Assembly: GCF_022808855.1 (NCBI RefSeq)
Contig: NZ_JAKZLF010000003.1
Span: 62,001-126,000 of the forward strand
Direction: 5' to 3'
From: Anaeromyxobacter soli
Lineage (GTDB): Bacteria > Myxococcota > Myxococcia > Myxococcales > Anaeromyxobacteraceae
Length of the DNA stretch: 64,000 bases
Below, in pieces: positions 1-64,000 of this stretch (position 1 is the stretch's first letter; every line of letters starts with the position of its first letter). The translations under genes were made by a program, and so were the position numbers. The notes beneath the pieces are model-generated. The model was not told the origin of the DNA, searched no databases, and saw only the letters and a program-made list of their open reading frames with translations.

Positions 1-1841
1 AGCTCGTCCTCGAGCTCCTCAACCGGAAGCGCGAGATCCTCAAGCTCTCGAACAAGATCGACTCCGCCGTGAAGGGCGAGATGTCGAAGACGCAGCGCGA
101 GTACTACCTGCGCCAGCAGCTCAAGGCGATCAAGGAGGAGCTCGGCGAGCTCGGCGAGGAGGAGGAGGAGCTCGACGAGCTGCAGGAGCGGCTCAAGAAG
201 GCGGGCCTGCCGCCCGAGGTGGAGAAGGTCGCGCAGAAGGAGCTCAACCGGCTCAAGTCGATCCCCACGGCGAGCTCGGAGTACACCGTCGCGCGCACCT
301 ACCTCGACTGGATCGCGGACCTCCCCTGGTCGAAGAAGAGCGACGACAACCTGGACATCGAGAACGCGCGTCAGATCCTCGACGCCGACCACTACGGCCT
401 CGACAAGATCAAGAAGCGCATCCTCGAGTACCTCGCGGTCCGCAAGCTGAAGAACGACATGCGCGGGCCCATCCTGTGCTTCGTCGGGCCGCCCGGCGTC
501 GGCAAGACCTCGCTCGGCCAGTCCATCGCGCGCTGCATCGGCCGCAAGTTCGTGCGCCTCTCCCTGGGCGGCGTGCGCGACGAGGCGGAGATCCGCGGGC
601 ACCGCCGCACGTACGTGGGCGCCCTCCCCGGCCGGATCATCCAGTCGATGAAGAAGGCGGGGACGGTGAACCCCGTCATGATGCTCGACGAGATCGACAA
701 GCTGGGCGCGGACTTCCGCGGCGATCCGTCGGCGGCGCTGCTCGAGGTGCTCGATCCGGAGCAGAACCACGCGTTCTCGGACCACTACCTCGACCTCGCC
801 TACGACCTCTCGAAGGTGATGTTCATCGGGACGGCGAACCTGCTCGATCCGATCCCCGGTCCGCTCAAGGACCGCATGGAGATCCTCGAGCTGCCCGGCT
901 ACACGTTCGAGGAGAAGGTCCACATCGCGCAGAACCACCTCATCCCGAAGCAGCTCAGGGAGCACGGGCTCTCGGCCGACGCGATCGACATCACCGAGAA
1001 GGCGCTCATCAAGATCATCATGGCGTACACGCGGGAGGCGGGCGTCCGTAACCTCGAGCGCCGCATCGCCGACGTGTGCCGCGCGGTCGCCGTGGAGGTC
1101 GCGAGCGGGAAGCTCCAGGCCGGCGCGAAGCGCTCCATCGAGGAGGCCGACGTCGAGTCGATGCTGGGGCCCGAGAAGTTCTACAACGAGACCGCCGAGC
1201 GCACGGAGATCGCGGGCGTCGCGACCGGCCTCGCCTGGACGGCCGCGGGCGGCGACATCCTCTTCATCGAGGCGACGAAGATGACCGGAAAGGGGTCGCT
1301 CACCCTCACCGGCCAGCTCGGCGACGTCATGAAGGAGTCCGCCCAGGCCGCGCTCTCGTACCTGCGCTCGAAGTCCGACTCGCTCGGCATCCCGGCGAAC
1401 TTCCTCGAGCGGACGGACATCCACATCCACTTCCCGGCGGGCTCGATCCCCAAGGACGGCCCGAGCGCGGGCGTCACCATCCTCACCGCGCTCGTCTCGC
1501 TCCTCACCGGGATCCGCGTCCGCTCCGACGTCGCGATGACCGGCGAGGTGACGCTCCGCGGCCTCGTCCTGCCGGTCGGGGGCATCAAGGAGAAGGTCCT
1601 CGCCGCGCACCGCGCGGGCATCAAGCGGATCATCATCCCCGCCCGCAACGAGCGCGATCTGGTGGACGTCCCGGAGCAGGCCCGCAAGGAGCTCGACTTC
1701 GTCTTCGCGGCGCACATGGACGAGGTGCTGAAGGCGGCGCTCGAGGAGAACCCGGTCGGGCGGCAGGCGCCGCCGACCCCGGACGCGGAGGCTGAGAAGA
1801 AGGCCGCCGCCGCGAAGAAGTCCGAGGAAGTCCGGGCCTGA
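1..1841 (+). CDS. lon: ATP-dependent protease Lon (La), 5' truncated by window edge
   Basis: This encodes the AAA+ cytosolic serine protease that degrades misfolded and regulatory proteins. The reading frame is already open at base 3, well before the first possible GTG at 69, so the N-terminal substrate-binding domain lies partly outside the window. Counting from that GTG, a coiled-coil stretch of Glu/Leu comes first, then Walker A GPPGVGKT near residue 140, Walker B MMLDEIDK near 200, and a C-terminal protease domain. The catalytic serine sits in the motif KDGPSAG and a conserved lysine follows in [10 protein letters not shown]. The C-terminus ends in a charged Ala/Lys/Glu tail. A strong hairpin follows the stop codon, so the gene probably ends its transcript there. 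The identification is secure. Confidence 0.97.
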
Positions 1842-1847
1842 GCTTCG

Positions 1848-1888
1848 GACCGTGATCCGCGAGCCGCCTGGGCCCGCGGATCACGGTC
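1848..1888 (+). terminator. Hairpin terminator after lon
   Basis: A 14-bp perfect inverted repeat (1848-1861 with 1875-1888, core CCGTGATCCGCG) surrounds a 13-nt loop and begins 6 bases after the lon stop codon. No clear T-run follows, which is common in very G+C-rich genomes. It probably ends lon transcription. Confidence 0.7.
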
Positions 1889-2018
1889 GGCCCGGCCGGC
1901 TCCAACGGGGCCGCCGCCTCCCTCTGCGCGCAGTATCGCCGTCCTCGCGCGCCGGTGCGCCCCGGCAGGCTCGCTCCGCCCGCCTGCCCGTGGCCCGTCC
2001 CGCTGCTACACTCGCGGA

Positions 2019-3077
2019 GTGAACCGGCTCGCGATCCTCACCGGCTCGGCCGGCGCCATCCCGGACGCCGTCGCGGCGGCGCTCGGGCGCGCCGGCTTCT
2101 CGGTCCGTCAGGCGCCCATCGGCGCGGACGGCCGCCCGCGGCTCGAGGTGGACGCGCGCGGGGTGGACACGGTCGTCCACCTCGGCGTCCGTACGCCGCG
2201 CGAGCTCGACGAGCGGGCCCGCTCCGAGGCGGAGGCCGCCGCCGCCGCCGCCGCAGCAGCGCTCGCGCGCGAGGCCGGCGCGCGGCGGCTCGTGCACGTC
2301 TCGACCGCGGCGGTCTACGGAAGGCCACGGAACCTCCCCTGCCGCGAGGGCGAGCTGAAGGAGCCGCGGACCGCGCTCGAGCGGATCCGCTGGCGCGCCG
2401 AGCAGGCGAGCTGGGCGGAGTTCCGGCGCGGCGCCCCGCTCACCGTGCTGCGCCCCACGATCCTCTATGGCCCCACACTGACCGGCGGCCCGGTTCGAGC
2501 GCTCACGTTCTTCGCCCTGCTCGACCCGGGCAACCGCCGGATCCCGATCATCCGCCGCGGCCCGGTCGCGCACCTCGTCCACCTGGACGATCTCGCCCGC
2601 GCGGTCGTCCACGTGGTGCAGCACCCGCACGACGAGGAGGTGGTGGGGCGCGCGTTCAACGTGGGGGACGAGGCGCCGCTGCCGCTCGCGGAGCACCTCT
2701 CCGCCGCCCTCGCCGCGCTCGGCTACGAGCCGGGGCGCCTCCTCCCGGCGCTCCCACGCCTCACCGCGGCCCTGCTCTGGCTCGTGCGACACGTCCCGGA
2801 CCGGGTCCTGCTCGGGCCGGTGAACCGCCGGCTCGAGCGCGCGTGGCGGCTCCTCGCGGGCCGGAACGGCGCGACGGCCGCGCTCGCGCCGCGCGTCGAG
2901 CGCGAGGCGCTCCACTGGATGACCGCGGACCACTACTACGACACGACCCGCCTCGCGGCCCTCGGCTTCAGGCCGCTCCATCCCATCTCCACGGAGGCGA
3001 TCCCCGCGACGATCCAGGCGCTCGCGGAGCGGCGATTCCTGCCGGGATCGAGCGTGGGCGCCCTCCCCGCCGGGTAG
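2019..3077 (+). CDS. NAD(P)-binding extended SDR / epimerase-like protein, catalytic residues not evident
   Basis: This 352-residue protein has a Rossmann-type start (LAILTGSAGAIP) that only loosely fits the GxxGxxG dinucleotide motif. It also has an STAAVYG segment and an LRPTILYGP segment typical of extended short-chain dehydrogenases such as nucleotide-sugar epimerases. The usual YxxxK catalytic pair is not visible: at the expected place the sequence reads LERIRWRAE. The protein may bind NAD(P) without classical SDR chemistry. The start is GTG at 2019, the first in frame. It stands alone between the lon terminator and the kinase gene. The substrate is unknown. The fold assignment is good, the function is not. 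Confidence 0.82.
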   Translation: MNRLAILTGSAGAIPDAVAAALGRAGFSVRQAPIGADGRPRLEVDARGVDTVVHLGVRTPRELDERARSEAEAAAAAAAAALAREAGARRLVHVSTAAVYGRPRNLPCREGELKEPRTALERIRWRAEQASWAEFRRGAPLTVLRPTILYGPTLTGGPVRALTFFALLDPGNRRIPIIRRGPVAHLVHLDDLARAVVHVVQHPHDEEVVGRAFNVGDEAPLPLAEHLSAALAALGYEPGRLLPALPRLTAALLWLVRHVPDRVLLGPVNRRLERAWRLLAGRNGATAALAPRVEREALHWMTADHYYDTTRLAALGFRPLHPISTEAIPATIQALAERRFLPGSSVGALPAG

Positions 3078-3230
3078 CCTCGGCTGCGGCGAGCAGGCGT
3101 GCGCCGTCCCCGTCGCTGCAAGATGGCCGAGTCGGGGCAGCCGTGTCATAGTGCAGCGTCCGATCCGGTCACCGCTGTCGCGATCCGGAGCGAGCCGCGG
3201 CGGGGGTGCGCCGCGGGTGCCGGGTGAGTC

Positions 3231-5213
3231 GTGCAGCACGAGGATACCCACGCGAGCGCGAGGCTCGAGGGCGAGGGGGCGGTGATCCGCAGGCTCGGAC
3301 GATACGAGCTGCTCGAGCAGGTCGGCAGCGGGGGCATGGCCGTCGTGTACCGCGGCCGCGACACCGCCCTCGACCGCGAGGTGGCGGTGAAGCTCCTTCA
3401 CCCGCACCTCGCCTCCGCGCCGGACTCGCGCGCTCGCTTCTCCCGCGAGGCCCGCGCCGTCGCGCGCCTCTCCCACCCCGGCATCGTCGAGATCTACGAC
3501 TACGCGGGCGACGGGGCGGCCGACAGCTACCTCGTGACCGAGTTCGTCCGCGGCAGGACCCTCCGCGCGTTCGCGCACGAGGTCGGGTTCGGCTTCCCCG
3601 AGATCGGCGCGCTCGTCGGGCGCGCGCTCGTGGACGCGCTCGTCCACGCGCACTCCGCCGGCGTCATCCACCGGGACCTGAAGCCCGAGAACGTCCTCGT
3701 GCAGGAGGGCGAGCGACCGGCGGTGAAGCTCGCCGACTTCGGCATCGCGCGCATCCTCGCGTCCGACGAGCGGATGACCATGACGGGCGCGCTCGTGGGC
3801 TCGCCGCACCACATGGCGCCCGAGATCGTGGAGGGGCGCGAGGCGGACGCGCGCAGCGATCTCTTCTCCATCGGAACCATCCTCTACTGGCTCGCGACCG
3901 GGAAGTTCCCGTTCGCCGCGCCGAACCCCACCGCGATCCTCCGCCGCGTCCTGGAGGCCGACTTCGAGGAGCCGCGCGCGGTGGACGCGCGCGTGCCGGA
4001 CGCCCTCGCCGACCTCGTCGTCCGCTGCCTCTCCCTCGACCCGGAGCGGCGGCCGTCGAGCGCCGCCGAGGTCCGCGAGGTGCTCGATCGGCTCCTCGCC
4101 GAGAGCGGGCTCGAGCGCGCCCCGGACGAGCTCGTGGCGTTCCTGCGGGACCCGGCCGGCTTCAAGGCGGCCTTCCCGGCGCGGGCCGTGGTCGCGCTCT
4201 CCGCCCGCGGCGACGCCGCCCTGGCCGAGGGCGCGTCCGCGCGCGCTCTCTCGTTCTACTCGCGCGTCCTCGCCATCGATCCCGAGAACCCGGACGTCCC
4301 GGCCAAGCTCGCGCGACTCTCGCGGCGGCGGCGCCTCAGGAGGATCGCCCTCGGCTCCGGGGCGGCGCTCGTCGTCGCGGCGGCGGCCGCCGCGGTGATC
4401 GCCGTCGCCCCGCGCCGGGACATCGCGCCCCCCGCGGACGCGGCGGCCGTGCCTCACGACGCCGTGCCTCACGACGCCGCGCCGCCCGGCGGCTCCGCGC
4501 CGCCGGCCGCCGCTGCGGCTGCGCTCCCCGCCGAGCCCGTGGCCGACCCCGAGGCGCGCCCCGCGGAAGGCGCCGCGCCCGCCGGCGAGGCTCACGCGGC
4601 CCACCGGCCGCGGGGTGGCCGCGCCGGTGCGCCCTCGCCGCGCGCGCGGGAGAGCGCCTCGGGCCCTCCCGCCTCGCTGTCGGTGCACGTCCGGCCGTAC
4701 GCGCAGCGCGCGCTGCTCGACGGGATCGAGGTGGCGCGCGGGGAGCAGCTCGTCCGCTTCTCGGTCGCGCCGGGCCGCACCCACGTCATCCAGATCGAGC
4801 ACGCCTGCTGCACGCCGTTCGTCCGGGAGATCACCGCCGAGGAGGCGCAGCGCCTCGGCGAGCTGCGGGTGCCGCTCACGCCACGCCCGGCCCGGCTGCG
4901 CGTCGAGGGAGACCCGGCGACGCGCGTGTACGTGGACGGCAAGCTCGTCGGCACCGCGGGCGACTCGCAGCGCGCCTCGTTCGCGATCCCGGTGCCTTCC
5001 GGGGCGGACAGCCCCTACGAGGCGCCCGCCCGGATCGGCCTCGAGGCGGCCGGCGCGGCGATGCGCGACGTTCAGGTGAAGCTGCGGGCCGGGGGCGAGG
5101 TGATCGTCGCCGCCCCGACGGCGGCGCGGCAGCCGCCCCCGCCCTCCGGCGCGCCGGAGCCCGGCGCGGGCCCCGCGAGCGCGCCCCACTCCGACGGAGC
5201 CGTGACGCCGTGA
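3231..5213 (+). CDS. Transmembrane Ser/Thr protein kinase with C-terminal PEGA-like domain
   Basis: This is a 660-residue eukaryote-like protein kinase. The glycine loop VGSGGMAVV is at about 31-39, the ATP-binding lysine is K54 in VAVK, the catalytic loop HRDLKPEN starts near 147, DFG is at 169-171 and APE at about 196-198, so all key residues are present. One membrane helix at about 372-394 separates the cytoplasmic kinase from an Ala/Pro-rich linker with a repeated VPHDA unit. After it come extracytoplasmic beta-rich PEGA-like segments at about 470-570. The stop overlaps the GTG start of the next gene by 4 bases, which implies translational coupling. The FHA-containing sigma54 activator two genes downstream is a plausible phospho-reader. 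The start is GTG at 3231. Confidence 0.95.
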   Translation: MQHEDTHASARLEGEGAVIRRLGRYELLEQVGSGGMAVVYRGRDTALDREVAVKLLHPHLASAPDSRARFSREARAVARLSHPGIVEIYDYAGDGAADSYLVTEFVRGRTLRAFAHEVGFGFPEIGALVGRALVDALVHAHSAGVIHRDLKPENVLVQEGERPAVKLADFGIARILASDERMTMTGALVGSPHHMAPEIVEGREADARSDLFSIGTILYWLATGKFPFAAPNPTAILRRVLEADFEEPRAVDARVPDALADLVVRCLSLDPERRPSSAAEVREVLDRLLAESGLERAPDELVAFLRDPAGFKAAFPARAVVALSARGDAALAEGASARALSFYSRVLAIDPENPDVPAKLARLSRRRRLRRIALGSGAALVVAAAAAAVIAVAPRRDIAPPADAAAVPHDAVPHDAAPPGGSAPPAAAAAALPAEPVADPEARPAEGAAPAGEAHAAHRPRGGRAGAPSPRARESASGPPASLSVHVRPYAQRALLDGIEVARGEQLVRFSVAPGRTHVIQIEHACCTPFVREITAEEAQRLGELRVPLTPRPARLRVEGDPATRVYVDGKLVGTAGDSQRASFAIPVPSGADSPYEAPARIGLEAAGAAMRDVQVKLRAGGEVIVAAPTAARQPPPPSGAPEPGAGPASAPHSDGAVTP

Positions 5214-6052
5214 TCCCCCTCCTCATCGCGCTCGTGCTCACGGCCCCGCCGGAGCTGAAGCGCGCGAAGGACCGCTTCGAGTTCGGCGCCTACGCGGACG
5301 CGGCCGGCACGCTCCGGCGCTACCTCGCCACGGGCCCCTCGCTCAGCGAGGACGAGGCCATCGACGCCTACCGCATCCTCGGCATCTCCGAGTACCACCT
5401 CGGCGATCAGGCCCAGGCGCGCGCGGCGTTCGTGAACCTCCTCTCCCACGATCCCGACTACGCGCTCGACCCGTTCCTCGTCCCGCCGCCCATCGTCGAG
5501 TTCTTCGACCGCGTGAAGCGGGAGCACGAGCCCGCGCTCGCGCCGCTGCGCGAGCGGCGCCGCGCGCTGCGAGAGCAGGAGCGGCTCGCGGACGAGGCGA
5601 AGCGGCGGCTGCTGGCGGAGGAGCAGGCGCGCACCGGGCCGCCGACGAAGGTCGTGCGCGTCCAGGAGCGCCTGTACCTGTTCAACTGGATGCCGCTCGG
5701 CGCGGGCCAGTTCCAGAACGGCGATCGCGCCAAGGGGACCGCCATCGCGGCCGGCCAGATCGTGGCCGGCGTCGTGAACCTCTCCGCGATCATCTTCCAC
5801 AACCAGCTCGCCGAGGACCGCACCCGCTCCTGCATCTCCGGCCAGCCGGGCTGCTCGCGGCCGCCGTACTCCGACTCGGACCGCGTGCTGCTCGGCCGGG
5901 TCGAGGCGGTGAAGTACGTGTCCGCCGGCCTGTTCTGGGCGCTCTACGCGTACGGGGTGTGGGACGCGCACAAGCACTTCGTGCCCATCGTCGAGACCGA
6001 GGTCTCGCCCGGTGGCGGCGCCGGGTCGGTCAAGCTGGAGTGGGCGTTCTGA
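5210..6052 (+). CDS. Secreted or membrane TPR-like protein, partner of the upstream kinase
   Basis: This 280-residue protein starts at a GTG that overlaps the kinase stop (GTGA). A short hydrophobic N-terminus (VIPLLIALVLTAPPE) looks like a signal peptide. Residues at about 15-85 have TPR-like helical periodicity, followed by a charged Arg/Glu helix at about 100-140. Two hydrophobic segments then follow, in the order of a small membrane domain (around GTAIAAGQIVAGVV and SAGLFWALYAYGVW). No enzyme motif is visible. Overlap with the kinase gene suggests the two proteins work together at the inner membrane or in the periplasm. The exact function is unknown. Confidence 0.85.
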   Translation: MIPLLIALVLTAPPELKRAKDRFEFGAYADAAGTLRRYLATGPSLSEDEAIDAYRILGISEYHLGDQAQARAAFVNLLSHDPDYALDPFLVPPPIVEFFDRVKREHEPALAPLRERRRALREQERLADEAKRRLLAEEQARTGPPTKVVRVQERLYLFNWMPLGAGQFQNGDRAKGTAIAAGQIVAGVVNLSAIIFHNQLAEDRTRSCISGQPGCSRPPYSDSDRVLLGRVEAVKYVSAGLFWALYAYGVWDAHKHFVPIVETEVSPGGGAGSVKLEWAF

Positions 6053-6089
6053 GAGACCGATGACGATTCGGAACTGAGGCAAGTCGATC

Positions 6090-7913
6090 GTGGCAACGCT
6101 CATCGTGAAGAGCCCGGACGGCGTGGAGCGCGAGATCGCGCTCGTGAAGCGCATCACGAGCGTCGGGCGCGACGTGGAGAACGACGTGGCGGTGCCCGAT
6201 CCCGGCATGCCGCGCACGGCGGTGCACATCCACTGGGACGGTCGCGAGTACAACGCCGCCGCGCACGACGGCGCGGACATGACCGTGAACGGCAAGCGGC
6301 GCGCGGCGTGGCGGCTCGGCCCCGGGGACCGGATCCGCGTCGCGGGGACCGAGCTCGTGTTCGACCCCGCCCCCCGCGCGGCCCCCGCCCGCCCGGGCCC
6401 GAGCTCCGGCCAGCGGCTCCTGGCCCTCGAGACGCTGGTCCGGTTCTCGGAGCGGCTGCTCGGCGCGAACGACCTCGCCCGGCTCCTCGACGAGCTCATC
6501 GACGCCCTGCTCGAGGTGACCCACGCCGACAAGGGCTTCCTCATCCTGTTCGAGGACGGCGAGATGACCGTCCGGGCGGCGCGGAACGTGGCGCGCGAGA
6601 CCATCGAGGGCGCGATGGCGCGGGTCTCCGACTCGATCATCCAGCGCGTCATCGACACGCGCCGGCCGATCGTGGTCGCCGACGCCCTGCACGACTCCGA
6701 GTGGTCCGGCTCGACCTCGGTCGTGAACCTGAAGCTCTGCTCGGTGATGTGCGCGCCGCTCATGCAGAAGGGCGACGTCTGCGGCGTCATCTACCTCGGG
6801 AACGACAGCGTGGTCTCGCTCTTCGACGACCGCGCGCTCGAGGCGCTCACCGTGTTCGCCGCCCAGGCGTCGCTGCTCGTGCAGAACGGCATGCTGCTCG
6901 ACTCGCTGCGGCGCGAGAACGTGGCCCTGCGCGAGGCGGTGAGCTCGAAGCAGTACGGCGAGCTCATCGGCTCGGGGGCGTCGATGCGGGAGGTGTTCCG
7001 GCGCATCGAGAAGGTCGCCGGGACGGACATCAGCGTGCTCGTCTCGGGCGAGACCGGCACCGGCAAGGAGGTCGTCGCCCGCGAGATCCACCGCCGCAGC
7101 GGGCGGGGGAGCGGCCCGTTCGTCGCGGTGAACTGCGGGGCGATCCCCGAGGCGCTCCTCGAGTCGGAGCTGTTCGGCCACGTGCGCGGCGCGTTCACGG
7201 GCGCCATCGCCACCCGGCCCGGCAAGTTCCAGGCGGCGCACGGCGGGACCCTGTTCCTCGACGAGGTGGGCGAGATGCCGGCCGCGCTGCAGGTGAAGCT
7301 CCTGCGCGCGCTCCAGGAGCGCTCGGTGACGAAGGTCGGCGACACGCGCCCGGAGCCGGTGGACCTCCGCGTGGTCGCCGCGACGAACAAGGTGCTCGAG
7401 GAGGAGATCCGCAAGGGCACGTTCCGGGAGGACCTCTACTACCGCCTCAACGTGGTCTCCATCCTCCTGCCGCCCCTCCGCGAGCGCGGCGAGGACCTCG
7501 TCGTGCTCGCGAAGTACTTCCTGCAGAAGTACGCGAAGGACTTCGGCGCGAAGGTGCGCGGGTTCGCGCCGAGCGCGGTGGTCGCGATGCGGAAGTACGC
7601 CTGGCCGGGGAACATCCGCGAGCTCGAGAACCGCCTCAAGAAGGCGGTCGTCCTCGCCGACAAGGCGCTCGTGTCGGCGGAGGACCTCGACCTGCGGCCG
7701 GAGAACCTCGAGCCCATCCTCCCGCTCGTCGCCGCGAAGGAGGAGTTCCAGAAGCGCTACATCAACGAGGTGCTCGAGCGGAACCAGGGCAACCGCACCA
7801 AGACGGCCAAGGATCTCGGCGTCGATCCGCGGACCATCTTCCGGCACCTGGAGAAGCTCGAGGCCGAGCGGCGCGGCCAGAAGCTCCCGCCCGACGAGGA
7901 GGACGACGCGTGA
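6090..7913 (+). CDS. Sigma54-dependent transcriptional activator with FHA and GAF domains
   Basis: This 607-residue enhancer-binding protein has an N-terminal FHA domain (about 1-93, with the VGRD and NDV strands), which in this family binds phosphothreonine. A GAF domain follows at about 110-265. The AAA+ domain has Walker A GETGTGKE near 320, the sigma54-contact loop GAFTGA near 367 and Walker B GGTLFLDEVGEMP near 385. A Fis-type helix-turn-helix occupies about 566-592. It should open sigma54-RNA polymerase promoters in response to phosphorylation or a GAF ligand. It lies 37 bases after the TPR-like gene and overlaps the next gene, placing it in the kinase operon. The start is GTG at 6090. 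Confidence 0.96.
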   Translation: MATLIVKSPDGVEREIALVKRITSVGRDVENDVAVPDPGMPRTAVHIHWDGREYNAAAHDGADMTVNGKRRAAWRLGPGDRIRVAGTELVFDPAPRAAPARPGPSSGQRLLALETLVRFSERLLGANDLARLLDELIDALLEVTHADKGFLILFEDGEMTVRAARNVARETIEGAMARVSDSIIQRVIDTRRPIVVADALHDSEWSGSTSVVNLKLCSVMCAPLMQKGDVCGVIYLGNDSVVSLFDDRALEALTVFAAQASLLVQNGMLLDSLRRENVALREAVSSKQYGELIGSGASMREVFRRIEKVAGTDISVLVSGETGTGKEVVAREIHRRSGRGSGPFVAVNCGAIPEALLESELFGHVRGAFTGAIATRPGKFQAAHGGTLFLDEVGEMPAALQVKLLRALQERSVTKVGDTRPEPVDLRVVAATNKVLEEEIRKGTFREDLYYRLNVVSILLPPLRERGEDLVVLAKYFLQKYAKDFGAKVRGFAPSAVVAMRKYAWPGNIRELENRLKKAVVLADKALVSAEDLDLRPENLEPILPLVAAKEEFQKRYINEVLERNQGNRTKTAKDLGVDPRTIFRHLEKLEAERRGQKLPPDEEDDA

Positions 7914-8548
7914 GGAGAACCGCCAGGGCGGCCGCGATCGCGGCCGTGGTCCTCTCGGGGTGCCCGCTGCCGCAGCCCCTGCCCGATTACCCCGAGGGCC
8001 AGCCGGTGACGCCGCCGCGCATCGTGGTCGACGACACCGTCCGCGCGGTGCTCCAGCCGGAGTCGATCGTGCGCGTCCCGGCGGGCTGCCCGCGCGAGCC
8101 CGTCTTCCCGCTCGGCGCGACGCTCCGCGACGCCATCACCAACGAGGCGGTCGTGGCGCGCTGGTTCGTGAACTACGACCCGACGAACCGCCCGAGCCTC
8201 GCAGTCCAGCAGGCCAACGACATCCTCGCCCCGGGCGACGGGACCGTCGACCCCACGCTGCGCGAGACCCCCGCGTTCCAGTTCCCCGCCTACCAGTACC
8301 CGAGCGCCGGCGGCAGCGCCGCGGCCGGCACCGCGGGCGCCCTCCACGTCGTGGAGCTCGTGGTGTCGAACGGCTTCGATCCCAACGCCGACGTCGCGAC
8401 CGCCACGTCCGCGTATCGCAAGCCGAAGCTCGGGTTCGAGGTCCAGGTCTATCGCTGGGTGTTCTTGACGGTGCCGCCCTCCCCGGACGGCTGCACGGGC
8501 GCGGGCTGCGTCACCTGCCCGGCGCCGCCCGTGGTCCCGGCCGGCTGA
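7910..8548 (+). CDS. Lipoprotein of unknown function
   Basis: This encodes a 212-residue predicted lipoprotein. The N-terminus has arginines, a hydrophobic run and a lipobox ending SGC near residue 18, followed by Pro-rich sequence. The rest is beta-rich with no recognised domain and carries several C-terminal cysteines (DGCTGAGCVTC). The GTG start overlaps the stop of the sigma54 activator by 4 bases, so it is co-translated with the signalling genes. It could be an envelope output or sensor component of the kinase system, but that is inferred only from position. Confidence 0.8.
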   Translation: MRRTARAAAIAAVVLSGCPLPQPLPDYPEGQPVTPPRIVVDDTVRAVLQPESIVRVPAGCPREPVFPLGATLRDAITNEAVVARWFVNYDPTNRPSLAVQQANDILAPGDGTVDPTLRETPAFQFPAYQYPSAGGSAAAGTAGALHVVELVVSNGFDPNADVATATSAYRKPKLGFEVQVYRWVFLTVPPSPDGCTGAGCVTCPAPPVVPAG

Positions 8549-8557
8549 GCGGGGAGC

Positions 8558-9085
8558 TCACCGCCGCTCCGGCGGCCGCGCGAGCGCCTCGCGCGCCTCG
8601 TGCAGCGAGGCCGCGGCCTGGTGGGCGAGGTTCGCCTCCTCCTGAGCGAACCGGTTCACCTGCGCCCGGTACGCCCGGTGGAGCTCGAGCACCGCGTCGC
8701 GGGCGTGCGCGAGCTCCTTGCGCCCGCCGAAGCCCTGCGGATCCGGATCGGCCGCGTCGAGCCGGCAGCGCTCGGCGAGATCGTCCACGCGCTGCTCCCA
8801 CTCCCGCGCCCAGATCTCCCAGCGCTGGATGGCGTCCTTCTCGCCGACCTCGTCCCCGAGGCGCCAGGCCCGCTCGTTCTGCTCGGCGTGCAGCGCCTCG
8901 AGCTCCGTCACGCACACCCGCAGCGCGGCGCGCGTCGGGAGCGCGCCCGTCGCGGGGGGCCGGTGGGGTCCGCGCAGGTTTCGCACGACGCTCGTCATCA
9001 CCACCGCGAGCGCGAGGGCGATGACGGCGAAGTAGAGCAGCCAGAGCGCCGTCCGGTACGGCTTGTAGCGGGGGTCCCGCGGCAC
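8558..9085 (-). CDS. Single-pass membrane protein with long helical region
   Basis: This 175-residue protein has one N-terminal membrane helix (about residues 12-33, around LLYFAVIALALAVVMTSV) followed by a long, charged, mostly helical region rich in Glu, Arg and Ala with coiled-coil character. No known domain was recognised. It starts with GTG at 9085 and converges on the lipoprotein gene, with only 9 bases between the two stops. It probably anchors a soluble helical domain to the membrane. Confidence 0.75.
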   Translation of the reverse strand: MPRDPRYKPYRTALWLLYFAVIALALAVVMTSVVRNLRGPHRPPATGALPTRAALRVCVTELEALHAEQNERAWRLGDEVGEKDAIQRWEIWAREWEQRVDDLAERCRLDAADPDPQGFGGRKELAHARDAVLELHRAYRAQVNRFAQEEANLAHQAAASLHEAREALARPPERR

Positions 9086-9748
9086 GCGCGGGACTCTGCC
9101 AAACGGGCGACGCCGCGTCGAGTGTTTGGGCGCCGGCGTTGGCTACTGATGACCTGCGAGCACCTCGAGGAACGTGCACGGGCGCCCGCTCCACATCGCC
9201 CGCAGGCACCGCACGTAGAACACGGGACCGAACAGCCGCACGATGGTGACGGAGTGGAACAGCACGTCCCTGCCTGTGATCGCGCCCTGCACGCAGCGGG
9301 TGGATTGCATCGGCGGTGCCGGACGGCGCCGCGTCGCCCCGCGGGGAACCTCTCCAATCTGCAAGAGAATCCCCGGGGAGCCCGTTCGGGCGAGCGCGGA
9401 AGCCGTGAACTTTCCCGCCCCCTGGGGCGACGAATTTACAGCCTGCCGGTCGAGGGGGTGGCGCATTGCAGTTTTGAATCGAATGCTTTCAACCCTGAAA
9501 GGTCCGGACTGGATGCTTTTCAGCCCCGATCCGGAACATCTCGGGATCGTGGGACATATTTTCAGAACCCGAGTGGGCACGTCGATTGAAAGTCATCCCG
9601 CCAGGACGTTCGCATCGGCTTGGGGTCACCCCCCCCGCACTCCGAGCCGGCAGCCGGGCGTCCACTTGGGAGCTCTCGGCGCGGTCGCTTTCACCGTCGC
9701 TCGTACAACGCCGAAGACGGCGCCGAGAGCTGCCCTTTTCCTCTTCCT
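9086..9748. other. Gene-poor, A+T-richer intergenic region
   Basis: About 660 bases lie between the membrane protein and mutL. The middle part, roughly 9410-9610, is visibly richer in A and T than the rest of the window (runs such as gaatttaca, gttttgaatcg and cataatttt-like stretches). I see no RNA gene, no convincing terminator and no strong coding signal apart from a possible short minus-strand frame at 9143-9310. Confidence 0.6.
9143..9310 (-). CDS. Possible small protein of about 55 residues
   Basis: The last part of this minus-strand frame looks protein-like (FHSVTIVRLFGPVFYVRC, then CTFLEVLAGHQ at the C-terminus), with amphipathic aromatic and basic residues. No Shine-Dalgarno sequence is clear at the ATG at 9310, and the frame stays open further upstream to 9580 with less protein-like composition. 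I do not recognise a family with certainty. It may be a real small membrane-associated protein or chance. Confidence 0.3.
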   Translation of the reverse strand: MQSTRCVQGAITGRDVLFHSVTIVRLFGPVFYVRCLRAMWSGRPCTFLEVLAGHQ

Positions 9749-11566
9749 TCAGCGTCGACCGACCCGCCGCTCGAGCTCCGAGAGCGGGAGCTCGAAGACC
9801 ACCGGCCGTCCGTGGGGGCAGCGCGCCTTGAAGTCGATGGCGTCGAGCCCGTCGAGCAGGGCGCGCGCCTCCTCCGGCGCGACGTCCTGGTTCGCGCGGA
9901 CGGCGGCGTGGCAGGCCATCGTGGCGAGCAGATCGTGCAGCGCCTCGTCCACGGCGCTGCCGGTCCCCACGAGCTCGAGCTGACCCGCGAGATCGAGGAG
10001 CAGCCCCTCGAGGTCGACGCCGGCGAGCGCGGCCGGGGTGCCCTTCACGGCGAAGCTGTCGCCGCCGAAGGGCTCGACGTCGAACCCCAGCCGGCCGAGC
10101 TCGGCGAGCCCGCCCTCGAGCGCCCGGGCGACCGCGGGAGGGAGCGTCACGACCTGAGGCAGCAGGAACGGCTGCACGGGGAGCTGCCTTGTCCGGAATG
10201 CCTCGCGCAGGCGGTGGAACAGGAGCCGCTCATGGCTCGCGTGCTGATCGATGACGACGAGCGTCCCGCCCGGGGCCTCGCACAGGAGGTAGGTCCGCGC
10301 GTGCTGCCCCACGTAGCGGAGCGAGGCGAAGTACCCGCCAGGCCGCGCCGTGCCCGTCTCGTCCGAGATCGGAAACGCGAACGCGGCCGAGGTGCCCGGC
10401 GCCGGCCTCGGGGGCGCGACGAGCGCGCCGCTCCCCTCCGGCGCGTGGGCCTCTCGCGCCCAGGCGAGCACCGCCGCCGTCTCCTCGCCGCCCGCGATCC
10501 CGTCGCCGGAGGGCACGAGCGCGTGGGGCGTGGTGGCGGCCCCCGTGCCCGCCGCGCCGCGGCCGTGTGCGAGCCAGGGGGCGGTGCGGAGCGTGCCGGC
10601 GATCGCGTGGAACAGGGCGTCGTACACCTCGCGCGCCTCCGCGAACCGCACCTCCAGCTTCTGCGGGTGCACGTTCACGTCGACGCGGTCGAGGGGCAGC
10701 TCGACGAACAGCACGCCCGCGGGGTGCCGCCCCGGCGGCAACGTCCCCGCGAACGCGCGGAGCACCGCGTGAGCGGCCCCCCGGTCGCGGATGTAGCGGC
10801 CGTTCACGAAGAGATAGAGCGCGCGCCCGGTCGCCTCCGAGTGATCGGGTGAGCACACGAGTCCGCGCACCCGGACCGGGCCGCGCGCGGCGTCCACCGG
10901 CACGAGGTGCCGGTGCGCGTCGCGGCCGAGCGCCTGCGCGGCGCGATCGGCGAGCTCCGCACCGGCGCGAGCGCCGAGGACGAGCCGCCCGGCGGACCGC
11001 AGCGTGAAGCCGACGTCCGGGCGCGCGAGGGCGAGGCGCACCACCGCCTCGCTGACGTGGCCGGCCTCGGTCGGCGGTGCGCGCATGAACTTGCGGCGCG
11101 CCGGGGTGTTGAAGAAGAGGTCCCGCACCTCGATGGTGGTGCCGCGCGGACGCGCGACGGGGCCCGCCGCGACGCGCGCGCCGCCCTCGATCTCGAGCCG
11201 GGTCCCGGCGCCGTCCTCCGCCGCTGCGGTGTCGAGCCGGAACCGCGCCACCGACGCGATCGCCGGCAGCGCCTCGCCGCGGAACCCCATCGTCGCGATG
11301 GCCGCGAGGCCGGCGGCGTCCCGCAGCTTCGACGTGGCGTGCCGCTCGAGCGCGAGGTGGGCGTCCTCGCTCGCCATCCCGCACCCGTCGTCGGCGACCC
11401 GCACCAGCGCGAGGCCGCCCTCCTCCACGTCGATCGCGACGGAGGTCGCGCCGGCGTCGAGCGCGTTCTCGACGAGCTCCTTCACGATGGACGCCGGGCG
11501 CTCCACCACCTCGCCCGCGGCGATCTGGTTCACGAGCCCGGGCGGAAGGACCTGGATGCGCGGCAT
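9749..11566 (-). CDS. mutL: DNA mismatch repair protein MutL
   Basis: This is a 605-residue GHKL ATPase that couples MutS mismatch recognition to strand removal. The N-terminal ATPase motifs are intact: [13 protein letters not shown] at 30-42, DDGCGM at about 59-64, GFRGEAL at 94-100, and a [19 protein letters not shown] segment near 165. The C-terminal dimerisation domain carries an endonuclease-type motif DQHASHER near 440, plus ACHAAVRA and CPHGRP metal-site motifs. The last acidic residue of the usual DQHA(X)2E(X)4E pattern is a histidine here. The frame is open far upstream by chance; the ATG at 11566 matches the conserved MutL N-terminus. It is transcribed away from the acyltransferase gene. 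Confidence 0.96.
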
Positions 11567-11628
11567 CGCGGTGTCGTACCACACCGCCCGGACCCGCGGT
11601 GCCGGGTGGCCCGTCCCCGTCCGTCCGT

Positions 11629-11658
11629 TTGACGAGCGTGGGTACACCCGTCTATGAG
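11629..11658 (+). promoter_or_regulatory. Putative sigma70-type promoter for the acyltransferase gene
   Basis: A TTGACG box (11629-11634) and TATGAG (11653-11658) are separated by 18 bases. The -10 box overlaps the first in-frame ATG (11654), so a transcript from here would begin near 11665 and might use the second ATG at 11666 with almost no leader. This is seen by eye only. Confidence 0.35.
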
Positions 11659-12937
11659 GTGCGCGATGGCGGGAGGGAAGAGCCGAGGCCGAACGGGAGC
11701 CGGGAAGCGCACGCGCGCGCCCAGGCCCGAGGCCCGCGCACGTCCCGCGCCCAGGCCCAAGCCCACGCATCCGGTGCTGGGGAACGACCCGTTCGCGCGG
11801 GGTGCAGCGCCGCGCGAGCCGGTGCCCGCGGTGGCGCGCGCCGGGGTGAGCGGACCGATCCCGACCTCGACCTCGACCCCAGCCGCGACCACGACCAGGA
11901 TCCCGACCCCGACCCCGACCCCGACCGCACCTCAGGCCCCCTCCCCCGACGCCGCGCGGCTCCGCGCCGCCGCCGATCGGCTCGGCGCGCTGGAGCACCG
12001 CGTCGAGAGCACGCTCGAGGGGCTCGAGCACCGGCTCGCCGACGTCGCCGGCCGCGCGGGGCTCGCGTCGGCCGCCGGGGAGCTGAGGGAGACGCTCGCC
12101 CGGCTGTTGCCGCGCGTGAAGCACGCGCTCGGGAGCGCGATCGACCTGGCGCGCCTGCTCGAGCCACCCGAGCGGCTCGACCGGTACGGGCTCGACGCGC
12201 GCTTCCACGAGCGAGCGCAGCCGCTCCTCGACCTGCTGTACGCGACCTGGTGGCGCACCGAGGCGCGCGGCCTCGACCGCGTGCCGCCGGCCGGTGCCGC
12301 CATCGTCGTCGCGAACCACGCAGGGGCCGTGCCGTGGGACGCGCTCGTGCTCCGGCACGCGCTCCACCGCGACCACCCCGCCCGGCGAGACCTCCGTCCC
12401 CTCCTCGACGATCGCGAGGCCGGGCTGCCCGTGTTCGGTGCGCTCGCGATCCGCCTCGGGGCGATCCGTGCCGCGCCCGAGCCCGCAGAGCGCATCCTGC
12501 GGGACGGGGGGCTCCTCGGCGTCTTCCCCGAGGGGAGCGCGGTCGCGCGGAAGGCGTGGGGCGAGCGCTACTGCATCGAGCGGTTCGGCCGCGGCGGCTT
12601 CGTGAAGCTCGCGCTCCGCACCGGCGCGCCCATCATCCCGTGCGCCATCGTGGGCAGCGAGGAAGCCTCCCCGGCCATCTCGCGGCCGGGCTGGCTCGGG
12701 GCGGCGCTCGGCCTCCCTGCCCTGCCCCTCGACTCGCTCCGGGTCGGCGCGGCCGGCCTCGTGCCGCTCCCTTCGCGCTGGTCGCTCCGGTTCGGCGATC
12801 CGATCGACCTGGGCGGCGCGGGCCCGGACGCGGTGCACGATCCCTCGACGGTGAGCGCCCTCACCGAGCGCGTGCGGTCGACGCTCCAGGCGATGCTCGA
12901 CGAGGATCTGGCCGCGCGTCGCTCCGTGTTCCTCTGA
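11654..12937 (+). CDS. Lysophospholipid acyltransferase family protein (PlsC-like)
   Basis: This encodes a 427-residue protein. Residues 1-95 are a basic, then Pro/Thr-rich disordered head encoded by hexanucleotide repeats (11870-11935). Helical sequence follows, and then a PlsC-type acyltransferase domain. The domain shows the acceptor motif NHAGAVPWD (H with D six residues on, rather than the classical four) and the FPEG motif in GVFPEGS. It probably transfers an acyl chain to a lysophospholipid or related lipid at the inner membrane face. The true start may be ATG 11654 or 11666. It converges on pgi across a short hairpin. Confidence 0.88.
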
Positions 12938-12984
12938 CCGGCGGCTTTCGGGGCCGCGTCGACCGCGGACGAACGCCGGCGCCG

Positions 12985-13000
12985 GCGAGCTCCAGCTCGC
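12985..13000. terminator. Short hairpin between convergent acyltransferase and pgi genes
   Basis: The inverted repeat GCGAGCT / AGCTCGC is separated by 2 bases, directly next to the pgi stop codon. It may serve both strands. It is modest in length and has no T-run. Confidence 0.4.
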
Positions 13001-13002
13001 GT

Positions 13003-14385
13003 CTAGCCGAGGACGAGGGCGGGGTCGGTGTGGGCCCGCGCGAGCAGCTCGTCGCGGGCCTGCTCGTAGCCAGGGCGGCCGAGGAGCCCCTGGGCGTAGC
13101 GCTTGCCGGCCTCCACCCCGGGCTGGTCGAACGCGTTCACCCCGTACAGGCCGCCCGCGTACGCGGTGGCGAGCTCGAGGAGCATCAGGAGCTCTCCCAT
13201 GGCCCGCGCGTCGAGGCGCGGGAGCTGGATCGAGACCGTGGGGCGCCCCGCCTTGCGCAGCGCGGCCTCGGTCGCGCGCCGCTCCGCCTCGATGAGCTCG
13301 CCCATCGTGTGGCCGTCGAGGTACGCGATCTCTCCATGCGGGCGGTACGTGTCGGGCACCGGGATCGACACGTCGGCCCGCGGCTGGACGACCCGCACGA
13401 ACGTCACGACCTTGTCGTGCGGCCCCTCCATCATGAGCTGCATCGAGGAGTGCTGGTCGGTGGCGCCCACCGCGCGGAACGGCGTCGGGCCGACCTCGGG
13501 GCGCTTCCCGAGCGACTCCGCCCAGAGCTGCACGAACCAGTCGCCCGTGTCGCGCAGCCCGTCCGCGTAGGGCATGAGCACGTGGATCCGCCGCCCCTTT
13601 TGCCGGTCCATGAGGTGCAGCACGCCGGCGTAGAGGAGCGCCGGGTTCTCGCGCAGCGCGCCGGAGCGGCAGCGCGCCTCCATCGCGGCGGCCCCCGCGA
13701 GGAGCGCGGTGAGGTCGACCCCGCCCGCGGCGGCCGGCAGGAGCCCCACGGCGCTGAGCGCGCTGAAGCGGCCGCCCACGCTCGCCGGCACCGGCAGCGC
13801 CCGCAGCCCCTCCGCGTCGGCGATGGCGCGGAGGGCGCCCTTCGCCGGGTCGGTCACGAGGACGCAGCGCGCGCGGTACCCCTCCTCGCCGAACCGGGCG
13901 ATGCAGCGCTCCCGCAGCACGAGGTGCTGCGCCATGGTCTCGGCGGTGCCGCCGGACTTCGTGATGGTGGCGAAGCAGGTCTCCTCGAGCTCGAGCGTGC
14001 CGAGGAGCGCCTCGAAGGTGGCGGGGTCCGAGTTGTCCGGGAAGAAGACGCGCATGGCGCCGCGCCGGTCGCGCGGCAGGAGGTTGTGGAAGGGGTGCGT
14101 GAGCGCCGAGAGGATGGCGCGGCCGCCGAGGGAGCTGCCGCCGATCCCGAGCACGACGAGGTTCTCGAACCGGGCGGCGAGATCGCGCGCGAGCGCGGCG
14201 CTCGCGTCGGCCGTGGCCGCGTCCCGCGGCAGGTCGGCGAAGCCGAGCTCGCCCGAGCGGCGCCGCGCCTCGAACCCGTCGAAGGCGGCCGCGGCGGAGG
14301 GCGCGAGCGCGTCGAGCGCGTCCGCGCCGAGGCCGTCGGCGGCGGCGTCGAAGCAGCCGTTCACGTCGAGTGACAGGCGATCCAT
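13003..14385 (-). CDS. pgi: Glucose-6-phosphate isomerase
   Basis: This 460-residue enzyme interconverts glucose-6-phosphate and fructose-6-phosphate in glycolysis and gluconeogenesis. The first sugar-isomerase half contains [14 protein letters not shown] and TKSGGTAET. The second half carries the family signature region with [12 protein letters not shown] and DKVVTFV. The C-terminus includes the [16 protein letters not shown] segment with a conserved active-site lysine. The length is in the range of the shorter bacterial PGI type. The ATG at 14385 agrees with the start of the family; the longer open frame upstream is noise. It appears to be transcribed alone. Confidence 0.96.
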
Positions 14386-14477
14386 GGGTTCCCTCCCGGT
14401 GCGCCGCCACTCTAGCGACGGTCCGCCGCGCTGGCGAGGACTCGCGGCGCGGGGGCCCCGACGGTGTCCGACGGCCC

Positions 14478-15359
14478 TCAGCCCGGATCCGGGACTGCGG
14501 CGGAGCGGGGCGCCGCCCCCGCGGTCGTGCGGTGGGCGAAGCGGACGCGGTCCGGCGCCATCCGGAGGTCGCGCACCAGGCCGACCGCGGAGAGGAGCCG
14601 GAGCGCGTAGAAGGAGACGTCGATCTCCCACCAGAAGAAGCCCTGGTGCGCCGTCGACGGGTAGAAGTGGTGGTTGTTGTGCCACCCCTCCCCGAGCGTG
14701 AGGAGCGCGAGCAGGAGGCTGTTCCGGGAGCCGTCCCCCGTCTCGTAGCGCCGGCGGCCGAACACGTGGGCGAGCGAGTTGATGGCGAACGTCCCGTGCC
14801 ACAGGAGCACCGTCGAGACGCAGAAGCCCCAGAGGAACGCCGGCAGCCCACCCGCCAGGAAGAGGCCGCCCCCGAGGGCGAGCGGCACGGCGAGGTGCCA
14901 GCGGTCGAGGACGCGGAGCTCGGGGTAGACGGCGAGGTCCTTCACCCGCTCGAGCTTCGTCGCGTCGTAGCGGCGCGCCAGGATCCAGCCGACGTGGCTC
15001 CACCAGAAGCCGCGCTCGAGCGGCGAGTGCACGTCCTCGGGGCCGTCGGAGTACCGGTGGTGGTCCCGGTGGTGGGCGGCCCACCAGAGCGGCCCCTTCT
15101 GGACGGCCGACGCGCCGAGCACCGCCAGGGCGAGCTGGAAGGGGCGCGACGTGCGGAACGCGCGGTGCGAGAAGTAACGGTGGTACCCGGCCGTCACGCC
15201 GAACATCCGGAGGAGGTAGAGACCGACGGCGAGGGCGATGTAGCGGCCCTCGACGGGCGCGAGGAAGGGCGTCGCGAGGGCGGCCGCATGGACCGCGAAG
15301 AACGGGAGGGAGTGACCCCAGTGGATCGCGTCGAGGTTCCGGGGAGGCGTGGTCGTCAT
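14478..15359 (-). CDS. Fatty acid desaturase (acyl-CoA delta-9 type)
   Basis: This 293-residue integral membrane di-iron enzyme introduces a cis double bond into fatty acyl chains. The three histidine boxes are present: HRYFSH at 60-65, HRDHH at 97-101 and HNNHH near 229-233. Hydrophobic segments surround them at about 15-55 and 160-205. The motif set and length fit the stearoyl-CoA-type desaturase family. It follows pgi on the same strand with 92 bases between the two. It probably adjusts membrane fluidity. Confidence 0.94.
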
Positions 15360-15523
15360 CTCCGGGCGATCTGGCGAGCGGCCGTCATGGGCGGGTCACC
15401 GCGCGCACGGTGGCCCGCCCCGCGGCGGAGCGCGGGGGATGCGCCATGCTGGATCGAGGACCACCCTTCGTGTGGGAGGGCCGGGGACCGGCGGGGAGCT
15501 CCTTCCGACCGCCTGGCTGCGCC

Positions 15524-15934
15524 ATGGAGATGCTCGAGACCCCCACGACGGTCGAGGCGGCGAACGACGTCCAGAAGGAGGCGTTCATCCGCCTCATGGC
15601 CGAGACGCTCCCGCTCGCGGGCTACTCGGGGGTTCGGGCCGATCTCCCGGGCTGGGACCAGCCCGAGGTGATCCACGGCGCGATGCGCGATCACCGCCCG
15701 GCGCTCTTCTGCGACGCCCCGAAGCCGGTGTTCCTCGACGTGCTCTCACCCGGTCCGGTGACGCTCGAGGACGTCGCGAGCCGGTGGCAGCTCTTCGCCT
15801 CCGCCGCGGAGCTCACCGGGGGCGAGTTCCACGTCGTCATCCCACGCTGGGTGGCGGGGCGCGACGGGAAGCAGATCGCGAAGCAGATCGCCGAGCTCGT
15901 CGGCGTCCGCATCGGCTTCATCTGGGCTGTCTAG
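15524..15934 (+). CDS. Conserved-looking protein of unknown function (136 aa)
   Basis: This is a soluble, mixed alpha/beta protein without signal peptide or membrane segment. It has a central VFLDVLSPGPVTLEDVA stretch and ends in GVRIGFIWAV. I do not recognise the family. The frame extends upstream to 15410, but ATG 15524 (or 15530) fits better because the upstream sequence is Pro/Gly/Arg-rich noise. It stops 12 bases before the converging heme lipoprotein gene. Confidence 0.7.
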   Translation: MEMLETPTTVEAANDVQKEAFIRLMAETLPLAGYSGVRADLPGWDQPEVIHGAMRDHRPALFCDAPKPVFLDVLSPGPVTLEDVASRWQLFASAAELTGGEFHVVIPRWVAGRDGKQIAKQIAELVGVRIGFIWAV

Positions 15935-15946
15935 CCGCCCTTTTCC

Positions 15947-16762
15947 TCACGGCGCCGACGCGGAGGAGGTGGACGGCGCAGCCGCTCCGCCCTCGCCCGC
16001 CGCGGCCACGGCCCGCAGGAACGCCCAGAGATCCTCGCTCGCCTCGGCTCCCGGCGGCTCGATCCCATCGGTGCGGGCCGGATGGCTGCGCATCAGCTCC
16101 CGGAAACGGTCGTGCGACAGCCGCTCCGCGACCGCCGTGAGATCCGGCCCGCGCTCCCCGCCGGCGGTCCGCAGCCGGTGACAGGCGACGCAGCGCGCGC
16201 CGAACTCGCCCGACCCGAGCCGGGCCCGGTCGGAGGCGCCCGGGGGCGCGGCGAGCGCCGTCCCGAGCGTCTTCTGCCAGAAGACGATCTCGAGCGCGCG
16301 AACCCCGTGCGCCCACCAGGAGGCCTGCCGGGGATCCGTGGTGAGCCCCGCCTGCTCCAGGTTGGGCCACGCGAGGACGCGCATCGCGATCGGCGCGCCG
16401 TCGGCCCGGTCCGCGACCACCGGCCGCAGCTGGCGGATCAGGGTGAGCGGGATGGGGACGGCCGTGCCCTCGGTGGTGCGCACGATGACGGTGTCCGTCC
16501 CCTTCTTCGGCGCGGCGCGCTCCGAGACGAGCAGCGCGAGCGGGGTGCCCTCCCAGAGCGCCTCGCGGCCGGAGACCGGATCGACGCCGCGCACGGCGCG
16601 CCGGGGGAGCGCGGCGAGGTCCTTCTCACCGAGCGCGTAAGGCCCTCCGTCGACGGCGCCGCGGATCTCGATCACCGTCTCGCCCTGCGCGGAGCGCGGC
16701 AGGCGCGCGCCGGAGGAGCACGCGGCGAGGGCGAGCAGGAGGACGAAGCGGACGTTTCTCAT
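15947..16762 (-). CDS. Lipoprotein with molybdopterin-oxidoreductase-like region and C-terminal cytochrome c domain
   Basis: This 271-residue predicted lipoprotein has a lipobox LAAC at 12-15. Residues at about 25-165 resemble the small sulfite-oxidase-like (molybdopterin-binding) fold, with IEIRG, the YALGEKDLAALP stretch and GTPLALLVS. A heme c site CVACH at 191-195 follows, then a c-type cytochrome tail with a possible axial methionine in ELMRSHP. It would sit in the periplasm attached to a membrane and pass electrons. The ATG at 16762 is followed by a positive N-terminus. The domain call for the middle part is tentative; the heme site is clear. Confidence 0.85.
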   Translation of the reverse strand: MRNVRFVLLLALAACSSGARLPRSAQGETVIEIRGAVDGGPYALGEKDLAALPRRAVRGVDPVSGREALWEGTPLALLVSERAAPKKGTDTVIVRTTEGTAVPIPLTLIRQLRPVVADRADGAPIAMRVLAWPNLEQAGLTTDPRQASWWAHGVRALEIVFWQKTLGTALAAPPGASDRARLGSGEFGARCVACHRLRTAGGERGPDLTAVAERLSHDRFRELMRSHPARTDGIEPPGAEASEDLWAFLRAVAAAGEGGAAAPSTSSASAP

Positions 16763-16811
16763 CGGCTGCCTTTCGGGATATCTTGCGCGCACTCTGAAGG
16801 AGTGATCCCGC

Positions 16812-17012
16812 ATGGCACGCGCGTTCATCGGAAGCATGGAGTGCCGGGTCGTGGTGGACAAGGATCTCGGCGACAGCTGGGCCGTCGCGGTGTACCCGCC
16901 CGCCGCGTCGCCGCTCGTCGTCAAGATCCAGGGCAACGACAAGGAGAAGGCGACGCTCGGCGCGCTCGAGGTCCTGCAGAAGGCCGGCAAGATCGATCGC
17001 TTCGAGCTCTGA
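16812..17012 (+). CDS. Small conserved-looking protein (66 aa)
   Basis: The ATG is preceded by a good Shine-Dalgarno GAAGGAG at a suitable distance. The 66-residue product is soluble and mixed alpha/beta (RVVVDKDLGDSWAVAVY, then KATLGALEVLQKAGKID). No family was recognised. It is divergent from the heme lipoprotein, with about 50 bases between the starts, so the two may share a regulatory region. Confidence 0.72.
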   Translation: MARAFIGSMECRVVVDKDLGDSWAVAVYPPAASPLVVKIQGNDKEKATLGALEVLQKAGKIDRFEL

Positions 17013-17073
17013 GCGGGGCCCGGCACGCCGCGGCGCGCGGCCCGTCCTCCGTGGGCGCGGCGCCTGCGCGGCC

Positions 17074-17820
17074 TCACCCGGGCTCCGTCCGGACCACCGC
17101 GCCGTCGGGGAGCGCCGCGAGCAGCTCCGCCAGCGCCGCGTCCACCCGCGTCCCGTCCTTCGCCTCGATCGTCACCTTCACGCGGTGATCGGCTTCGTCG
17201 AAGCGCGGGTAGCTGCCGATCTCCACCGCCGGGTGTGCCTCCGCGACGCGCGCGAGCGCCGGCGCGATCTCGTCCTCCCCGAGCGAGAGGAAGACGCACG
17301 CGAGGTGGAACGGATCGGCCGCGAGCAGGTGCGCGATCCGGTCGAATTGCCAGCGGAAGAACTGCGGCACTCCCGGGAGCATGACGACGTTCTCCACCAC
17401 GAGGGTCGGGAACGACGGGTCTCCGAGCAGGCGCGTCCCCTCGGGCACGTCCGCCATGCGCAGCGTCGCCTCGGGCGGCTCCGCCCCGTCGTGATGGCGG
17501 CGGTGCATCGCGCGGAGGCTCTCGACCAGCGCGCCCGAGCGCACGAGCCGGCGCCCGAGGGCGCGCGCCACGGCCGGGACCGTCACGTCGTCGTGGGTCG
17601 GGCCGACCCCGCCCGAGGTGAACACCCAGGTGGCGCGGCGACGGGCGCGGTCCACGGCGTCGACGACGTCGTCCACGCGGTCCGGGAGGGTCAGGATGGC
17701 GTCGAGCTGCACGCCGAGATCGCGCAGGCGGCGCGCGGCCCACGGGCCGTTCTCGTCCTGCACCTTCGCGGAGAGCACCTCGTTGCCGATGACGACGAGG
17801 ATCGCCGTGGGACCGGGCAT
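17074..17820 (-). CDS. CinA-like / molybdopterin-binding (MoaB/MogA fold) protein
   Basis: This 248-residue protein has the MoCF-biosynthesis fold. It begins TAILVVIGNEVLSAKVQDEN and contains the signature TSGGVGPTHDD at 68-78, then VVMLPGVPQFF. It matches the N-terminal domain of CinA but lacks the C-terminal nicotinamide-nucleotide amidase domain, being much shorter than the usual length of about 410. The role is uncertain and may be in nucleotide or cofactor metabolism. It is the last gene of the long minus-strand run, about 100 bases after tmk. Confidence 0.87.
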   Translation of the reverse strand: MPGPTAILVVIGNEVLSAKVQDENGPWAARRLRDLGVQLDAILTLPDRVDDVVDAVDRARRRATWVFTSGGVGPTHDDVTVPAVARALGRRLVRSGALVESLRAMHRRHHDGAEPPEATLRMADVPEGTRLLGDPSFPTLVVENVVMLPGVPQFFRWQFDRIAHLLAADPFHLACVFLSLGEDEIAPALARVAEAHPAVEIGSYPRFDEADHRVKVTIEAKDGTRVDAALAELLAALPDGAVVRTEPG

Positions 17821-17923
17821 CCCATCTAAGTAGAGGGCGCGCGCGAGATCCGCAAATCGCGCGACGGGGCGCGGCGCTGCCGCGGGGGCGTCTCGGGGCC
17901 GAAGGGCGGGTCCGCGGCCCGCG

Positions 17924-18577
17924 TCAGCGGCCGGAGCGGAGCTGCTCGACCGCGGCCCAGACCGCGTCCGCCACGGCCTCCACCGGCGCCTCGCCGTCGA
18001 GCTCCACCACGCGCTGTCCCGCGGCGCGGAGCAGCGCGATGCCGCGGTCGTAGCTCCGCGCCACCGCGCGCTGGAAGTCCGACACCTCGTACAGCTCCGG
18101 GTCCATCGTCGCGGCGCGCCGCCGCTTCAACGCCACCGCCGCGCGGGCGCGCAGGAAGAGCGTCACGTCCGGCGTGGCCGCGCGGGCGTTCACCGCCTCG
18201 ACCCAGGCCAGCGCGCCGGTCGTGAGCCCCTGGTAGGCGAGCGACGAGAGGGTGAAGCGGTCCGAGACGACGTCGACGCCCTCCGCCAGCTTGGGGGCGA
18301 TCTCGGCGGCGACGTGGTCGAGGCGATCGGCGGCGAAGAGCAGCGCGAGCGCGCCGGGATCGAGCTCGCCCTGCCCCCGCCCGCCCACGACCCGCCGCGA
18401 TAGCGCCTGGCGGACGAGGCTCCCGATCGGACCTCCGGACGGCTCGGCGGTGACGTGGACCGCCCGGCCCGCGCCGCGGAGGCGATCGCCGAGCAGACGC
18501 GCCTGCGTCGTCGTCCCGGCCCCGTCGAGCCCCTCGAGGACGATGAAGCGGCCGCGGCGGACGCGCCTCGCCGGCAT
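17924..18577 (-). CDS. tmk: Thymidylate kinase
   Basis: This 217-residue P-loop kinase phosphorylates dTMP to dTDP. FIVLEGLDGAGTTTQ near the N-terminus is the phosphate loop, and SDRFTLSSLAYQG contains the DR motif for the phosphoryl donor and acceptor. The LID region follows around RRRAATMDPEL. The ATG at 18577 begins 1 base after the stop of the small membrane protein gene, so the two are translationally linked. Confidence 0.93.
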   Translation of the reverse strand: MPARRVRRGRFIVLEGLDGAGTTTQARLLGDRLRGAGRAVHVTAEPSGGPIGSLVRQALSRRVVGGRGQGELDPGALALLFAADRLDHVAAEIAPKLAEGVDVVSDRFTLSSLAYQGLTTGALAWVEAVNARAATPDVTLFLRARAAVALKRRRAATMDPELYEVSDFQRAVARSYDRGIALLRAAGQRVVELDGEAPVEAVADAVWAAVEQLRSGR

Positions 18578-18578
18578 G

Positions 18579-18947
18579 TCAGTGATCGAGCCCCAGCAAG
18601 CCGCGGAGCGCGAGCAGGCGGGAGAAGAGCGCGTCCTCGTCGCGCATCAGGCGCCGCGCGCGGAGCGCCTCGCGCACGGCGAGGACCGCGAGGACCGCGG
18701 CGAGCACGACGGCGAGGTAGAAGAACACCGGCGGTCCGGTCGGGATCTTCCGCGCGACGCCGGGCGCCGGGGTCCCCCAGCGATCCCAGCCGAGCTTCAC
18801 GGCGAGACCGATGCCGATGAGGGCCGCGAAGCCGACGTACGCGCCACGCCGGACGTGGTCGATCGAGCGGCGGATCTCGAGGCGCGCCGCGAGCGCGTCG
18901 TGCTCGGCGCGCAGCGCGGCGGGGTCCTGGGCGGGGGTGGTCACCAT
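18579..18947 (-). CDS. Small two-helix membrane protein
   Basis: This 122-residue protein has a charged N-terminus (residues 1-38) and two membrane segments (about 45-62 around YVGFAALIGIGLAVKLG, and about 78-98 around FFYLAVVLAAVLAVLAV). A basic C-terminal helix ends in LLGLDH. I chose ATG 18947; the frame is open to 18983. It sits between thrC (10 bases) and tmk (1 base), clearly in the same operon. The function is unknown. Confidence 0.8.
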   Translation of the reverse strand: MVTTPAQDPAALRAEHDALAARLEIRRSIDHVRRGAYVGFAALIGIGLAVKLGWDRWGTPAPGVARKIPTGPPVFFYLAVVLAAVLAVLAVREALRARRLMRDEDALFSRLLALRGLLGLDH

Positions 18948-18957
18948 CGGGCCGTTT

Positions 18958-20316
18958 CTACCGCTGACCGAAGCGGGCGGCAATCGCGTCCTGGACCGCC
19001 CCGAGCGTCGCGGCGAGCTTGACGCCCGGGTTCCGGAGGGGCGAGGCGATCCCCGGCAGCGTCCCGTCGTGGTAGCCGACCTTGAAGTCCGAGAACTTGA
19101 GCCCGTGCGCGGTGGAGATCACGACCACCCGCTCGCCCCTGCGGATCGCGCCGCGCGCGGCGAGCTTCTCGAGCGCGGCCAGCGCGACGCCCGTGTGCGG
19201 ACAGGTGAACAGCCCGGCGCGGTCGGCGCGCGCCGCGGCGTCCGCGAGCTCCTGCTCCGTGGCCTGCTCGACGACGCCGTCGAGCGCCTCGAGGGCGCGC
19301 AGCGCGCGCTTCGCCGACACGGGGGCGCCGATCTGGATCGCCGAGGCGAGCGTCCGCTGCGCTGCGACCGGGGGCACGACCACCGCCGCGGTCGGCCTCA
19401 CGCCGGCGCCGCTCGTCGCCCGCCACAGCGGGTTCGCCTGCGCCGCCTGCGCGACGACGAGGCGCGGGAGCCGGTCGACGAGCCCGAGCTCCTTCATGAG
19501 CAGGAAGCCCTTCCCGACCGCGCTCGCGTTCCCGAGGTTGCCGCCCGGGATCACGATCCAGTCCGGCGAGCTCCAGCCGAGCTGCTGCGCGATCTCGATG
19601 GAGGCGGTCTTCTGCCCCTCGATGCGCAGCGAGTTCATCGAGTTCGCGAGGTAGATGTCTTTCGTGTGCGCGAGCTCCCGCACGACGCGCATGCAGCCGT
19701 CGAAGTCGGTGTCGAGCTCGAGCACGAGCGCGCCGTTCGAGATGGGCTGGACGAGCTGGGCGGTCGAGATCTTGCCGCGCGGCAGGAGGACGACGCTCGG
19801 GATCCCCGCGGCGGCGCAGTAGGCGCTGAGGGCGGCGGAGGTGTCGCCCGTCGAGGCGCAGGCGACGGCGCGCACCGCCTGGCCGCGGGCGCGCATCTCG
19901 TTCACCGCCGAGACGAGCACCGTCATGCCCAGGTCCTTGAAGGACCCCGTGTGCGTGACGCCGCACTCCTTCACCCAGACGTCGTCGAGGCCGAGCTCGC
20001 GGGCGTAGCGGTCCACCCGCAGGAGCGGGCTGCCGCCCTCGAACATCGAGACGACGTTCTCGGTCGCGAGCTGCGGGTAGACCCACTCCTTCTTGCCCCA
20101 CACGCCGGAGCCGTACGGCCACGCGCCGAGCTTGAAGCGGGAGTCGAAGAGCGCCTTCCAGTCGTCGCCGGAGCGCGCGGCGAGCGCCGCGCGATCGTGC
20201 TCCACCTCGAGCAGCCCGCTGCAGCGCGGGCACTCGTAGACGACGTCGACGAGCTCGGCGCGGAAGTCGCAGCCCGCCGCGCAGCGGAACCAGGCCGAGG
20301 GGGCCGGAGCGGACAC
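18958..20316 (-). CDS. thrC: Threonine synthase
   Basis: This 452-residue PLP enzyme converts O-phosphohomoserine to threonine. An N-terminal four-cysteine knuckle (FRCAAGC, then YECPRCSG) precedes the catalytic domain, as in many bacterial enzymes of this class. The PLP lysine is in [10 protein letters not shown], and [14 protein letters not shown] and the GGNLGNASA loop bind the cofactor phosphate and substrate. The start is GTG at 20316. Its Shine-Dalgarno GGGGAGGTGA overlaps the last codons and stop of the aminotransferase gene, which ends 3 bases upstream, so the two are translationally coupled. Confidence 0.96.
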
Positions 20317-20319
20317 AGG

Positions 20320-21516
20320 TCACCTCCCCTTCTGCAGCAGGCCGTGGACGCGCTCGGCGGCGAGCGCGAGGCGCGCCTCGTCCTCGACGAGCGCGATGCG
20401 GACGAAGCCCTCGCCGGCGGCGCCGAACCCTACCCCCGGCGCGACGCAGACCCCCGCCTCCTCCACGAGCCGGCGGGCGAACTCGAGCGAGCCGAGCCCG
20501 CGGAACGGCTCGGGGATGGGCGCCCAGGCGAACATGCTCGCCGCGGGCGGCGGGATGCGCCAGCCCGCCGCACCGAACGCGGCGACGAGCGCGTCCCGGC
20601 GGCGCTGGTAGCGCGCGCGGTTCGCGACGACGTCCTCCTCGCACTCGTCGAGCGCCGTCACCGCCGCGAGCTGGGTCGGGCCGAACAGGCCGTAGTCGAG
20701 GTAGCTCTTCACGCGCGCGGCCGCGGCGACGAGCGCGGCGTTCCCGGCGCAGAACCCCACGCGCCACCCCGCCATCCCGTAGCTCTTCGAGAGCGACATG
20801 AACTCGAGCGTGCGCTCGCGCGCCCCCGGGATGGTGAGCATCGCCGGCGCGCGTCCCCCGTCGAACACGAGGTCGCCGTAGGCGAGGTCGGAGATGATGA
20901 AGAGGTGCCGGGCCTCGGCGAAGCGGACGATCTTCTCGAGGAGCTCGGGCGTCGCGACCGCGGCGGTCGGGTTCGCGGGGAAGTTCACCACGATCCCCTT
21001 CGGGCGCCGCTCGGCCTTCTCCGTCGCCTCGACGAGCGAGTCGAAGAAGTCGAACCCGGGCCCCACGCGCACCGGGATCGTCTCCGCGCCGGCGAGCACC
21101 GCGCCGTAGGCATGGATGGGGTACGTCGGCGTGGGCGCGAGCACCGCGTCGCCCTCGGCGAGGAGGCCGAGCAGCGCGTGGCCGATGCCCTCCTTCGAGC
21201 CGATGGTGATGAGCACCTCGCGGGCGGGGTCTACCTCGACGCCGTGCCGGCGCTTCCACCAGCGTGCGGCGGCGGCGCGGAGCTCGGGCAGGCCGCGGGG
21301 ATCGAGGTAGCGGTGGAGGCGCGCATCCCCAGCCGCCTCCCTCAGCCGCTCGACGACGCGCGCCGGGGCGCCGCGGTCCGGGTTGCCCATCGAGAGGTCC
21401 ACGACGTCCACACCGCGGGCGATGGCCTCGTCGCGGAGCCGATCCGTGATCGTGAAGACGTACGTGGGGAGCCGCTTGACGCGCGCGAACACCTCGGGGT
21501 CGTGGAAGGTTTTCAT
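20320..21516 (-). CDS. PLP-dependent class I/II aminotransferase (AlaC/DapL-like)
   Basis: This 398-residue fold-type I aminotransferase has the N-terminal segment FARVKRLPTYVFTITDRL, the cofactor region VVNFPANPTAAVA, and the PLP lysine in SLSKSYGMAGWRVGF. Overall it is closest to the alanine (AlaC) or LL-diaminopimelate aminotransferase group; I cannot choose between them from sequence alone. Location next to thrC suggests a role in the aspartate-family or alanine pathways. The ATG at 21516 matches the family start better than the open extension to 21558. Confidence 0.9.
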   Translation of the reverse strand: MKTFHDPEVFARVKRLPTYVFTITDRLRDEAIARGVDVVDLSMGNPDRGAPARVVERLREAAGDARLHRYLDPRGLPELRAAAARWWKRRHGVEVDPAREVLITIGSKEGIGHALLGLLAEGDAVLAPTPTYPIHAYGAVLAGAETIPVRVGPGFDFFDSLVEATEKAERRPKGIVVNFPANPTAAVATPELLEKIVRFAEARHLFIISDLAYGDLVFDGGRAPAMLTIPGARERTLEFMSLSKSYGMAGWRVGFCAGNAALVAAAARVKSYLDYGLFGPTQLAAVTALDECEEDVVANRARYQRRRDALVAAFGAAGWRIPPPAASMFAWAPIPEPFRGLGSLEFARRLVEEAGVCVAPGVGFGAAGEGFVRIALVEDEARLALAAERVHGLLQKGR

Positions 21517-21574
21517 GGAGGGACCCGCCAATTTGCCGGGAGCCGCCCCGCATTTCAAGGGGGCGAGCGAAGCC

Positions 21575-22102
21575 TCACGGCGGCGGCCGCGCGCCGCACG
21601 CCGGGCACGAGCGGCCGCGGACGAGCGCGCCGCAGCCGCAGACGTGCCCTGCCGGCGCGGCCGGCGCGCCGGAAGCCCCGCCCGCGAGCGGCAGGCGCAT
21701 CCCGCACTGGCCGCAGATCCGCTCGCCGGGGAGCGCCGGGCTCCGGCAGTAGCGGCAGGTGACGAACACGGGGAGCGGCGTCGGCCCGTCGTCCGGCCCC
21801 TGCTGCGCCGTCCGCTCGAGGCCGTCCAGCGCGGGCGCGTCGACGTCCTGCGGCGCGATGCGCGTCTGCTCGAGCTCGAGCGGCGGCGGCGCCACCGCGC
21901 CGGCAGGCGCGTGGGCGGTCGGCTCGAGGCCCTCCACGGGCGGCGCGTCCGCCGCCCACGTGGCGGGATGGAGGGTCGGCTCCAGCCCGTCGAGCGCGGC
22001 CATCCCCGCGGCGAGGTCGGCCTCCGGCGCGAGCGGGCCGCCGCAAAGCTCGCACGCCCCTGCGCCGGGCTGGGAGTGGTCGCACACCGGACAGACGATC
22101 AT
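21575..22102 (-). CDS. Zinc-ribbon protein with four GLE(P)T repeats
   Basis: This 175-residue protein has an N-terminal zinc knuckle (CPVC at 4-7, CELC at 17-20), a second (CRYC at 116-119, CGQC at 130-133) and a third near the C-terminus (CGCG, then CPACG). Between the first and second lie four regularly spaced Leu-Glu-x-Thr motifs with threonines at about 43, 62, 80 and 98, inside a Pro/Ala-rich, probably disordered stretch. There is no enzyme motif. The threonines look like candidate phosphorylation or FHA-docking sites, which is inference. It lies 19 bases after pcm in the recG-pcm run. Confidence 0.82.
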   Translation of the reverse strand: MIVCPVCDHSQPGAGACELCGGPLAPEADLAAGMAALDGLEPTLHPATWAADAPPVEGLEPTAHAPAGAVAPPPLELEQTRIAPQDVDAPALDGLERTAQQGPDDGPTPLPVFVTCRYCRSPALPGERICGQCGMRLPLAGGASGAPAAPAGHVCGCGALVRGRSCPACGARPPP

Positions 22103-22121
22103 CGCGGGGGAGTGTAGCGCA

Positions 22122-22745
22122 TCAGCCGGCGGCGCCGGTGAGCGGCACGAAGCGGACGGGGATGAGCTCGGTCCAGACGTTCGCGCCGTCGTTGCCCTTG
22201 TCGACGGCGCGCAGCACCTGCAGGTCGGGCGCCTCGCCCACCGGGATCACCATCCGGCCGCCGGGCGCGAGCTGGGCGACGAGGGCGGGCGGCACCTCCG
22301 GGGCGGCGGCGGTCACGAGGATCCGCTCGAAGGGCGCGGCCTCGGGCCAGCCCGCCCCGCCGTCTCCGGTGCGGAGGCGAAGGTTCTGGAGACCGAGCGT
22401 GCCGAGCAGGACCTCGCGCGCGCGCTCCGCGAGCGCGGGGACGATCTCGATCGAGAACACCTCCGCCGCGAGCCGCGCGAGGAGCGCCGTCTGGTACCCG
22501 GAGCCGGTCCCGACCTCGAGCACGCGCTCGCGGCCGCCGAGGCGGAGCTGCTCCGTCATGTAGGCGACCACGAACGGCTGCGAGATGGTCTGGCCGAAGC
22601 CGATGGGCAGCGGGTGATCCGCGTCCGCCGAGCCGCGCAGGTCCGGGGGCACGAACAGCTCGCGCGGCACCTCGGCCACGGCGCGCAGGACCGCGGGATC
22701 CCGGATGCCCATCGCCTCCAGGGCGCGCGACAGGTCGGCGCTCAC
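22122..22745 (-). CDS. pcm: Protein-L-isoaspartate O-methyltransferase
   Basis: This 207-residue SAM-dependent enzyme repairs isoaspartyl residues in aged proteins. It shows PRELFVPPDL, the substrate-binding GFGQTISQPFVVAYMTE, SAM motif I VLEVGTGSGYQTALLA, and the ILVTAAAPEVPPAL segment. The length is normal for the family. It follows recG by 57 bases on the same strand. The start is ATG at 22745. Confidence 0.95.
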   Translation of the reverse strand: MSADLSRALEAMGIRDPAVLRAVAEVPRELFVPPDLRGSADADHPLPIGFGQTISQPFVVAYMTEQLRLGGRERVLEVGTGSGYQTALLARLAAEVFSIEIVPALAERAREVLLGTLGLQNLRLRTGDGGAGWPEAAPFERILVTAAAPEVPPALVAQLAPGGRMVIPVGEAPDLQVLRAVDKGNDGANVWTELIPVRFVPLTGAAG

Positions 22746-22802
22746 GAGGCCATCCTAGACGGTCGGTCACGACCGGGAAACGGTGAGACCGAAGCCTGCC
22801 GC

Positions 22803-25544
<2,742 letters not shown>

Positions 25545-25570
25545 GGCGCGAGGCTACCAGCGCGGTCCGA

Positions 25571-26080
25571 CTACTCCCCGGACTCGGCGGGCAGCTCCTC
25601 CTCGACGAAGGCGATGGAATGGATCTCGTACTCCTTCTCGCCGCCGGGGGTGCGCACCGTCACGGTGTCCCCCTCCTCGCGCCCGATGAGCGCGCGCGCG
25701 ATGGGGCTCGTGACCGAGATCCGCCCCTGCTTCAGGTCCGCCTCGAGCTCACCGACGATCCGGTAGGTCACCTGATCGCCGGAGTCGGAGTCCTCGAGCG
25801 ACACGGTCGCGCCGAACACGACGCGATCGCCGACGTGCTTCGAGACGTCGATGACCTCGGCGCTCGCGATCCAGTGCTCGACCTGGAGGATGCGGCCCTC
25901 GATGTGGCTCTGCTTCTCCTTGGCCGCGTGGTACTCGGCGTTCTCGGAGAGATCGCCGTGGGATCGCGCCTCGGCGATCTCCTTCACGATCTTCGGGCGC
26001 TCGACGTTCTTCAGGCGCTTGAGCTCCTCCTTGAGCCGGAGGAGGCCGCCCTTCGTCATGGGGACGCGCTCGGACATCAT
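25571..26080 (-). CDS. greA: Transcription elongation factor GreA
   Basis: This 169-residue factor rescues backtracked RNA polymerase by stimulating transcript cleavage. The N-terminal coiled coil spans about residues 10-80 and contains the catalytic tip acidic motif DLSENAEYHAAKE. The C-terminal FKBP-like domain includes ISVTSPIARALIGREEGDTV. Two adjacent ATGs (26080 and 26077) are possible starts; both follow the Shine-Dalgarno GGAAGG. A terminator-like hairpin with a T-run sits immediately upstream, within the probable leader. It is the likely first gene of the greA-recG-pcm run. Confidence 0.96.
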   Translation of the reverse strand: MMSERVPMTKGGLLRLKEELKRLKNVERPKIVKEIAEARSHGDLSENAEYHAAKEKQSHIEGRILQVEHWIASAEVIDVSKHVGDRVVFGATVSLEDSDSGDQVTYRIVGELEADLKQGRISVTSPIARALIGREEGDTVTVRTPGGEKEYEIHSIAFVEEELPAESGE

Positions 26081-26090
26081 CCACCTTCCG

Positions 26091-26132
26091 AAAAAATGAC
26101 TGCGGCCGGCCCGAGAAGCCCGGGGCGGCCGC
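26091..26132 (-). terminator. Intrinsic terminator or attenuator between carB and greA
   Basis: Read on the minus strand, a 12-bp stem with one mismatch (26132-26121 with 26113-26102, core GCGGCC / GGCCGC) has a 7-nt loop and, after four intervening bases, six consecutive Ts (26096-26091). This is the clearest intrinsic-terminator form in the window. It ends carB, but it also lies only 10 bases before the greA start, so it may act as an attenuator of greA. Confidence 0.75.
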
Positions 26133-26143
26133 TTCCAGACCTT

Positions 26144-26168
26144 TCAGTAGAGCGCCCGCGGCTTGCTG

Positions 26169-26172
<4 letters not shown>
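26144..26172 (-). promoter_or_regulatory. Putative greA promoter overlapping the carB stop
   Basis: On the minus strand a perfect TTGACA (26172-26167) overlaps the carB stop codon. It is followed 17 bases on by TACTGA, or 15 bases on by TCTACT; both are weak -10 boxes. A transcript from here would start just before the terminator hairpin that precedes greA. The -35 match is strong, the -10 is not. Confidence 0.35.
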
Positions 26173-29423
<3,251 letters not shown>

Positions 29424-29603
29424 ATGGGGCGGGGAACCTAGCACACCTCGGGCCGACCTCGACACGGTCGGCGAGCCTCGGCGCATGCCGCCCGGCGCGC
29501 CGGCCGGCGGCGCCGGGGAGCCGCCGCGGGCGCCCCGCGCCGAGGCGGGCCGGGCCACGAGCGACCAGGCGTGCGACGTCCCGCCGAGCGCCCGGGCCCG
29601 GCG

Positions 29604-31970
29604 TCAGGGATCCATCCGGATCAGCTGGAAAGGGGAGCTGCCGCCGCGGGCGGTGAAGAACAGGTCCGTCCGGCCGTCCGGGCTGGAGACGAGCTTCGCG
29701 TCCAGGATGTGCGTCAGCGCGGGCGTCCCCAGGCCGTCCCCTCCCAGCCCCTGGCACCCGGGCGTCCCGGCAGCGCAGCCGTCGAGTCCCGTGAAGTCGG
29801 AGATCGCGGGGAGCGCGGCGCGCGTGCGGAACACGTGGAGGCCGGCCCCGGGATCGTCGAGCCCGAGGTACAGGTGGCTCGGCGTGGCGAGCAGCATCGA
29901 CGCGGCCGTGACGCCGGGGTACCCGAGCCGCGTGCGGTAGGCCGCGTCCGCCGCGAGGAGGGTCCAGTCCGTCGGGTCGCAGACGGCAGGGTCGGCGCCG
30001 CCCGCCGGGTCGCACGACCAGAGCTGGGGGCCGGTGGTGGTGTTCCGGATGGCGTACAGCCGCCCGTTCCAGGCCACCGACTGGGGCCAAGCCTTGTCGG
30101 GCGGCTCGAGATCGAACTGGCGCGGGGGAGCCACGGACTGCTTCCGGTCGTAGGCCGCGCTCGCGGCCGGAGAGCAGCCGAGGAAGTCGCTCTTCGCCGC
30201 GGGCGCCTGGCCGGTCGCGACGAGGCAGCCCACGTCGTCGAAGAAGTACACGCGGCCGCCGAGCTCGGCCATCGCGTCGACGATCGAGATCGCCGTGAAC
30301 CCGCCGTACGCCGCGTTGTAGGCGTCGTGCAGGCCCAGGTCGAGGGCGTCGGTCCCCTGCGCCGCGTCGAGGCCGGGGGCGGTCGGGGCGCGGAGGAGCG
30401 CGATGCCGTAAGGGCGGGAGCCGCCGTTGTCCGGGAAGCCGAGATAGAGCCGCCCCCCCGCGCCGAGCGCCGCGGAGACGCCGCGCGTGTTCGCCCCGAG
30501 CACGGTGGAGAGGTCCACGTAGGAGAAGTCGAGCGGCGAGGCCGACGCGCGGCTCAGGTACACGTAGTCGAGCTCGCCCGACGAGCGCGCGCCACCGAGC
30601 ACGAGCCACTCGTCGCCCGCGAAGGAGACCGAGGTGAGCAGGCCCCGCCCGTCCTCGCCGTCGGGCCCGCAGGCCGCGGCGGTGCACCCCGTGTAGCCGA
30701 GGGTCGTGTGAGGCCAGGGGCCTGCACTCGAGGAGGTGCTGCCGACGCCGGGGTCGCGCGGGAACGTCAGCGCGAGCGACTCCTGCCCCGTCCCGTCGCG
30801 CTGCATGCGAACGACGCCGTCCCCGGTCCGGCTCGGCCCCACGTACACCTGCCCTCGATACGGCGCGACGAAGGCGAACGTGCTCCCGTCCGCGAAGGGA
30901 TCGCTGGCGAGGCGGGCGACGCCGTGCGGGACCGTCGCGGTGGTGGCCGTCGCGCTCGCGCCGAGCGCGCGCCCGTCGTTCGCGTCGGCGCCCGTCACCG
31001 TCGCCGTCAAGGCGAGCGTCCCCGCCGCGACCGCCCGGCACGACCAGGCGAAGGCGACGCTCTCCCCGGCGGCGAGCGTGACGGCCTGCGTCGGGCCGGA
31101 CACGACCACGACGGCCCCGGTGGACCCGTCGTCCACGAGCGACGCGGGGACCACCGCGACGGCGGTCGCCTCGCCCGTGTTCGTGACGGTGAGCGTCACC
31201 GGGAGATCGCCGAGCGCGAGCGGCCCGGGCGGCAGCGCGAGCGCGGCGGAGAGCGCGGCCGGCCGCTCGACGCGGAGGCCGCCCGTCACCGTGGCGACGA
31301 CCGCGGCCCCCGTGCGCGGATCCCGGCCGATCGCGGACACGGAGACCGACACGGCGCCAGGCGCCTCCGCGCGATACGCGAGCGTGAGGGTCGAGCGCGC
31401 GCCGGGCGCGAGGTCCTGCGGCGCCGCCGGCGCGACGAGCGCGAGCGCGCCGGGCCCGGTCAGCGTCGCCTCCGGCAGGACCCCCTCCACGGGGAAGTCG
31501 CCCCCGTTCTCCACCGTCACCCCGAGCAGCACCTCCTGACCGACGCTCGCCGCCTGGACCAGCGACAGGGACGCGGAGAGCGACGGCGCCGATCCGGGCA
31601 GCACCTCGTACGCGCCGCCCGCGGTGCCCTCGCCGTAGGGACCCGCGACCCTCAGATCGTGGAAGCCCAGGGGGAGCCCTGCGGGCACGCGCGCGCGGAG
31701 CCTGGTCGGGTCGAGCCACACGACGTCCCGGAGCTCGGTCGTGCCGAGCCACGCGCGATACGACGCGTCGACGCTGCTCCCGCCGTGGACGCGCTGCACC
31801 GCCCTCACGTGGAACGCGCTCCCGACGATGTCGATGAGGGCCTCGCTCTGCTCGAAGCCCTGCGCCGGCTCGGCCGCGACCGGACGCGGCGGAGCGGACG
31901 GCGCCGACTGCCGGCATCCGAGCACGACCGCGAGGACGGCGCCGGCGAGGGCACGCTCAGTACGCGTCAT
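29604..31970 (-). CDS. Large lipoprotein with IPT/CARDB-like and propeller-like regions
   Basis: This 788-residue predicted lipoprotein has a lipobox ending LGC at residue 19. Residues at about 45-125 look like an IPT/TIG Ig-like domain (GFHDLRVAGPYGEG). Residues at about 130-330 hold two beta-sandwich units of the CARDB kind, with repeated TLTGPGALALVAP and VTLTVTNTGEATAVAVVP-like phrases. The C-terminal half (about 345-788) has recurring aromatic and aspartate turns, with GYTGCTAAACGPDGEDG and many Cys pairs, consistent with a surface propeller. The ATG at 31970 lies inside the end of the upstream gene (14-base overlap). The function is unknown; it is probably exposed on the outer membrane. 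Confidence 0.85.
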   Translation of the reverse strand: MTRTERALAGAVLAVVLGCRQSAPSAPPRPVAAEPAQGFEQSEALIDIVGSAFHVRAVQRVHGGSSVDASYRAWLGTTELRDVVWLDPTRLRARVPAGLPLGFHDLRVAGPYGEGTAGGAYEVLPGSAPSLSASLSLVQAASVGQEVLLGVTVENGGDFPVEGVLPEATLTGPGALALVAPAAPQDLAPGARSTLTLAYRAEAPGAVSVSVSAIGRDPRTGAAVVATVTGGLRVERPAALSAALALPPGPLALGDLPVTLTVTNTGEATAVAVVPASLVDDGSTGAVVVVSGPTQAVTLAAGESVAFAWSCRAVAAGTLALTATVTGADANDGRALGASATATTATVPHGVARLASDPFADGSTFAFVAPYRGQVYVGPSRTGDGVVRMQRDGTGQESLALTFPRDPGVGSTSSSAGPWPHTTLGYTGCTAAACGPDGEDGRGLLTSVSFAGDEWLVLGGARSSGELDYVYLSRASASPLDFSYVDLSTVLGANTRGVSAALGAGGRLYLGFPDNGGSRPYGIALLRAPTAPGLDAAQGTDALDLGLHDAYNAAYGGFTAISIVDAMAELGGRVYFFDDVGCLVATGQAPAAKSDFLGCSPAASAAYDRKQSVAPPRQFDLEPPDKAWPQSVAWNGRLYAIRNTTTGPQLWSCDPAGGADPAVCDPTDWTLLAADAAYRTRLGYPGVTAASMLLATPSHLYLGLDDPGAGLHVFRTRAALPAISDFTGLDGCAAGTPGCQGLGGDGLGTPALTHILDAKLVSSPDGRTDLFFTARGGSSPFQLIRMDP

Positions 31971-33840
31971 GGCGGTACCCCACGACGGCGAGGAGCGTGG
32001 TGAGCGAGCCGCGGAGCGCGTCGAAGCGGGGATCGCTCATGCGCGCGACGCGGGCCTCGAGGAAGGGGCCTCCGTGCCGGCGGAGCAGCCCCCATCCACC
32101 CCCGGCGTGCAGCAGCGTCACGAGCCCCGCCTCCGCGGACATGGGGCCGGCGTCGGTCGAGACCTCCGACGCGACGTGCGCGACGCCCGCCCCTGCCCCG
32201 GCCCAGAGCGCCTGCCCGCCGGCGAGGCGCTGCTCCCATCGCACGGTGAAGAGCGCCGGGAGGTAGCGAGCGCGGCCGCGGACCTCGACCGCGCCGCCGC
32301 CGACCTGCGCCGTGTCGGTGCGCTCGTGCACGAACGCCCCGGCCTCGCCGGCCACGGCCAGCCGGCCCGCGAAGAGCGTCGTCCGGTATCCCGCCTCCAC
32401 GGCGGCGTACGGCGCGAGGAGGCCGCTCGCGGCCGCGACCCCCAGCTTCGGCGCGACCCCCAGCCGCCGCTCCGGCGCCACGATCGTGAGCCGCGCGGCG
32501 CCCATCAGCCCGCCCGCGCGGACGGAGAGGACGTCGGCGCGGTCCTCTGTCGCGCGGCGCGGGCGATACCGCACCACCCAGGCCCCGGGCCCGTCCGGCT
32601 GGGTCTCCACGACGGCGGGCCGCGCGTCCGCGATCTCGGGCGCGGCCCCCTCCGCAGGGTTGCCGAAGCGGTCGCGCAGCCGGACGCGGACGCGCGCCGC
32701 CGCGCGGCCGTCCGCGACGAGCGGGGCCTCCTCCGCGACCACCTCGAGCTCCACGGGGGGACCCCCGGCGACCTCGAGCTCGGCGCGGCCCTCCACGGCG
32801 CCGGCGCGCGCGAGGACCTGCAGCCGCCGGGCCGACCCGACGCGCCCGGGGACGGAGAGGCGCGTCTCCCACGCTCCGGGGGCGACGGGCACGAGCGCCG
32901 AGAGCTCGCCGAGCGTCGCCTGGACCGCGGGCGAGGCCTCGACGGCGTTGCCGGCCGCGTCCGACGCCTCGACGCGCAGCAGGACCGCCCCGTCCGCCGC
33001 GACGCGAGCCTCGGCGGCCTGCACCGTCAGCCGCGCCAGCGCGCCGGCCCGCCGGGCGAGCTGGGCGGACGCGGCGAGCCCCGGCTCGTCGGCGAGCGCC
33101 GCGGATGCCTTCGCCACGCCGGCGCGTGCCGGCGCGAGGCGCCAGGTGCCCGCCCAGCTCCCCGGGGCCACCTCCGCGAGCCCCACGACGCGACCCTCGC
33201 TGACCTCGAGCCGGAGCGGTGCGCCGGCGCGCGGGGCGCCGTCCGGCGCGACGACGAAGGCGCGCAGCGGCAGGTCGCGCGGCGCATCCGCGGCCACCTC
33301 GGCGCTGCCGAGCGCGAGGTGGACGTGCAGCACCGGGGGTACGTTGAGATCGAGCGGCCGGCCGCGGTGGTAGGCGAAGCGAGCGCCGGGCGGAGCGACC
33401 ACCGGGACGCGCGCCTCGCCGGAGGCGTCCGCCGTCACGGGTCCGAAGGACGCCTCGCCGATGGTGACGCTGATACGGGCGTGCGGGGCGGAGCGCGCCG
33501 TCGCGAGCCCCCGGCCGGTGAGCGGGAGGGCCGTCCAGCCCCACGACTCCCCGGCGGTCGCCGCGACGATCGCGACCTGCGGGTATTGCTCGGGGGGCGC
33601 GACGTACTCCGCCACGAACCGGCCGGCGCCGGCGGGGCGAAGCCCCTCGACGCGCCCCACGTTCACGGTGAGCCGGGGAGGCGCGTCGCCGGCCCCCGCG
33701 AGCTCGATCACGGCGCGTGCGTCCGGCCCGAGCACGAGCCGCTCGGGCGTCACGCGCAGCGCGAGGTCGCCGGCCGCCGCCCGGGCCGCCGCGACGAGCG
33801 CCGCGACCGCGCAGCTAGCGGTGACCGCGCGCGCTCGCAT
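31957..33840 (-). CDS. Exported Ig-like repeat protein with C-terminal beta-barrel
   Basis: This 627-residue protein has a signal peptide at about 1-23. Several invasin-type Ig-like repeats follow at about 25-430 (phrases such as VLLRVEASDAAGNAVEASP and VRVRLRDRFGNPAEGAAP, typical of Big_1 domains). The C-terminal region, about 440-627, alternates hydrophobic and polar residues like an outer-membrane barrel and ends GYRHDAY. In intimins the barrel is N-terminal; here the order is reversed. It starts 26 bases inside the end of the histidine kinase-FecR gene and itself overlaps the next gene, so all three are translated together. Confidence 0.85.
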   Translation of the reverse strand: MRARAVTASCAVAALVAAARAAAGDLALRVTPERLVLGPDARAVIELAGAGDAPPRLTVNVGRVEGLRPAGAGRFVAEYVAPPEQYPQVAIVAATAGESWGWTALPLTGRGLATARSAPHARISVTIGEASFGPVTADASGEARVPVVAPPGARFAYHRGRPLDLNVPPVLHVHLALGSAEVAADAPRDLPLRAFVVAPDGAPRAGAPLRLEVSEGRVVGLAEVAPGSWAGTWRLAPARAGVAKASAALADEPGLAASAQLARRAGALARLTVQAAEARVAADGAVLLRVEASDAAGNAVEASPAVQATLGELSALVPVAPGAWETRLSVPGRVGSARRLQVLARAGAVEGRAELEVAGGPPVELEVVAEEAPLVADGRAAARVRVRLRDRFGNPAEGAAPEIADARPAVVETQPDGPGAWVVRYRPRRATEDRADVLSVRAGGLMGAARLTIVAPERRLGVAPKLGVAAASGLLAPYAAVEAGYRTTLFAGRLAVAGEAGAFVHERTDTAQVGGGAVEVRGRARYLPALFTVRWEQRLAGGQALWAGAGAGVAHVASEVSTDAGPMSAEAGLVTLLHAGGGWGLLRRHGGPFLEARVARMSDPRFDALRGSLTTLLAVVGYRHDAY

Positions 33841-35485
33841 CCTGTCCCCAGCGGACGGCGAAGTCGGAGACGTCCTGCTCCGGCGCGATCGGCGCGCACG
33901 GGACCTGGCGCTCCGCGCCGTGGCCCGCCGCGTCGCGGATGACCACCGACGCGCGCATCGCCGCGCGCGCGGGGAGACGGACCGAGAACCTCCCGTCCCC
34001 GCCGACCTCGACGAGGCGCCCCTCGACGCGGACCTCCGCGCCGCGATCGACCACGCCTGACACGGTGCACACCCCCTCCCCCCGCGCGGTCCTCGCGATC
34101 TTGAGGAGGAGCGCGGGCGGAATGGGACGGGACGGATCCGGGGCCGCTCCGCGAAACGCCACCGCCTGGCGCCCGGCGCTCACATCGACGCTGGCGCCTG
34201 CCGCCTGGAGACGGACGACGCCGGTCTCGGTGGCCACGGCGAGGGACCTGCCGCTCGCGAGCACGCTGAACCGCGCCTCGTTCGCGCGCGCCACGCTCGC
34301 GCCGTCGTCGCTCTCGACCACGAGCACGCGCGCGCCGTCCGGCTGGTGATCGACCGAGATGCGGCCCCGCGACAGGCGCAGCCGCTGAACCGCTGCGGTG
34401 AGCTCACGAACCGTGAGCTGCGTCGCGTCGGACACGGCGACGCGCGAGCGGTCGCCGACCGCGAGCGTCGCGGCCGCGCCGGCGCCCGTGCGGATCGTGT
34501 CGTCCTCGCGGAGCCGCTCTCCCGCGACCACCGGCTCCCACCCGCCGGGGCGGAGCCGCTCGATCGCCCCGGTGGCGGATTCCAGCACCACCTCGCCCGC
34601 CTCGGCCGAGGCGATGACCGCGGCCGCCTCGCCGGCGGTGCGCGACGGGCGGAGCCCGGCCCACCCGGCGGCGGCCGCGGCCAGCAAGGCCACCCCGACG
34701 AGCGTGACGCGGAGCCCGCGCCTGCGGGGGGCCGCCATCGCGGGGGCGACCGGCACCGGCTGCGCGGCGCTCGCGGCGAGCTCCACCACGAGCTCGGTGC
34801 TGGCCCACGGGCGCCTGGCCGGGTCCGCTTCTGCCGCGAGGCGGAGCTCGCCGCCCGCGGCCCGCAGCATCCGGCGCGCGATGGCGAGGCCGAGCCCGCT
34901 CCCCTTCCCCCGCGCCTTCGTGGTGTAGCCCACCGTGAAGATCCGCTCGCGGTCCGCCGTGAGGATGCCGATCCCCTCGTCGGCCACCCGCACCTGGGCC
35001 CGCGCGCCGTCCGGCGCTCGCAGCACCCTCACCTCGATCCGACCGCCGCCGCCCTGCTCGACCGCGTCGAGCGCGTTCGAGACGAGGTTCGAGACGGCGT
35101 GGAGGAGCGCCTGGGCGCTGCCGTGCGCGCCCGGCACGTCGCCGTCGACGACGAGCGCGAAGCGATCGCCCAGGAGGTCGAGCCGCGCGCGCGCGGCCGC
35201 GATCGCGCGACGGACCACCGGCTCCACCAGGAAGGCGCCCAGCTCGGCGCCCCCCGTCATCAGCTGCTGGAAGGTGTCGAGCGTCTCCTGGAGCCGCGCG
35301 ACCTGCCCGGTCGCCATGGACCAGACGTCGAGCGTCGTGACCGACGGGCCGAGCTCGCGGGCGACGAGCCGCAGGGCGGCGTCCAGCGCGGTCAGCGGCT
35401 GGCGCAGCTCGTGGATCAGGCCGGGGCCGAGGAGCTCCCGGTCTCCCGTGTCCGATCCAGGCGGTCGGCTCGACGACCTCTTCAT
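33815..35485 (-). CDS. Histidine kinase with C-terminal FecR domain (inverted architecture)
   Basis: This 556-residue protein starts with a cytoplasmic histidine kinase: H-box LIHELRQPLTALDAAL with the phospho-acceptor H25, N-box SNLVSNALDAVEQGG near 132-146, G1 DEGIGI at 169-174, and G2 GKGSGLGLAIARRML near 193-207. One membrane helix follows at about 257-278. The rest is outside the inner membrane: a FecR domain at about 297-445 (GERLREDDTIRTGAGAAATL, RLRLSRGRISVDH) and a small Ig-like domain at about 470-525. There is no N-terminal sensor and no receiver domain. ATG 35485 is chosen over the upstream frame, which is noise. The stop overlaps the barrel gene start by 26 bases. Confidence 0.9.
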   Translation of the reverse strand: MKRSSSRPPGSDTGDRELLGPGLIHELRQPLTALDAALRLVARELGPSVTTLDVWSMATGQVARLQETLDTFQQLMTGGAELGAFLVEPVVRRAIAAARARLDLLGDRFALVVDGDVPGAHGSAQALLHAVSNLVSNALDAVEQGGGGRIEVRVLRAPDGARAQVRVADEGIGILTADRERIFTVGYTTKARGKGSGLGLAIARRMLRAAGGELRLAAEADPARRPWASTELVVELAASAAQPVPVAPAMAAPRRRGLRVTLVGVALLAAAAAGWAGLRPSRTAGEAAAVIASAEAGEVVLESATGAIERLRPGGWEPVVAGERLREDDTIRTGAGAAATLAVGDRSRVAVSDATQLTVRELTAAVQRLRLSRGRISVDHQPDGARVLVVESDDGASVARANEARFSVLASGRSLAVATETGVVRLQAAGASVDVSAGRQAVAFRGAAPDPSRPIPPALLLKIARTARGEGVCTVSGVVDRGAEVRVEGRLVEVGGDGRFSVRLPARAAMRASVVIRDAAGHGAERQVPCAPIAPEQDVSDFAVRWGQDASARGHR

Positions 35486-35715
35486 CCATCGTCCCCCGGG
35501 TGCGCGTCGCCGCAGCTGGGCTCGCGGCGGCGCGCAGGCGGCGTCGCGCGCTGCGAGCGTCCGCGGGACGCCCCGGCGCGCTTTCGACCCGGAGCATACC
35601 TGGACCCGTTCGCCTTTCCGTGAAGCTGCCCGTCTCGGGCTGTCGTCGGGTGGGCGCGGCTGGCTGCGGATGTGCGCCGCGCTCGCCCTTCCGCGCACTG
35701 GCCCCCTCGCCCCTG

Positions 35716-35758
35716 GAGACGACGACGCCCCGCGCGGCGCATGGCCGGCGGGGCGTCG
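35716..35758. repeat. Hairpin repeat, copy A
   Basis: An 11-bp perfect inverted repeat CGACGCCCCGC (35723-35733) / GCGGGGCGTCG (35748-35758) has flanking bases GAGACGA and inner bases GCGGC and GGCCG shared with copy B at 36463-36507. Only the loop differs. It lies downstream of the small outer-membrane protein. Confidence 0.75.
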
Positions 35759-35772
35759 AGGTCGCGGGGTCC

Positions 35773-35810
35773 CGACGAGCTTCGCTCGGCGGGGCGGGGG
35801 CGCAGCCCCC
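35773..35810 (-). terminator. Terminator hairpins after the outer-membrane protein gene
   Basis: Two small stems lie directly after the TAA stop: GGGGGC / GCCCCC with a 3-nt loop (35796-35810), and CGAGC / GCTCG with a 3-nt loop (about 35775-35787). They probably end transcription of the gene at 35813-36331. Confidence 0.5.
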
Positions 35811-35812
35811 GG

Positions 35813-36331
35813 TTAGAAATAAAATCGCAGGAACGCGAGGCCCGTCGTGAACACGCCCGAGGAGTCGCCGGACGCGTCGGAGTCGGAGCGGAACCCGAGC
35901 TGCGCCTCCGCGCCGAGGGAGAAGTTCGTCGTGAGGTAGTGCTCGCCGCCGATGGCCGCGGCGAGGATCACGTCCGTGCCGCTCTCGTCGTTGGTGCCGT
36001 TGTCTCTGCTCGCGAAGTTGAGCTTGAACCGGCCGCCCATGTAGAGGTCGAACGGCGCGGCGAGGCGCTGGACGTAGAAGACGCCGACGCCCACCGTCAC
36101 GTCGCTCCGGTCGACCTGGCCCGCCGGCCGGTCCTGGGTCAGCACCCCGAGCGAAGGCTCGATGCGGAGCGTCGGGGCCACGTTGATGGGCGCGTAGACC
36201 TCGATCGTCGGCGGGCCGGCGCCCTCCAGCGGGACGATGGAGATGCCGAGACCGAAGGGCCGGCGCGCGTCCTGTGCGTGGGCGGTGGCGGAGAGCGCGA
36301 GGGCGGCGAGGGCGAACACGAGCTTCTTCAT
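35813..36331 (-). CDS. Small outer-membrane beta-barrel protein
   Basis: This 172-residue protein has a clear signal peptide (MKKLVFALAALALSATAHA, cleaved near 19). It continues with alternating hydrophobic/polar strands and a terminal phenylalanine in FLRFYF, the usual barrel-assembly signal. The length suggests an eight-stranded OmpA/OmpX-like barrel. The Shine-Dalgarno AAAGGAG precedes ATG 36331. It has lower G+C in its first codons than its neighbours. Its function is unknown; it is flanked by two copies of one hairpin repeat. Confidence 0.88.
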   Translation of the reverse strand: MKKLVFALAALALSATAHAQDARRPFGLGISIVPLEGAGPPTIEVYAPINVAPTLRIEPSLGVLTQDRPAGQVDRSDVTVGVGVFYVQRLAAPFDLYMGGRFKLNFASRDNGTNDESGTDVILAAAIGGEHYLTTNFSLGAEAQLGFRSDSDASGDSSGVFTTGLAFLRFYF

Positions 36332-36462
36332 GAGGCTCCTTTCCTTTCACGCACGGTCGGTGCGTCGTGGGCTCGCGGGACTGTAGCCCCGGACGGCCCA
36401 CCGCCGAAGAAAAGGACCCCCCGCGGCAGGACGCCGCGCATGTCGTGGCGCGGCCACGCCAC

Positions 36463-36507
36463 GAGACGACGACGCCCCGCGCGGCCAACGGGGCCGGCGG
36501 GGCGTCG
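36463..36507. repeat. Hairpin repeat, copy B
   Basis: CGACGCCCCGC (36470-36480) pairs with GCGGGGCGTCG (36497-36507). The left and right arms and flanks match copy A (35716-35758) almost base for base; only the loop differs. It lies upstream of the small outer-membrane protein and downstream of the aspartate aminotransferase. Confidence 0.75.
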
Positions 36508-36528
36508 GGGTGCACGGAGCGGCGCGCA

Positions 36529-36557
36529 GCCCTCAGGAGGTGGTCAACCCTGAGGGC
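36529..36557 (-). terminator. Terminator hairpin after aspartate aminotransferase
   Basis: A 9-bp perfect inverted repeat GCCCTCAGG (36529-36537) / CCTGAGGGC (36549-36557) with an 11-nt loop lies 17 bases after the aminotransferase stop. No T-run follows. Confidence 0.55.
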
Positions 36558-36573
36558 CCCGTGAGACGGAGCC

Positions 36574-37776
36574 TCAACCCAGGCTCTTCGCCATCTCGGC
36601 GATGCGGTCGCAGCCCTTGTCGATCTGCTCCATCGACGTCGCGAACGAGAGCCGCATGTAGCCGGGGGCGCCGAACGCCGAGCCGGGGACGGCCGCGACG
36701 AGGTGCTTCTCGAGGAGGAGGTCGATGAGCTTCCCGTCGGTGCCGAGCGGCTCGGCCGCTCCGGGCGCCTTCCGGGACAGGAGCGCGCTCACGTCGGGGA
36801 ACGCGTAGAACGCGCCGCCCGGATCGAAGCAGCGGACGCCCGGGATGGCGTTGAGCCGCCCGACGATGTGCTTGCGCCGCTCGTCGAACGTCTTGCGCAT
36901 CTTCTCGACCTCCTCGTCCACGCCCGGGAGCGTGAGCGCGCCGAGCGCCGCCTTCTGGGAGATCGAGGCGGGGTTCGAGGTCGAGTTGTCCTGGAGCTTC
37001 TGCATCGCGGAGATGAGCGCCTGCGGGCCCGCGGTCCAGCCGATGCGCCAGCCGGTCATCGAGTAGGTCTTCGACGCGCCGTTCACGAGCGCGACCTGCG
37101 GCTGGAGCGAGGGATCGAGGTCGAGGACGTTCTCGAAGCGGCCCTTGTAGACGAGCTTGTCGTAGATGTCGTCGGAGACGATCAGGATCTCCGTGCCCTT
37201 CACCGCGGCGACGACCGTCTCGAGCGTGCGCCGCGAGAGCATCGCGCCCGTCGGGTTCGACGGGCTGTTCACGATGATCGCCTTGGTGCGCGGGGAGATC
37301 GCCTTCTTGATCTGCTCCGGCGCCGGGTCGAAGCCCGTGTCCATCGTGGTCTCGACGAGGACCGGCACGCCGCCGGCGACGCGGACCATGTCGGCGTAGG
37401 AGACCCAGTACGGCGTGAAGATGACGACCTCGTCGCCCTCGTTCAGCAGCGCCTGGAACAGGTTGTAGAGGGCGTGCTTGCCGCCGCAGGAGACGAGCAC
37501 CTCGGTCGCCTTGTAGGTGACCCGGTGCTCCTTCTGGATCTTCGCCGCGATCGCCTCGCGCAGCTCGGGGATGCCGTTCGTGGGCGTGTACTTCGTGAAG
37601 CCCTGGTCGATCGCCTTCTTCGCCGCGTCCTTAATGAGCGCGGGCGTGTCGAAGTCGGGCTCGCCGGCGCCGAAGCCCACGACGTCGATGCCCTTCTGCT
37701 TCATCTCCCGGGCCTTCGCGGTGATGGCCAGGGTCGGCGACGGCTTCACGGCGTCGAGCCGCTTCGCGAGCTTCAT
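36574..37776 (-). CDS. Aspartate aminotransferase (class I, PLP)
   Basis: This 400-residue fold-type I aminotransferase of the bacterial AspAT (subgroup I-beta) type transfers amino groups between aspartate and 2-oxoglutarate. It shows VGFGAGEPDFDTP near the N-terminus, YTPTNGIPELREAI, IIVNSPSNPTGA, SDDIYDKLVY, and the PLP lysine in NGASKTYSMTGWRIGW. The C-terminal arginine is in MRLSFATS. The Shine-Dalgarno GAGGAGA precedes ATG 37776. The next upstream gene, coaD, is 107 bases away. Confidence 0.95.
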   Translation of the reverse strand: MKLAKRLDAVKPSPTLAITAKAREMKQKGIDVVGFGAGEPDFDTPALIKDAAKKAIDQGFTKYTPTNGIPELREAIAAKIQKEHRVTYKATEVLVSCGGKHALYNLFQALLNEGDEVVIFTPYWVSYADMVRVAGGVPVLVETTMDTGFDPAPEQIKKAISPRTKAIIVNSPSNPTGAMLSRRTLETVVAAVKGTEILIVSDDIYDKLVYKGRFENVLDLDPSLQPQVALVNGASKTYSMTGWRIGWTAGPQALISAMQKLQDNSTSNPASISQKAALGALTLPGVDEEVEKMRKTFDERRKHIVGRLNAIPGVRCFDPGGAFYAFPDVSALLSRKAPGAAEPLGTDGKLIDLLLEKHLVAAVPGSAFGAPGYMRLSFATSMEQIDKGCDRIAEMAKSLG

Positions 37777-37883
37777 GATCGGTGTCTCCTCGGGCGAGGT
37801 GTGGAGGCCGCCCCAGGGCGGCCAAAGCGCCGACGATAGCAGAACCGAGGTGGGGTACGCGCCCCGAACGCGGGAGCGGACGG

Positions 37884-38381
37884 CTAGTGGCGCCCCGGGG
37901 TGCCGAGCTTGCGGCGGAGCCCCTCCGCCACGTTGGGCGGGACGAGGCCGCTCACGTCGCCGCCGAAGGTGGCGACCTCGCGCACGAGCTGCGCCGACAC
38001 GAAGAAGTAGTCCTCGCCCGTCATGACGAAGACCGCCTCGAACTCGGGCAGGAGCTTGCGGTTCATGTTGGCGAGCTGGAACTCGTACTCGAAGTCCGAG
38101 ACCGCCCGGAGCCCGCGGATGACGGTGTAGACGCCCTTCGAGCGCACGTAGTCCACGAGGAGCGCGTTGAAGGAGTCCACCTCGACGCGGGGGTCGTTCC
38201 CGACCGCCTCGGAGATGAACGCCATGCGCTCGTCCGCCGTGAACAGGGGCGATTTCTGCGGGTTGTTCGCGACCGCCACGATCAGCCGGTCGAAGACCTT
38301 GAGGCCGCGGTTGATGATGGCGAGGTGGCCGTTCGTGAGCGGGTCGAACGAGCCGGGGTAGATGGCGGTGCGGCGGGGCAT
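37884..38381 (-). CDS. coaD: Phosphopantetheine adenylyltransferase
   Basis: This 165-residue enzyme makes dephospho-CoA from phosphopantetheine and ATP. The nucleotidyltransferase motif is in [15 protein letters not shown] with the key histidine at about residue 19. [22 protein letters not shown] and the [13 protein letters not shown] motif follow. The length is typical. It lies 18 bases after rsmD in the same transcription unit. Confidence 0.96.
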
Positions 38382-38399
38382 GAGGTGGCGGAGTATCCC

Positions 38400-38939
38400 T
38401 CACTCGCCCACGTAGATCGAGATTCCCGTGCCGCCGTAGTGCCGGCGGTCCGCGAGCGCGAGGCCCCCGATCCGCTCGGGCGGCGGGCGCCGCGCGTCGT
38501 GCTCCGCCACGGCGCGGCCGCCCGGCGCGAGGCACCCCTCGGCGAGCGCGAGCGCCGCCTCCGGACCCTCCGCGTACGGGGGATCGACGAAGACGAGCGC
38601 GAAGGCGCGCCGCGGCAGGCGCGGCACCACGTCCTCCACCCGGCCGCGCCGGACGTCCAGCCGCGCCTCGAGCCCCAGGGCCGCGGCGTTCCGGGCGATG
38701 AGCTCCGCCGCCGCGCGGTCCGCCTCGACGCAGACGGCGCGGGCGCAGCCGCGGGAGAGCGCCTCGAGCGCGAGGGCGCCGGTTCCGGCGTACAGGTCGA
38801 GGACGTCCCCCCCGTCGAAGAACTGGCCGAGCACGTTGAAGACCGCCCCGCGGACCTTGTCGCTCGTGGGCCGGGTCGAGACGCCGCGGGGCGCCGCGAG
38901 CCGCCGGCCGCGGGCACTGCCGGCGATGATCCGGGTCAC
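38400..38939 (-). CDS. rsmD: 16S rRNA (guanine966-N2)-methyltransferase RsmD
   Basis: This 179-residue SAM-dependent methyltransferase modifies G966 of 16S rRNA. It begins RIIAGSARGRRLAAPRG, then shows TRPTSDKVRGAVFNVLG, SAM motif VLDLYAGTGALALEALSRG, and catalytic motif FVDPPYAEG. The GTG start at 38939 overlaps the upstream gene stop by 4 bases (GTGA). It forms a conserved-type rsmD-coaD pair. Confidence 0.94.
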   Translation of the reverse strand: MTRIIAGSARGRRLAAPRGVSTRPTSDKVRGAVFNVLGQFFDGGDVLDLYAGTGALALEALSRGCARAVCVEADRAAAELIARNAAALGLEARLDVRRGRVEDVVPRLPRRAFALVFVDPPYAEGPEAALALAEGCLAPGGRAVAEHDARRPPPERIGGLALADRRHYGGTGISIYVGE

Positions 38940-39886
38940 GGCCCGCGCTCCTCGACCCGGCGCAGGAGCGCGCTCGCGAGGGCCAACGCGGAGCCGGCCG
39001 CGCCGAGGCCCTCCACGAGGTCGGTGACCTCGGCGAACGCGCGCGCCTCGCGGCGCTCCGCGTCCTCGCCTGTCTCGGTCCCCGATCGCGGAGCAGGATC
39101 CCGGCCGGCCCGCGCCTCGGCCGCGCCCCCGTCCTCGCAGGCGCGCACGGGCGAGCCCTGCAGCGCGCCGAGCAGCGCCGGGGTCACGGGCCCGCGGCGC
39201 ATGACGGCCGTCCCCCGCAGCGCGAGCGCGAGCCGCGCGAGCGCGTCCGCCTGGGCCCGCGCCTCGCCCTCGTCCGCCGGCGCCGGGCAGCGCACCGCCG
39301 CGAGGTCCGGGCGGAAGCCCCGGCGCGCGAGCGCCTGCAGCCCGGCGATCGCCCGCGGCGCGCCGCCGGACGCGTCCTCGAGCGGCAGGACCCAGTCCAC
39401 GCCGAGCCCGCGCTCGACGGCGGGGGCGGCCACCTCGGCGAGGACGCGGCCGCGCTCGGGCGCGGAGACCGCCTCGCCGTCGATCGACACGTGCGTGAGC
39501 CCGGCGTCCACGAGCGCCCAGGACTCGGAGACGGCGCGCTCCACGTCGAGCGCACCCTCCCCCGCGACCCTCACCTCGCCCGCGAGCAGGAGCGGCAGCC
39601 CGCCGGCGACCTCGTCCGCGGCGGCGGTGACCTCGGCGAACCAGCGCTCGGGGCGGCCGCCGCGCGGCAGCGCGAGCCCGAGGGCGCTCCCGAGCGCCTT
39701 CGCCGCGACGAGGGCGCCGCGCGCGACCGCCGCCGAGGGCGCGCGGACGAGCGGCAGGACGAGGCCCAGCTCCGCCGCGGGCGCGAGCAGATCGCGGAAG
39801 GAGAGCGGGCACGCTGCGCTGCGCGGGGGCAGGCGCTGGACGGTGCGCGCGGGCCGGAACGCGGACAGGCGCGAGATCACCCGCAC
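38936..39886 (-). CDS. Unknown protein, possibly TIM-barrel-like
   Basis: This 316-residue soluble protein has alternating hydrophobic strands and helices that could form a TIM barrel (VVLPLVRAPSAAV-like, VDAGLTHVSIDGEAV, GLGVDWVLPLEDASG, RPDLAAVRCPAPADEG). No active-site motif was recognised. The start is GTG at 39886. Its stop overlaps the rsmD start, so it is translationally coupled to rsmD and coaD. The fold is a guess; the gene itself is well supported by position and composition. Confidence 0.75.
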   Translation of the reverse strand: MRVISRLSAFRPARTVQRLPPRSAACPLSFRDLLAPAAELGLVLPLVRAPSAAVARGALVAAKALGSALGLALPRGGRPERWFAEVTAAADEVAGGLPLLLAGEVRVAGEGALDVERAVSESWALVDAGLTHVSIDGEAVSAPERGRVLAEVAAPAVERGLGVDWVLPLEDASGGAPRAIAGLQALARRGFRPDLAAVRCPAPADEGEARAQADALARLALALRGTAVMRRGPVTPALLGALQGSPVRACEDGGAAEARAGRDPAPRSGTETGEDAERREARAFAEVTDLVEGLGAAGSALALASALLRRVEERGP

Positions 39887-39938
39887 GGTATAGCACGCGT
39901 CCGACCGGGCCCGCGGGCCACCCTCGGAGGGAGCGCCG

Positions 39939-40973
39939 TCAGTGCGTGTGCACGTCGTGGAGGTGCTCGTACTCGACCGACTCGATCTGGAGGGTCGTGT
40001 GATCGATCCCGAACGAGCGGCGGAGCCCGCGCTTCACCTCGTTCAGGATGTCGTCGTTGCGGCCCATCGACTCGGCGCGGACGACGAGGTGCGCGGAGAG
40101 CGCGTAGAGGCCCGAGGAGATCGTCCAGATGTGGAGGTCGTGGACGGCGGACACCCCCGCCGCCGACTCCATCTGGCGCGTGACGGCGGAGACGTCGAGG
40201 TGCCGCGGCACGCCCTCCATCAGGATGTCGGTGATCTCGAGGATGAGCCGGAGCGCGCCCCACACGATGAGCGCGGAGATCGCGAGGGACAGCACCGGGT
40301 CGAGCCAGCGCAGCTCGGGGTGGAGTGCCATCGCGCCCGCGCCGAGGAGGATGGCCACGGAGGAGACGGTGTCCGAGAGCACGTGCAGGAACGCGGCGCG
40401 CGCGTTGAGCGTGTGCTCCCCGTGGAGGAACCACAGGATGGCGAGGTTCGCGGCGAGGCCGATCGAGGCGATGATCGCCATGAGGCGGAGGTCGATCGGG
40501 CCGTGCGGCTCCTGCAGGCGCTGCACCGCCTCCCAGACGATCCAGGCGGAGAGGAGGACCAGCGCGCCCACGTTGATCTGCGCCGCGAGCACCTCCGCGC
40601 GGCGGTAGCCGAAGGTGCGCTTGTCGTCCGCGCGGCGGGTGGCGAGGAACGCCGCGACGAGCGCGAGCCCCAGCGCGCCGGCGTCGGTGAGCATGTGGGC
40701 GGCGTCGGAGAGGAGCGCCAGGGAGCCCGAGAGCCACCCGCCGATCGCCTCGGCGACCATCACGCCGCCGGTGATCGCCATCGAAGCGCCGAGGCGGCGC
40801 ACGCTCGCGCCGGCGTGGTGACCTCCCACGCCGTGCGCGTGCGGCCCGTGATCGTGCTCGTGCGCCGGATGGCCGGGCGCGTGCCCGCCCTCGTGCCCGG
40901 CGCGCGGCTCGTCGTTCGGCCCCGGGTGCCGGTGCTCGTGCGCTCCGTGGCCGTGGGAGTGGCCGTGCGACAT
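39939..40973 (-). CDS. Cation diffusion facilitator (zinc/divalent metal exporter)
   Basis: This 344-residue inner-membrane transporter exports Zn2+, Co2+ or similar ions in exchange for protons. It begins with a long histidine-rich segment (residues 1-56, HGHSHGHG type) that probably binds metal. Six membrane segments follow, with the metal-site motifs SDAAHMLTD in TM2 and HVLSDTVSS in TM5. The cytoplasmic C-terminal domain ends in a second histidine cluster (HLHDVHTH). It belongs to the CzcD-like group. Confidence 0.95.
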   Translation of the reverse strand: MSHGHSHGHGAHEHRHPGPNDEPRAGHEGGHAPGHPAHEHDHGPHAHGVGGHHAGASVRRLGASMAITGGVMVAEAIGGWLSGSLALLSDAAHMLTDAGALGLALVAAFLATRRADDKRTFGYRRAEVLAAQINVGALVLLSAWIVWEAVQRLQEPHGPIDLRLMAIIASIGLAANLAILWFLHGEHTLNARAAFLHVLSDTVSSVAILLGAGAMALHPELRWLDPVLSLAISALIVWGALRLILEITDILMEGVPRHLDVSAVTRQMESAAGVSAVHDLHIWTISSGLYALSAHLVVRAESMGRNDDILNEVKRGLRRSFGIDHTTLQIESVEYEHLHDVHTH

Positions 40974-41076
40974 TCCGCTTGAACCTCCGCGTCCCTCAGT
41001 CTACGCCATGGAGCCACGGACGGGCACCCGGGGCGCGAGGCTCTCGCGCGGCGCGGCGCCGGTCCGGCGGAGGTCC

Positions 41077-42066
41077 ATGGAGAAGACCGAGCATCTCGCG
41101 ACGGGCCAGGACGGCACCCGTCTGCACTGGACGAGCACGGGCGCGGGCGGACCTCCGGTGGTCCTCACGGACGGGATCGGCTGCGCCGGCTACGTCTGGC
41201 GGGCGCTCGAGCCCGCGCTCGCCCGCGAGCGGCGCGTGCTCCACTGGAACTACCGGGCGCACGGGCGCAGCGCCGCCCCCGAGGATCCCGAGCGCATGAC
41301 GATGGACGACTGCGTGTCGGACCTCGTCGCGGTGCTCGACGCGGCGGGCGAGGAGCGCGCCGTGCTCGCCGGCCACTCCATGGGCGTGCAGGTCGCCCTC
41401 GAGCTCCAGCGCCGCCACCCGGAGCGGGTCGCGGCGCTCGTCCTCCTGTGCGGCGCCCCGGGGAACCTGCTCGACACCTTTCACGACTCGGCGGTGCTCC
41501 GCTACGCGTTCCCCTACGCGAAGCAGCTCGTCCTGCGGTACCCGGACGTCGCGCGGCTCGCCTTCCGGACGATCGTCCCGACCGACCTCGCCCTCGGCTA
41601 CGCGATGACCTTCGAGGTGGACGGCACCCGCGTGCGCCGCGCCGACCTCGTCCGCTACCTCGACGAGCTCGCCGAGGTCGATCCCACCCTGTTCGTCCGG
41701 CTGCTCTCCTCCGCCGCCGAGCACGACGCGAGCCCGCACCTGCCGAACGTCGCCGCCCCGACCCTCGTCGTGGCGGGCGAGCGCGACTCGTTCACGCCCA
41801 TGCGCCTGTCCGAGGCGATCCACCGCGCCGTGCCGGGCAGCGAGCTCGTCGTCGTGCCGGGCGGCACGCACGTCGCGCCGCTCGAGGAGCCCGAGCTCGT
41901 CGCGGAGCGGACGCTCGCGTTCCTCGGCGAGCGGGCCCCCGTCCGCCGTGCCGGGCGCGGCGGCGGCGCCGCGCCCGGCACCCCGAAGAAGCCCCGCCGC
42001 CGGACCGGGGCGGAGCCGTCGCCCAGGCGCCGCACCCCGCGCGCGCAGAAGCCCCGCGCCCGCTAG
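41077..42066 (+). CDS. Alpha/beta-hydrolase with basic C-terminal tail
   Basis: This 329-residue alpha/beta-hydrolase has the nucleophile elbow AGHSMGVQVALEL (serine in GHSMG), an HW...HGRS oxyanion region near the N-terminus, an aspartate in VVAGERDSFTP, and a histidine in PGGTHVAPLEEPE. This is a complete catalytic triad pattern. The last 40 residues are a basic Pro/Arg/Lys tail (TPKKPRRR) of unknown role. I prefer ATG 41077, which follows GGAGG (though close), over ATG 41008. The substrate is unknown. The next gene follows after 9 bases. Confidence 0.88.
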   Translation: MEKTEHLATGQDGTRLHWTSTGAGGPPVVLTDGIGCAGYVWRALEPALARERRVLHWNYRAHGRSAAPEDPERMTMDDCVSDLVAVLDAAGEERAVLAGHSMGVQVALELQRRHPERVAALVLLCGAPGNLLDTFHDSAVLRYAFPYAKQLVLRYPDVARLAFRTIVPTDLALGYAMTFEVDGTRVRRADLVRYLDELAEVDPTLFVRLLSSAAEHDASPHLPNVAAPTLVVAGERDSFTPMRLSEAIHRAVPGSELVVVPGGTHVAPLEEPELVAERTLAFLGERAPVRRAGRGGGAAPGTPKKPRRRTGAEPSPRRRTPRAQKPRAR

Positions 42067-42075
42067 AGGCGACCC

Positions 42076-45066
42076 TTGCGCCGCGCGCTCCTCGCCGTCG
42101 CGCTGCTCGGGGCGCTCGCCGCCGCGCCCCGGCCCGCCGCCGCGCAGCCGTACGATCCGGCCTATCGCTGGCGCACGATCGACACGGCGCACTTCCGGGT
42201 CCACTTCCACCAGGGCGAGGAGCCGCTCGCCCAGGACGTCGCGGTCGTCGCGGAGCGCGCGCACGCGGCGCTCACCCCCGTGCTGGGCTACGCGCCGCGC
42301 CGCACCGAGATCGTCCTCTCCGACGACGTGGACGACGCGAACGGCTCGGCGACGCCGCTGCCCTACGACACGATCCGGCTCTACGCGGTGCCGCCGCCGT
42401 CGCTCTCGGAGCTGAACGACTACCGCGACTGGCTCGAGAGCCTGGTCTTCCACGAGTACGTCCACATCCTCCACCTCGACCACGTCGGCGGCATCCCGGG
42501 GGGCGCGAACCGGATCTTCGGCAAGCTGTTCGCGCCGAACGGGCTCGTCCCGGCGTGGATGACCGAGGGGCTCGCGGTGCTGCACGAGTCGAACGGCGAT
42601 CCCGCGAGCGGGCGCAACGCGAGCGCCATCCACGAGATGTACGCGCGCGCGCTCGCCCTCGAGCCGCCGGGGTTCCCGCCGCTCGACGAGGCCTCGAACC
42701 CGCTGCTCGAGTGGCCGGTCGGGACCGCCCCGTACCTCCTCGGCGGGCGCTTCATGCGCTTCCTCGAGGAGCGCTACGGGGACGCCGCGATCGCGGGCTA
42801 CCTCGGCCGGCAGGGCGCGCAGCTCTGGCCGTACGCGCCGTCCTGGGTGGCGAGGCCGTACTTCGGCGGCCGGTCCTTCCCGGAGCTCTGGGCCGAGTAC
42901 GCGGAGGCCGAGCGCGGGCGCGGCGAGGAGGTGGTGACGGCGGTGCGCGAGCGGCCCGTCACCGCGGCGCGCCGGCTCACGGCGCGGGGCGGGCGCGCGG
43001 AGAACCCGCGCTGGAGCCCGGACGGCTCGTTCGTCGCGTACTGGCGGCGCCCGCTCGACGGCCGCCCCGGGCTGTTCCGCGTCTCGCCGGAGGGCGAGGA
43101 CCTCGGCCGCGCCGCGACCGTGGACGCGAACGGCACGTTCGCGCTCCGCTCGCCGGGCGAGGCGATCGCCGCGATCGGCGAGGTCCACCGCGAGTTCCGC
43201 GTCTACGACGACCTCCGCCGCGTGGACCTCCGCACCGGACGCACCCGGGCGCTCACCCGCGGCGAGCGCGCGACCGATCCGGATCTCGCGCCGGGCGGCG
43301 CGTTCCTGGTCTACGTCCAGCGCTCCGGCCCGGGGGTGCTCGCGCTCGTGCGGCGCCCGCTCGACGCCGCCGGCCGGCTCGGCGCCCGCGAGGTGCTCTT
43401 CTCGCACCGCGGCGCGGAGGTGTACGAGCCCCGCGTCTCCCCGGACGGCCGGCGCATCGCGTTCACGCTCCAGGAGGGCGGGCGTCGCGATCTCGCCCTG
43501 TGGGAGGACGGGCGCGTCACGCGCCTCGCCGACGACGGCGCGCTCGACACGTCCCCGGCCTGGACGCCGGACGGACGGTTCGTGCTCTTCGACTCGGATC
43601 GCGGCGGGCTCTACAACCTGTACGCGTGGGAGGCGGCGACCGGCGAGATCTCGCAAGTAACGAACGTCGAGACCGGAGCGTTCCAGCCGGACGTCTCGCC
43701 CGACGGGAAGACGATCGCGTTCCTCCTGTACTCGCGCGCGGGCTACGACGTCGCCACGATCCCGCTCGATCCCGGCAGCTTCATGCCGCCCTTCCCCGCC
43801 CCGCCCGCGCCGGCGGCGGCGTGGGACCAGACCCCGACCGCGACCGCGACGGCGACCCGGACGGCGCCCGCGCCCGCGGCGGACGATCCCGCCCCGCTCC
43901 CCTCCCGCCCCTACCGCGCGCTCGACACGCTCGGCCCGACCTTCTGGCTTCCCTTCCTCTCCGGCGACGCGTCGGGGACGGTGGTCGGCGCGATCACGGG
44001 CGGCGTCGACGTGCTCTTCCGCCACGCCTGGGCGGCGCAGGCGTTCTGGAGCACCTCCTCGCGCGAGCCCGGCTACGCCCTCGCCTACCAGGGCGCCTGG
44101 TCCTGGCCGCGGCTCGATCTCTCCTCGTCGCGCTTCGTGGGCAGCTCTCCCGACCCGGGCGACCGGCTCCTGTCCGTGTGGACGCTCGCCGACGCGGGAG
44201 CGACCTTCACGTTCACGCGGCTCGCCCGCGTCACCGCGCTGAGGCTCGGCTGGAGCGGAACCCGCTACGACACGCTCGCGGGCGAGCCCGGCCCGGATCC
44301 GCGCCTGCCCTACCCGTTCCGCGACGGCTTCCTCTCGGACCTCTCGCTCCGGCTCTCCTACTCCGACGCGCGGCGCTTCGTCCGCTCCATCTCGCCCGAG
44401 GAGGGGCGGAGCGCCTCGCTCTCGCTTCGCTACGCCGGGCCGGGGACCGGAAGCGACTACGACCTCGCGCGTGCTCGCGGCTCCGTGGAGCAGTACCTGC
44501 GCGTCCCGGGGCTCGCGCGGACGGTGCTCGCGCTCAGGCTCTCCGGCGGCCTCGCGCGCGGCACGCTGGGGGGGAGCGCGCCGTTCGAGCTGGGAGGCGT
44601 CTCGCAGCCGGACGTGCTCTCGATCGCCCTCGGGGCGGCGCTCGGGCTCACGGGCTCGCCGCCGGATGCGCTGCGCGGCTATGCGGTCGGGTCGTTCGAG
44701 GGGACGGGGTACGTCCTCGCGAACGGGGAGCTGCGCTTCCCGCTCGGCAATCCCCGGCTCGGCCACGGCACCTGGCCGCTGTTCCTGCGGCGGGTGCACG
44801 GCGCCCTGTTCGCCGATCTAGGCGAGACGTTCGACCGGCCCGGCGAGCCGATCCTCGCGGGCAACCGGCTCTCGGGCGAGGCGCTCCGGCTCGGCGTCGG
44901 CGCGGAGCTCCGCCTCGAGCTCGTCCTGGGCTACTTCCTCCGCACCGACCTGCGGCTCGGGCTCGCCCGCGCGATGGGCGCGCCCTTCGGCGGGTGGCGG
45001 GCCGCGGACGCCTGGCTCGGGCCCGACGAGGTCTCACCCTACGTGATCCTGGGAGCGTCCTTCTGA
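42076..45066 (+). CDS. Exported metalloprotease-like / TolB-type propeller / outer-membrane barrel protein
   Basis: This 996-residue protein has a signal peptide (about 1-23). A gluzincin-type region holds the zinc motif HEYVH at 126-130 and a third-ligand glutamate in WMTEG near 164. A TolB-like beta-propeller follows at about 295-565 (repeated RWSPDGSFVAYWR-like, SPDGRRIAFTL and TPDGRFVLFDSD units). A Thr/Ala linker precedes a C-terminal region of amphipathic strands ending ILGASF, like an outer-membrane barrel. It is probably anchored in the outer membrane with protease and propeller in the periplasm or at the surface. TTG at 42076 fits the signal peptide and lies 9 bases after the hydrolase stop. 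Confidence 0.9.
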   Translation: MRRALLAVALLGALAAAPRPAAAQPYDPAYRWRTIDTAHFRVHFHQGEEPLAQDVAVVAERAHAALTPVLGYAPRRTEIVLSDDVDDANGSATPLPYDTIRLYAVPPPSLSELNDYRDWLESLVFHEYVHILHLDHVGGIPGGANRIFGKLFAPNGLVPAWMTEGLAVLHESNGDPASGRNASAIHEMYARALALEPPGFPPLDEASNPLLEWPVGTAPYLLGGRFMRFLEERYGDAAIAGYLGRQGAQLWPYAPSWVARPYFGGRSFPELWAEYAEAERGRGEEVVTAVRERPVTAARRLTARGGRAENPRWSPDGSFVAYWRRPLDGRPGLFRVSPEGEDLGRAATVDANGTFALRSPGEAIAAIGEVHREFRVYDDLRRVDLRTGRTRALTRGERATDPDLAPGGAFLVYVQRSGPGVLALVRRPLDAAGRLGAREVLFSHRGAEVYEPRVSPDGRRIAFTLQEGGRRDLALWEDGRVTRLADDGALDTSPAWTPDGRFVLFDSDRGGLYNLYAWEAATGEISQVTNVETGAFQPDVSPDGKTIAFLLYSRAGYDVATIPLDPGSFMPPFPAPPAPAAAWDQTPTATATATRTAPAPAADDPAPLPSRPYRALDTLGPTFWLPFLSGDASGTVVGAITGGVDVLFRHAWAAQAFWSTSSREPGYALAYQGAWSWPRLDLSSSRFVGSSPDPGDRLLSVWTLADAGATFTFTRLARVTALRLGWSGTRYDTLAGEPGPDPRLPYPFRDGFLSDLSLRLSYSDARRFVRSISPEEGRSASLSLRYAGPGTGSDYDLARARGSVEQYLRVPGLARTVLALRLSGGLARGTLGGSAPFELGGVSQPDVLSIALGAALGLTGSPPDALRGYAVGSFEGTGYVLANGELRFPLGNPRLGHGTWPLFLRRVHGALFADLGETFDRPGEPILAGNRLSGEALRLGVGAELRLELVLGYFLRTDLRLGLARAMGAPFGGWRAADAWLGPDEVSPYVILGASF

Positions 45067-45089
45067 CCGGGTCGTGGGGCGTCGTCGGG

Positions 45090-45407
45090 TCAGGCCGTCC
45101 GGGGCCGCCGCACGAACGCCTGGGCGATGCGGAACGGCGCGAGGACGAGCGTGCGCGCGAGCCGCGTCGTGTCCTGGACGAGCTCCGCCAGGATGGCCGA
45201 GATGGGCGTGCCGAGCTCCTCGGCGGTCCGCGTCGCCGAGTCCACCTCGGCCATGCGCTCGACCTTGCGCCGCTCCGCCTGGCGGGCGGCCTTGCTCTGG
45301 CGGGCGCTCTCGCCGCCGATGAACTGCTTGCCGGGCGCGGCGCGGCGGAACGCCGCCTCCTGCTGCCCCATGGCGCTCTTCGCCGAGCCAGGACGGTTCT
45401 TCCTCAT
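45090..45407 (-). CDS. Small basic protein of unknown function (105 aa)
   Basis: This 105-residue basic protein has a Lys/Arg-rich first half and an amphipathic C-terminal helix (PISAILAELVQDTTRLARTL, then APFRIAQAFVRRPR). It has no known domain. The stop converges on the protease-propeller gene 23 bases away. The ATG at 45407 starts MRKNRPGS. It could be a nucleic-acid- or membrane-associated protein, which is inference only. Confidence 0.65.
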   Translation of the reverse strand: MRKNRPGSAKSAMGQQEAAFRRAAPGKQFIGGESARQSKAARQAERRKVERMAEVDSATRTAEELGTPISAILAELVQDTTRLARTLVLAPFRIAQAFVRRPRTA

Positions 45408-45469
45408 GCCCTGAAGCTAGGCGCGGAGCGTCATGGGCGCGAGCGACGCCCGAGTCCGCGACTCCGCCC

Positions 45470-45498
45470 TTGCAGGGCGCTCCGGGCGGTGCTAAACA
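45470..45498 (+). promoter_or_regulatory. Putative tRNA-Thr promoter
   Basis: TTGCAG (45470-45475) and TAAACA (45493-45498) are separated by 17 bases and lie 25 bases before the tRNA. Spacing is ideal and the matches are moderate. Confidence 0.45.
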
Positions 45499-45522
45499 AC
45501 GCGCCCGTTTCGACGGAAGAGC

Positions 45523-45598
<76 letters not shown>

Positions 45599-45604
45599 GT
45601 TTCG

Positions 45605-45643
45605 CGGGCGCTTGGCCTCACGGTCGAGCGCCCGTTTCCTTTT
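45605..45643 (+). terminator. Intrinsic terminator of tRNA-Thr
   Basis: The 8-bp stem CGGGCGCT (45605-45612) / AGCGCCCG (45627-45634) is followed by TTTCCTTTT, a typical intrinsic terminator directly after the tRNA. Confidence 0.85.
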
Positions 45644-45804
45644 GGGCCACTGGAACCCCTCCGCGAGTACCTCCTCGTGCCGTCGATGCCGCCCGGCTGG
45701 GAACGCCCGGCCCATCGGCTGCAAAGAAGAGCGACGGCGCTCGCCCTCCCCGAGCTCGGGCGCCGCCGCCCGCCAGTCGTGAGCGGCGGTCCCGCTCCTC
45801 GCGT

Positions 45805-45875
45805 TTTTACCCGGGTGTTATTGACGGGCGGGCGCGCTCCGCGGTAGGTCTCTCCCGAGTTTGACCCGGGTGAAA
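45805..45875 (+). promoter_or_regulatory. Two ACCCGGGT palindromes flanking a TTGACG box upstream of the DUF2239 gene
   Basis: The sites TTTTACCCGGGTGTTA (core 45809-45816) and TTGACCCGGGTGAAA (core 45864-45871) share an 8-bp palindromic core with T-rich left and A- or T-rich right flanks. Their centres are 55 bases apart. A TTGACG box (45821-45826) lies between them. The layout suggests paired operators for a dimeric regulator around a promoter. No regulator gene is adjacent. Confidence 0.5.
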
Positions 45876-45899
45876 TACCGGCGGCTCTGGGGACGCGAC

Positions 45900-46499
45900 T
45901 TGGCGGACGAGGACAGGTACACGGCGTTCGCGGGCGCCCGGCGCCTCGCGTCGGGCGCGAGGCGCGACGTATTGCTCGCGGTGAAGGCGCACCACGACGC
46001 CGGCGGGGGCTCGGTGCTGGTGTTCGCGGACGCGACGGGCCGGCAGATCGACTTCGACATGCGGGGCACGCCGGAGCAGGTCGTCGCGCGCGCGGAGCCG
46101 CCGCCGCGGGTGGGGCCGGGCCGGCCGAGGCTGGGGGTGGTGAGCCGCGAGGTGTCGCTCCTGCCCCGTCACTGGGAGTGGCTGGAGCAGCAGCCGAGCG
46201 GGGCCTCTGCGGCGCTCCGGCGGCTGGTGGACGAGGCGAGGAAGCGCGAGCCGGACCGGGAGCGCGCGCGGCGGGCCCGCGAGGCCGCAGGCCGGTTCAT
46301 GTGGGCGATGGCTGGCGATCTCGCCGGCTTCGAGGAGGCCTCGCGCGCGCTGTACGCCGGGGAGACGAGGCGGCTCCGGGCGCTGGTCCGGTCCTGGCCG
46401 AAGGACGTCCGCACCCACCTGCTGGCGCTGTGGGAAGAAGCGGCCCGGCTCGAGCGTCCGCCTCCGGACGAGCCCACCGCGAAGCCTCGCGGCCGCTGA
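45900..46499 (+). CDS. DUF2239 family protein
   Basis: This protein of about 199 residues matches the DUF2239 pattern: YTAFAGARRLASGARRDV at the start, VLVFADATGRQIDFDMRGT, then RPRLGVVSREVSLLPRHW, GASAALRRLVDEARK and FMWAMAGDLAGFEEASRAL. The family has no established function. I chose TTG 45900, which puts the conserved YTAF near the N-terminus and follows a weak GGGGAC; the frame is open to TTG 45861, which overlaps the second palindrome. The GIY-YIG-like gene follows after 11 bases. Confidence 0.87.
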   Translation: MADEDRYTAFAGARRLASGARRDVLLAVKAHHDAGGGSVLVFADATGRQIDFDMRGTPEQVVARAEPPPRVGPGRPRLGVVSREVSLLPRHWEWLEQQPSGASAALRRLVDEARKREPDRERARRAREAAGRFMWAMAGDLAGFEEASRALYAGETRRLRALVRSWPKDVRTHLLALWEEAARLERPPPDEPTAKPRGR

Positions 46500-46510
46500 G
46501 GAGAGACCCG

Positions 46511-46876
46511 ATGGATCGGAGAGCGGAGCTGAAGCGCGCGGCGCGCGAGACGAGGCCCGAGGCCGGCGTGTACCAGATCAGGAACGTCCGGACGGGGATG
46601 ATCCTGGTCGAGAGCACGTTGAACCTGAAGACGCTCAACGGCAGGCGGATGGAGCTCGCGCGCGGAGTGCACAGGAACGCGCGGCTCCGCGCGGACGTGA
46701 GCGCGCTCGGCCCCGACGCGTTCGTCTTCGAGGTCCTCGAGGTGCTGCAGGAGCAGGACGAGGGCCTCGTGTACCCCCGGGACGCGGTGCGGCAGCTCGA
46801 GGCGGCGTGGCTGGAGCGGCTGCAGCCGTACGGCGACCGCGGCTACAACACCCCGTCCGGACCAGGACCGACCTGA
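46511..46876 (+). CDS. GIY-YIG-like protein with degenerate second motif
   Basis: This 121-residue protein has the N-terminal GIY-type strand GVYQIRNVRTG at 19-29. The usual YVG/YIG strand is replaced by MILVEST. A conserved-looking NGRRMELARG segment and a late acidic helix (LEAAWLERLQPYG) follow. The overall layout fits the GIY-YIG nuclease fold, but activity is uncertain without the second tyrosine. ATG 46511 starts 11 bases after the DUF2239 stop, so the two are probably co-transcribed. Confidence 0.75.
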   Translation: MDRRAELKRAARETRPEAGVYQIRNVRTGMILVESTLNLKTLNGRRMELARGVHRNARLRADVSALGPDAFVFEVLEVLQEQDEGLVYPRDAVRQLEAAWLERLQPYGDRGYNTPSGPGPT

Positions 46877-47219
46877 CCCAGGCTGCGATGGAGCCCGCCG
46901 AACGCTCGCACGGCGGAGGCCGGCGACGCGGCGGTTCGCGGCGCAATTCCAGCGCTTTGGAGGGTGAAGCAAGCGTCCGATCTTCGGGGTGGGCGCACCT
47001 CCCCGTAGAGCCCTTCCGTGGCTCACGTGGACCGGGGGACCACCCGCCCGTGCGCCCCCTATCCGGGCCGCGCGTTGGACTGTCGGCCCGTTCTTGGCGG
47101 CGTTAGATTGCCGCCGCCTGCAGAGCCCCCGAGGCGGGGTCCCGGAGGCGCGGATTTCCGCGCGCTCGCGCCGTGGCAACCTCGCCATTATATTGAGGAA
47201 TTGCGGTAACTCGCAGATT
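46877..47219. other. Non-coding region before the glutamate dehydrogenase promoter
   Basis: About 340 bases have no supported gene. They include a small GGCGGC / GCCGCC inverted repeat near 47098-47117, which may end the GIY-YIG transcript, and a locally A+T-rich patch at 47185-47220 before the gdhA promoter. Confidence 0.5.
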
Positions 47220-47248
47220 TTGACCGCGAGCGGAACGAGGGCTAGCAT
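47220..47248 (+). promoter_or_regulatory. Putative sigma70-type promoter of the glutamate dehydrogenase gene
   Basis: TTGACC (47220-47225) and TAGCAT (47243-47248) are separated by exactly 17 bases, inside an A+T-richer patch. Transcription would start near 47255, directly at a 7-bp hairpin GCTTCGC / GCGAAGC (47256-47276) and 53 bases before the ATG. Confidence 0.55.
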
Positions 47249-47307
47249 GCGCCCGGCTTCGCCTCCTTAGCGAAGCGCGGAGTCCCCCCCAACCGAGGTC
47301 GACAGCG

Positions 47308-48834
47308 ATGGCCGGTCGAAACGGCAGGAAGAGCTTCTACGACGAGGCGATGGAGACGTTCCATCGGGCGGCGGATCTCATCCAGATGAACCCCCGCGTC
47401 CGGATGGAGCTGGAGGAGCCGGACTTCGAGCACATCTTCTACGTCACCACGGAGCTGCGCGACCGGCTCGTGCCCCTCTCCGCCGAGGACGCGCCCAAGT
47501 TCAAGGACCTGCAGCCCTCGGACATGAAGGCGGCCGACGCGCTCGAGCCGCTCGCGAACGGCAACTTCATCCTGCACCGCCGCGCGCTGCTCCGCTCCGA
47601 CATCCACATGCGGCAGGGCGTCATCAACATCCCGAAGATGGGCCTCTTCCGGATCGAGAAGGGCGGCCCGCGGAAGTTCAAGGCCTACCGCATCCAGCAC
47701 AACCAGGTGCGCGGTCCGTACAAGGGCGGCATCCGCTACCACAAGGACGTCTCGCTCGACCTCTTCAAGATGCTCGCCGCCGACATGACCTGGAAGACGG
47801 CGATCGCGGAGATCCCGTTCGGCGGGGCGAAGGGCGGCATCAAGCTCGACCCCTTCAACTACTCGCGCGAGGAGATCGAGCACATCACCCTCCGCTACAT
47901 CTACAAGTTCAAGAACTTCATGGGCCCGTTCGTGGACATCCCGGCGCCCGACGTCGGGACGAACGGGGAAATCATGGCGTACATGATGCGCCAGTTCACG
48001 GACGGTGAGCGCGAGCACCACAAGCTCCGCGGGGTGGTCACCGGCAAGGACGTGCGCATCGGCGGCTCCGAGGGGCGCGTCCGCGCCACGGGCCAGGGCG
48101 TCGTGTACTGCATCGAGGAGTGGGCGCGCGATCGCGGCTTCGATCTCAAGGGCGCGCGGATCCTCGTACAGGGCTTCGGCAACGTGGGCTCCTCGGCCGC
48201 GGAGATCCTCGCCGCGCACGGCGCCAAGATCGTCGCCGTGAACGACGCCAACGGGACGATCCACAACGACAAGGGGATCGACGTCGCGGCCCTGGTCCAG
48301 TACGTCCACGGCAACAAGGAGAACCTCCGCCGCACCGTCGAGGGGTTCCCGGGGGCGACGGCGATCTCCAAGGACGACTTCTGGTCCATCGACGCCGACA
48401 TCTGCATCCCCGCCGCGCTCGGCGAGGAGATCACGGGCGACGTCGCGGAGCGGCTCAAGGTGAAGCTCGTGGCGGAGGGCGCGAACGGCCCCACCACCCG
48501 CGACGGCGATCGCGTGATGATGGGCCGGAAGATCGATCTCATCCCGGACATCATCTGCAACGCCGGCGGCGTCACCGTCTCGTACTACGAGTGGCTGCAG
48601 AACCAGCGGCTCGAGCACTGGACCGAGGGCGACGTGAACCGCCGCCTGGAGCAGGCCATCAAGAAGAACTACGCGATCATCCGCGACATCGCGCGGAACC
48701 GCCCGCAGCGCACGCCGCACTACGACTCGCGCCCCTACTGCGTCGGGCAGGAGATCGACGTCCGCACCGCCGCGATGGTCCTCGCGCTGAAGCGCGTGGA
48801 GGCGCACTACCTCATCGAGGGCTTCTCGCAGTAG
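47308..48834 (+). CDS. Glu/Leu/Phe/Val dehydrogenase, probably glutamate dehydrogenase
   Basis: This 508-residue enzyme interconverts glutamate and 2-oxoglutarate plus ammonia using NAD(P). The substrate domain contains YRIQHNQVRGPYKGGIRYH and the catalytic region IAEIPFGGAKGGIKLDP. The Rossmann domain has the dinucleotide motif VQGFGNVGSSAAEIL. EGANGPTTRDGD and the NAGGVTVSYYEW segment complete the family pattern. It is about 50-80 residues longer than the hexameric 420-450 type because of an N-terminal extension. The start is ATG 47308 after GAGG. Coenzyme preference cannot be told. Confidence 0.94.
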   Translation: MAGRNGRKSFYDEAMETFHRAADLIQMNPRVRMELEEPDFEHIFYVTTELRDRLVPLSAEDAPKFKDLQPSDMKAADALEPLANGNFILHRRALLRSDIHMRQGVINIPKMGLFRIEKGGPRKFKAYRIQHNQVRGPYKGGIRYHKDVSLDLFKMLAADMTWKTAIAEIPFGGAKGGIKLDPFNYSREEIEHITLRYIYKFKNFMGPFVDIPAPDVGTNGEIMAYMMRQFTDGEREHHKLRGVVTGKDVRIGGSEGRVRATGQGVVYCIEEWARDRGFDLKGARILVQGFGNVGSSAAEILAAHGAKIVAVNDANGTIHNDKGIDVAALVQYVHGNKENLRRTVEGFPGATAISKDDFWSIDADICIPAALGEEITGDVAERLKVKLVAEGANGPTTRDGDRVMMGRKIDLIPDIICNAGGVTVSYYEWLQNQRLEHWTEGDVNRRLEQAIKKNYAIIRDIARNRPQRTPHYDSRPYCVGQEIDVRTAAMVLALKRVEAHYLIEGFSQ

Positions 48835-48871
48835 CGGCCCCGAAGGTCGCCCTCCGGCGGCCCGCCTCACC

Positions 48872-48923
48872 CCGCGCCCGGCGTCGCGCCAAGCCTCCCC
48901 GGAGGCCGGCCCGCCGGGCGCGG
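48872..48923. terminator. Composite bidirectional terminator between gdh and ABC permease
   Basis: The outer stem CCGCGCCCGGC (48872-48882) / GCCGGGCGCGG (48913-48923) encloses an inner stem GCCTCC / GGAGGC (48893-48906). It sits between the two converging stop codons and would work on both strands. Confidence 0.6.
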
Positions 48924-48927
48924 CCGT

Positions 48928-50574
48928 TCAGTCCTCGTCGCCCGCGATCGCGTCGAGGAGCGGCTCCCGGCGCCGCGCGAGGAGCCGCGCGGCCGCGGGC
49001 AGCGCGAGGCGGTAGGCGATCGCGCCGGCGAGCCCGAGCGCCGTCCAGCCCAGGACGAGCAGCCAGGGCGCGTCGCGCCGGACGGCGAAGACCACCGGGA
49101 CCGCGAAGGCGCCCGCGGCGCAGGAGACGATGACCATCCCCGCGAGCGACGAGAGCGGGGAGAGCGACCCGCCGCGCTGAACGGTGCTCGCGGCGGCGCG
49201 CGGGTTCAGCACCGAGACGAAGTTGCCCGCCGCGAGCAGCCAGGGGGCGATGCCGGCGTGGAGCGCCACCGCGGCGAGGAGCGCCCAGCCCGGCAGCGGA
49301 CCGCCGACCGCGATCGCCGCGGCCGCGGCCGCCGCGAAGAGCGCGGCGGAGAGCCCGTAGGCCGCGAGGTTCTTCGCGACGAGCACCTCGGCCGGCGCGA
49401 CGGGGACGAGGAACCAGACGCGGCCGCCGCCGCGCTCCCAGCCGAAGGCGTTGAGCCAGAAGATCTGCGCCGCCATGTGCGCGTAGAGCGCGAAGCCCAG
49501 CACCGGCAGCGCGCGCACGACCTCGCCGGACCCGGCGGGCAGCCGGGGCGGGATCTTCCACGCGACGATCGCGGCGAACGGCGGCAGGATGAGCGCGAGC
49601 AGCGTCGCGACCGGGTGGCGGAGGACGTACTTCGCCTCCTTCTCGACGAGCGCGCCCAGCCGGCCCGGGAGCGGCCAGCCGCCCCGGCCCGTCGCCGCCG
49701 CGCGCGGCGCGCCGCCTGCCCCGGCCCGGGCCGAGGCGAGCGCGAGCCGGTAAGCGGCCCAGGCGGTCGCGCCGCCGGCCAGGACGAGCGCCGCGGCCCA
49801 GGGCAGCGCCGCGAGCACGCGGCCCGCGTAGAGCTCCCCGGCGCCGGCCTCCGCGAGCGCGGCGGGGTACGCGAGCCAGCGGAGCGCGCGGGCGCCGCGC
49901 AGCATGCGGAGCAGCGCGCCGGGATGGCCGGCGGTCCAGGCGAGGAGCACCCCCACGCCGACGTAGACCGCCGCGACCAGGATCTCCCGGGCGCGCCGGC
50001 CGCGGAGCAGCCGCGCGAGGAGCTCCTGGAGGAGCGCGACGAGCGCGACGGTGGCCACGACGAAGGCGGCGAGCACGACGGCGAGCAGCGCGAGCCAGGC
50101 GCCGGGACGCGCCACCGCGGCGCCGCCGAACGCGCCGGCGAGGAGCAGGCACCAGAACGCCGCGAACGGATCGCCCGCAACGGACGCCGCGAGCCCGTGG
50201 CCGAACGCCTGCGCCGGCGAGATGGGGTAGACGAGGAAGCGGCGCAGGTCGAGCGCGTCGCGCTCCGAGATCGAGAGCGACACCACCGTCCAGGTCTGCC
50301 AGACGCCGAAGAAGAGGGCCGCGATCGGCACGGTCGCCTGCAGCCCCCGCCCCGCGCGCACCGCCTGGTACGTGCCGATCCCGGTGAGCGCCGCGAAGGC
50401 GAGCCCGGCCGGCACGGCGACGACATAGAGCGCGACGCGCGCGACGACCTCCGGCACGCCGCCGGGGCGCCGCAGCCGGCGCAGGAGCAGGAGCCAGCGG
50501 AGCTCCGCGAGCGCGCGCAGGGTGCCGAGCGCGCCCGGCGGCGCGGGCGCGCGTCCCCCCTCCCCCGCGCTCAC
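48928..50574 (-). CDS. ABC transporter permease (ABC-2-like)
   Basis: This 548-residue integral membrane protein has about twelve hydrophobic segments in two groups (about 40-275 and about 340-540). Between them lies a cytoplasmic loop with VEKEAKYVLRHPVATLLAL, which resembles the coupling region of ABC-2-type exporters. Its start overlaps the ATP-binding gene stop by 4 bases, so the two form one exporter. The substrate is unknown. Confidence 0.88.
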   Translation of the reverse strand: MSAGEGGRAPAPPGALGTLRALAELRWLLLLRRLRRPGGVPEVVARVALYVVAVPAGLAFAALTGIGTYQAVRAGRGLQATVPIAALFFGVWQTWTVVSLSISERDALDLRRFLVYPISPAQAFGHGLAASVAGDPFAAFWCLLLAGAFGGAAVARPGAWLALLAVVLAAFVVATVALVALLQELLARLLRGRRAREILVAAVYVGVGVLLAWTAGHPGALLRMLRGARALRWLAYPAALAEAGAGELYAGRVLAALPWAAALVLAGGATAWAAYRLALASARAGAGGAPRAAATGRGGWPLPGRLGALVEKEAKYVLRHPVATLLALILPPFAAIVAWKIPPRLPAGSGEVVRALPVLGFALYAHMAAQIFWLNAFGWERGGGRVWFLVPVAPAEVLVAKNLAAYGLSAALFAAAAAAAIAVGGPLPGWALLAAVALHAGIAPWLLAAGNFVSVLNPRAAASTVQRGGSLSPLSSLAGMVIVSCAAGAFAVPVVFAVRRDAPWLLVLGWTALGLAGAIAYRLALPAAARLLARRREPLLDAIAGDED

Positions 50575-51338
50575 GCGCCCTCGCCGAGCCAGGAGAGGCC
50601 GCGCACCTCGCCGCGCTCGTCTCCGACGGTGCGGATGAACACCTCCTCGAGCGTGAGGGCGCCGCGGACCTCCGCGAGCGTGCCCTGCGCCGCGAGGCGG
50701 CCCTCCCGGATGATCCCCACGTGCGTGACGATCCGCTCCACCACCTCGAGCACGTGGCTCGTGAGGAAGATCGTCAGGGCGCGCCGGGCGACGAGGTCCT
50801 GGAGGAGGCGCCGGATCCCGCTCACGGCGACCGCGTCGATGCCCTCGAACGGCTCGTCGAGGAAGAGCAGCCGGGGCCCGTGGATGAGGGCGCAGCCGAG
50901 CGCGAGCTTCTTCCGCATCCCGTGGCTGTACTCGGAGACGAGCTTCCCGGCGTCGTCCGCGAGCTCGAGCGCGCCGAGGAGCTCGTCGGCGCGCCGTCCG
51001 GCCTCGCGGCGCTCGAGCCCGTAGAGCTGCCCGTGGATGCGGAGCTGCTCCGCGCCGGAGAGGCGCTCGAAGAGCGCGAGGCCGTCCGGCACGACGCCGA
51101 CGCGACCCTTCACGGAGAGCGGATCGACGGCGAGGTCCGTCCCGAGCACGCGCGCCCGCCCGGAGGTGGGGGCGAGCAGGCCGGTGAGCATCTTGATGGT
51201 CGTGCTCTTCCCCGCGCCGTTCGGACCGAGGAACCCGTAGAACGCGCCCTCCGGCACGGCGAGCGCGAGCCCCTCCACGGCGGCCCGCCCGTCGAACAGG
51301 CGCGTGAGCCCCTCCGTCTCGATCGCGAGCGTCGTCAC
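50571..51338 (-). CDS. ABC transporter ATP-binding protein
   Basis: This 255-residue ATPase shows Walker A FLGPNGAGKSTTIKML, a Q-loop replaced by VGVVPDGLALF, a signature LVSEYSHGMRKKLALG (variant of LSGGQ, here YSHGM), Walker B LLFLDEPFEGID, and an H-loop LTSHVLEVVER. This is the exporter type common with ABC-2 permeases. It is the first gene of the pair and follows the PilZ gene by 106 bases. Confidence 0.95.
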   Translation of the reverse strand: MTTLAIETEGLTRLFDGRAAVEGLALAVPEGAFYGFLGPNGAGKSTTIKMLTGLLAPTSGRARVLGTDLAVDPLSVKGRVGVVPDGLALFERLSGAEQLRIHGQLYGLERREAGRRADELLGALELADDAGKLVSEYSHGMRKKLALGCALIHGPRLLFLDEPFEGIDAVAVSGIRRLLQDLVARRALTIFLTSHVLEVVERIVTHVGIIREGRLAAQGTLAEVRGALTLEEVFIRTVGDERGEVRGLSWLGEGA

Positions 51339-51444
51339 GGGGCTGTTCTACCGCGGGCCGGGGAGGCGTGCCGGCGAGCCACCCACGATGGCACGCGGCC
51401 CCGGCGGGCGGCGCGACGCAGGCGACACGGCGGGTGAAGCGGGA

Positions 51445-51807
51445 TCACTGGAGCGCGGCGGAGACCGCGTCGTCCTCGAAGTAGAGGAACCGCACGCCCA
51501 TGCCGCGAAGCGCGAGCGGGCCGCGGTCGGCGGCGGGCGTTCGGCCGATGAGGTGGCAGACGTAGCGGACCTCCGCCACGGCGGTCATCTCGCCCGACTC
51601 GGCGGGGAACGTGACGCGGACCTGGGAGCCGATGGGGTGCGGGACGCGGGTCTCGACGAACATGCCGCCCTCGGAGATGTTCCGGGCGATCCCGAGCCCC
51701 ATCCCGCGCTCGCCCTCGAGGTAGACGCGGAAGACCTTGTCGAGGCGCGGCGTCGCGCGACGTTCCACCGGCGCCGTCGTCCGCCCGTCCTTGCGGCTGT
51801 TCAGCAT
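51445..51807 (-). CDS. PilZ domain protein
   Basis: This 120-residue single-domain protein has the c-di-GMP-binding pattern: RRATPRLDKVFRV (RxxxR) near 17-21 and NISEGGMF (the [D/N]xSxxG motif) near 43-48, then beta strands with VTFPAESGE. It may be an effector for motility or polysaccharide. The start is ATG 51807; it is transcribed toward the ABC transporter genes. Confidence 0.92.
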   Translation of the reverse strand: MLNSRKDGRTTAPVERRATPRLDKVFRVYLEGERGMGLGIARNISEGGMFVETRVPHPIGSQVRVTFPAESGEMTAVAEVRYVCHLIGRTPAADRGPLALRGMGVRFLYFEDDAVSAALQ

Positions 51808-51995
51808 GTCGTCCGCCTCCTGCCTGAGACCGCAGGCTAGGGCGGTGTGCGAATGTGGTCAAAAAAGCGACCTGCGCCTTCATGGGCGCTCCTGCCGCAC
51901 GCCGAAGGATTAACTTTCCTACAGGCCGGAGGGCGCCACGCTAGACTCGAGGCACCCGCCCGGGCGACCTGCCCGATTCGAACGGACTCCATCAC

Positions 51996-52598
51996 ATGCG
52001 TCTTCTCTGGGTCGCGGTACTGCTCCTCGCCTCCACCCCTGCTGCCGTCCGAGCGGGCGAGCGCTTCGACGCCGTCGCGACGAGCGCGGAGCGCCTCGAC
52101 GCGCTCGAGCCCTTCCTCGCGCGCTACGTCGGCCACTGCACCGACATCTACACGCGCGCGGCCTGCGAGGCGAATGTGCTCGCGGCGCGCCGGTCCGTCG
52201 CCGGCAAGACGTTCACCGTTCGTGTCACCGACGCGGCGACGCTGGTCCGCGCCGAGCTGCAGGGCGACGGCTTCGTGCTGCTCGTGACGCCCTTCGTGGA
52301 CGGCGGCGGGCTCGCCCTCACCCACGGCGCGCCGGCGCGGCAGGACGCCTCCGGCCACCCCCTCGTGAACCTCATCCCCATCCGCGGAAAGCTCCCGCCG
52401 GGCGTGATGGACATGGAGTTCCAGGGGCCGTTCCGCACCGGCGCCATCGAGCTCGAGATCGTCTTCAAGCCCGAGCGGACCTGGAAGCTGCCGCGGCGCG
52501 GCGAGGGCGGGCAGATGGAGGGCGTCGCCGCCCGCTTCGTGGCCATCCGCGTCATGGACGCGCGCACCGGCAACGAGATCGCCTCGCGCGTGCTGTAG
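51996..52598 (+). CDS. Secreted protein of unknown function (200 aa)
   Basis: This 200-residue protein has a signal peptide (about 1-20, around LWVAVLLLASTPAAVRA). It then has two cysteines (GHCTDIYTRAACEAN) that may form a disulfide, and a beta-rich body with HGAPARQDASGHPLVNLIPIRG-like loops. No family was recognised with certainty. It is probably periplasmic. It converges on htrA across a strong terminator. Confidence 0.8.
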   Translation: MRLLWVAVLLLASTPAAVRAGERFDAVATSAERLDALEPFLARYVGHCTDIYTRAACEANVLAARRSVAGKTFTVRVTDAATLVRAELQGDGFVLLVTPFVDGGGLALTHGAPARQDASGHPLVNLIPIRGKLPPGVMDMEFQGPFRTGAIELEIVFKPERTWKLPRRGEGGQMEGVAARFVAIRVMDARTGNEIASRVL

Positions 52599-52617
52599 CC
52601 GCCGCGCGAAAGCTGCT

Positions 52618-52654
52618 GCAGAGGGCCGCCCCGCCGACCGGGACGGCCCTCTGC
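52618..52654. terminator. Bidirectional terminator between the secreted protein and htrA
   Basis: The 11-bp perfect stem GCAGAGGGCCG (52618-52628) / CGGCCCTCTGC (52644-52654) with a 15-nt loop lies between converging genes. On the plus strand TCTTCT follows. Confidence 0.8.
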
Positions 52655-52672
52655 TCTTCTGCGAGGCCCAGG

Positions 52673-54301
52673 CTACTGCCGTCCGCCGACCGGGACGGCC
52701 ACGTAGACGAGGTCCTGGCCGCGGCGCACGCGCAGGAGCGCGACCTCGCCGTCCTTCATCCTGGCGATCGCCTGCGCGACGTCCTGGACCGTCTTCACCG
52801 GCTTCCGGTTCAGCTCGACGATGATCATGCCGGGTTCGATGCCGGCGCGCGCGGCCGGACCGCTCGCCACCACGTCGCGGACCAGCACGCCGTCGCCCGG
52901 CTCGACCCCGACCTGGCGCGCGATCTGCGGCGTCAGATCGCCGAGCGTCACGCCGAGCTTCGGGCTCTTGTCGCCCTTCGGCTCCTCCTCGCCCGTGTCG
53001 CCGCGCGCGATCGCCTCCTCGTCGTCCGGACGCTGCGCGACGGCGAAGCTCACCTGCTTCTTCTGCCCGCCGCGGAGCACCGTGAGGTCCACCTTGCTGC
53101 CCGGCGCGACCAGGGCGACGGTGCGCGTGAGATCGCTGCCCGAGGCCACCGGCTTCCCGTTCACCGCGACGATGACGTCGCCCGGCTGGACGCCGGCCTT
53201 GGCGGCGGGGCCGCGCGGCACGACGGCCTGCACGAGCGCGCCCTTCTGATCGGGCGGCAGCCCGAAGCCCTGCGCGAGGTCGCGGCTCAGGTCCGTGATC
53301 GACACGCCCGCGTAGCCGCGCGTCACCTTCCCCTTCTCGCGGAGCTGCGGGAGGATCGACTTCGCGAGGTTGATCGGGACCGCGAAGCCGACGCCCGAGC
53401 CGAGCTGCGGCGACACGATGGCCGTGTTGATGCCGACCACCTCGCCCTTGAGGTTGAAGAGCGGGCCGCCCGAGTTGCCGGAGTTGATGGCGGCGTCGGT
53501 CTGGAGGAAGTCGTCGTACGTGCCGGTGGGGTTCACCTCGCGGCCGCGGTGCTTCGCCGAGATGATGCCGAGCGTGGCGGTGTTGCGCAGGCCGAAGGGG
53601 CTGCCGAGCGCGAGCACGAAGTCGCCCTGCCGGATCGCGTCGGAGTCGCCGAGCACGACCGTGGGGAGGTTCTTCGGCGGGTTCACGAGCTTGATGAGCG
53701 CCACGTCGGTGGCCGGGTCCCGCCCGACCGTCTCGGCCTTGAACTCGCCGCCGTCGGTCAGCCGGACGAGGATGTCCGTGGCGTCCTGGACGACGTGGTT
53801 GTTCGTGAGGATGAAGCCCTCCGGGCTGATGAGGAAGCCCGAGCCGAGCGACGAGCCGCGGAACTCCTCGGGCATCTGCGGCGCGGGGCGGCCGCCGAAG
53901 AACCGGTCGAAGAAGTCCTGGAACTCCTGGTCGTCGCCGCCGCCCTGCCCGGGCGCGCCGCCGCGGCCGCCCGGGGCCTGCCCGCGGCCGTGCGGCGACT
54001 GAGGCATCCCGCGGACGGGCGGGTGCTTCATGACGGTGGTGGTCGAGATGTTCACGACCGCGCCCTGCACCTTCTCGATGAGCGGCGCCACCGAGCCCTG
54101 AGAAGGAACGGCGATCTGCGCCTGCTGCTGCGCGGACTGCTGTGGGGACTGCTGCGCGGCGTCGACGTACAGCGGCGCCCCCCCACCGGCCGGTGCCGCT
54201 GCGGAACGCTGGGGCTCGGTCGCGGCGCGGCCATCCTGCGAGCACGCGAGCAGGGCCGCGATGAACGTGACGCTGAGGCTTCGACGGAAGATGCGGCGCA
54301 T
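52673..54301 (-). CDS. Do/DegP-type periplasmic serine protease (HtrA), probable lipoprotein
   Basis: This 542-residue protease/chaperone degrades misfolded envelope proteins. The N-terminus has a lipobox-like LLAC with cysteine 20, then a Gln/Gly-rich linker at about 50-125. The trypsin-like domain has the triad H169 (TNNHVV), D199 (ATDVALIKL) and S277 (GNSGGPL). Two PDZ domains follow at about 315-415 and 445-540. The ATG at 54301 gives the lipoprotein signal. The grpE gene lies about 95 bases upstream on the same strand. Confidence 0.95.
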   Translation of the reverse strand: MRRIFRRSLSVTFIAALLACSQDGRAATEPQRSAAAPAGGGAPLYVDAAQQSPQQSAQQQAQIAVPSQGSVAPLIEKVQGAVVNISTTTVMKHPPVRGMPQSPHGRGQAPGGRGGAPGQGGGDDQEFQDFFDRFFGGRPAPQMPEEFRGSSLGSGFLISPEGFILTNNHVVQDATDILVRLTDGGEFKAETVGRDPATDVALIKLVNPPKNLPTVVLGDSDAIRQGDFVLALGSPFGLRNTATLGIISAKHRGREVNPTGTYDDFLQTDAAINSGNSGGPLFNLKGEVVGINTAIVSPQLGSGVGFAVPINLAKSILPQLREKGKVTRGYAGVSITDLSRDLAQGFGLPPDQKGALVQAVVPRGPAAKAGVQPGDVIVAVNGKPVASGSDLTRTVALVAPGSKVDLTVLRGGQKKQVSFAVAQRPDDEEAIARGDTGEEEPKGDKSPKLGVTLGDLTPQIARQVGVEPGDGVLVRDVVASGPAARAGIEPGMIIVELNRKPVKTVQDVAQAIARMKDGEVALLRVRRGQDLVYVAVPVGGRQ

Positions 54302-54395
54302 GCTGCACTCCTGGGAAAGTTGATCCGGCCGAAAGACGCCCGGCGTGGAGATCTATTCCCGCCACGCCGCGGCCGGAGCGGAACCGCGCGAGATG

Positions 54396-55043
54396 CTACG
54401 CCTGCGCGAGACGCCCCACCCGCACCCGCGCGGGGCGAAGGACGCGGTCGCCGATGCGATACCCCGGCCGGATCTCGTGCAGCACGACGCCGTCCTGCGC
54501 CGCGTCCGCCACGGGGATGACGTCGATGGCCTCGGCGACGTGGGGATCGAAGGGCTGGCCTTGCACGGGGATCTTCTGCGCGCCGAGCTCGGCGATCCGC
54601 TTGTGCAGCGAGACCAGCGAGATGCGCACGCCCTCCGCGAGGTTCCGCAGGGCGTCCCCCTGCACCTCGCCGGCGCTCACCGCCGCCAGCGCTCGCTCGA
54701 GATCGTCGGCCGCCTCGAGGAGCGCCTGCACCACGTTGGCGCGCTCGGCCTCCAGGAGGCGCGTGCGCTCGCGCTCGAGGCGCTGCCGGAAGGCCTTGTT
54801 GTCCTCGACGAGCGACGCGTACGCGCGCGACAGCTCGTCGATCCGGGTCTGCTGGGCGGCGAGCTGCGCGTCGCGCGGGTCCGCGCCGGCCTCCGCCTCC
54901 GGAGCCGCCTGCGCGCCCCCGGTCCCCTCGGACCCGCCCTCCTCCACCGGCGCGCCGTCGCTGCGGAACCGCCGCCTGTCGACGACCTTCACCTGCGGCT
55001 CGCCACCCTCCGCGCCGGGCGCACCGCGACGTTCATCGGACAT
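54396..55043 (-). CDS. grpE: Nucleotide exchange factor GrpE
   Basis: This 215-residue co-chaperone exchanges ADP for ATP on DnaK. Residues 1-60 are a disordered acidic head with Gly/Glu. A long helix follows (RIDELSRAYASLVEDNKAF and on), and then the C-terminal beta domain with HKRIAELGAQKIPVQGQPFDP and VVLHEIRPGYRIGDRVLRPA. dnaK and dnaJ are not in the window. The ATG at 55043 starts MSDERR. A TTGACA-type promoter lies just upstream. Confidence 0.95.
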   Translation of the reverse strand: MSDERRGAPGAEGGEPQVKVVDRRRFRSDGAPVEEGGSEGTGGAQAAPEAEAGADPRDAQLAAQQTRIDELSRAYASLVEDNKAFRQRLERERTRLLEAERANVVQALLEAADDLERALAAVSAGEVQGDALRNLAEGVRISLVSLHKRIAELGAQKIPVQGQPFDPHVAEAIDVIPVADAAQDGVVLHEIRPGYRIGDRVLRPARVRVGRLAQA

Positions 55044-55067
55044 GCCTTGTCGTTACCTCCGGCCGCG

Positions 55068-55095
55068 AACGTAACCACACGTCCAGGGCTGTCAA
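55068..55095 (-). promoter_or_regulatory. Putative grpE promoter
   Basis: On the minus strand a perfect TTGACA (55095-55090) is followed after 16 bases by TACGTT (55073-55068). It resembles a vegetative promoter rather than a sigma32 type. The transcript would begin close to the Shine-Dalgarno GGAGGT before the ATG. Confidence 0.4.
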
Positions 55096-55170
55096 ACGCG
55101 TAGAGCCCCGCCTGCGCGCGGACGCGCCGGGGGCTCATTCGATCGGGACGGCGCGCCGTTCGGCGCGGGC

Positions 55171-55398
55171 TCAGGGCGGCGGCGGGTCTCCGGGCAGCTC
55201 GTCGAGGGCCTCGCCACGCGCGTCGCGGATCTCCACGCCCGCGGCGCGCAGGCTGTAGAACAGCAACCAGCGCTCCGCCGGGGACAGGCTGCCGTGGGGG
55301 AGCGCCCGATCGATCTCCTGGAGCGACAGGTGTCCCCGCCGGATGCCGGTCTGGAAGAGGACCTTGCGCGCCTCGTGGCTCTCGGACGCGTGCTTCAC
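55171..55398 (-). CDS. Stand-alone sigma-70 region 1.1-like small protein
   Basis: The 75-residue product matches the pattern of region 1.1 of primary sigma factors. It has an N-terminal helix with [19 protein letters not shown] and ALP, a second helix with [13 protein letters not shown], then VEIRDARG and an acidic end. No other sigma regions follow. In primary sigma factors this domain is a negatively charged lid that occupies the DNA channel; here it is a separate protein. GTG 55398 overlaps the ftsH stop by 4 bases, so translation is coupled to ftsH. The function is an inference. Confidence 0.78.
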
Positions 55399-57449
55399 TC
55401 TCCGTCCCCGGGTGCCGTGCGAGCCACCGCCTGCGGCCCCTGCCAGGAGTCGCGGTGCTCCTCCGCCATCGCCACCGGCCGCGAGGGGTTCTCGGGCGGC
55501 GCCTCCGCGTGGCCGGGGCCGTGGATGGTGCCGGGCCGGGAGACCTTCGGGCCCCACAGCCGCGTCATCTCCTCCTCCTCGACCACCTCCGCCGTGAGGA
55601 GCCGCGCGGCCATGGCGTCGAGCTTCTCGCGGTGGTGGCGGATCGCCTCCTGCGCGCGCCCGTGCGCCTCCACGACGAGGGACTGCACCTCGCGGTCCAC
55701 CTCGAGCGCCGTCTGCTCCGAGTACGTACGCGGCTCGAACCCCTTGCCGAGGAAGGACGGCGCGCGCTCCTCGTTGAGCGCGATCGGCCCGAGCGCTGGG
55801 CTCATGCCGTAGTCCTTGACCATCATGCGGGCGAGCCCGGTCGCCTGCTGGAGGTCGTTGGAGGCGCCGGTGGACGGCTCGCCGAACACCTCCTCCTCCG
55901 CGACGCGGCCGCCCATGAGCCCCGCCATGCGGTCTCGCAGCTCGGATAGCGTGAGGAGGTAGCGATCCTCGATGGGCAGCTGGAGCGTGTACCCGAGCGC
56001 GCCGAGGCCGCGCGGGATGATGGAGACCTTCGTCACCCGGTCCGCGTAGGGCAGCATCCAGGAGACGAGCGCGTGCCCGGCCTCGTGGAACGCGACGATC
56101 TCCTTCTCGCGCTCGTTGATGCGCCGGCTCTTCTTCTCGAGCCCGGCGACGACGCGCTCGATCGCCTCCTCGAACTCCGAGCGCGTGACCGCGCTCTTGT
56201 TGCGCCGCGCGGCGAGGAGCGCCGCCTCGTTCACGACGTTCGCGAGGTCGGCGCCCGCGAAGCCCGGCGTCCGCGCCGCGACCGAGCGGAGGTCCACGTC
56301 GGCGCCGAGCTTCACGTTCTTCGCGTGGATCTGGAGGATCTTCTCGCGGCCGCGCTTGTCCGGGCGGTCCACGAGGACCTGCCGGTCGAAGCGGCCCGGC
56401 CGCATCAGCGCCGGGTCGAGGATCTCGGGCCGGTTCGTCGCGCCCATGATGATGAGCCCGGCGCGGGCGTCGAACCCGTCCATCTCCGCGAGGAGCTGGT
56501 TCAGCGTCTGCTCGCGCTCGTCGTGGCCGCCGACGACGCCCGAGTTGCGCGACTTGCCGAGCGCGTCGAGCTCGTCGATGAACACGATGCAAGGCGCCTT
56601 CTGCGTCGCCTGCGCGAAGAGGTCGCGCACGCGGGCGGCGCCGACGCCCACGAACATCTCGACGAACTCGGAGCCCGAGAGCGAGAAGAACGGCACGCCC
56701 GCCTCGCCCGCGGTGGCGCGCGCGAGGAGCGTCTTGCCGGTCCCCGGGGGTCCGACGAGCAGCACGCCCTTCGGGATCCGGCCGCCGAGCCGCCGGTACT
56801 TCTCCGGCGTCTTCAGGAACTCGACGATCTCCTGGAGCTCCTCGACCGCCTCGTCGATGCCGGCCACGTCCTGGAAGGTGATGCCGGTGTCCGGCTCCAT
56901 GTGGACGCGCGCGCGCGTCTTGCCGAACGCCATGACGCCCGGCGGCCCCTGGCCCATCTGTCCGGACATGCGCCGCATGATCCACGCCCAGAACAGGAGC
57001 CCGAGCGCGATGGGCGCGACCCAGACCCAGAACAGGTCGCCCATGCCGCCGCCGGCGACCGCGTCGTACGGCACGCCGGCCTTCTCGATGGCCGGGACGA
57101 GCTCGTCGTCGCCGCCGGGGATGCGCGTCGCGACGTACGGGAGCGCCTGACCACCCTTGTCGCTCTTGTCGCCGTCGGCGGCGCCGCCCTCCACCGGCTT
57201 CGGGATGCCGCGCACCCAGTCCGGCCCGATCACGACGCGCTCGAAGCTGCTCTGGCGCACCATGTCCTTGAACTGCGAGTACGGGATGCGCCGCACGCCG
57301 ACGTCCTGGAACGCGCGGAAGAGGAACACCGCCAGCGCGATGAGCACGAGCCACGCCGCCGGCGAGGCGAGCGGCACGCGTGTCTGCGGTCCCTGGCGCG
57401 AGCCTCGCTCGCCCCGCTGTCCGTGTGGCTTCTTGTCGTCCGCTGGCAC
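55395..57449 (-). CDS. ftsH: ATP-dependent zinc metalloprotease FtsH
   Basis: This inner-membrane AAA+ protease degrades membrane and short-lived cytosolic proteins. Two membrane helices (around [15 protein letters not shown] and [18 protein letters not shown]) flank a periplasmic domain. The AAA+ domain has Walker A GPPGTGKT near 231, Walker [12 protein letters not shown], and the second-region-of-homology [17 protein letters not shown]. The zinc site HEAGH is near 453. GTG 57449 has a strong GGGAGG just upstream and gives 684 residues; starts at 57485 or 57527 are also open. It is coupled to the small sigma 1.1-like gene. Confidence 0.96.
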
Positions 57450-57653
57450 TGGGCCTCCCGCCCCCTTCGCAGGGAATCTGTGCATGTCGGGGGAGCGGGC
57501 AATCCGCCGCCTCACGATGGAGCGCACCGAACCGAGGTCGGGCGAGGGCAGCAGACCGGCAGGGTCTTGCCAGGCGGGCGCGTGGCCGAAAGACGGGCGC
57601 TTCCGCGGCGCGGGCTGGCGCGCCGCGCTACGATCCGGTGGACGCCCCTGGCG

Positions 57654-58043
57654 TCACAGCCCGAGCAGCTTCGCGATGGTCTTCTCGTCCGCCGCGGGGA
57701 ACTCGTACTGATCGAGCTCGTCGGGGCGCACCCACCGGTGGGCGTGGACGCGCAGGTTCTGGATGGGCCCGCTCACGAGCCGGCAGCGGTAGACGCAGAA
57801 GTCGATGTCGTAGCTCTCGTACGCGTGCTCGACGTGGATCACGCGATCGCCGACCTCGACGCCGATCGCCATCTCCTCGCGCAGCTCGCGCGCGAGCGCC
57901 GCGGGGTCCGTCTCCCCCGCCTCGACGCGTCCGCCGGGAAACTCCCACAGGAGCGGCAACGACGCGCGGGGCGGGCGCTGGGTGATGAGGTACTTCCCGT
58001 CCTGCTCGATCATCGCCCCGACGACCCGGATCTTCCGGCGCAT
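57654..58043 (-). CDS. Nudix hydrolase (MutT-like)
   Basis: This 129-residue protein has the Nudix box beginning GGRVEAGETD and ending RELREEMAI: the GX5E and REUXEE parts are intact, but the following Gly of the usual EXGU is Ala. The fold starts with RVVGAMIEQDGKYLITQRP and ends in WVRPDELDQYEFPAADE. It probably cleans damaged nucleotides such as 8-oxo-dGTP, but the substrate is not proven. It is divergent from the beta-CASP nuclease gene. Confidence 0.9.
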   Translation of the reverse strand: MRRKIRVVGAMIEQDGKYLITQRPPRASLPLLWEFPGGRVEAGETDPAALARELREEMAIGVEVGDRVIHVEHAYESYDIDFCVYRCRLVSGPIQNLRVHAHRWVRPDELDQYEFPAADEKTIAKLLGL

Positions 58044-58165
58044 CGCTTGTGTCCCCGTTCGCCTCGAGGCCGTCGGACGGCGCTCGCCTGAACTCGTCGG
58101 AACGACGCGGCGGGCGCGACCGCCCGCTCCGGCAGGCGGCGCACCTCGCCGACCCTCATGAATTG

Positions 58166-58171
58166 TAGAAT
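58166..58171 (+). promoter_or_regulatory. Putative -10 box close to the beta-CASP nuclease start
   Basis: TAGAAT matches the -10 consensus at five of six positions and ends 9 bases before the ATG at 58181. No Shine-Dalgarno is visible, so a transcript starting near 58178 would be almost leaderless. No clear -35 was found. Confidence 0.3.
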
Positions 58172-58180
58172 CGGCACACC

Positions 58181-59566
58181 ATGGCGTCCATCCGGTTCCT
58201 CGGCGCGGCGGGTACGGTGACCGGCTCGCGCTTCCTCGTCGAGTCCGGCTCGGCGCGGGTCCTCGTCGACGCGGGCCTGTTCCAGGGGCAGAAGGAGCTG
58301 CGGCTCAGGAACCGCGCGCCCTGGCCGGTGCCGCCGGGCTCGATCGACGCGGTGGTCCTCACCCACGCGCACCTCGACCACACCGGGGCCTTGCCGCAGC
58401 TCGTCCGCGACGGCTTCCGCGGCCTCGCGCATTGCACGCCCGCGACGCGCGACCTCGCAGGCCTCCTGCTGCCCGACTCGGGCCGGCTGCAGGAGGAGGA
58501 GGCGCGCTACGCGAACCGAAAGGGTTACTCGAAGCACGCCCCGAATGCGGCGCCGCTCTACTCGGAGGCCGACGCGCTGGCCGCGCTCCCCGTCCTCTCG
58601 CCCCTCCGCTACGGAGAGCTGCGCGAGGTCGTCCCGGGCGTTCGCCTCCGCTTCCGCCGCGCGGGCCACATCCTCGGCAGCGCCCTCGCGGAGCTCGTCC
58701 TGGATGGCCCCCGGCCCCTGAGGCTCCTCTTCAGCGGCGATCTCGGCCGCTACGGCGCGCCGATCCTGCCCGACCCGGAGCCGGGCGCCGCCGCCGCCGC
58801 GCTCGTCCTCGAGAGCACCTACGGCGGCAAGCGCCACCCGGAGGTCCCCGCCGCGGCGGCCCTGGCGGAGGAGATCCGGCGCTCCGTGCACGCGGGCGGG
58901 GCCATCGTGATTCCGGCCTTCGCGATCGGCCGCACCCAGGAGGTGCTGTTCACGCTCCGCGCGCTCGAGAAGCGCGGCGAGATCCCGGCCCTCCCCGTCT
59001 TCGTGGACTCGCCGATGGCGCTCGACGCGACGCCGTTCTTCCTCGCGCACCGCGACGAGCACGACGACGAGATGACGAGGCTCATGGCGGCCGGCGAGGA
59101 GCCGCTCCGGCCGGCGAAGCTCACCTTCTGCCGGAGCCCCGATCAGTCGAAGGCGCTGAACGACGTGCAGGGCCCGTGCATCATCCTGTCCGCCTCGGGC
59201 ATGGCGACCGGCGGGCGCGTGCTCCACCACCTCGCGCACCGGCTGCCCGATCCGCGGACCACCGTCCTGCTCGTCGGCTTCCAGGCGGCCGGGACGCGCG
59301 GCGCCACGCTCCAGAGCGGCGCGCAGACCGTCCGGATCCACGGCGAGGACGTGCCGGTGAGGGCGCGGGTGGCCACGATCAGCGGCTTCTCGGCGCACGC
59401 CGACGAGGCGGAGCTCTCGCGCTGGCTCGCGACGTTCCCCTCGAAGCCGCGGCGGACCTTCCTCGTGCACGGGGAGGCCGCCGCGCTCGCCGCCTCGAAG
59501 GCGCGGATGGACGCGCTCGGCTGGCCGGCGCACGTGCCGCGCCACCTCGAGGAGGTCGCGCTGTGA
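58181..59566 (+). CDS. Metallo-beta-lactamase / beta-CASP RNA-processing nuclease family protein
   Basis: This 461-residue protein of the CPSF73/YsgF-type MBL family has the zinc-binding HAHLDH at 62-67, downstream AGHILGSAL and FSGDLGRYG motifs, and the beta-CASP part with VIPAFAIGRTQEVL, VFVDSPMALDAT, and the closing ISGFSAHADEAEL and TFLVHGEAAAL. It probably cleaves RNA. It begins MASIRFLGAAGTVTGSRFLV, the standard family start. It is followed 28 bases later by the methyltransferase gene. Confidence 0.94.
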   Translation: MASIRFLGAAGTVTGSRFLVESGSARVLVDAGLFQGQKELRLRNRAPWPVPPGSIDAVVLTHAHLDHTGALPQLVRDGFRGLAHCTPATRDLAGLLLPDSGRLQEEEARYANRKGYSKHAPNAAPLYSEADALAALPVLSPLRYGELREVVPGVRLRFRRAGHILGSALAELVLDGPRPLRLLFSGDLGRYGAPILPDPEPGAAAAALVLESTYGGKRHPEVPAAAALAEEIRRSVHAGGAIVIPAFAIGRTQEVLFTLRALEKRGEIPALPVFVDSPMALDATPFFLAHRDEHDDEMTRLMAAGEEPLRPAKLTFCRSPDQSKALNDVQGPCIILSASGMATGGRVLHHLAHRLPDPRTTVLLVGFQAAGTRGATLQSGAQTVRIHGEDVPVRARVATISGFSAHADEAELSRWLATFPSKPRRTFLVHGEAAALAASKARMDALGWPAHVPRHLEEVAL

Positions 59567-59594
59567 TCCCCGTCCCACCCCGGGGGACGCGCTG

Positions 59595-60422
59595 ATGCTC
59601 GGCCCGCGGCTGCTCCTCGACGGTGCCCTGGGGACGGCGCTCATCGCGCGCGGGCTCCCTCCGGAGGCGCTCCCGGAGGAGTGGCTCCTCGCGCGTCCCG
59701 GGGTCGTCCGCGACGTCCACGCGGAGCACGCCGCGGCCGGGGCCGGTCTCCTCCTCACCTGCACCTTCAACCTGGCGGCGCCGAGGCTCGCCGCGCGCCT
59801 CGATCCCGTCCGCGTCGAGGCGCTCGCCGCGGCGGCGGTGCGGGTCGCGCGCGAGGCGGCTCCGCACGCGCGGGTCGCCGGCGCGCTCGGCCCGACGGGC
59901 CTCGCCGGCCCGGGACGATCCGCGCCGGTCCGCGCCCTCGCCGCGGGCTACGGGCGCGCAGCCCGGGCGCTCTGCGCCGCGGGCGCGGACCTCCTCTGGC
60001 TCGAGACGCAGCACGATCGGGCCGAGGCGCGCCTCGCCCTGGTCGCGGCGCGAGCCACCGGCCTCGAGGCGGTGGTCACCTTCACCCCCTCCGGCGGGCC
60101 GCCGTGGACGCTCACGGACGGCACGCCCGTCGAGGAGGCGCTCCTCGCGATGGCGTCGCTCGGCGCGAGCGCCGCGGGCGTGAACTGCGTCGCCCCCGGG
60201 GCGGCGCTCGCGGAGCTCGCGGCGTGGGCGCGGGGTGCCCTCCCCGTCCCCTTCGTGGCGAAGCCGAGCGCGGGGCTGCCGGGCGCGGTGCGAGCGCCGG
60301 AAGCCTTCGCGGCGGACCTCTCGCCCGCGCTCCGCGCTGGGGCGGCGCTCGCGGGCGGCTGCTGCGGCGCGACGGGCGATCACCTCCGCGCGGTCGCGGC
60401 GAGCTGGCGCGCGATCGCGTAG
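59595..60422 (+). CDS. Homocysteine S-methyltransferase family protein
   Basis: This 275-residue protein begins LLLDGALGTALIARG. It has a LLTCTFNLAAPRL segment and the three zinc-ligand cysteines of the family: one in AAGVNCVAP and two in ALAGGCCGATGDH near the C-terminus. It would transfer a methyl group from a donor (for example S-methylmethionine) to homocysteine, giving methionine. The Shine-Dalgarno before ATG 59595 is weak. It converges on pheA with only 9 bases between the stops. Confidence 0.92.
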   Translation: MLGPRLLLDGALGTALIARGLPPEALPEEWLLARPGVVRDVHAEHAAAGAGLLLTCTFNLAAPRLAARLDPVRVEALAAAAVRVAREAAPHARVAGALGPTGLAGPGRSAPVRALAAGYGRAARALCAAGADLLWLETQHDRAEARLALVAARATGLEAVVTFTPSGGPPWTLTDGTPVEEALLAMASLGASAAGVNCVAPGAALAELAAWARGALPVPFVAKPSAGLPGAVRAPEAFAADLSPALRAGAALAGGCCGATGDHLRAVAASWRAIA

Positions 60423-60431
60423 GCGAACGGG

Positions 60432-61268
60432 CTACGGGGTCCCGCCGCGCGGGTACGACCCGAGGAGCCAGAGCCGGTGCACGCGCGCGCGGACCCCGGC
60501 GAGCGCCTCCGCGCCCGCGGCGTCGAGCCGGTGCGCCTCGAAGTCCAGGAAGAAGACGTAGTGCCCGAGGGCCTGCTTCATCGGGCGGCTCTCGACCTTG
60601 GAGAGGTTGATCCCGCGGCTCGCGAGCTCGCCGAGGACCTCGTACAGCCCGCCCGGCCGATCCCGGTCGAGCGTGAAGGCGATGCTGGTGCGGTCGGCGC
60701 CGGTCGGCGCCTCGTCGGCCTGCGCGAGCAGGACGAACCGGGTGAAGTTCTCGTCCACGTCCTGGATCGACTCGGCGAGCAGCTCGAGCCCGTAGCGAGC
60801 GGCGGCCGCGCGCGAGCCGATGGCGGCCGCGCCCGCGCCCGCCTCTCCCGCCCCGACCTTTCGCGCCGCCTCCGCGGTGGAGTGGGTCGGCTCGAGCGTC
60901 ACGCCCGGGAGCCGCTCGCCGAGGAAGCGGCTGCACTGCCCGAACGGCTGGGGGTGCGAGAGCACGCGGCGGACCTCCTCGAGCCGCGTGCCGGGGCGCG
61001 CGAGGAGGTGCTGGCGGACGGGCAGGAGCAGCTCGCGGCGGATGAGCGGCCCGGGCTCGTGCACGAGGAGATCCAGCGTCGCGCCGACGCTCCCCTCGAT
61101 CGAGTTCTCGATGGGGAGGAGCGCGCCGTCGACCTCGCCCCGGCGGAGCGCGTGGTAGGCGTCGGCGAAGGTGGGCCGAGGGATCGCCTCGCCGCCGCGG
61201 ACGAGGTCGCAGCGCGAGACGGCCTCCTCGCTGAACGTGCCGGGAGGGCCGAGGTAGGCGATGCGCAT
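60432..61268 (-). CDS. pheA: Prephenate dehydratase
   Basis: This 278-residue enzyme converts prephenate to phenylpyruvate in phenylalanine synthesis. It starts RIAYLGPPGTFSEEAV, has the ENSIEGSVGATLDLL motif and the catalytic NFTRFVLL, then a C-terminal ACT domain (GGLYEVLGELASRGINLSK and the ESRP motif) for feedback by phenylalanine. There is no chorismate mutase domain. mscL lies 56 bases upstream on the same strand. Confidence 0.95.
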   Translation of the reverse strand: MRIAYLGPPGTFSEEAVSRCDLVRGGEAIPRPTFADAYHALRRGEVDGALLPIENSIEGSVGATLDLLVHEPGPLIRRELLLPVRQHLLARPGTRLEEVRRVLSHPQPFGQCSRFLGERLPGVTLEPTHSTAEAARKVGAGEAGAGAAAIGSRAAAARYGLELLAESIQDVDENFTRFVLLAQADEAPTGADRTSIAFTLDRDRPGGLYEVLGELASRGINLSKVESRPMKQALGHYVFFLDFEAHRLDAAGAEALAGVRARVHRLWLLGSYPRGGTP

Positions 61269-61324
61269 CCTCGACTCTTACCACGGCGCAGAGGCCTCGC
61301 CGCGCTCTCGCGCGCCGGCTTCGT

Positions 61325-61747
61325 TCAGACCTCGGAGGTGCAGGCGCGGCACCGGCGCGCGGCGGCGGGGATCGTCTCGAGGCACTGCGGGCAGGCCTTC
61401 GTCGGCGACGGCGCGGCGGGCGGTGGCGCGCGGACGAACGCCTTCAGGACGAGGAACACGACGAGCGCGATGACGCCGAACTCGAGCAGCCTGCCGAGCA
61501 CCTCGCCGTAGCCGATCGCGTTCCCGCGACCGAGCTCGAGCTTCATCTGCCGCCACTCGTTCTGCCCCGGCAGCAGGAGCCCGACGATCGGCATCACCAC
61601 GAGCTCGACGATCCCGGAGACGACCTTCCCGATCGCCGCGCCGATCACCACGCCCGCGGCCAGGGCGACCACGTTCTGCTTGAGCAGGAACTCCCGGAAC
61701 TCCTTCGCGAAGCCGGTCCGGCGCGTCGCCTCGGTAGCGTCCACCAT
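61325..61747 (-). CDS. mscL: Large-conductance mechanosensitive channel MscL with C-terminal zinc ribbon
   Basis: This 140-residue channel opens under membrane tension to release solutes on hypo-osmotic shock. It has the N-terminal amphipathic helix FAKEFREFLLKQNVVALA, pore helix TM1 GVVIGAAIGKVVSGIVELVV, and TM2 LLEFGVIALVVFLVLKAFV. The C-terminal end carries a four-cysteine ribbon (CPQC, then CRAC). The ATG at 61747 matches the family start. Confidence 0.95.
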   Translation of the reverse strand: MVDATEATRRTGFAKEFREFLLKQNVVALAAGVVIGAAIGKVVSGIVELVVMPIVGLLLPGQNEWRQMKLELGRGNAIGYGEVLGRLLEFGVIALVVFLVLKAFVRAPPPAAPSPTKACPQCLETIPAAARRCRACTSEV

Positions 61748-61886
61748 CGTGTCCTCCGTCCAGCGGAGCCGCGCGCGCGTTCGTGCCGCGGGACGGCCGC
61801 CCCGCGGGAGCGTAGCCCGGCGTGCGCGCGGGTGGGTGAGGAGCTGCTGCGCCCGGTGGGGTGCGAGCCGTCGCTCCCGGCGACGG

Positions 61887-62546
61887 CTAATGGCCGGCCG
61901 CCGCGGCGAGGGCCGGCAGCGGGGCGAGATCCTCGAGCAGCGCCAGGGCACCCGCGGCGAGGAGCCGCGGGCCATCGCACGCACCGTGGAGGACCCCGTA
62001 AGCCCTCACCCCCGCGGCGCGCGCCGCGACGATGTCATGTGGCGAGTCCCCGACGAGGATCGCCTGCGTCGGGGACCGCTCGAGCCGCGCGAGCGCGACG
62101 TGCACCGGCTCGGGATCCGGCTTGCACCGCGCGCAGGTGTCGGCGCCCACGATCGCCTGCATGTACCGCAGGAGGCCGGTGTGGCGGAGGGTCCTCAGCG
62201 CACCCTCCTCGGTCTTGGCCGTCACCACGCCGATCGGGTGCCCGCTCGCCGCGAGCGACTCGACCACCTGGAGCGCCCCGGGGAAGGCACGCGTCATCCG
62301 GTCGTGATTCTCGACCCAGAACTCGCGGTAGCGCGCCACCAGGGGGTCCACGTCCTCCGGGCGGCGCACGAACGAGGCGACCTGCGCCCTGAGCGGGGTG
62401 CCGATTCCTGCGATCCACTGGGCGTCGGTCGGGCAGAGGCCGTAGCCCTCGAACGCATGCCGGACCGAGGCGAGGATGAAGGGGACGGTGTCGACGAGCG
62501 TGCCGTCGAGGTCGAAGAGGATGGCGATGGGGTCGCGTGCCGACAA
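61887..62546 (-). CDS. HAD-superfamily phosphatase (phosphoglycolate phosphatase-like)
   Basis: This protein of about 219 residues has the HAD motifs FDLDGTLVDTV near the N-terminus, VTAKTEEGALRTL (motif II Thr), KPDPEPVHVALARL (motif III) and VGDSPHDIVAARAAG (motif IV). The cap domain fits the phosphoglycolate phosphatase/Gph and PpaX-like group. Starts TTG 62546 or TTG 62567 (after GGGGAG) are both possible; I used the first because it matches family spacing to the FDLDGT motif. The much longer open frame overlaps the divergent STAS gene and is rejected. Confidence 0.87.
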   Translation of the reverse strand: MSARDPIAILFDLDGTLVDTVPFILASVRHAFEGYGLCPTDAQWIAGIGTPLRAQVASFVRRPEDVDPLVARYREFWVENHDRMTRAFPGALQVVESLAASGHPIGVVTAKTEEGALRTLRHTGLLRYMQAIVGADTCARCKPDPEPVHVALARLERSPTQAILVGDSPHDIVAARAAGVRAYGVLHGACDGPRLLAAGALALLEDLAPLPALAAAAGH

Positions 62547-62612
62547 GGGACGCGGAGCATAGTGCAAATTCTCCCCTTGCGCCGCGCAGCGAGTGCCTAA
62601 CGTTCCTTCGAG

Positions 62613-62975
62613 ATGACGGGCGCAGCGATCGTTCGATGGCAGGCGGGGGACGCGGTCGTGCTGGCGGTCCACGGCGCGTTCGACGGCGCGTCGGCCTGGG
62701 CGCTGCGCCTCGCCATGGAGGAGTCGGAGGCCACGCGCTTCGTGGTCGACCTCACGCACGCCGAGGAGGCGTTCGAGTTCGCCGCGAGCATCCTCGCGAC
62801 GTTCAGCCGGCAGTGCTGGCGAACGAAGCAGATCGCCTTCCTGCCGGGCAGCTCAGATCACGCCCGCCTGCTCTCCGGCTTCGGGCTCGAGGTGCTCGAG
62901 GACGAGGTCGCCGCCGGGCTCCCCCTCGCGCTGGCGTGGTCGGCCGAGGACCTTGAGCCGGGCGCGACCGCCTGA
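62613..62975 (+). CDS. STAS-like (anti-sigma-antagonist type) small protein
   Basis: This 120-residue protein resembles a single STAS domain: an opening beta strand AVVLAVHGAFDGASAWALR, a helix with ESEATRFVVDLTHAEEAFEF, and LLSGFGLEVLEDEV. The serine that is phosphorylated in SpoIIAA-type antagonists sits in a DS or DT context in the family; here the corresponding DLTHAEEA has threonine. It is divergent from the HAD gene, with 66 bases between. Its partner is not in the window. Confidence 0.72.
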   Translation: MTGAAIVRWQAGDAVVLAVHGAFDGASAWALRLAMEESEATRFVVDLTHAEEAFEFAASILATFSRQCWRTKQIAFLPGSSDHARLLSGFGLEVLEDEVAAGLPLALAWSAEDLEPGATA

Positions 62976-63176
62976 CGATTCACCCTCAGTCCAACGCGGC
63001 CTCGCGCCGCGGACGGGCCGTCGCAGGGCCAGGGGCGCGAGATCACGAGAAGAACACCGCCCCACACAGCGGCCTACGACCGGGATCGTGGGACTCCCGG
63101 GTCGGAGGTTCTGCGCGAATACTCGCAAGCGTTGGTTCCGCGACCCGGTCCGCCGTAACCCGATTCCGGAGGAACC

Positions 63177-63353
63177 ATGGACCGCATCCACTTCGTTGCG
63201 AAGAACGCGGCGCTGTGCGGAGCAGTCGAGGCACGCTGGTGCACGATCCTCCAGGAGACGGTCACCTGCGCCGAGTGCCGGCGCCGGCTGCGCGAGCGAG
63301 AAAGGTCCCAGGACTCGCGCTGCGAGCTCCCGGCGCTCACGCCGAACACCTGA
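63177..63353 (+). CDS. Small Cys/His-rich protein of 58 residues, probable zinc binding
   Basis: An excellent Shine-Dalgarno GGAGG lies 4 bases before ATG 63177. The 58-residue product has His5, Cys14, Cys22, then CAEC (31-34) and Cys49, with an HxnLCG...TCxxC layout like small treble-clef or zinc-finger proteins. The C-terminal half is basic. I cannot name a family. It is too short for many gene finders. It could bind a nucleic acid or another protein. Confidence 0.65.
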   Translation: MDRIHFVAKNAALCGAVEARWCTILQETVTCAECRRRLRERERSQDSRCELPALTPNT

Positions 63354-63489
63354 GCGGGCGGGGAGCGCCAGGCGGCGGGGCCGGTGCGCGGGCCCTGACG
63401 CAGCTGCTCCCTCCGCGAGCTCGTGCGGCGCGGGCTTGCGTCCTCGCCCGAGCGTGCGCGTTGTTTCCCCCAGAGCCTGGGAGGTGGTC

Positions 63490-64000
63490 ATGGAGGGAGC
63501 GCACGCGGCCGAGCCGCCGCTGACCGGTCGCGGCGAATACGCCGCAGCGGAGGCGCCGCGCCTCGTGACCGTCGAGCCGGCGCGGTACCTCGCCAAGGTC
63601 GGGCGGGGCGAGCCCGGAGGCGGCGCCTTCCAGGCGGACGTGGCCGCGTTGTTCGCGGTGGCCGGCGAGCTGGCGCGCCGCGGTGTCCCGACCGAGCCCG
63701 GGTTCCTCGAGGCGCTCTGGTGGACCCCCGACGTCACGCGGGGGACGTTCACGTGGGAGCTGCTCCTGCGCCTCGCCGACGCCGCGCCCGGACGCGTCGC
63801 GCTGGCCGAGGCCGCTGCCGCCGTCGCCGAGGCGTCGCCGCTCGCGCGCGACGTCCGCATCCAGGAGCTCTCCGAGGGTGAGTGCCTGCAGACGCTCCAC
63901 CGCGGGCGCTACGACGCCGTGGGCCCGGCCGTCGCGCGCCTCGAGGCCGCGGCGCAGGAGGAGGGGCGCCGCCTCGCCCCTCCGATCCACGAGATCTACC
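63490..64000 (+). CDS. GyrI-like small-molecule-binding domain protein, 3' truncated by window end
   Basis: The first 170 residues are visible. VTVEPARYLAKVGRGEP, then FLEALWWTPD, SPLARDVRIQELSEGECLQ and LHRGRYDAVGPAVARL followed by HEIY match the GyrI-like (SHS2-fold) ligand-binding family, which binds aromatic or cationic small molecules. The Shine-Dalgarno GGGAGG precedes ATG 63490. There is no DNA-binding domain in the visible part. The rest lies beyond the window. Confidence 0.85.
   Translation, partial: MEGAHAAEPPLTGRGEYAAAEAPRLVTVEPARYLAKVGRGEPGGGAFQADVAALFAVAGELARRGVPTEPGFLEALWWTPDVTRGTFTWELLLRLADAAPGRVALAEAAAAVAEASPLARDVRIQELSEGECLQTLHRGRYDAVGPAVARLEAAAQEEGRRLAPPIHEIY

Follow-up and report, generated by a model that had tools for sequence, protein, structure and literature searches.

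A palindrome pair conserved before DUF2239 genes in about a dozen phyla suggests a self-repressing DNA-binding regulator

What are two near-identical palindromes doing around a promoter-like box in front of a DUF2239 gene, and which protein would read them? In the window, i.e., the whole 64,000-nucleotide stretch of the Anaeromyxobacter soli genome that was analysed, two ACCCGGGT octamers are located at 45809-45816 and 45864-45871, 55 bp apart centre to centre, with a -35-like box, TTGACG (45821-45826, plus strand), between them; the arrangement described from the letters alone (the sequence-only reading) is thereby confirmed. The first octamer and the box are both contained in TTTTTACCCGGGTGTTATTGACG and the second octamer in AGTTTGACCCGGGTGAAATACC, and the 13-bp repeat at the two places was recovered with one mismatch. 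Alignment with the upstream regions of 74 DUF2239 genes delimited operator 1 (GTTTTTACCCGGGTGTTATTGA, 45803..45824, plus strand), whose right flank starts the -35-like box, fused to its right arm. Alignment also gave a candidate -10, TAGGTC (45845..45850, plus strand), 18 bp after TTGACG, on which a simple sigma-70 scan made no call. Operator 2 (AGTTTGACCCGGGTGAAATACC, 45858..45879, plus strand) was delimited by the site model and would lie over the inferred transcription start. It is followed by a candidate ribosome-binding site read from the sequence (GGGGA, 45889..45893, plus strand) and by the DUF2239 gene (PF09998, Pfam E 1.2e-72; 45900..46499, plus strand), which codes for 199 aa from a TTG start at 45900 that aligns with the ATG of a 91%-identical Anaeromyxobacter terrae orthologue (L039). 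The second gene (46511..46876, plus strand; 121 aa), degenerate GIY-YIG-like (TIGR01453, E 2.7e-4), is likely co-transcribed with it. On the other side, a terminator-like hairpin (45604..45635, plus strand) located 3' of the upstream tRNA-Thr gene would set that gene apart from the DUF2239 promoter. Another sigma-70-like promoter (TTGACC-17-TAGCAT, 47220-47248) is found in the window before a gene of the Glu/Leu/Phe/Val dehydrogenase family (47308-48834).

The pair had been considered unlikely by chance. ACCCGGGT alone is not enriched, with two copies observed in the window against a mean of 1.05 expected, and 31 of 100 shuffles reaching two. In the flanked form TTKACCCGGGTG, the whole 5.3-Mb genome contains just two places that match without mismatch, and both are at this locus (the 27 other matches of the scan have one mismatch each). 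The strongest evidence against chance is the conservation before orthologues described below. With a model made from 60 related sites, whose training set included both window sites, the only window matches at E<=10 were these same two places.

To look at the conservation we gathered 30 DUF2239 loci on named genome contigs, 46 in the 195 genomes analysed of the window's phylum (46 genomes with a single copy each) and one further locus (L117). L031, which duplicates the window's own copy, had been excluded beforehand. Upstream regions were obtained for 83 loci (that of L063, with a broken frame, was placed by hand), and removing nine with an identical matched protein stretch left 74, on whose 220-bp upstreams the matrix was refined. 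The 22-bp palindrome AATTTTACCCGGGTAATATTGA was found upstream of all 74 non-redundant DUF2239 genes. At 7 bits 71 of the 74 loci have at least two copies, the single-site loci being L054, L083 and L101, and at 15 bits 65 have at least two sites and nine have one. The 74 upstreams hold 166 sites at 7 bits (in eight loci one of them is a weak match that lies across the gap of the true pair), versus a mean of 1.5 and a maximum of 4 in 50 randomised sets generated by a first-order chain. The lowest best score over the 74 loci was 16.7 bits, and reversed sequences peaked at 7.6.

As the matrix had been trained on these same upstreams, we also tested a set outside the training. All 13 plasmid or chromid DUF2239 loci, including those of Deinococcus and Paenibacillus, have two sites each at 10 bits, against 7.5 bits at most in the reversed sequences; they come from 13 of 24 records of DUF2239-bearing plasmids or chromids, the other 11 being mostly further Azospirillum and Acinetobacter. 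The two sites are 26-29 bp apart in 11 of them, 19 bp in Acinetobacter and 35 bp in Novosphingobium, where the second site is weak. Conservation of the motif before DUF2239 orthologues, one of the checks proposed with the sequence-only reading, was thus found inside and outside the training set. According to the record titles, these loci belong to Myxococcota, Planctomycetota, Fibrobacterota, Acidobacteriota, Gemmatimonadota, Spirochaetota, Armatimonadota, Verrucomicrobiota, Bacteroidota, Pseudomonadota, Deinococcota and Bacillota, many of them being MAGs. Caulobacter and Azospirillum brasilense Sp7 are among the bacteria that have the family. The palindrome pair is, judging from its conservation, a putative cross-phylum operator present in about a dozen phyla. 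Three loci (L064, L067 and L117) have altered operator cores, and no residue change matching them was seen by eye. A changed core, TTACCCTGATAA, is also found in an Acinetobacter baumannii plasmid (L249), with the two sites 19 bp apart before DUF2239, and relatives occur in two Acinetobacter phage records. In a Sandaracinus MAG (L055), the DUF2239 upstream contains repeated GACCAAGGTTGA units together with TTTTACCCCGGTAAAAC-type palindromes.

The search was also carried out in the opposite direction, applying a paired pattern without reference to any gene. In the 195 genomes of the window's phylum it gave 27 matches in 21 genomes (none in the reversed control), 17 of them, at 16 places, before DUF2239 and 10 elsewhere. 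Outside Myxococcota, 16 of 18 places found motif-first were directly upstream of DUF2239. All four places found in 337 genomes from the phylum of the Acidobacteriia MAG (L062) were before the gene. With a slightly looser pattern, 378 genomes of Pandoraea's phylum gave six places, of which four precede DUF2239; the other two lie upstream of a MATE gene and of an APH/choline-kinase-like gene. The same looser pattern gave ten places in 318 genomes of the class of G1191, some of which are common to the 378; two places had already been counted, the eight new ones were all before DUF2239, and the reversed control had one match. Within the window's phylum the pattern, strict enough to miss many real pairs, the window's own among them, was present in 19 of the 46 genomes with DUF2239 versus two of the 149 without it (Fisher p 6e-12). 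These two are a draft of 1490 contigs (G081) and a genome with a weak match (G123). The pair in G081 (L182, G081:C673) persists without a detected DUF2239, and DUF4440, the closest gene that could be recognised, lies about 240 bp from it; perhaps DUF2239 was lost or falls in an assembly gap. A strict 23-mer, allowing up to three mismatches, matched only 13 of 29 DUF2239 genomes, at 14 places of which 13 were before DUF2239, so the sequence is conserved and not fixed. Model R1, among the matches listed, hit at least 18 of the 149 genomes without DUF2239 at E<=1 and at least three (G027, G081 and G145) at E<=0.05; the inspected sites of G027, G145 and G181 lie inside long open frames and were therefore treated as chance. 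The expected association of the motif with promoters was borne out by these scans, mostly directly before DUF2239. In the literature, no regulator of the motif appeared among the matches listed for TACCCGGGTA-type strings; one candidate source (PMC12234432) was discarded, the string there being part of a cloning primer.

The recurrence of the palindromes before the same gene suggests that DUF2239 would be a DNA-binding self-repressor, sometimes controlling drug-efflux pumps. By sequence, the operators are symmetric and overlap the gene's own core promoter, and the regulator would most likely be the DUF2239 protein itself. We give a probability of about 0.7 to the reading in which DUF2239 acts through the palindromes as an autorepressor and also represses the downstream GIY-YIG-like gene.

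The protein itself has features consistent with this role. The Pfam match covers positions 1-181 of the 182 of the DUF2239 model (244 bits, with a gathering cut-off of 25). AlphaFold predicted a strand (84-86) followed by two helices (89-96 and 102-115), with a mean pLDDT of 86.5, and a second short strand at 79-81; a model of the core fragment had the same strand-helix-helix order (mean pLDDT 78). This predicted core, about residues 84-115, is the most conserved part of DUF2239 and is preceded by GPGRPRLG, in which GRP, resembling the core of an AT-hook, is invariant and followed by K or R. A strand-helix-helix topology of about 45 residues, as in ribbon-helix-helix (RHH) proteins, is present in the model. 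The core matched no known DNA-binding family in Pfam, NCBIfam or PDB sequence searches, and when 30 full proteins and 29 core fragments were run against Pfam, the matches listed at E<=10 included no RHH model. A profile comparison with RHH_1 (hhalign) was weak, scoring 14.8 over 14 columns with a probability of 4%, with a mean of 8.2 and a maximum of 13.4 in 60 column shuffles. In Foldseek the full model had no RHH chain among the best 50 of 96 matches, and matched mainly helical proteins via its C-terminal part; the 50-residue core model gave two weak matches, both to the LysR-type CbnR. No solved RHH protein was among the matches listed by Foldseek or VIA-align. Since no sequence or fold search confirms an RHH assignment, we do not file DUF2239 as a member, and say only that, from its predicted structure, it may work like an RHH repressor. 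In two DUF2239 proteins the C-terminus is extended by a SnoaL-like part, detected by Pfam in L066 (3001-3969) and by eye in L037.

That the sequence searches place DUF2239 in no DNA-binding family is one of two points in favour of another conserved transcription factor binding the operators, DUF2239 being merely its commonest target; the other is the pair found in two genomes without a detected DUF2239. However, in different phyla as well as on plasmids the motif goes with DUF2239 and is not genome-wide, and the commonest neighbour among those sought, the GIY-YIG-like gene, adjoins in only 20 of 104 loci, so we consider this explanation unlikely.

How self-repression could work is indicated by the geometry of the sites. 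Of the 74 loci, 69 have a clear pair, defined as two sites that both reach 10 bits at a distance of 18-60 bp, and in 55 of these the sites are 25-29 bp apart. TTGA follows site 1 in 44 of the 55, and in 41 of these 44 a fixed hexamer position in site 2 falls 16-18 bp after the -35 (TAATAT is the commonest hexamer, and TAnnnT was matched in 31 of the 55). The spacing therefore follows that of a sigma-70 promoter. As read from these alignments, the usual geometry is one in which the putative TTGAC -35 is carried by site 1 and the putative -10 by site 2. Six Anaeromyxobacter loci, the only ones among the 74 with this arrangement, have neighbouring sites 53, 54, 55, 55, 56 and 57 bp apart and a separate -10-like hexamer (TAGGTC, TAGCTC, TAAGCC or TACACC) 17-18 bp after TTGA(C/T), and here site 2 would cover the inferred transcription start. 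In a seventh Anaeromyxobacter genome (G004) the DUF2239 is a different one (L037), and its sites are 28 bp apart.

With DUF2239 as autorepressor, a symmetric oligomer of the protein would bind each 22-bp site, the central strand-helix-helix segment reading the CCCGGG core and the invariant GRP plus K or R perhaps entering the A/T-rich flanks. Operator 1 overlaps the -35 box and operator 2 covers the -10 position in most loci or the presumed start in Anaeromyxobacter, so that occupied sites would exclude RNA polymerase. A signal would release DUF2239 from the DNA, plausibly a small molecule, because several of the extra targets and neighbours (see below) are efflux pumps. The sites, how conserved they are, their promoter geometry, their occurrence together with the gene and the extra sites in genomes carrying it are observations; that DUF2239 binds and represses, how it contacts DNA and what releases it are inferred. 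If DUF2239 binds the sites it might also mainly activate, or work both ways, since operator 1 has its centre about 9 bp before the TTGAC box, a position compatible with an activator. Yet site 2, on the -10 in the common geometry or on the predicted start in Anaeromyxobacter, fits steric repression, which makes activation improbable.

The sequence-only reading had also proposed that a spacing of about five helical turns would enable co-operative binding or looping, and this was not supported. At 10.5 bp per turn 55 bp amounts to 5.2 turns, and the range within the genus is 53-57 bp, so strict five-turn phasing is absent. The presence of at least two sites at 71 of the 74 loci would suit looping or strictly phased co-operative binding, but the spacing varies, being 25-29, 19 or about 50 bp elsewhere, and for this reason we do not favour a mechanism of this kind and regard it as very doubtful. 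Three-site arrays with outer sites 51-55 bp apart are found in L042, L043, L065, L090 and L093. The possibility that the 55-bp pair represents the outer sites of such an array was rejected, as no middle remnant was found in Anaeromyxobacter (best scores -12.5 to -31.9). An ordinary promoter, or palindromes arising by chance, for which only the expectation of about one ACCCGGGT per window speaks, have practically no chance of explaining the cross-phylum conservation and the outcome of the randomised, reversed and outside-training controls.

As for the genes under control, the sites had been said to govern the DUF2239 and GIY-YIG-like pair, and they do indeed look like conserved operators placed around its promoter. 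The 121-aa product had no Pfam match and scored 21 bits against TIGR01453, under the cut-off of 56; a Nannocystis homologue reached 21.8 bits against a PF01541 cut-off of 22.6, and two plasmid homologues are annotated as GIY-YIG nuclease family. The hallmarks of GIY-YIG nucleases are the tyrosine of YIG and the catalytic Arg, Glu and Asn. An alignment of 17 of the 20 homologues found contains no tyrosine at the position matched by eye with YIG, and no invariant catalytic set. The gene adjoins DUF2239 in 20 of 104 loci: downstream in 13, upstream on the same strand in one and divergent in six. Other neighbours were MATE (five loci), DUF1330 (three) and an Azospirillum MFS gene (one), all these counts being lower bounds, given the short flanks (76 of the 104 loci have at least 1 kb downstream) and the few query proteins; four partner families were sought. 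MATE genes lie beside DUF2239 in Phyllobacterium, Pandoraea, a Labilithrix MAG and two genomes of genus g18; in Phyllobacterium the annotated order is GIY-YIG, divergent DUF2239, MATE. The three loci with DUF1330 after DUF2239 are those of Eleftheria, Rhizobium and a Paenibacillus plasmid (L243, L244 and L247); this plasmid is mobilizable and also carries tet(L).

Operators were also found away from DUF2239. Five g19 genomes (all of one genus) have a pair before a carotenoid oxygenase gene (the call comes from a Pfam run on one of them, PF03055, E 1e-107), and further pairs precede an amidase gene in G064 and an MFS pump gene in G079. In G003 a pair 29 bp apart lies beside an ORF without a Pfam match, and in G122 one site above threshold is followed 27 bp on by a second ACCCGGGT and about 190 bp further by a TetR gene. 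MATE genes elsewhere have one site in G211 and two in G1191. Genomes G211, G1191, G1169, G064, G079, G122, G003 and the five of g19 all carry a DUF2239 gene together with their extra sites. Another place in G064 (L176, G064:C1:899000-902500) has three operators, then a truncated DUF2239 remnant and then a short-chain dehydrogenase gene, and is a decayed DUF2239 paralogue that kept its promoter.

A wider and more tentative reading, which we hold to be possible, would make DUF2239 a new family of ligand-responsive factors. The GRP arm and the RHH-like core would read the operator, the N- and C-terminal parts would sense a xenobiotic, and the GIY-YIG-like protein would be a pseudoenzyme acting as co-regulator or sensor and not as a nuclease. 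With so little variation in the operator across about a dozen phyla, the regulator, its sites and a cargo (MATE, MFS, DUF1330, carotenoid oxygenase) would amount to a portable resistance-like module.

Autorepressors that act on local targets are already known as a type of regulator. The closest functional analogue that we found is FepR-FepA of Listeria monocytogenes, in which a local repressor of the TetR family acts on a MATE pump and also autoregulates (PMC4154695). DUF2239 is similar in being a presumed local repressor of its own promoter and in having MATE genes adjacent or with the same operator. It differs in lacking a TetR domain (Pfam), in the conservation of its operator in about a dozen phyla and in that MATE is adjacent in only five of 104 loci. 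HrcA-CIRCE is a palindromic operator nearly unchanged across phyla that accompanies one regulator. The DUF2239 palindrome is likewise near-constant over phyla and tied to one regulator; unlike CIRCE, it has another sequence and other targets, and its sites are mostly paired, forming the promoter. MetJ, CopG and NikR are RHH autorepressors. RelB is also one (PMC2812701). DUF2239 shares with these four a strand-helix-helix core (predicted), adjacent palindromic operators and autoregulation (presumed), but has no significant RHH sequence match and has its core between two other predicted parts. In contrast to RHH antitoxins, no conserved toxin gene was found beside DUF2239 among the four partner families sought, the commonest partner being present in 20 of 104 loci.

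We found no paper on DUF2239, PF09998 or COG3644, and the family, its operator and the depth of its conservation appear undescribed in the literature searched, which left out most subscription papers and all preprints. DUF2239 gains in this way a testable function, DNA binding and autorepression; the constancy of the operator across phyla lets the targets of the family be read straight from genomes, and the pump targets hint at compounds to try as inducers. As a minor observation on the window's own assembly (G000), contigs C21, C45 and C64 have an identical TTTACCCAGGTG at bases 38-49, near the contig start, which is probably a shared repeat at assembly ends.
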